This document shows, piece after piece, positions 1-23,253 of a stretch of DNA of 23,253 nt. Location: the IMG/VR virus record IMGVR_UViG_3300005910_000035, positions 1 through 23,253 of that record. One strand, given 5' to 3'. Numbering within the stretch: position 1 is the stretch's first letter; the number at the start of each line of letters is the position of its first letter. A program made the position numbers and the translations under genes. The DNA comes from a virus. A model generated the notes under the pieces. It was not told the origin of the DNA, made no database searches, and worked only from the letters and a program-made list of their open reading frames with translations.

Positions 1-16
1 AGGGGAGTATAAGTAT

Positions 17-613
17 ATGAATAGTAAAAATGTAGATGTAATAGCTAATCTCTTATCTGATTCTGTGTATTTTAAGGTACTTGAACCATCTGTCCAATCT
101 TATGTAGCAGAATATTGTTTAAATGGCTTTAATTCTAAATTAGCGGCAAACTCTGCCAAGGTAAAAGATGCGCAGAAAGTAGCTACTTCCGAAGCAGTTC
201 AAGAAGCTATAAAAGAGTTTATGAAATATGTACTGGCTGATAAAGCAGATAAGTTAGAAGCTAAGATAATGGATACACTATGGCGCAGGGCTTTCTACGA
301 TCCTTTTAAGTTTATTGATGAAGAGGGACAACCAAGGTTTGATGTAAAAAATTATCAAAAGGAACTTGGGGCTGATGCGGTTGTTGTTGAAGGGATAAAA
401 AGAATGGTACACCCTAAAAATCAAGATAACGTATGGATGCAAGTAGACTTAGCTAACAGAGCCCAAGCGCTAAAAGAGTTATTAGCCTATTCACCAAAAG
501 AAGCTGATGGGGAAGCTAGTAGCTTTATAGTTAATCTCAATGTGCACCAACGGGAAGTAAAGCAGATTTACGAAATCAAGGATTATCAGGACGTTATTGA
601 AGCAAAGAAATAA
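17..613 (+). CDS. Terminase small subunit (probable)
   Basis: The 198-residue product probably recognises phage DNA and recruits the large subunit for packaging. The N-terminal part (about residues 20-65) is a helical segment containing NGFNSKLAANSAKV, the pattern of small-terminase helix-turn-helix domains, where a helix rich in Ala and Ser follows a short Asn/Gly turn. The rest is charged and helical, as expected for an oligomerisation region, and ends in a Lys-rich tail. The call rests mainly on this pattern and on its place 12 bases before an unmistakable large subunit. The ATG follows an AGGGGAG ribosome site at the very start of the window. Its stop codon TAA overlaps the ribosome site (TAAGGA) of the next gene, which suggests translational coupling. 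A packaging-linked DNA-binding protein of another family is the main alternative. Confidence 0.78.
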   Translation: MNSKNVDVIANLLSDSVYFKVLEPSVQSYVAEYCLNGFNSKLAANSAKVKDAQKVATSEAVQEAIKEFMKYVLADKADKLEAKIMDTLWRRAFYDPFKFIDEEGQPRFDVKNYQKELGADAVVVEGIKRMVHPKNQDNVWMQVDLANRAQALKELLAYSPKEADGEASSFIVNLNVHQREVKQIYEIKDYQDVIEAKK

Positions 614-625
614 GGATAAAAGTAT

Positions 626-3118
626 ATGGCACTAAATATTGAACTTCACCCCAAGCAAATAATTGCACTTACCTCCCCTGCGAATGAAATATTGTATGGT
701 GGGGCTGTAGGTGGGGGAAAAGCATTAGACATACACACACCAATACTCACTGATACTTGTTGGAAAACAATGGAAACTTTAGAAGTAGGGGATAAAGTAT
801 TTGGGGGAAATGGTAATTTATGCAATGTACTAGCAAAAAGTGCTATAAATACAAAATCCAAAACTTATGAGGTAGAATTTAATCGTGGTACTACGTTAGT
901 ATGCGATGGCAGGCATGGGTGGCTTGTTGAAAGACGGTTAGGAAGGCGTAATGCTTTATTGACCACAGAGCAGTTACTTAGAGAAGGGTTGTTTACAGAT
1001 ACTCATAGAAGTAAGTTTATAGTTAAGGGAGCACCTTTTTTAAATTTTCCAACAAAAGATTTTCCAGTTGACCCCTACTTAGTAGGGATGTTTTGTAATG
1101 GTGGGTTTTTAAAAAAACGTAAAAAGGATCTCATGGTACAACAAGCAAGTGCTATGGGAAGTACTTGGCAATTAGCTGATTATTGTGGTGGGAAATATAC
1201 CAACCCAAAGGACTTCTATGAGCACATAGCTTTAGTAGGTTTGTCCGAAGATAACAAAGTAATTCCCGATATGTATAAGTATGGGGATAGAGAACAAAGG
1301 CTTTCTGTTCTTCAAGGGATTATAGATATATCAGGTAGCCCTGAATTAAAACAAAGTAGAATAGGTATCCACTGTAGAACACAGAAGTTTGCCGAAGATA
1401 TAGTTGAACTAGTTCGTTCTTTAGGGATACGTAGTGCTATTACAAGTTCACATAATGAGTTTGAGTTCAATAACTACAAAGGGGAGTATGAAGTACGGGT
1501 AAGATTTGAGGGCACAAAAGAATTTTCTAGAATAAAATTAGAGCAAGACAAACTACCTGAGAAGAAGCGTACAGAAAAAAATAGTAGATACTATATTAAG
1601 GCTATACGCAGAATACCAGCGAGAGCAAAGCAGTGTATTCAGGTAGATAGCCCTAATCATACATACTTAGCAGGTAAGGAATTAGTTCCCACACACAATA
1701 GTTTTCTTATGCGTGTGGCTGCAATTACATGGGCTATGGAAGCTCCAGGAGCACAAATATATTTGTTTCGTTTAACTCGTAAAGAATTGGAAGATAATCA
1801 TATGACAGGTAAAGGGTCATTCCATGAACTACTGGGTGATGCTGTGGATGATAAATTTGTAAAGATAAATAACTCTGACTATCAGATTCAGTTTAAGAAT
1901 GGGCCTCGTGGGGGCTATATGGGAGGAAGTATTATTCACCTCTGTCACTGTTTGTATGAGAAAGATAAGTACAAGTATCAAGGGGCTGAGATGGATGCTT
2001 TGATGATAGATGAGGCCACACACTTTACGTGGAGTAAATATACATATCTCCGTACTCGTGTTCGTACACCTAAAACATGGCAACCACCTTTGGCTTTTAG
2101 ACAAAAATGGGGGGAGAATTTCTTTCCCCGTATACTTTTAGGCACTAACCCAGGAGGTATATCTCATTCAAAAATAAGAAAAGAGTTTGTAAAAGTAGCT
2201 CCCCCACTTACTATTGTAAAGATGCCTAAGACTATGGGGGGTATGTTGCGACAATTTATTCCTGCTACATTAGACGATAATCCTTCTATTGACAAAGAAG
2301 AGTATGAAGGCAGAGTTATGGGTGTTGGAAATGCTGCTACAGCTAAAATGCTATTAGAAGGAGATTGGGATGCTATAGCAGGGGGGATGTTTGATGATGT
2401 GTGGGACGAAAAAGTACACATGATTGAGCCTTTTGAAATACCTTCTTCTTGGTATGTTGATAGAGCACTCGATTGGGGTTCTTCTGCTCCGTTCTCTATT
2501 GGTTGGTACGCAGAAAGTGATGGTACAGAAGTTACCCTGAAAGATGGTAGTAAATACACATATCCTGCTGGTATTTTATTTAGAATAGCAGAATGGTATG
2601 GTTGGAATGGTGAAGAGAATGAAGGGTGTGGCCTCACTGGATATGAAGTAGGACACGGAGTTAAGCAGATGGAAGAGAGCAACCCTGTATTTAAAAATAT
2701 CCACAAAGTATATCCTGGGCCAGCCGATACACAGTTATGGAATAAGAATCCAAAATATGATTCTTCATATATGTCTATTGCACAAGAAGTTAACGCTGGC
2801 TACTATGGAAAAGAGTCATACAAACTGTTTGATGTGTTTACAAAAGCATCAAAGGGAGCTGGTTCTAATGTAATAGGATGGGAGATGGTGAGGACTCACT
2901 TGAAAAATTCTTTGAATTATCCTAATATGGACAGGAAGTGTATCTTTTTTTTCAATACGAATGTGCATGTAGCTAGAACTTTGCCTATAATTATGAGAGA
3001 TGAGAATAGGATTGAAGAAATAGCTAAAGAACAAGAGGATCACGTTGTCGATGAAATCAAATATAGAGTAGTGCATAAAGTGCATCGCTCTCGAAAAATA
3101 CGAACAGTATTATCATAA
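626..3118 (+). CDS. terL: Terminase large subunit (TerL) precursor with in-frame intein
   Basis: This is the packaging ATPase and nuclease that translocates and cuts concatemeric DNA at the portal. The 830-residue precursor consists of an N-extein (residues 1-32), an intein (33-358) and a C-extein (359-830). Splicing would give a 504-residue protein, the usual TerL size. The Walker A loop GGAVGGGK ends at Lys32 and is completed by Ser359 after splicing, so the ATPase cannot be active without it. Walker B is ALMIDEA (458-464, Asp462-Glu463), and the GTNPGG coupling motif lies at 506-511. The RNase H-like nuclease acids are probably Asp616 (LDWGSS), Asp701 (PADTQLW) and the C-terminal pair Asp805/Asp809 (DHVVDEIKY). 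The ATG has an AAGGA site. The TAA stop overlaps the ribosome site of the portal gene. Identity is near certain; the exact TerL subfamily is not assigned. Confidence 0.96.
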   Translation: MALNIELHPKQIIALTSPANEILYGGAVGGGKALDIHTPILTDTCWKTMETLEVGDKVFGGNGNLCNVLAKSAINTKSKTYEVEFNRGTTLVCDGRHGWLVERRLGRRNALLTTEQLLREGLFTDTHRSKFIVKGAPFLNFPTKDFPVDPYLVGMFCNGGFLKKRKKDLMVQQASAMGSTWQLADYCGGKYTNPKDFYEHIALVGLSEDNKVIPDMYKYGDREQRLSVLQGIIDISGSPELKQSRIGIHCRTQKFAEDIVELVRSLGIRSAITSSHNEFEFNNYKGEYEVRVRFEGTKEFSRIKLEQDKLPEKKRTEKNSRYYIKAIRRIPARAKQCIQVDSPNHTYLAGKELVPTHNSFLMRVAAITWAMEAPGAQIYLFRLTRKELEDNHMTGKGSFHELLGDAVDDKFVKINNSDYQIQFKNGPRGGYMGGSIIHLCHCLYEKDKYKYQGAEMDALMIDEATHFTWSKYTYLRTRVRTPKTWQPPLAFRQKWGENFFPRILLGTNPGGISHSKIRKEFVKVAPPLTIVKMPKTMGGMLRQFIPATLDDNPSIDKEEYEGRVMGVGNAATAKMLLEGDWDAIAGGMFDDVWDEKVHMIEPFEIPSSWYVDRALDWGSSAPFSIGWYAESDGTEVTLKDGSKYTYPAGILFRIAEWYGWNGEENEGCGLTGYEVGHGVKQMEESNPVFKNIHKVYPGPADTQLWNKNPKYDSSYMSIAQEVNAGYYGKESYKLFDVFTKASKGAGSNVIGWEMVRTHLKNSLNYPNMDRKCIFFFNTNVHVARTLPIIMRDENRIEEIAKEQEDHVVDEIKYRVVHKVHRSRKIRTVLS
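722..1699 (+). mobile_element. Class 3-type intein in the TerL Walker A motif, with degenerate LAGLIDADG endonuclease domain
   Basis: This 326-residue intein is inserted between Lys and Ser of the P-loop GGGK|S. It starts with Ala (ALDIHTPILT), not Cys or Ser, and ends PTHN before Ser+1. Block N2 is GDKVFGGNG. Block B is DGRHGW, with His97 and Trp99 of the precursor. Block F is KQCIQV with Cys337 at the F:4 position. Block G has Thr356-His357-Asn358. Trp, Cys and Thr at these positions form the WCT signature of class 3 inteins, in which the block F cysteine makes the first nucleophilic attack. Between blocks B and F lie two LAGLIDADG-like motifs, LVGMFCNGG (152-160) and LQGIIDISG (229-237). 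The acidic residue normally at position 8 is Gly159 in the first and Ser236 in the second. Splicing looks intact; DNA cleavage looks lost. Confidence 0.93.
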
Positions 3119-3128
3119 GGAGCGTGTT

Positions 3129-4745
3129 TTGGCTATAACAAACTATATAAAAGAGATGAAGGGAAAAAAATATATAAATGGCATAGAGTACACTCACCCT
3201 GAATACGATAAGTATTCTCCTTTATGGAGTAAAGCCCGTGATATATTAATGGGGGAAACCGAATTAAAAACCCTTGCTAAAAGAGAAAAGTATTTAGCTA
3301 GACTTGGTGGGCACGCATATGACGAGGAAGGCAACAGAGACTATAAACAGTTTGTAGAGTATGCAATGTTGTTTAATGCTACAGGACGGACTGTTGAAGC
3401 CTATAGAGGGCTCTTGAACAGAAAATCACCCATAGTAGATTTGCCAAAAGAGATAGAAGATTTAAAAAGTAATTTTACTATTAAAGGGGAATCTATAAAT
3501 ACGTTTTTAGAGCAAGTTGAAACCGAAGTAATTACCACTAATAGAGTTGGTATTTTTATTGACTATCCATATAGAGACAGTGGTAGCCCATTTACTAAAG
3601 CAGACGAGAAGAAATATAATTTTTCTCCTTATGCAACAATGTACCCTGCGGAGAGTATTATAAATTGGGAAGAAACTAGAGTAAACAATAAGATAGTAAC
3701 TAGTCTTGTAATATTGCGGGAAATTGATTATGTGCGTATTGATTCTTTTACACCAGTAGCAAAAACTACTTATAGAGTATTAGAGTTAGACGAGTATGGG
3801 TACTATAGACAAATAATAGTTGAACCAGTTGCTATAACCGAAGGAATGAATAGAGGGTCGGCTAATGAAATTAAAAAGATTGTGTATCCCCGAAAGAATG
3901 GAGAAAAGCTAACACAAATTCCTTTTATACCTGTTACAGCCCAAGGAGTTACGTGGACGTTAAGTAAATCTATTATAGAGGATTTAGTAAATGTCAACTT
4001 AGCTCACTATAGAGATACAGCATTTTATGAAAAAGCTATCGCATGGACAGCATCACCCACAGCTGTATTTAGTGGCTTGCCCGATGAAGCACAAGAAATT
4101 GCTATTGGTAGTTCTAGGGGAATAATTATAGCTCCAGGGGGTACGGCAAAATATTTGGAATATGAAGGTAGAGGCCTCGATGCTATAAAAGAAGCATTAG
4201 ATTCTAAAGAGAATTTAATGGCAGTGCTGGGTACTAAGATATTAGCGACAACTGCTGGTAAAGCAGAATCAGGTGAAGCAGCATTAATTCATAGGGCTGG
4301 GGAACAAGGGATATTATCTGATGTAGCCACTACTATTGAAGGAGTTGCAGAAACAGCAATAAAAATAATTGCAGATTGGAGGGGAGCTAAAACCAACAGT
4401 ATTACTGTACACATTAATAAAGACTTTTCACCAATTATCATGGATGCTAATACACTTATTGCTATGGGTAAAGAATTGCAAGCTGGTAATATTAGTCATG
4501 AAACATATTATTGGGCAATGCAACGAGGGGAATTAGCCTCCGCAACTAGATCGTTAGAAGAGGAACTAGCTTTGATTAAGAAAGGAAGAAAGATGGTTGT
4601 TTCTAAAAGTTCACCAATATATGTTAATAAGAAAGATGCAAAGATTATAGAGGAAGCAGACGAAGATATAAAAAAGAAAGCAGAAGTAGACGCTGTAGTG
4701 CCAAATCCACTACAAATTGATGCTACTAAACAAATAGAAGAATAG
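3129..4745 (+). CDS. Portal protein, DUF4055 family
   Basis: The 538-residue protein forms the dodecameric ring at the head vertex through which DNA enters and to which the tail attaches. The N-terminal third has the DUF4055 pattern: a Pro-Glu-Tyr segment, Trp followed by an Arg-Asp-x-x-x-Gly-Glu stretch, Tyr-Leu-x-x-Leu, and then FNATGRTVEAYRGLL near residue 90. A portal stem-like helical part and a charged C-terminus rich in Glu and Lys follow. The start is a TTG, chosen because AAGGAG lies six bases upstream, right at the terL stop. The first internal ATG (position 3156) has no comparable site. It lies between TerL and scaffold, the standard portal position. The family call is from memory of sequence patterns. 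Confidence 0.9.
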   Translation: MAITNYIKEMKGKKYINGIEYTHPEYDKYSPLWSKARDILMGETELKTLAKREKYLARLGGHAYDEEGNRDYKQFVEYAMLFNATGRTVEAYRGLLNRKSPIVDLPKEIEDLKSNFTIKGESINTFLEQVETEVITTNRVGIFIDYPYRDSGSPFTKADEKKYNFSPYATMYPAESIINWEETRVNNKIVTSLVILREIDYVRIDSFTPVAKTTYRVLELDEYGYYRQIIVEPVAITEGMNRGSANEIKKIVYPRKNGEKLTQIPFIPVTAQGVTWTLSKSIIEDLVNVNLAHYRDTAFYEKAIAWTASPTAVFSGLPDEAQEIAIGSSRGIIIAPGGTAKYLEYEGRGLDAIKEALDSKENLMAVLGTKILATTAGKAESGEAALIHRAGEQGILSDVATTIEGVAETAIKIIADWRGAKTNSITVHINKDFSPIIMDANTLIAMGKELQAGNISHETYYWAMQRGELASATRSLEEELALIKKGRKMVVSKSSPIYVNKKDAKIIEEADEDIKKKAEVDAVVPNPLQIDATKQIEE

Positions 4746-4746
4746 C

Positions 4747-4780
4747 TATATTGACACATTATGGTAAAAGTGTTAATATA
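4747..4780 (+). promoter_or_regulatory. Putative promoter overlapping an 11-bp inverted repeat before scaffold/capsid genes
   Basis: A perfect -35 hexamer TTGACA (4751-4756) is followed, after 17 bases, by TAATAT (4774-4779), a four-of-six match to the -10 consensus. Transcription would start near 4786, leaving about 25 bases of leader with a strong TTGGAGGT ribosome site before the scaffold ATG at 4812. The same bases form an inverted repeat, TATATTGACAC (4747-4757) with GTGTTAATATA (4770-4780), that has one G-T wobble and a 12-base loop. The repeat could be an operator for a dyad-binding regulator, an mRNA hairpin at the end of the portal transcript, or chance. Spacing and gene context favour a promoter, but no experiment supports it. 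Confidence 0.45.
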
Positions 4781-4811
4781 AGCAAGAAATAAAACCTTGG
4801 AGGTTTAAATT

Positions 4812-5687
4812 ATGAAGTATGATTTAAGTGATGTAAAAAGTGTGCAAAAGTTTTTACTACAAATGAAGGGATTTGCAGACAGCATTAACGGTGCATTACC
4901 AGAAGATTCTAAAGTAACATTTGATTATGATGAATTTACAGAGAATTTTTATAAAGCAAACGAAGGTATCTTACAGAATAGAGATACAATCAAACAGGAG
5001 AAATTGAAAGCAGTAGAAGATTTTGCTACCTACAAAACTTCAATGGAAGAAAAGTGGGGGAAAGTTGACCAGAACATTGTAACAAAATATAATGCTGCTG
5101 TTGAGGAACTTACTTCTTTGAAAGAAGTTATTAAGGAAAACGATGGTGGTTTTGATATTGATAAACTTAAATCTAGACATGCTTCTGAGATAGCAGAGAA
5201 AGAGAAAGAGTTTGAAGCAAAGTTTTTAGAGGACAAAAAACCTTTAGAAGCAGAATTAGAGAAGTTAGTTACGGCTGTTGGAACTTACAAAGGTAAGTAT
5301 TTTAGTAAACTTAAAAAAGAAGCTGTAGAAAACGAACTCGCCAGAATTAATGTGAATCCAGAAGATAAGTCATTAATCCTGCAAGCTAATTTAGGCAGAG
5401 CCGAAATTGCAGAAACGGATGGGGATAACTTTACAGTTGTTTTCAAGGAAGAGGGGAAAGATTCTATTCCTTTAAGTAAGTATTGGGATGCGTGGGCTAG
5501 TGATGCAAAACACCAAAAATACATTTTATCTGCGGATAATAGTGGTGGTGGTAGTGCTGGGGCTAACTCGAATGCTGGGCCAAGTGTAAAAGATAAATTG
5601 ATTGCACAATTGGATGATCCTAAAATTACATTAAAAGATAGACTAATCCTGTCAGAAAAATTAGCAAAAATGCATGCTGAAAAATAA
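4812..5687 (+). CDS. Scaffold-like capsid assembly protein
   Basis: The 291-residue protein probably acts as the internal scaffold that directs capsid shell assembly and is then removed. It is rich in Glu, Lys and Ala, with long predicted coiled-coil stretches at about residues 55-180. A Gly/Ser/Asn-rich linker near residue 245 precedes a short helical, basic C-terminus ending KLAKMHAEK. A small helical C-terminal domain that binds the coat protein is a common arrangement in phage scaffolds. No protease motif is visible. The gene sits between portal and major capsid, where scaffolds are normally found. Its strong TTGGAGGT site and the promoter match upstream suggest high expression. The function is inferred from composition and position, not from a recognised family. 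Confidence 0.8.
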   Translation: MKYDLSDVKSVQKFLLQMKGFADSINGALPEDSKVTFDYDEFTENFYKANEGILQNRDTIKQEKLKAVEDFATYKTSMEEKWGKVDQNIVTKYNAAVEELTSLKEVIKENDGGFDIDKLKSRHASEIAEKEKEFEAKFLEDKKPLEAELEKLVTAVGTYKGKYFSKLKKEAVENELARINVNPEDKSLILQANLGRAEIAETDGDNFTVVFKEEGKDSIPLSKYWDAWASDAKHQKYILSADNSGGGSAGANSNAGPSVKDKLIAQLDDPKITLKDRLILSEKLAKMHAEK

Positions 5688-5717
5688 AAACAGCTTGATT
5701 TTTAATGGAGGACATTT

Positions 5718-6746
5718 ATGTCACAAATTACAGGAATTACAAATTATTGGAATAGCCCACATTATGAAGGGCAATTATGGACAGCAAACGCAGTACAAGG
5801 TAAAGGAACAGGGACACCTTTCCTCACACTCATGGGTGGGCTTAATGCTGCTAACATGAGAATTGTACACGATTTTGATTTTGTCATGACAAATGAATAC
5901 GATTTCCCTGCGGCTGCACAGCCAGACATTGACGAGACAGATTCTTATACTGCTCCCGGGGCTACTTCTCCTGTGTATGACCAACAGAGAAATGCTGTAG
6001 GTATCTATCAAGAAGCAGTGAATATTTCCTATAAGAAACTTTCAACTGATGCTCGTTTAGCTACTGGTATTGTTCATGGTGGGGTTGGTTATATTGCACC
6101 AGAGGGTGGAGCAGTTCAAGGTTTAATCGCTGAACGCAAAGCATACATCTTACAAAAAATTGCGAGAGACTATAACTATGCTTGTATCAATGGGGTATAC
6201 CAAATGTCTACTGGTACTGATGTCTCATCTCTTTCCCGTGGGGTTTCTACTGCGGCTACAACCAATGCTATTGCTGCCGCAAGTGCAGAATTAAGTGAAG
6301 CACTTTTACAAGAGCTTTTCCGAACAATGGCAGAAGGTACTAACAACATGGCTTTCCAAAACACACCACTTTTATTTGTTCCTGCAACACAGAAACAAAA
6401 TATAAGTAAGATTTTTGGTAATCAACCTACTGCTTGGGATATTGGTGGAGTTAAGATTGATGTTATTTTAACTGACTTTGGGCCTGTTGGTGTTGTGTAC
6501 GAACCAATGGTAAATGTCACTGGTGCTGGTACGGATACTATTCTCTTTGCTTCTATGGATGCAATCAGACCTGTATTCAACTCTGTTGTTACCGACCTTG
6601 GTAATCAGGGCTTATTGCTTTATGAAGATTTAGCAAAAAGTGGTGCAGCTATGAAAGGACAATTCCTTGGGCATATGGGCGTGGACTATTCACACCAAAA
6701 AATGCACGGTAAAATTTCAGGGCTTCGTAGAAGCACATTAGTGTAA
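5718..6746 (+). CDS. Major capsid protein, HK97-type fold likely
   Basis: The 342-residue protein is the probable building block of the icosahedral head. The N-terminal part has TPFLTLMGGLNAANM followed by a His/Asp/Phe-rich strand, then Ala-Pro-Gly-Ala-Thr-Ser-Pro-x-x-x-x-x-Gln-Arg-Asn and a long spine-helix-like segment, GLIAERKAYILQKIARDYNY (around 135-155). This order resembles DUF5309/SU10-like coat proteins, which adopt the HK97 fold. There is no obvious long N-terminal delta domain, consistent with a separately encoded scaffold. It has a GGAGG site seven bases before the ATG and follows the scaffold by 30 bases. Identity as the coat protein is well supported by size and position; the exact family is a judgement from memory. 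Confidence 0.88.
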   Translation: MSQITGITNYWNSPHYEGQLWTANAVQGKGTGTPFLTLMGGLNAANMRIVHDFDFVMTNEYDFPAAAQPDIDETDSYTAPGATSPVYDQQRNAVGIYQEAVNISYKKLSTDARLATGIVHGGVGYIAPEGGAVQGLIAERKAYILQKIARDYNYACINGVYQMSTGTDVSSLSRGVSTAATTNAIAAASAELSEALLQELFRTMAEGTNNMAFQNTPLLFVPATQKQNISKIFGNQPTAWDIGGVKIDVILTDFGPVGVVYEPMVNVTGAGTDTILFASMDAIRPVFNSVVTDLGNQGLLLYEDLAKSGAAMKGQFLGHMGVDYSHQKMHGKISGLRRSTLV

Positions 6747-6762
6747 ATTAGGTAAATGGAAC

Positions 6763-6793
6763 AAATGTGGGGCGTAAAACCCCCACTACATTT
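6763..6793 (+). promoter_or_regulatory. Stem-loop between major capsid and decoration genes
   Basis: GTGGGG (6767-6772) pairs with CCCCAC (6781-6786) around an eight-base loop. AAAT (6763-6766) can pair with ATTT (6790-6793) across a three-base bulge. It lies after the capsid stop and before the AGGAG site of the next gene. There is no run of T after it, so a classic intrinsic terminator is unlikely. A partial terminator, RNA stability element or processing site is possible. Confidence 0.55.
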
Positions 6794-6808
6794 ATAGGAG
6801 AGAAAATT

Positions 6809-7771
6809 ATGTTAAAAAAGTATGCTGTAAAAAATCCCGCAATTAGGGAAACACTTACATCAAAATTCATTACTAGATTAGAAGCCGATGCTATTATCAA
6901 TAGCAATCGTCTTGTCGAAAGAAATGCTTCTACAGGAAATATTCAACAGGCATCAGTTAATTCGGCTAGAGTAATTGGGGCAAATCAAAATGGAGTTCGG
7001 GCAATTGATGATATGTTTGATATTGAAACTGGGCTTGTATATGTAGAAGCTGGAACAGCATTAGTTGCTGGACAAAAAGTGAAAGCTGGCACTAATGGTA
7101 AAGCTATTGCGCTTATCGATTCTGATTTAATTAGTACTGAAATTGCTTCTGTTGATGGTGGAGATTTCACTATCGCAAATCAACCAAGTACTGACACTGT
7201 TACTATAGTTTCGGATAGTGCGCTTGATACTTCCCAAACGGTTACTTTGTATGGGGTTGATTCATCTGGTGATTATATCACTGAGGAGCTTGCTGTTAAT
7301 GGTACTACTGAGGTGGACACTGCTTCGGCACTGTGGTCTACTGTTTCGGGTATTACTATTGATGCGGTTTGTTCTGGCATTATAACTGTATCAGAAGCAT
7401 CAGCATCAGCCACACTTGTAACTTTAGCATCAGGAGTATTGTCTGCTGGTATTGAAACTATTACTGATGGTTATGCTTATAATAAAATAGCTACACTTGT
7501 AGCAGATGGTGCTTCAACAACTGATGTTGTTATTGTGCATGAAGCTACTGATGGTGCTGATGAAACCAATTTAGTACTTACATTAAATGGGACTACAGAA
7601 GTTGCTCTTAGTGCGCTTAGTTATAAAATTAATACACTTATGGTGGGGGGAGTTGCTTCTACAGTCAATCTTGACTTAGATGTCGCTGCTACTGAGGACG
7701 CACAAAAACTAGTTGTAGGCAAGGTCGTTGTCGGGGCATCAAGCGGGGAATACGCTATTGTATTGATTTAA
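6809..7771 (+). CDS. Head decoration-like protein (DUF2190-like core) with two inserted beta repeats
   Basis: The 320-residue protein is probably a capsid surface or accessory head protein. The core is split. Residues about 78-101 read VEAGTALVAGQKVKAGTNGK and residues 296-320 end GKVVVGASSGEYAIVLI, both typical of DUF2190-like decoration proteins. Between them are two tandem beta-rich modules, each with a central NGTTEV (at 164 and 260, 96 residues apart). They match across VTLYGVDSSGDYITEEL and VVIVHEATDGADETNL. The first 70 residues are a helical N-terminal extension. I chose the ATG at 6809 because AGGAG precedes it. A GTG at 6767 in the same frame lies inside the stem-loop and has no ribosome site. 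A large inserted part may project from the capsid. The family call is moderate; the repeats are visible directly. Confidence 0.72.
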   Translation: MLKKYAVKNPAIRETLTSKFITRLEADAIINSNRLVERNASTGNIQQASVNSARVIGANQNGVRAIDDMFDIETGLVYVEAGTALVAGQKVKAGTNGKAIALIDSDLISTEIASVDGGDFTIANQPSTDTVTIVSDSALDTSQTVTLYGVDSSGDYITEELAVNGTTEVDTASALWSTVSGITIDAVCSGIITVSEASASATLVTLASGVLSAGIETITDGYAYNKIATLVADGASTTDVVIVHEATDGADETNLVLTLNGTTEVALSALSYKINTLMVGGVASTVNLDLDVAATEDAQKLVVGKVVVGASSGEYAIVLI

Positions 7772-7806
7772 TGCACTGTGTTGTAAAAATGATTAAAGTA
7801 GTATAA

Positions 7807-7837
7807 AGTGAAGGTGGTGCAAGGCATCACCTTTGCT
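7807..7837 (+). promoter_or_regulatory. Fourteen-base-pair stem-loop after the decoration gene
   Basis: AGTGAAGGTGGTGC (7807-7820) pairs with GCATCACCTTTGCT (7824-7837) around a three-base AAG loop. Three of the 14 pairs are G-T wobbles. It is the longest stem in the window's gaps and lies in the 86-base space between the decoration stop and the AAGGAG site of the next gene. The bases after it are ATTAATAAGG, not a T run. It could be a weak terminator or an mRNA stabiliser that lowers expression of downstream connector genes relative to capsid. Confidence 0.62.
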
Positions 7838-7857
7838 ATTAATAAGGAGAAAAAATT

Positions 7858-8391
7858 ATGGTATTTAACGGAAGAGGAAGAGTGTGGGATTCAAAAAAAG
7901 GTAGCGTTTTATGTGCTTTTGATGAAAGAGGCGTGCTAGTAACCGAGGATGCTTATATCATTGAACAACTAAAGAAAGCAGGTTATACATCTAAAGAGAA
8001 TAAAAATATTCTTGAAGCATATAAAGAAAGTGGTACGGAGATTAAATGGCAAGATAGGTATGAGAATGAACATTTTGCAAGGGTAGCGCTGGAAGAAAAG
8101 TATGATGAACTTTACAGAAAGTACAATGCTTTAGCTGATACAGTTAATATACCAGTTAAAATAGTCTCTGTTAAAGAAGCAGAGGAACAAGGGGAAGAGG
8201 AACTTGGAAATTTCTATTTGTTAGGCGAACATAAAATTAACAAAGAAATAAAGACAATGGGAATAGCTAAACTCAGGAGCATACTGAAAGAATATGACGC
8301 ACTTGGGGATACCACTTTTCTTAAAGTTACTAAAGAGAAAGCTGTTGAACTAACTTATAAATTGTTAGACAGGAAAGGATTATTAAAATGA
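7858..8391 (+). CDS. Uncharacterised protein of the head-tail joining block
   Basis: I do not recognise a named family for this 177-residue protein. The N-terminus (residues 1-42) is beta-like, ending in a helix: VFNGRGRVWDSKKGSVLCAF, then an Asp-Glu-Arg-Gly turn, TEDAYIIEQLKKAGY. That pattern (a value, a tested limit, then a helix ending Ala-Gly-Tyr) recurs in small phage proteins coded just after capsid genes. Residues 60-100 are a charged coiled-coil-like helix. The C-terminal 45 residues (KINKEIKTMGIAKLRSILKE onward) look like a small helical domain of the SAP/Rho-N type, which binds nucleic acid in other proteins. AAGGAG precedes the ATG. Its end overlaps the next start as ATGA. A role in head completion or DNA contact at the neck is inference from position. 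Confidence 0.65.
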   Translation: MVFNGRGRVWDSKKGSVLCAFDERGVLVTEDAYIIEQLKKAGYTSKENKNILEAYKESGTEIKWQDRYENEHFARVALEEKYDELYRKYNALADTVNIPVKIVSVKEAEEQGEEELGNFYLLGEHKINKEIKTMGIAKLRSILKEYDALGDTTFLKVTKEKAVELTYKLLDRKGLLK

Positions 8392-8690
8392 AAAATTTAG
8401 AATATACGTTATTAGATGAAGTAGTCGCAAATACCGTAGGCGTTGACAAGGACGTACAATTATTTACTTATGTAACTATTCATATTATTGCAGAAGATGT
8501 CTTTACAGGGGCTACAGTAGCCTTAGAATCGTCATTAGATGGGACTAACTATGTAGTACTTGAAACTGTAGCAGTAACTGCCAATGAAGTTACCGAAAAG
8601 ATTATTACAGGGTTACATAAACATATTAGAGCAAAAGTAAGTGATAGAACAGACGGAACATACACTGTACTATTATTAGCAGGGGAGTAA
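8388..8690 (+). CDS. Small beta-rich structural protein, function unknown
   Basis: This 100-residue protein is almost all beta-like. The pattern ALESSLDGTNYVVLETVAV followed by IRAKVSDRTDGTYTVLLL is typical of small beta-sandwich modules in phage virions, in which a Ser-Leu-Asp-Gly-x-Asn-Tyr turn is frequent. There is no signal peptide or membrane segment. The ATG overlaps the TGA of the previous gene (ATGA), with an AAAGGA site inside that gene, so the two are translationally coupled. It may decorate the head or neck, or belong to the connector. No specific family is assigned. Confidence 0.65.
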   Translation: MKNLEYTLLDEVVANTVGVDKDVQLFTYVTIHIIAEDVFTGATVALESSLDGTNYVVLETVAVTANEVTEKIITGLHKHIRAKVSDRTDGTYTVLLLAGE

Positions 8691-8693
8691 ACT

Positions 8694-9215
8694 ATGGCAT
8701 TTGTTGTAGCCGATGGAACAGGATTAGCAACCAGTACTTCATATGTAGATTTAGCGTTTGCTTCTGCATATGCCGATTCTTATTTTACTAGTGCACAATA
8801 TACTACGTGGACTAATGTTACTGAGGCTGACCTTGAAAGAAGTCTCAATAGAGCTTCTATGTATCTTGATACCACTTATGTATTTAAGGGAAGAAAATTA
8901 CTTTCTACACAAGCATTGCAGTTTCCTAGAAGCTTAGTATATGATATTGATGGGGCTCTTATATCTGGCATACCCACTGTCATTAAGCAAGCTGCTTGTT
9001 TAGCTGCTGTTAGGATGTTAGGTGGAATAAATTTAAGTCCTGATGTTTCTAGAGGTGGTATCATAAGAGAAAAAGTGGATACCATTGATATTACATATGC
9101 TGAGGGTAGTTCCCGTTATACCAGATACACTGATATAGATAATCTATTGAAGGCATCTAACCTAATAACACAAAATAGAAATTCAAGTGCTAATATACGA
9201 ATTATACAGGGGTAA
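8694..9215 (+). CDS. Head-tail connector, DnaT-like family (probable)
   Basis: The 173-residue protein resembles the family often labelled putative DnaT-like ssDNA-binding protein, found in connector position in many siphophages. Visible hallmarks are an N-terminal VADGTGLATSTSYVDLAFA, an Ala-x-x-Tyr helix, then a helix of the form EADLERSLNRASMYLDT with KGRK following, LQFPRS, and a later IPTVIKQAACLAAVRML helix. Proteins of this shape usually form the first adaptor ring under the portal. The label DnaT is historical and does not imply replication here. GGGGAG lies before the ATG. The next gene begins three bases after its stop. Confidence 0.78.
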   Translation: MAFVVADGTGLATSTSYVDLAFASAYADSYFTSAQYTTWTNVTEADLERSLNRASMYLDTTYVFKGRKLLSTQALQFPRSLVYDIDGALISGIPTVIKQAACLAAVRMLGGINLSPDVSRGGIIREKVDTIDITYAEGSSRYTRYTDIDNLLKASNLITQNRNSSANIRIIQG

Positions 9216-9218
9216 TAT

Positions 9219-9608
9219 ATGGATTATACACAACTAGCAGAAACAGTAAGCAACCTCATTGGAAATTACAGTGATTTAGTAATTACATATACTACTAAAC
9301 CTACTGGGTATACAAAAACATATAATCCTAGTACAAGTTCATACACATGGTATTTGAGTGGGAATGAAGTGAACGAGCCTACTATGGTAACACATAAAGG
9401 GGTTTGTTTGCAAACCACAATAAGTGATTATTTTAAAGCAAAGGGATATGTTCAGGAAAATGATTCAATTTTTCTTGTATCAGGAATACCTAAGCCTGCT
9501 ATTGGGAGCACAGTTTCCATAGATGGCACTGAGCACACTGTGGTAAAAGTAAATGAAGTAAAACCTTCCACTGTATCGCTGTTGTATAAGTTGGTAGTGA
9601 GACGATGA
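9219..9608 (+). CDS. Probable head closure/stopper protein
   Basis: This 129-residue protein follows the adaptor, which is the usual place of the head-tail stopper that keeps DNA inside the filled head. The C-terminal half looks like a compact beta barrel: DSIFLVSGIPKPAIGSTV, then a Gly-Thr-Glu-His turn and strands ending LLYKLVVRR. That matches the general stopper pattern of a beta barrel with a short gating loop. The N-terminal 60 residues contain a Tyr/Thr/Ser-rich stretch. AGGGG precedes the ATG. It overlaps the next gene by four bases (ATGA). Function is assigned mainly from gene order. Confidence 0.6.
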   Translation: MDYTQLAETVSNLIGNYSDLVITYTTKPTGYTKTYNPSTSSYTWYLSGNEVNEPTMVTHKGVCLQTTISDYFKAKGYVQENDSIFLVSGIPKPAIGSTVSIDGTEHTVVKVNEVKPSTVSLLYKLVVRR

Positions 9609-10183
9609 GCATAATGATTACTGCCAAGTATGAGCGAGTAGATCATAAGGGGCAAACAAGCTCTTCTAAACATAAAATTGGTGAGGGGTTGTTAAAAGAA
9701 ACTTCAAGAGCCCTTGAAGAAACAGTAATTGAAGCATTCACTCGTGTTGTTGCCAACACTCCTATTAAAAAGGGGACTTTAATTAGTGGTTGGAAAGTGT
9801 ATGTGGGAGAAGATACGGAGTTAAAGTTAATAGACTACGCAAATATGACTGAGAATACTACGGTGAGTTGGTCAAGGCAAAAAGCCTTTGAGTTATCTGA
9901 AAGTTTTAGACAAGCTCTACGCTCCCATGTGCAGGGTTCGATGCCTGTAATGAGATACAAGATAGAGAATACAGTATATCATGCAGAGATGATTGAGGGT
10001 GGTACGTATATAGGGCATGTGTATGATTATATTATTAGACCATATTATATACAGCCCACACCTTTTGAATTAACTAGTGGTGGATGGTCGTTAAAAGCTA
10101 CAGGTGGTATGGTAAAGATAGTGGCTATTGAAGTAGCTGATATATTCAAACAAAAAATGAATGGGGTACAAAATGGCATATAG
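9605..10183 (+). CDS. Tail completion/neck protein, HK97 gp10-like (probable)
   Basis: The 192-residue protein has the pattern of neck or tail-completion proteins. A long helix is followed by VVANTPIKKGTLISGWKVYV (the TP-x-x-x-G-x-L-x-x-x-W motif), then a central helix, IENTVYHAEMIEGG (the N-x-x-x-Y-x-x-x-x-E-x-G motif) and a C-terminal GGMVKIVAIEVADIF. These occur in this order in HK97 gp10-like proteins. The ATG at 9605 overlaps the previous stop. A second in-frame ATG at 9614 is equally possible, since neither has a clear ribosome site. Such proteins cap the tail tube end that docks to the head. Confidence 0.75.
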   Translation: MSIMITAKYERVDHKGQTSSSKHKIGEGLLKETSRALEETVIEAFTRVVANTPIKKGTLISGWKVYVGEDTELKLIDYANMTENTTVSWSRQKAFELSESFRQALRSHVQGSMPVMRYKIENTVYHAEMIEGGTYIGHVYDYIIRPYYIQPTPFELTSGGWSLKATGGMVKIVAIEVADIFKQKMNGVQNGI

Positions 10184-10595
10184 TGAAGCAATTAGTGATG
10201 TTATTTCTATTATGGAAACTCAATTAGCCACAATAACATCTATTTCTACTGACCATATAAATTTTATTAACACTTCCTATGTTCCATCGGGAGAAACTTT
10301 TCTTCAAGTAATGATATTTGCGGCAGAGCCATCCCAAGCAAGTTTAGGGACAATAGGTCAGTTTAGGTTTGATGGTGTGTTTGAGATAGACGTATACACA
10401 CAAATGAATACAGGCAGAGGTGGGGTAAATCCTATCCTGAAAGAGATTAAAGAGTTGTTTCTTCCTGGGACTACATTGACAAATGGTGAAATATCAGTAC
10501 AATGTAAGACAGTGTGGGAATCAACGCAGGATTTTCAAGATAATTGGTACATAGTGCCGATTAACGTTAGATGGTATGCTTATACAAGCAGATAA
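10173..10595 (+). CDS. Tail terminator-like protein (DUF4128-like)
   Basis: The product is 140 residues from the chosen start. It begins with a helix (SEAISDVISIMETQL), followed by strands FLQVMIFAAEPSQAS, a FDGVFEIDVYT strand, a G-x-G-x-x-x-P-I-L loop and a final IVPINVRWYAY strand. This alpha-beta order is that of tail terminators, which cap the growing tube and fix its end. I prefer ATG 10173 to ATG 10161 because GGGGT lies just upstream of 10173 and nothing resembling a ribosome site precedes 10161. The gene overlaps the previous one by 11 bases. Gene order (before the tube protein) agrees. Confidence 0.72.
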   Translation: MAYSEAISDVISIMETQLATITSISTDHINFINTSYVPSGETFLQVMIFAAEPSQASLGTIGQFRFDGVFEIDVYTQMNTGRGGVNPILKEIKELFLPGTTLTNGEISVQCKTVWESTQDFQDNWYIVPINVRWYAYTSR

Positions 10596-10609
10596 TTTGG
10601 AGGTTATAT

Positions 10610-11782
10610 ATGGCATTTAGTTCAGGTGCACAAAGAGATTTATATTATGTTGAGGAAACTGCATATGGTGTTGGGCCAGAAGTTCTTGACATGACAGAGG
10701 TTCGTAATACTGAGGACTCATTGAATTTATCTAGGGACAGTTTTGTTTCTAATGAACGTAGGGGTGATAGAGGTATTCATGACATGAGACTTGGGAATAA
10801 ACAGCCAGCAGGTGATATTTCCTACGAATTTAGCTATGGAGCTTTTGATGATTTTTTGAAAGCGGCTTTAGGTGCTTCTGCATGGGTTGCTCCTTATGTT
10901 GATTTATCTGTGGCAGTAACAGTGGTTGCATTAGATAAAACATTTACAAGAGCCACAGGAAGTTGGGTAACTGACGGAGTTAAAGTGGGGGATATAATCA
11001 CCATTACAGGGCTTACAACCACAGCAGACAATATTACAGCAGAAGTTACAGCTGTTGCCGCTTTAGTGATTACTTTTGCTAATGCAACTGGTTTAGCTGA
11101 TGCTTCGGTAGCAGAGGCAGGTGTATTTAATACTACTACTGCAAAAATTATAAAAGGCAGTACAGTTACTTCTTTCCAAGTTGAGAAAGTATTTACTGAC
11201 ACTGATGTTCCCGAATACCAATTATATACAGGTGGGCTGATAAATTCATTTGCATTAGATGTTTCACCTAATGCAATGATTACAGGTTCATTCGGTATGT
11301 TATTTAAAGATGCTGAGAATGGAACTGTTAAATATCATAATGATGTTGCTGGCGTTGTTGCTAATCCTCCTTTTGATGCTTTTACAGGCTACATTAAGGA
11401 AGGTGGGACAGCTACTGCTGAGACAGCTAGTTTGTCAATTTCATTAGACAATGGATTTGAAAGAAACTTTGTATTAATGGCAAACACTTGTCCACAAATG
11501 ACTAGTGGGAAATCTAATGCAACAGGAAGTGTAACACTCTATTTTGCAAACAGTACAATGTATGATAAGTTTGTAAATGAAACAGAATCAGCTATCGAAT
11601 TGAAATTAACTGATCAGTTAGGTAATGCTTATGTTATTAGCTTACCTAGAATTAAATATTCATCTGCTGACACACCAGTATCTAGCGATGCTGCAATTAT
11701 CAACACAATGAATTACCAAGCACTAGACGACCAGACAGAATTGACAAACATTAGTATCACACGTTATCCTGTTATGGCTTAA
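10610..11782 (+). CDS. Major tail (tube) protein
   Basis: The 390-residue protein polymerises into the tail tube. The N-terminus fits the Phage_tube_2-like pattern: a Glu-Glu-x-x-Tyr-Gly-x-x-Pro segment, a Ser-Leu-x-x-Ser-x-x-x-x-x-Ser-Asn-Glu-Arg stretch around residue 45, and PAGDISYEFSYGAFDDFLKA near 70-88. Residues about 98-174 form an inserted beta module (KTFTRATGSWVTDGVKVGD onward), after which the tube fold resumes with strands ending in a conserved-looking NISITRYPV. The start is ATG 10610, with TTGGAGGT seven bases upstream. An upstream in-frame GTG at 10571 lies within the previous gene and has no ribosome site. The stop codon sits in the loop of a stem-loop. Confidence 0.88.
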   Translation: MAFSSGAQRDLYYVEETAYGVGPEVLDMTEVRNTEDSLNLSRDSFVSNERRGDRGIHDMRLGNKQPAGDISYEFSYGAFDDFLKAALGASAWVAPYVDLSVAVTVVALDKTFTRATGSWVTDGVKVGDIITITGLTTTADNITAEVTAVAALVITFANATGLADASVAEAGVFNTTTAKIIKGSTVTSFQVEKVFTDTDVPEYQLYTGGLINSFALDVSPNAMITGSFGMLFKDAENGTVKYHNDVAGVVANPPFDAFTGYIKEGGTATAETASLSISLDNGFERNFVLMANTCPQMTSGKSNATGSVTLYFANSTMYDKFVNETESAIELKLTDQLGNAYVISLPRIKYSSADTPVSSDAAIINTMNYQALDDQTELTNISITRYPVMA

Positions 11783-11792
11783 CCATAGCAGG
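11768..11792 (+). promoter_or_regulatory. Stem-loop at the end of the major tail gene, with stop codon in the loop
   Basis: CCTGTTATGG (11768-11777) pairs with CCATAGCAGG (11783-11792), giving ten pairs with one G-T wobble and a five-base CTTAA loop that contains the TAA stop. No T run follows. It lies just before the AGGAG site of the tail chaperone gene. A role in transcript stability, processing or reduced read-through after an abundant gene is plausible. The structure itself is clear from the sequence. Confidence 0.62.
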
Positions 11793-11813
11793 CAGAAATT
11801 ATAGGAGAAAAAC

Positions 11814-12206
11814 ATGGTAAACTTAGGGAAGTATTCAGTAAAAGAATTATCGGAAACAGGGGTTGAATTTTATTTAACTGATATTAGAACAGGGCTCGAA
11901 ATCGAAGAACCAAAATTTGTGGTTTATGGGATGGATTCTGAAATAGTTACCCTTGCCCGTAGAAAATATTCGGAACTTGTGGCTGTAAAACATATGAAAG
12001 AGTGGAAAAAAGATGAGTATCTGCTTGACTTTATTACTGCTTGTGTTAAGTCTTGGGATGAGTTTCAATATAATGAGGATTTGGTTAAAAACCAAGACAA
12101 AGTAGCCTTGCGTAAGTTTTTTGTGGAGAGTCCACAATTTAAAGACCAAATTAGTGAGTTTGTAACGGAACGTGCAAATTTTTTAGCGGTATCAGACAGT
12201 CTTTAA
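11814..12206 (+). CDS. Tail assembly chaperone (gpG-like, zero-frame product)
   Basis: This 130-residue protein lies between tube and tape measure, the near-universal place of the G/GT chaperones that coat the tape measure and recruit tube subunits. It has a beta-like N-terminus (residues 1-45) and helical segments around 50-125, with many Lys and Glu. It has no membrane segment. AGGAG precedes the ATG. It ends at TAA (12204-12206), 19 bases past a slippery heptamer. Most ribosomes should stop here and give the short form. The family was not recognised by motif alone; the frameshift and position carry the call. Confidence 0.82.
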   Translation: MVNLGKYSVKELSETGVEFYLTDIRTGLEIEEPKFVVYGMDSEIVTLARRKYSELVAVKHMKEWKKDEYLLDFITACVKSWDEFQYNEDLVKNQDKVALRKFFVESPQFKDQISEFVTERANFLAVSDSL

Positions 12207-12535
12207 AAGAAGCTGTCTTTGCTAAGGTTGACTTAAGCTATCCTCGAAAAGATGGTAGCACTTTGGCTGACCACCTAATACAGCACGAGAAAACATCGGG
12301 TGAAAGGGATAGTATGTTTGATCGTGCTATCCCTCCTGTGTATTGTGTCAATATATGGAGACAGTATTGGCTTATACGTACGGAGGGTATTTTTAGAGTC
12401 AGTGAAGCATATGCATATACACAAATGACAGGAGTAGAAATAGGGAGATTTGAGTTACACGAAATGTTCATAATTGATTCGTATGTAGGCGAACGAATGG
12501 AATATCATAGACGTTCCAATAGTGGGGGAAAATAG
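11814..12535 (+). CDS. Tail assembly chaperone GT-like fusion made by -1 ribosomal frameshift
   Basis: A -1 shift on TTTTTTA (12179-12185) joins the first 124 residues of the short chaperone to 116 residues read in the -1 frame (codons from 12185 to 12532, stop TAG at 12533-12535), for a 240-residue fusion. The -1 frame has a TGA at 12155-12157, 22 bases before the slip site, and is open from there to its stop. It has no credible start of its own: the best internal start is a TTG at 12263 with no ribosome site. The T part is helical, with aromatic-rich segments (VNIWRQYWLIRTEG) and AYAYTQMTGVEIGRFE. In lambda and relatives the T part binds tube protein while G binds the tape measure. The stop abuts the tape measure ATG. 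Confidence 0.85.
12179..12218 (+). promoter_or_regulatory. Programmed -1 frameshift signal: slippery TTTTTTA plus stem-loop
   Basis: The zero-frame codons are GCA AAT TTT TTA, so the heptamer T-TTT-TTA (12179-12185) fits X-XXY-YYZ, the same heptamer as in HIV-1 gag-pol. An overlapping A-AAT-TTT is also slippery. Eight bases downstream, AGACAGTCTT (12194-12203) pairs with AAGA (12207-12210) and CTGTCT (12213-12218), giving ten pairs with a two-base bulge. The three-base loop is the zero-frame TAA stop (12204-12206). Spacing and stem are typical of stimulatory hairpins. Confidence 0.85.
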
Positions 12536-15500
12536 ATGGATGAGAAAAGCACAGTTATATTAGAGATAAGTGCCAAAGGGTTTGCAAGTGCCACCAATGC
12601 CCTCACTAAAATAAATACTTCAATGGACAAGTTAGACAAAGCTATAACTAAATTAGCTAAAAATAGTGGTATGGCAGCTGTTGATAAATTAACAAATAAA
12701 CTAGCAAAACAACAGGCAGTTATTGAGGGGCTTAGAGCTACTCAAAAACGAAGTACTCAATCTCAAATACTTGAGAATAAAAAATTAGAAAAATCATTAC
12801 AGGCTATAACTAAAGAGAATAATAAATTAACTAGAAGTCAATCTTCTACTAACGAAAAGATGATTAAGAAAATATCTACAGAAACTGCCAATAGAAAAGT
12901 AGCCGAGAATAAACTAAAAGATGCCATTAAAGAAAGCAATAAAGTTCAAAAAGAACAACTTAAAACTATGAAGGCAGAAAATAAAGTAGTTAAGGAATCT
13001 CTAAAAGGAATCGAAGGTAGATTACGTTCATTAGAAAGACTTAACAAAACTCAGTTGCAATATGAAGCTACAATCAAAAAACTTAAACAAGAGCTTTCAG
13101 AGCTAAAGGGTGAAGAGGTACAATTTGTATCTAACACCGACAGACTCAACGCAGCAATTAAACAAGCGAACTCTACTATAATAAAACACAAAGGGCTTAT
13201 AGCCCATGTAACCTCTGCCAATAAAGCTAGCAAGGCTGTAATGCGTGATAGCACTGTAATAGTTAAATCACAGCAAGAAGCTATTGATAGGCTTAATGTA
13301 GCAATTAAGAAAACAACTGATGTATCAGAGAAAAATATACTTGTTACTAAACGGAAAGCAATGGAGGAAGAAAAGTTAGCAATGCAAACTTCTGCTTCTC
13401 TTGTTATTCAGAAAATGCAGAGAGACTCTATGATGCGATTAAAAACAACTATGAATACGTTAACGGGGGGTATGCGTACTGCTGGTAGAGTATTAACTAG
13501 AACGTTGACTCCTGCTATGATGGCGGCTGTTGCGGCTGGTGTGAAAATGGCTGCTGGAATTGAAAGCCAAATAGTTAGGTTTAGTATTCTTACTGGTAGT
13601 ATGGAAAAGGGAGCTAAATTATATAAACAAATTGTCGAGTTTAGTGCTGTAACTCCTTTCCAATTACCTGATTTAGATAAAACTGTGCAGATTCTTTTGG
13701 CTTTCGGTAGCCCATTAGAGGCTGTAATGAATGAATTAAGAATGTTGGGTGATATTGCAATGGGTGATTCTGAGAAATTAGAAAGGATTGCCTCTAGTTT
13801 TGGTAAAGTACGTTCTAGGGGTACAGCCCACATGAGAGAGTTAAATAGATTTATCATGGCTGGTGTACCTATATTTCAAGAATTGCGGAAGAACATTGGT
13901 GGTACTGGTGAGGATTTGTTTGAGATGGTTAGACAAAATAAAATATCTTTTGAACAAGTTAATCAGGCTGTTGTAACATTAACTGCTTCTGGTGGTAGAT
14001 TCCATGATATGACACTGAGAACTTCTAGGACATTAGAAGGTAGATTTAGTACTGCATTAGACAACTTGAAACTTAATTTAGCTTCTGTATTTGAAGTATT
14101 TACTGATGATTTAAAATCTATGTTAGAAGGATTTATTGATTGGTCACAAGGATTTAGATTACTTTCTGAGGGAACACGAGAATCCATAGCTAAATTAGTT
14201 GTTGGGTTGGCCGCTGTAGGGCCTGCTTTAACAATATTAGCTGGGGGAATTAAAGTAGTTACTTCTGCTTACATTGCTTTGAAATTAGCACAGACTGCAT
14301 TTAATCCTGTACTAGCTATTTTTATAGCTGTAGCTGCTGCTGCAACAGCTATTTATGTTGCATATAAAAAGTTGAAAGGACAATTAGATGAAGCAGGGGA
14401 TAAAGCTAAGAAATTAGCTGAGTACACTGAAAGAATGAATGATGCACAAGACTATAGTCAAACTAATATGCCCTTAATGAACAAGGGATTGTTTGAAACA
14501 GCAAAAGCCTATGGTTTACAAGCAGAAGCGATTGGGAGAGTTTTACAAGCAGAAGAATTATTAGCTGAATTGAGGGCTGGTTTTAAGGCTTCTGATGCCT
14601 TTTCTGTGGCTTCAAAGCAATATAGGTCTATGATAGATGACGGTAGAACAAATACTTTCTCTAGGATAAATGACACTATAAAACCAATTTTAAAGGGCAT
14701 AGGATTTGGCAAATCTTCTGAGGCAGATTATGATGCATTAAATAAGGCTTTCAAGGAACTAGCTGATATTAACGAAGTGTACAAAAAAAGAGTTATTGAA
14801 TTAATTGGAGGCGACCTAAAAGGCGATTCAAAAGAAATAGGCGCACTAATAGAAGCTGGATTTGATAAAAATTTTTCTGTATTATTTAGTGGGGGGCTTA
14901 AAGTTCCTAACAAAGAAGAATTTATGGCACAAAGTGAAGAAAATTGGAGAAATTTATTGTTGGAAACTGCTAGCAAATTGACTAGTGAGCGTGAATTACG
15001 AATTGACAGCGGGCTAAGTGTTGCCTCACCTTTGGAAACTTTTTTAGAAGGAGTTAATTCTGCCTCAATGAGTTCAATGGGCGATAATGAACTTGCTACT
15101 ACTAGTACTATAATCAACAAGCTTCAAGAAAATAGAAATAAAGTAAAGATGTTATACAGTAATTTCAAGGAAGATATTGAACAGGAGAGAGAGGAAGTAG
15201 AGGATAAACTTATTAAAAATGAGATAAACTTTAATACTTTTGAAGGTTCACAGGCATCTCTTGATAAAAAGGCCTCTACCGCATTGGAGGTTTATGAAAC
15301 TAGTTTAGATAATTTTGATACAGATTTAATTGGTTTAATGCAGAATAGAGTATTTGAAATAAAAGACGAAACTGGATATGAAGGGGCTATTTTGCAACTA
15401 CTTGGTATCTCCGATGACAAAGATGTAATAAAAACATTAGAGGCTCAATTAGATTTAATTAGCACAGAAATGGCTGGTTTGGACTACTCATTTGCAGATA

Positions 15501-17236
15501 TAGAAGATATGTTGCTTACAGGGAAAATACCTGATGTTGTGCAAGTATTGGTAGATGCTTCTACTGAAATAGGCGAGAGGTTAGCTGTGCAGTTAGCACA
15601 TAAAGATAGAATCTCTTTATTTACTACTTTTTTTGAGGGTGATTTAGCTACCACTGAAATAGATAAGTTGGAAAGACAAATAAAAGTTGCTATTAGTGAT
15701 TTAGCCATCAAATTAGCGGAAAGCGCAGACCTCGGCACACTAGTAACGGGCGATGAGTCTTTGATAGATGTTATTTTTGGTCATATGAAAGCTGGAACAT
15801 TAGAAGGGTTCATAGGCGAAGCAGATAAAGCTACACAAGATGCTTATGCTTTGGTAGTAAGTTTCTCTGACAAAATTAAAAAGTTAACAGAGGATGCTGG
15901 GGACAATAAAAGTCTTATAGAAGCTCTGCTAGGGGACAAGGATAGTTTAACCACTTATTTTGACTCCATAAAGATAGGAAATATGAAAAAGGACTTTGAA
16001 AAGACTTTTAATGCCTTCATTGAAAAAACAAAGTTTAACCCAGACAGTACAGCGCATCAGTTGCAGTACTTAGCGGAAGTGGAAGCAAAGACGGGAGACA
16101 TTACCAGCGCATTAGATGGAATGAGCAAAGGAAGCGCAAAGGCTTGGATAGAGTTTTATGTTGGATACAAACAACTTAAAGAATTTATCGATAACTCCCT
16201 TGGTGTACCCGAAGATCAAACTTCACTTATAGAAGCCTTGATTGGCAGTCCTAAGTCTTTCGATGAGTATATTGAAAATTTAGAGATAGAGGGCATGTAT
16301 AGTAAGATACAAGAGAAAATGCGTAAACTTACCGAAAATAGTGGTACTTCTATGATTGACTTTGCGGGCATGTTTGATATGGACGCTTTAGGAGAGATAG
16401 ATGATTTTATAGATTTAGATACTATTTTTGATGCTTTTGCTGCTTTACCAGAGAGTATCAAGAAATCTAAGCCTGAGTTAATAAAGCTAATTGAACTTAT
16501 GCGTATATTAAAAGGGTTACTCCCTGAAATAGAGGATGAAGAAGTAAAGCTTAAGGATACTTTGATGGGCCTGGCAGAAAGTTTTCAGAAGGTATTAGAA
16601 GGTTCTATTCTCCCTGCTTTTGAACAATTAGGTACTAGCATAGGCGAAGGTGCTTCTGGTATCGATGCGTGGGGCAGTGCTTTGCAAACAGTAAGTGATG
16701 CTATAATGAAAGCCATGCCACAACTAATGTTGCAAGCTGGATTATCCCTGCTGAGTAGCGAGGATTCCACAACCAAGTGGATTGGTGTAGGACTCATTGC
16801 TGGTTCTGGTTTGGTTTCATTCTTAGGGGGGCTTACTAGTGCCGAAAGTAAAGTAGAATCTTCTACTACTCCATCAGAGATTTCTTATTCTGCTAGTGGG
16901 GATACTTTTAACAAAGGGTATCTAGCTGATTCAGCTATGATGAGAAGTTCAGGATACGGTGTAAGCGTGATAGGGGAAGCTGGCACAGAAGCTGTAATGC
17001 CATTAACTAGAGGAAGTTCAGGTAAATTAGGAATAGCTGGTGGTGGGGGAGGAAATGTATATGTAAATGTAGTAAATAACACTTCTGCCAAAGTAACAAA
17101 AGAAGTAAAAGAAAACTCAGATGGCACTAAGACACTAAATTTCTTGATACATGAAACAGTCAAGCAAGGGATGGCTTCGGGTGAATATGATAGACCAATG
17201 CAGAAAGTATATGGTAGCACAAGAAGGGGAAGATAG
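12536..17236 (+). CDS. Tail tape measure protein
   Basis: The 1566-residue protein sets tail length and is ejected with the DNA. Residues about 20-300 are coiled coil rich in Lys, Asn and Glu. Residues about 330-520 match the tape-measure N-terminal domain (AAGIESQIVRFSILTGSMEK, TPFQLPDLDKTVQILLAFG, AHMRELNRFIMAGVPIF). Residues about 548-612 are hydrophobic, with two or three possible membrane segments ending AVAAAATAIYVAYKK. Residues 1075-1270 hold imperfect repeats starting SLI-x-x-[IL]-[FL]-G at 1075, 1126 and 1230. The C-terminus has VIGEAGTEAVMPLTRG and a Gly-rich stretch (about 1477-1505), usual in this family, and ends in basic residues. The ATG follows the chaperone stop directly, with GGGGGAA as ribosome site. 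By the usual rule of about 0.15 nm per residue, the tail would be near 235 nm. Confidence 0.95.
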   Translation: MDEKSTVILEISAKGFASATNALTKINTSMDKLDKAITKLAKNSGMAAVDKLTNKLAKQQAVIEGLRATQKRSTQSQILENKKLEKSLQAITKENNKLTRSQSSTNEKMIKKISTETANRKVAENKLKDAIKESNKVQKEQLKTMKAENKVVKESLKGIEGRLRSLERLNKTQLQYEATIKKLKQELSELKGEEVQFVSNTDRLNAAIKQANSTIIKHKGLIAHVTSANKASKAVMRDSTVIVKSQQEAIDRLNVAIKKTTDVSEKNILVTKRKAMEEEKLAMQTSASLVIQKMQRDSMMRLKTTMNTLTGGMRTAGRVLTRTLTPAMMAAVAAGVKMAAGIESQIVRFSILTGSMEKGAKLYKQIVEFSAVTPFQLPDLDKTVQILLAFGSPLEAVMNELRMLGDIAMGDSEKLERIASSFGKVRSRGTAHMRELNRFIMAGVPIFQELRKNIGGTGEDLFEMVRQNKISFEQVNQAVVTLTASGGRFHDMTLRTSRTLEGRFSTALDNLKLNLASVFEVFTDDLKSMLEGFIDWSQGFRLLSEGTRESIAKLVVGLAAVGPALTILAGGIKVVTSAYIALKLAQTAFNPVLAIFIAVAAAATAIYVAYKKLKGQLDEAGDKAKKLAEYTERMNDAQDYSQTNMPLMNKGLFETAKAYGLQAEAIGRVLQAEELLAELRAGFKASDAFSVASKQYRSMIDDGRTNTFSRINDTIKPILKGIGFGKSSEADYDALNKAFKELADINEVYKKRVIELIGGDLKGDSKEIGALIEAGFDKNFSVLFSGGLKVPNKEEFMAQSEENWRNLLLETASKLTSERELRIDSGLSVASPLETFLEGVNSASMSSMGDNELATTSTIINKLQENRNKVKMLYSNFKEDIEQEREEVEDKLIKNEINFNTFEGSQASLDKKASTALEVYETSLDNFDTDLIGLMQNRVFEIKDETGYEGAILQLLGISDDKDVIKTLEAQLDLISTEMAGLDYSFADIEDMLLTGKIPDVVQVLVDASTEIGERLAVQLAHKDRISLFTTFFEGDLATTEIDKLERQIKVAISDLAIKLAESADLGTLVTGDESLIDVIFGHMKAGTLEGFIGEADKATQDAYALVVSFSDKIKKLTEDAGDNKSLIEALLGDKDSLTTYFDSIKIGNMKKDFEKTFNAFIEKTKFNPDSTAHQLQYLAEVEAKTGDITSALDGMSKGSAKAWIEFYVGYKQLKEFIDNSLGVPEDQTSLIEALIGSPKSFDEYIENLEIEGMYSKIQEKMRKLTENSGTSMIDFAGMFDMDALGEIDDFIDLDTIFDAFAALPESIKKSKPELIKLIELMRILKGLLPEIEDEEVKLKDTLMGLAESFQKVLEGSILPAFEQLGTSIGEGASGIDAWGSALQTVSDAIMKAMPQLMLQAGLSLLSSEDSTTKWIGVGLIAGSGLVSFLGGLTSAESKVESSTTPSEISYSASGDTFNKGYLADSAMMRSSGYGVSVIGEAGTEAVMPLTRGSSGKLGIAGGGGGNVYVNVVNNTSAKVTKEVKENSDGTKTLNFLIHETVKQGMASGEYDRPMQKVYGSTRRGR

Positions 17237-17586
17237 TGATAACATGGCCAAGTGGATTACCACAATTTGTAAACCAAGATGGGTATAACGAACAGAGAGT
17301 AGATGGAAAGTTAGTCACAAAAATGGACTCTGGCCCAAGTGTAAATAGAAGTATATTCACAGCAACCCCTTATGGGTACAACATAGCTATGAATCTCACA
17401 TCTACCCAAGTTGATATTTTAGATACTTTTTATTATACTGAATGTAAAAATGGGGTAGTCTCCTTTGAATGGATTCACCCCCGTAGATATACTAGTGCTG
17501 ATATGAGATTTACATCACTACCTAGTATATCTAATGCAGGATATGATAACTTTATGGTATCCTTTAGTGTGGAGATATTACCGTGA
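17236..17586 (+). CDS. Minor tail protein (lambda gpM-like by position)
   Basis: This 116-residue protein follows the tape measure and precedes a DUF1833 protein, as gpM does in lambda. It is beta-rich. A Trp-Pro motif opens the protein (MITWPSGLPQ), then a segment with Ser-Val-Asn-Arg-Ser, then Thr-x-x-Gln-x-x-x-Leu-x-x-Phe-Tyr, and a FEWIHPRRY motif near residue 77. The last resembles the W-x-x-P segment of small distal tail proteins that bind the tape measure end. The start is GTG, overlapping the tape measure stop by one base, with AAGGGGA upstream. It overlaps the next gene by four bases. Confidence 0.75.
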   Translation: MITWPSGLPQFVNQDGYNEQRVDGKLVTKMDSGPSVNRSIFTATPYGYNIAMNLTSTQVDILDTFYYTECKNGVVSFEWIHPRRYTSADMRFTSLPSISNAGYDNFMVSFSVEILP

Positions 17587-18074
17587 GAACAATAAGTAAT
17601 GAAGTAAAGCAAGACATACAAAAACAATCTATAGAAAATTTATATTTAACTTTAATAGAACTAAAGTATACTGTTGATGGGACTGACGAAACTTTTTATA
17701 TGGTAAACAATCACCAAGCTATTATAAGTAATACTAAAACTTATTTACCCTTAGCTTTTTCATTTATCATTCCCCAAGATAGTGAAGGTTCTAGAGGGGC
17801 TAGTATTACTATTGATAATGTGGACAGAAGAATATCTGCGTTTGCTTTGAGTGTCCCTCAAAATACTAAAATTCATATGACTGAACATTTATTAGATGTG
17901 AGTGCGGTTGACTCTGGTTCAGATGCGGGGATAGAAATATCAAGGGACTATATCCTTAAAAATGTAGTGGTAACAAGAGCGACTGTAGCTGGGGAATTAA
18001 CTTATTTAGAATACCTACAGTATCGCTACCCGTATCTTATTAAGACACCGAGTAGATTCCCTGGAGTGTTCTAA
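17583..18074 (+). CDS. DUF1833 tail protein (lambda gpL-like)
   Basis: The 163-residue protein shows the DUF1833 pattern: an N-terminal helix, strands LYLTLIELKY, a Thr-Tyr-Leu-Pro-Leu-Ala-Phe segment (the N-x-x-x-Y-x-P-x-x-F feature), then a SITIDNVDRRISA strand near residue 85 and a C-terminal segment ending YPYLIKTPSRFPGVF. Members lie in the tail tip between M-like and NlpC/P60 proteins, as here. In lambda the corresponding gpL binds an iron-sulfur cluster through cysteines. This protein contains no cysteine, so that feature is absent. The start is GTG, within the previous stop (GTGA). Confidence 0.8.
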   Translation: MRTISNEVKQDIQKQSIENLYLTLIELKYTVDGTDETFYMVNNHQAIISNTKTYLPLAFSFIIPQDSEGSRGASITIDNVDRRISAFALSVPQNTKIHMTEHLLDVSAVDSGSDAGIEISRDYILKNVVVTRATVAGELTYLEYLQYRYPYLIKTPSRFPGVF

Positions 18075-18082
18075 CTAATGCT

Positions 18083-18107
18083 CTAGTGGGCTTCTCAGCC
18101 CCCTTAG
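18083..18107 (+). promoter_or_regulatory. Short stem-loop in the gap before the NlpC/P60 gene
   Basis: GGGCT (18088-18092) pairs with AGCCC (18097-18101) around a TCTC tetraloop. CTA (18083-18085) can pair with TAG (18105-18107) across an internal loop. It lies in the only gap within the tail-tip block and has no T run. It is weaker than the other stem-loops and could be chance. Confidence 0.35.
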
Positions 18108-18120
18108 AATGGAGAATAGC

Positions 18121-18522
18121 ATGGACATACGCTTCATAGGAATCCCCTATAAACTACATGGAAGAAATTATGATGGTTGTGACTGTTATGGACTTGTATA
18201 TTTATATATGAAGTCCAAGGGCTATACCTTGCCTAAATACGACTTTTCCTATACACTAGAAACTAGCAAAGAAGAGATTACAGTGGATAGAGCCTTGTTA
18301 TTGGGTACTAAACTTGACGAACCTACGGAATTAGCTATAGTACTTTTTTATAGAAGAAGTCGTCCAGTGCATGTAGGGGTATACACGCAAGGCGGTGTGC
18401 TCCACACATCAGAGCAGCGAGATAGTGTGTTTGAACACATAAATTCTCCTAAGCTACAAAGATTTTCAAAAATGGAGTATTACAGTGTCAGTAAAAGTTA
18501 TTATACAGCCCAATCCCTTTAA
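18121..18522 (+). CDS. NlpC/P60-family tail tip peptidase (lambda gpK-like)
   Basis: The 133-residue protein is probably a cell-wall peptidase carried on the tail tip that opens peptidoglycan during DNA entry. The catalytic cysteine is most likely Cys22 in YDGCDCYGLV, the NlpC/P60 DC-x-G motif with Tyr in the third place. The catalytic His is in RPVHVGVYTQGG (about residue 85), and a second His follows in VLHTSEQ. There is no JAB/MPN domain as in full-length lambda gpK, so only the C-terminal half is represented. I chose ATG 18121, since GGAG lies six bases upstream, over ATG 18109, which has none. The end overlaps the next gene by 38 bases. Confidence 0.87.
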   Translation: MDIRFIGIPYKLHGRNYDGCDCYGLVYLYMKSKGYTLPKYDFSYTLETSKEEITVDRALLLGTKLDEPTELAIVLFYRRSRPVHVGVYTQGGVLHTSEQRDSVFEHINSPKLQRFSKMEYYSVSKSYYTAQSL

Positions 18523-21500
18523 GGTAGAATATGAAATAAAAGAATATACAGCCCAACAATACTCCATTAAGGAGTTATTTGACTTACAAGATATCGGGCT
18601 TCCTGTTGAAAACTGTATTGTTATTCTTAATGATATTTCTATTACCGATTATGATATAATTCCATTTGAAAATGATACACTTATTATTAGGGCATTTCCA
18701 GCAGGAGAAGGGCGTATAGGAACTATCTTTAAAGGTATAGGGGTTGGTTTACTAGGAGGCGCTGGGGCAGGCGCTGGTATTGGGGCTATTTTTGGGCCTC
18801 CTGGAGCTCTAATAGGGGGAATTATTGGAGGTGTTATTGGCGCTGTTTCTGGGGGAATAAGTGCTGGCCGTCTTTATGATTCTACCCAAGCTATCGATCC
18901 TACACACACTATGGAAGGCAAGCGAAATAGTGGTGAGCAATATGCAATTGTTCCTGTAGTATATGGCACTACAAAAATGAGCCCTTCATATGGTGGAAAT
19001 GATTTCACCACTACAACAGGTGAAGGTGCAGATGCAGAAATATTTCTACATCAATTATATGTATTAGGCTACCAACCTACTATTTTGGAACAACTTATTA
19101 TCAAAGGTTCTGTTGCTATAGAAAGAATTAGAAGTACATTTATGGCTACATTTTCAGGAAGCACAGTTACAGCCGTGGGTAAATTTACTGATATAGTTGT
19201 TGGGATGAGGGTATTAATTGAAGGCGTTGTAAATTATGGAGAATACTCTGTAGTTACGGCAACCTCAGACACTATAACTTTAGACAAAGCTGTAGTGAGT
19301 GGTACTGAAAGCATTACCTTTAGTTTTTTAGAAAATACAGGAATTTATTCTGACTTATTTATTGAATTTAGGTATGATGGAACTATGCCTAATAATTACC
19401 CTCATCAAGTAACACAAGCCTCATTAAACCAATCTTGCATGTATAATTCCCCTATATTTTACACCACCCCTGCAAGTGTAAAAGAAGCATTTGTAAATAT
19501 CGGGTTTATGAGTGGTTTAATAGAAATAACTAACAGCAACAAAATGGAAGCAACCTCAGTTAAATACACAATAGAGTATAAAGAAGTTACTGACACTGAG
19601 TGGATTGTCGCTGAGACTAATACTGCAAAGGGTAAAACTAGAGAAGCATATCGAAGAGAAGCTCACATATACTTTCCTGTAATAGGTAGGTATGATATGA
19701 GAATTACTAGGACAAGTACTGATAATGTTGGTACTGGTATTTCTGATAATATGACGTTATTGAATGTTCGTACATACAAACTAGATACAGACGGCAACAA
19801 TATAAATCCAGTAGCCACAGATGTAGCTAGCAACTTAGTACTTATGGCACTTAAAATAAAAGCAAGTGAGCAACTTTCTGGTAGTATTACTGATTTGCAA
19901 ACTGTAGTTACTAGATGGGTAAAAGAATATGATTCTACTATTGTGTCTGCTAATGAAGAAGATAAGTGGATAGTAAGAGAAAGTCACAATCCTGCTAGTA
20001 TGTATATTGATGCTGTAACTAATCCTTTGTTAAACCAATACCCTATACCCTTTGATGCATTACACTTTAACTTCCCTGCGTTAGTTGCTTTTTATGAATG
20101 GTGTGATAAAGGAAACCCCGATGTGAATCCTGATGGCAGTGTGGGGGTAAATTACTCATGTAATGGATTGTTAAGTACGGAGACAACTTTACAAGAGGAA
20201 TTAAAAAATATAGTAGGAGTAGCTAGAGCAGAATTTGCTATAATAGATGGGAAGTATACAGTAATACATGATATACCAAGAAGTACACCTGTGCAAATGT
20301 TTACTGCTAGAAATATGTTAGCGGATAGTTTTTCTGCTTCAAGAAGCTATGAAGACATTCCCGAATCTATAGAGGTTACTTTTATTGATAAAGAAGCTGT
20401 GTATACTACAAACACAATTCAAATACCTCCTGATATAGAAAAGAAAACAGATCCTATAACATTAGGATATATAGACAACTATGCTCAAGCATATGCTATA
20501 GGTAAATATGTGTATAATTCTAGGCTTCTTCAAGATAGAGGATACGTATTTACAGTAAGTTTGGATGCACTTGTAGCCACCAGAGGCGATAGAATACTAG
20601 TTCAGCATGATGCTTCTTTACTTGGGCTGTCTACAGGGAGAGTAAAATCTACTACAATAGTTGGGGGATTGATTTCTACTTTATTGGTTGATGAAGTGTG
20701 TACGATGGAACTTGGTAAGAACTATGGCATTGTAGTAAGAACAGGAACTACTATCAACAGATATAAAATAGATACTTACAACGGAGAAACTAACACACTT
20801 ATATTGAACGAGTCTGTACCAGAGGGAGAAATTTTAGCAGGTGATTTATTTAGTTTTGGTATTGCAGAAGCAGAAGTAGTTGATTGCCTTATTACTGATA
20901 TAACTTATGACGAGAATGGGAATGGTAGAATTTCAGCAGTAATTTATAATGAGACTATGTATGATTTGGGGCAAATACCAGAGTGGGAATCTCTACTCAC
21001 TATTACCAATGAAAAAACTCCTAGAGTAGATATATCTACATATGGGGATGTGGATGCCACGCTATCTCAAATAATTAGTGTACAAAACAACAGTAGTAAT
21101 GTGAGAATATTTCAAACTAGACCAGTCCCTCCTTATACTGAGGGAGATTTGTGGTTAGTAGGTTCACTAATATATGATTGTGCTATTTCCAAAAGAGTGA
21201 GTACGTCCTTCGAGCAAATAGATTGGAGATTGAGAGGTTCTTCTGCTTTTGATTTATTGAACACAGACACATTTAATGAACCTAATCCTCAACACAGATG
21301 GGAACATATTGGGGGCAGTGCCTTACCTTATAACCTATTGCAGACTACTGCTTATGAAGTTACTAGTGGAGAAGCTACAAGAGCTGAATTACTAGTAGAC
21401 GATGAAGTGGATTGGGAAAGTGAAGAATACCTAGCTGCTGTAACAGTAGATGCAAGTGGTTTAAGCGAAGTTATTACTAGTGGAAATATGACTACTGCTC

Positions 21501-22243
21501 ACATAGTTGGTAGATATGGGATGAGTGGTTATATGGGCGAAACATATACCAACCTTGTTGTTAGCCCTGATAATCCCACAACACAAGATGTAGTTATATC
21601 AGCAGGGGCAGTGGTAATACAATGTTATAGGGGTACTATCACAACTTCATATGGTGTAGCTAGTTATGGCAATCCACTTGTATTTGTAAGTACAGGGGAA
21701 ACTTTAACTTTAACAATGGATTCAGTTAAATATGGGATGTTATCTGAAACAGCATTTGTACCCCCTTATATTAGTGGGACATTCACAGCTAATTATGATA
21801 CATTTGCTATTACGAGTACTAGGTTGGAATTAACCACAGAAATTAGTAATATGCCAGATGAGGGTGTGTTCTATGGAATGTTACAACTCTACGGTGATGC
21901 TGATAATTATATCAATCTGCAACTAATGGCTGGTGGGATATATATTTATATAAAGGCTACTGGTGGCGAATATGCAGGTACACAGGTGCTTGCAGAAGGG
22001 GCTCATGTATTCACGATAGATTGGGCTACTACAGTTACATTATCTATTGATGGTACAAATTATTATTACACAGAAACAGGAGATAGTTATGGGTATACTT
22101 TGTTTGATTCTTACGGGTTTGGCCCTGATAGTTATGGTTATGATGATGCTACTTTGGCTTTCGCCACTGGATTGACTACAATTAATATTGGAAAGGTAGA
22201 TACTACATATTATAATAATATAGTAACGGAGATAGAGGTATAA
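18485..22243 (+). CDS. Tail hub/tip protein: gpI-like N-terminus fused to gpJ-like body
   Basis: The 1252-residue protein is probably the central tail hub and host-recognition protein. Residues 1-76 look like a beta-grasp (ThiS/ubiquitin-like) domain, as at the start of lambda gpI. Residues about 79-130 form a glycine-zipper hydrophobic segment (GVGLLGGAGAGAGIGAIFGP and IIGGVIGAVSGG). From about 145 the J-like hub begins with YAIVPVVYGTTKMSPSYGG. A beta module is inserted at about 215-282. Near 880, PPYTEGDLWLVG marks a segment common in J-type and fibre proteins. The last 300 residues are beta-rich, possibly LamG-like, with a Ser-Tyr-Gly repeat near 1200-1220. The start is GTG, inside the peptidase gene, with GGAG seven bases upstream. 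The I and J names follow resemblance and order. Confidence 0.85.
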   Translation: MSVKVIIQPNPFKVEYEIKEYTAQQYSIKELFDLQDIGLPVENCIVILNDISITDYDIIPFENDTLIIRAFPAGEGRIGTIFKGIGVGLLGGAGAGAGIGAIFGPPGALIGGIIGGVIGAVSGGISAGRLYDSTQAIDPTHTMEGKRNSGEQYAIVPVVYGTTKMSPSYGGNDFTTTTGEGADAEIFLHQLYVLGYQPTILEQLIIKGSVAIERIRSTFMATFSGSTVTAVGKFTDIVVGMRVLIEGVVNYGEYSVVTATSDTITLDKAVVSGTESITFSFLENTGIYSDLFIEFRYDGTMPNNYPHQVTQASLNQSCMYNSPIFYTTPASVKEAFVNIGFMSGLIEITNSNKMEATSVKYTIEYKEVTDTEWIVAETNTAKGKTREAYRREAHIYFPVIGRYDMRITRTSTDNVGTGISDNMTLLNVRTYKLDTDGNNINPVATDVASNLVLMALKIKASEQLSGSITDLQTVVTRWVKEYDSTIVSANEEDKWIVRESHNPASMYIDAVTNPLLNQYPIPFDALHFNFPALVAFYEWCDKGNPDVNPDGSVGVNYSCNGLLSTETTLQEELKNIVGVARAEFAIIDGKYTVIHDIPRSTPVQMFTARNMLADSFSASRSYEDIPESIEVTFIDKEAVYTTNTIQIPPDIEKKTDPITLGYIDNYAQAYAIGKYVYNSRLLQDRGYVFTVSLDALVATRGDRILVQHDASLLGLSTGRVKSTTIVGGLISTLLVDEVCTMELGKNYGIVVRTGTTINRYKIDTYNGETNTLILNESVPEGEILAGDLFSFGIAEAEVVDCLITDITYDENGNGRISAVIYNETMYDLGQIPEWESLLTITNEKTPRVDISTYGDVDATLSQIISVQNNSSNVRIFQTRPVPPYTEGDLWLVGSLIYDCAISKRVSTSFEQIDWRLRGSSAFDLLNTDTFNEPNPQHRWEHIGGSALPYNLLQTTAYEVTSGEATRAELLVDDEVDWESEEYLAAVTVDASGLSEVITSGNMTTAHIVGRYGMSGYMGETYTNLVVSPDNPTTQDVVISAGAVVIQCYRGTITTSYGVASYGNPLVFVSTGETLTLTMDSVKYGMLSETAFVPPYISGTFTANYDTFAITSTRLELTTEISNMPDEGVFYGMLQLYGDADNYINLQLMAGGIYIYIKATGGEYAGTQVLAEGAHVFTIDWATTVTLSIDGTNYYYTETGDSYGYTLFDSYGFGPDSYGYDDATLAFATGLTTINIGKVDTTYYNNIVTEIEV

Positions 22244-23253
22244 ATGATAAAGAAATATGACAATTTAGATAATAATTATTTGCAAGGCGATGGGTCAATA
22301 CCAGTAGCTTTAAATAATGCAATCCCATTAACAATAACTGAGGGGGAAATACGCCAATCCTTATCGTTAAAAGATTATACTAAAATAGCTTTCGTAGCAG
22401 AAAACAACACTACAGTAGACATAGATTTCTTATCTATGATAGGAACAGGGGATAGTGCTTCTACTATGGAAATAGTGAAAGATGTTACTGCTTCTTCTGG
22501 GTATGCTTTAAAGCTCACAGGAGCGCAGACAATCATCTTTGGCACTCCGACTAGTTATGTACCCAACTTACTAAAGAAACTCACTGTGAAGGCTCGTAGG
22601 GACACTGGAAACGTAAATACGTTATCTGCCTCTTTAGTTGCTTACAAAGAGAAGAACTTCCTCAATAAAGATGGGAATCCTTTATTAACTAACTATCCTA
22701 AAATTACTTTAAACGATGAAGTACTCACAGATGCGTATGCTACATATATAGGTTTTGTCTCAGGGACAGGGAGTGCCTTTGTAGAGGGAAGTACTACCGC
22801 AGATAACCCTAGTAACATGCCTACTGGCACTGATGAAGTTGCTATGATATTGGATTCATCTGGGGGTGTGTTTTATGTGGATGTAATCTCACTAGAAGAA
22901 GTGCCTAATAGTATTAGAGAAATACCTGATGGCACTGGCGTATATAATATGGTTGCAGATATTTCTAGTGATAATCGGATTGCTCCTTCTGAGAAGCAAG
23001 TATTCAAAATACAATATGATTCTATTGTAGCTGAATACATAGTTGCTATAAGACTTGCCGATGCAAGAGATGTAACTACAACTGATTACATAACTGCTTA
23101 TGATGCATTAATAACATATGTCTCCACAAATAGTATTTTAGATGATTTAACTGTTTCTACTGCTATTATAGGATCAGCGTTTAGAGCTGTGGTTGCTACT
23201 TATTTGTTAGCTAAAGCAGAGTTAGATGAAGCTATAAGTGACTTTGATGCAAG
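22244..23253 (+). CDS. Tail tip/fibre-associated protein, partial (runs off the window)
   Basis: An open frame starts at ATG 22244, right after the hub stop, with GAGG five bases upstream. It continues without a stop for 336 codons to the window edge, so it is 3'-truncated by the window. The first 220 residues are beta-rich, with a Thr/Asp-rich part that resembles carbohydrate-binding or jelly-roll modules. Near residue 241 comes ISSDNRIAPSEKQVFK, a motif with D-N-x-I-x-P-x-E-K that recurs in phage tail-tip and hub proteins ahead of long helical linkers. The rest is alpha-helical and Ala-rich. It likely continues into a fibre or receptor-binding protein. Its C-terminal role cannot be seen here. 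Confidence 0.75.
   Translation, partial: MIKKYDNLDNNYLQGDGSIPVALNNAIPLTITEGEIRQSLSLKDYTKIAFVAENNTTVDIDFLSMIGTGDSASTMEIVKDVTASSGYALKLTGAQTIIFGTPTSYVPNLLKKLTVKARRDTGNVNTLSASLVAYKEKNFLNKDGNPLLTNYPKITLNDEVLTDAYATYIGFVSGTGSAFVEGSTTADNPSNMPTGTDEVAMILDSSGGVFYVDVISLEEVPNSIREIPDGTGVYNMVADISSDNRIAPSEKQVFKIQYDSIVAEYIVAIRLADARDVTTTDYITAYDALITYVSTNSILDDLTVSTAIIGSAFRAVVATYLLAKAELDEAISDFDA

Follow-up and report, generated by a model that had tools for sequence, protein, structure and literature searches.

A predicted -1 ribosomal frameshift in the tail assembly chaperone gene of an uncultivated phage clade

Introduction

A small ORF of a metagenomic virus, with the tail tube gene on one side and the tape measure gene on the other, is followed, in the -1 frame, by a second open stretch that runs up to the tape measure gene, and its own stop codon falls at the tip of a predicted hairpin. 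This raises two questions: are the two frames joined by programmed ribosomal frameshifting, as in the tail assembly chaperones of other tailed phages, and does the location of the stop codon contribute to the choice between them?

Results

Genomic context

The window (i.e. the whole 23,253-base virus record analyzed here) contains a siphovirus-like structural block with the gene order terminase, portal-like ORF, major capsid protein, neck genes, tail tube, small ORF, tape measure and distal tail genes. The small ORF, which is preceded by an RBS-like AGGAG, and its two neighbors are:

10571..11782, + strand: tail tube protein gene, upstream neighbor (Pfam Phage_tube_2, E 1.2e-38; PHROG 290, E 2.5e-69)
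11814..12206, + strand: gpG-like tail assembly chaperone of 130 aa, read in the 0 frame and flanked by the tube and tape measure genes; PHROG 313 matches in relatives
12536..17236, + strand: tail length tape measure protein gene, downstream neighbor (Pfam TMP_3, E 1.5e-16; PHROG 9959, E 2.1e-41)

Placement between the genes for tail tube and tape measure is that expected of a chaperone gene of the gpG/gpGT type. A search for tRNA genes in the window found none. The ORF for the terminase large subunit (626-3118) is split within the Walker A motif (GGAVGGGK / HNSF) by an insert that resembles an intein carrying a LAGLIDADG homing endonuclease, with weak matches to Pfam Hom_end and LAGLIDADG_3.

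The slippery heptamer and the -1 frame

The elements of the proposed frameshift are:

12179..12185, + strand: slippery heptamer T_TTT_TTA, in phase; identical in five of five lineages
12185..12535, + strand: -1 frame T-like domain, proposed to be fused to the first part by frameshifting; 45-49% identity to four other lineages; Phage_TAC_18 in relatives
12194..12218, + strand: predicted stimulatory hairpin with 10 pairs, a 1-nt bulge and an AAAA loop, -9.2 kcal/mol
12204..12206, + strand: 0-frame stop TAA at the hairpin tip, a position specific to the window lineage

A preliminary description of this DNA had placed TTTTTTA in the correct phase, and had the -1 frame opening after a TGA at 12155 and reaching the tape measure start. 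Both claims are borne out: the heptamer is read as T_TTT_TTA in the frame of the 130-codon ORF, and the -1 frame is open from 12158, right after the TGA (12155-12157), until a TAG (12533-12535) directly abutted by the tape measure ATG (12536). The main genes of the window contain 46 in-frame heptamers of the form XXXYYYZ, four of them TTTTTTA. At the 44 located elsewhere the -1 frame extends for only 2-16 codons, as against 118-119 codons at the two overlapping heptamers of the chaperone site (118 for T_TTT_TTA). As none of the other 44 opens more than 16 codons, the conjunction of heptamer and long -1 frame is not a chance occurrence. The second in-phase heptamer at the site, A_AAT_TTT (12176-12182), is absent from the other lineages in both the alignment and the heptamer scan; slippage on it would yield Asn-Phe-Phe-Ser instead of Asn-Phe-Leu-Ser.

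Conservation in related lineages

Protein and DNA-pattern scans of IMG/VR, with contigs carrying the same sequence as the window set aside, recovered four other lineages: L003/L004, the L015 group, the L019 group and L078. L015 and L019 are 84-88% identical, and the count of independent lineages is therefore nearer four than five. Between the window and these four the 0-frame protein is 45-54% identical and the -1 part, from the heptamer onward, 45-49%, with TTTTTTA at the same codon throughout. Searches elsewhere returned no relatives: tblastn with the chaperone parts (P0001, P0002) found none in phages, none of the -1 part was found among plasmids, and none of either part in the genome contigs collection.

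The point at which the frame changes is well delimited. In L003, L015, L019 and L078 a stop closes the -1 frame no more than one codon upstream of the heptamer, which in these lineages leaves the heptamer itself as the only place for a switch. Differences per codon position are biased towards the third position in the 0 frame upstream of the heptamer (0.34/0.28/0.59) and in the -1 frame downstream of it (0.33/0.28/0.49); thus, the protein constraint changes frame at the heptamer. The segment immediately following it is conserved across the lineages (xxRQxL...YPxKDG).

These observations bear on two other readings of the split frame. The -1 ORF might be a separate gene with its own start, translated by reinitiation or from an internal ribosome site without any fusion; annotators of related phages do list a short separate ORF here, and the window has a TTG (12263) and an ATG (12314) in the -1 frame. 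However, conservation of the -1 segment starts at the heptamer, ahead of any start codon: ATG, GTG and TTG are absent from at least the first 17 codons of the -1 frame in every lineage, and in L015, L019 and L078 from the first 52, the first possible start being codon 61, 61 and 53 after the heptamer, respectively. Independent initiation of the conserved segment is thereby strongly disfavored, and we regard a separate gene as barely credible. As for an assembly error or a broken gene, homopolymer runs are error-prone, but several metagenomes yielded five lineages with the same split, and protein constraint acts on both halves; its conservation in relatives refutes this reading in practice, leaving it a negligible probability.

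Relationship to known chaperone families

The window's 0-frame protein has no family match at E 0.001, and its -1 part matches Pfam Phage_TAC_18 at E 0.095, below the cut-off. Among the four lineages, the 0-frame proteins of L078 and L015 match PHROG 313 ('Tail assembly chaperone'; E 3.7e-8 and 6.7e-6, respectively), and their -1 parts match Phage_TAC_18 just under the cut-off (for L078, E 7.8e-6 and 26.4 bits, the cut-off being 27 bits). A more distant set comprises annotated phages whose tail tube is related: Bosavirus QDWS359 (L023), Pamexvirus PaMx74 (L024), Pseudomonas phage PSASB_03 (L025), Xanthomonas phage YB23 (L029) and the Queuovirinae phage pVco-14 of Vibrio (L026). Their gene order is tube, chaperone, short ORF and tape measure, and at the corresponding place they have TTTTTTC with a -1 extension of 112-115 codons. 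Their -1 parts match Phage_TAC_18 above the cut-off (5.8e-23 to 6.3e-18), and comparison of the -1 domain with these -1 frames by hhalign gives a probability of 96.5 (E 7e-10). PHROG 15027 ('tail assembly chaperone', 259 positions) matches their 0-frame protein with its N-terminal half and their -1 protein with its C-terminal half. By these profile and sequence matches, the closest relatives appear to bridge the gap from the window proteins, which have no significant direct match, to the chaperone families. The frameshift architecture is conserved in the five lineages and the five distant phages.

The downstream hairpin

The preliminary description had also noted a ten-pair hairpin eight bases downstream of the heptamer, and the fold predicted at 12194-12218 agrees with this: it starts 8 nt past the heptamer and has a z-score of -3.7, a single one of 200 shuffles being as good. 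Recodings of the -1 peptide that followed the codon usage of the window (5000 trials, folding the 48 nt after the heptamer) reached an equally stable fold in 1.8% of cases for the window, 2.3% for L003, 7.8% for L015 and 3.1% for L019. A hairpin on the same CAG/CUG core is found in all five lineages, with the pairs C19-G37, A20-U36 and G21-C35 (numbered from the first heptamer base) invariant; part of this invariance is due to conservation of the Arg-Gln codons. Around the core, pair 22-34 varies between C-G, U-A and U-G across the five lineages, pair 23-33 is C-G in L003 and A-U in L078, and pair 17-39 occurs as both G-C and G-U. Such changes hint at selection on the hairpin structure, the covariation itself being modest (two pairs with double changes, a level reached by 127 of 500 shuffles) and, with five sequences, not above shuffling. 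In most lineages RNAalifold additionally pairs part of the slippery run and the bases after it (UUUUAGC, 12181-12187) with a GCUAAAA-like sequence about 36 nt downstream (12221-12227), a pairing that would be melted by a translating ribosome.

The hairpin is also relevant to a third reading, in which the U6 run causes transcriptional rather than ribosomal slippage, with an extra U in some mRNAs. The six-T run does lie at the switch point, and one inserted base would give the same frame. Yet a run of six bases is short for polymerase slippage, it is kept as exactly T6A in the phase needed for tandem tRNA slippage, and the hairpin follows at about the spacing of ribosomal sites. We therefore accord transcriptional slippage a very slim chance.

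The stop codon at the hairpin tip

The favored fold closes an AAAA tetraloop with a G.U pair that includes the U of the UAA, and contains a 1-nt bulge (-9.2 kcal/mol). The 0-frame TAA had earlier been described as forming exactly the three-base loop; this needs a 2-nt bulge and, at -6.6 kcal/mol, is 2.6 kcal/mol less stable, and is thus not the favored structure.

From this location it had been proposed that the stop ties the frameshift level to hairpin unfolding, i.e. that it is a functional coupling device: hairpin opening would control, or be influenced by, the termination of unshifted ribosomes, and the frameshift rate would be set in this way. The stop does sit at the predicted hairpin tip, but among the five lineages it does so (at +18) only in the window. 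The other four stop at +6, 12 nt earlier and before the stem, and the distant phages at +3, +54 or +93. The difference is traceable to column 15, where the window has C against A or G in the others, making its 0-frame codon TCA rather than TAA or TGA. Read in the -1 frame, this column falls in an Ile codon in the window (ATC) and in L003 and L078 (ATA), and in a Leu codon in L015/L019 (CTG/CTA). Thus, one base, silent in the -1 frame relative to L003 and L078, moved the stop from +6 to +18, where a conserved Leu codon of the -1 frame (TTA in the window) and the A after it supply the next 0-frame stop. The position of the stop is accordingly a drifting feature and not a conserved part of the cassette; that it falls in the hairpin loop is accidental, peculiar to the window's one lineage, rather than a conserved device.

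Mechanistic considerations point in the same direction. The frame would be chosen before either stop is reached, and both shifted and unshifted ribosomes would have to melt the stem, so that the stop position by itself would not discriminate between them. The melting noted earlier for unshifted ribosomes would thus apply to shifted ones as well. Along with the lower stability of the exact UAA triloop, this makes a coupling device very unlikely, and the claim goes unsupported by the four lineages that stop before the stem. A literature search, which covered few subscription journals, found no paper linking a hairpin-loop stop to phage chaperone frameshifting. A more speculative variant, to which we attach very little weight, is that once the stop had moved into the tip in the window lineage, ribosomes pausing there to terminate would keep the stem melted and make the following ribosome less likely to shift; if true, this would amount to a translation-density feedback on the ratio of short to long chaperone.

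Proposed mechanism

The locus is best explained by programmed -1 ribosomal frameshifting of the standard kind in a phage tail assembly chaperone gene, a reading to which we assign a probability of about 0.94; conservation and the family matches strongly support the preliminary description in this, its central claim. From what can be read in the sequences, namely the heptamer phase, the protein constraint on both frames, the switch point, the hairpin in relatives, the gene order and the relatives' families, we infer the slippage itself, its rate, the junction peptide and the assembly roles, as follows. Most ribosomes would read 11814-12206 to produce the 130-aa gpG-like protein. The choice of frame would be made while UUU occupies the P site and UUA the A site, with the hairpin at the mRNA channel entry: a minority of ribosomes, whose Phe-tRNA and Leu-tRNA are paired with UUU and UUA, respectively, would slip back one base on U_UUU_UUA on meeting the hairpin 8 nt downstream. 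These would continue in the -1 frame to 12535, generating a fusion of about 240 aa that includes the T-like domain, with the predicted junction Asn-Phe-Leu-Ser-Gly. By analogy with lambda, the short form might coat the tape measure protein, and recruitment of the tail tube subunit might fall to the long form, which is rare.

In E. coli, UUUUUUA does not rank with the most efficient motifs, UUY codons shifting better than UUA (PMC4066793), and a review ranks U_UUU_UUA as less shift-prone than A_AAA_AAG (PMC5009743). The frameshift rate may therefore be low, with the proviso that E. coli figures may not fit the window's host or its tRNAs. A low rate would suit a gpG:gpGT-type ratio, which is about 30:1 in lambda (PMC5009743).

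Comparison with known systems

The locus is thus well supported as a chaperone frameshift of the ordinary kind, belonging to a clade of uncultivated phages. Its slippery site, UUUUUUA, which ranks below the best motifs in E. coli, has been kept across about 45% protein identity, and the 0-frame stop has been free to drift while the heptamer and the hairpin core were kept.

The five distant phages resemble the window in gene order, in a homologous T-like domain and in a U6 heptamer at the same place followed by a predicted structure, whereas they differ in using TTTTTTC, in the location of the 0-frame stop and, in some, in longer 0-frame tails. The heptamer scan detected no long -1 extension in L027 (Guernseyvirinae-like), L028 (PaMx28) or L030 (Vibrio PH669). 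The result for L027 fits a report for the Guernseyvirinae, in which phage Shashou is described as having no canonical slippery sequence (PMC6776780). In L027, Escherichia phage AnnaReinhart_Bas75, four minus-strand genes (4175-6056), one annotated as a DNA repair exonuclease, lie between the tail tube and chaperone genes.

The window shares its heptamer with HIV-1 gag-pol, as the preliminary description had pointed out, but the genes and host ribosomes are unrelated; the common heptamer is a generic slippery site. A contrast with GGGAAAG-type phage sites was also drawn there; the sister site TTTTTTC, however, serves distant phages that share the gene order, and U-rich sites are therefore normal for this chaperone gene.

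Lambda itself slips on GGGAAAG, whereas the window has UUUUUUA with a clear downstream hairpin. The two are alike in the position between tube and tape measure and in the presence of a slippery heptamer (PMC5009743), the likeness being one of arrangement. The window chaperone is thus an instance of the lambda gpG/gpGT arrangement, also used by many other tailed phages, and extends the lambda-type chaperone frameshift to an uncultivated clade.
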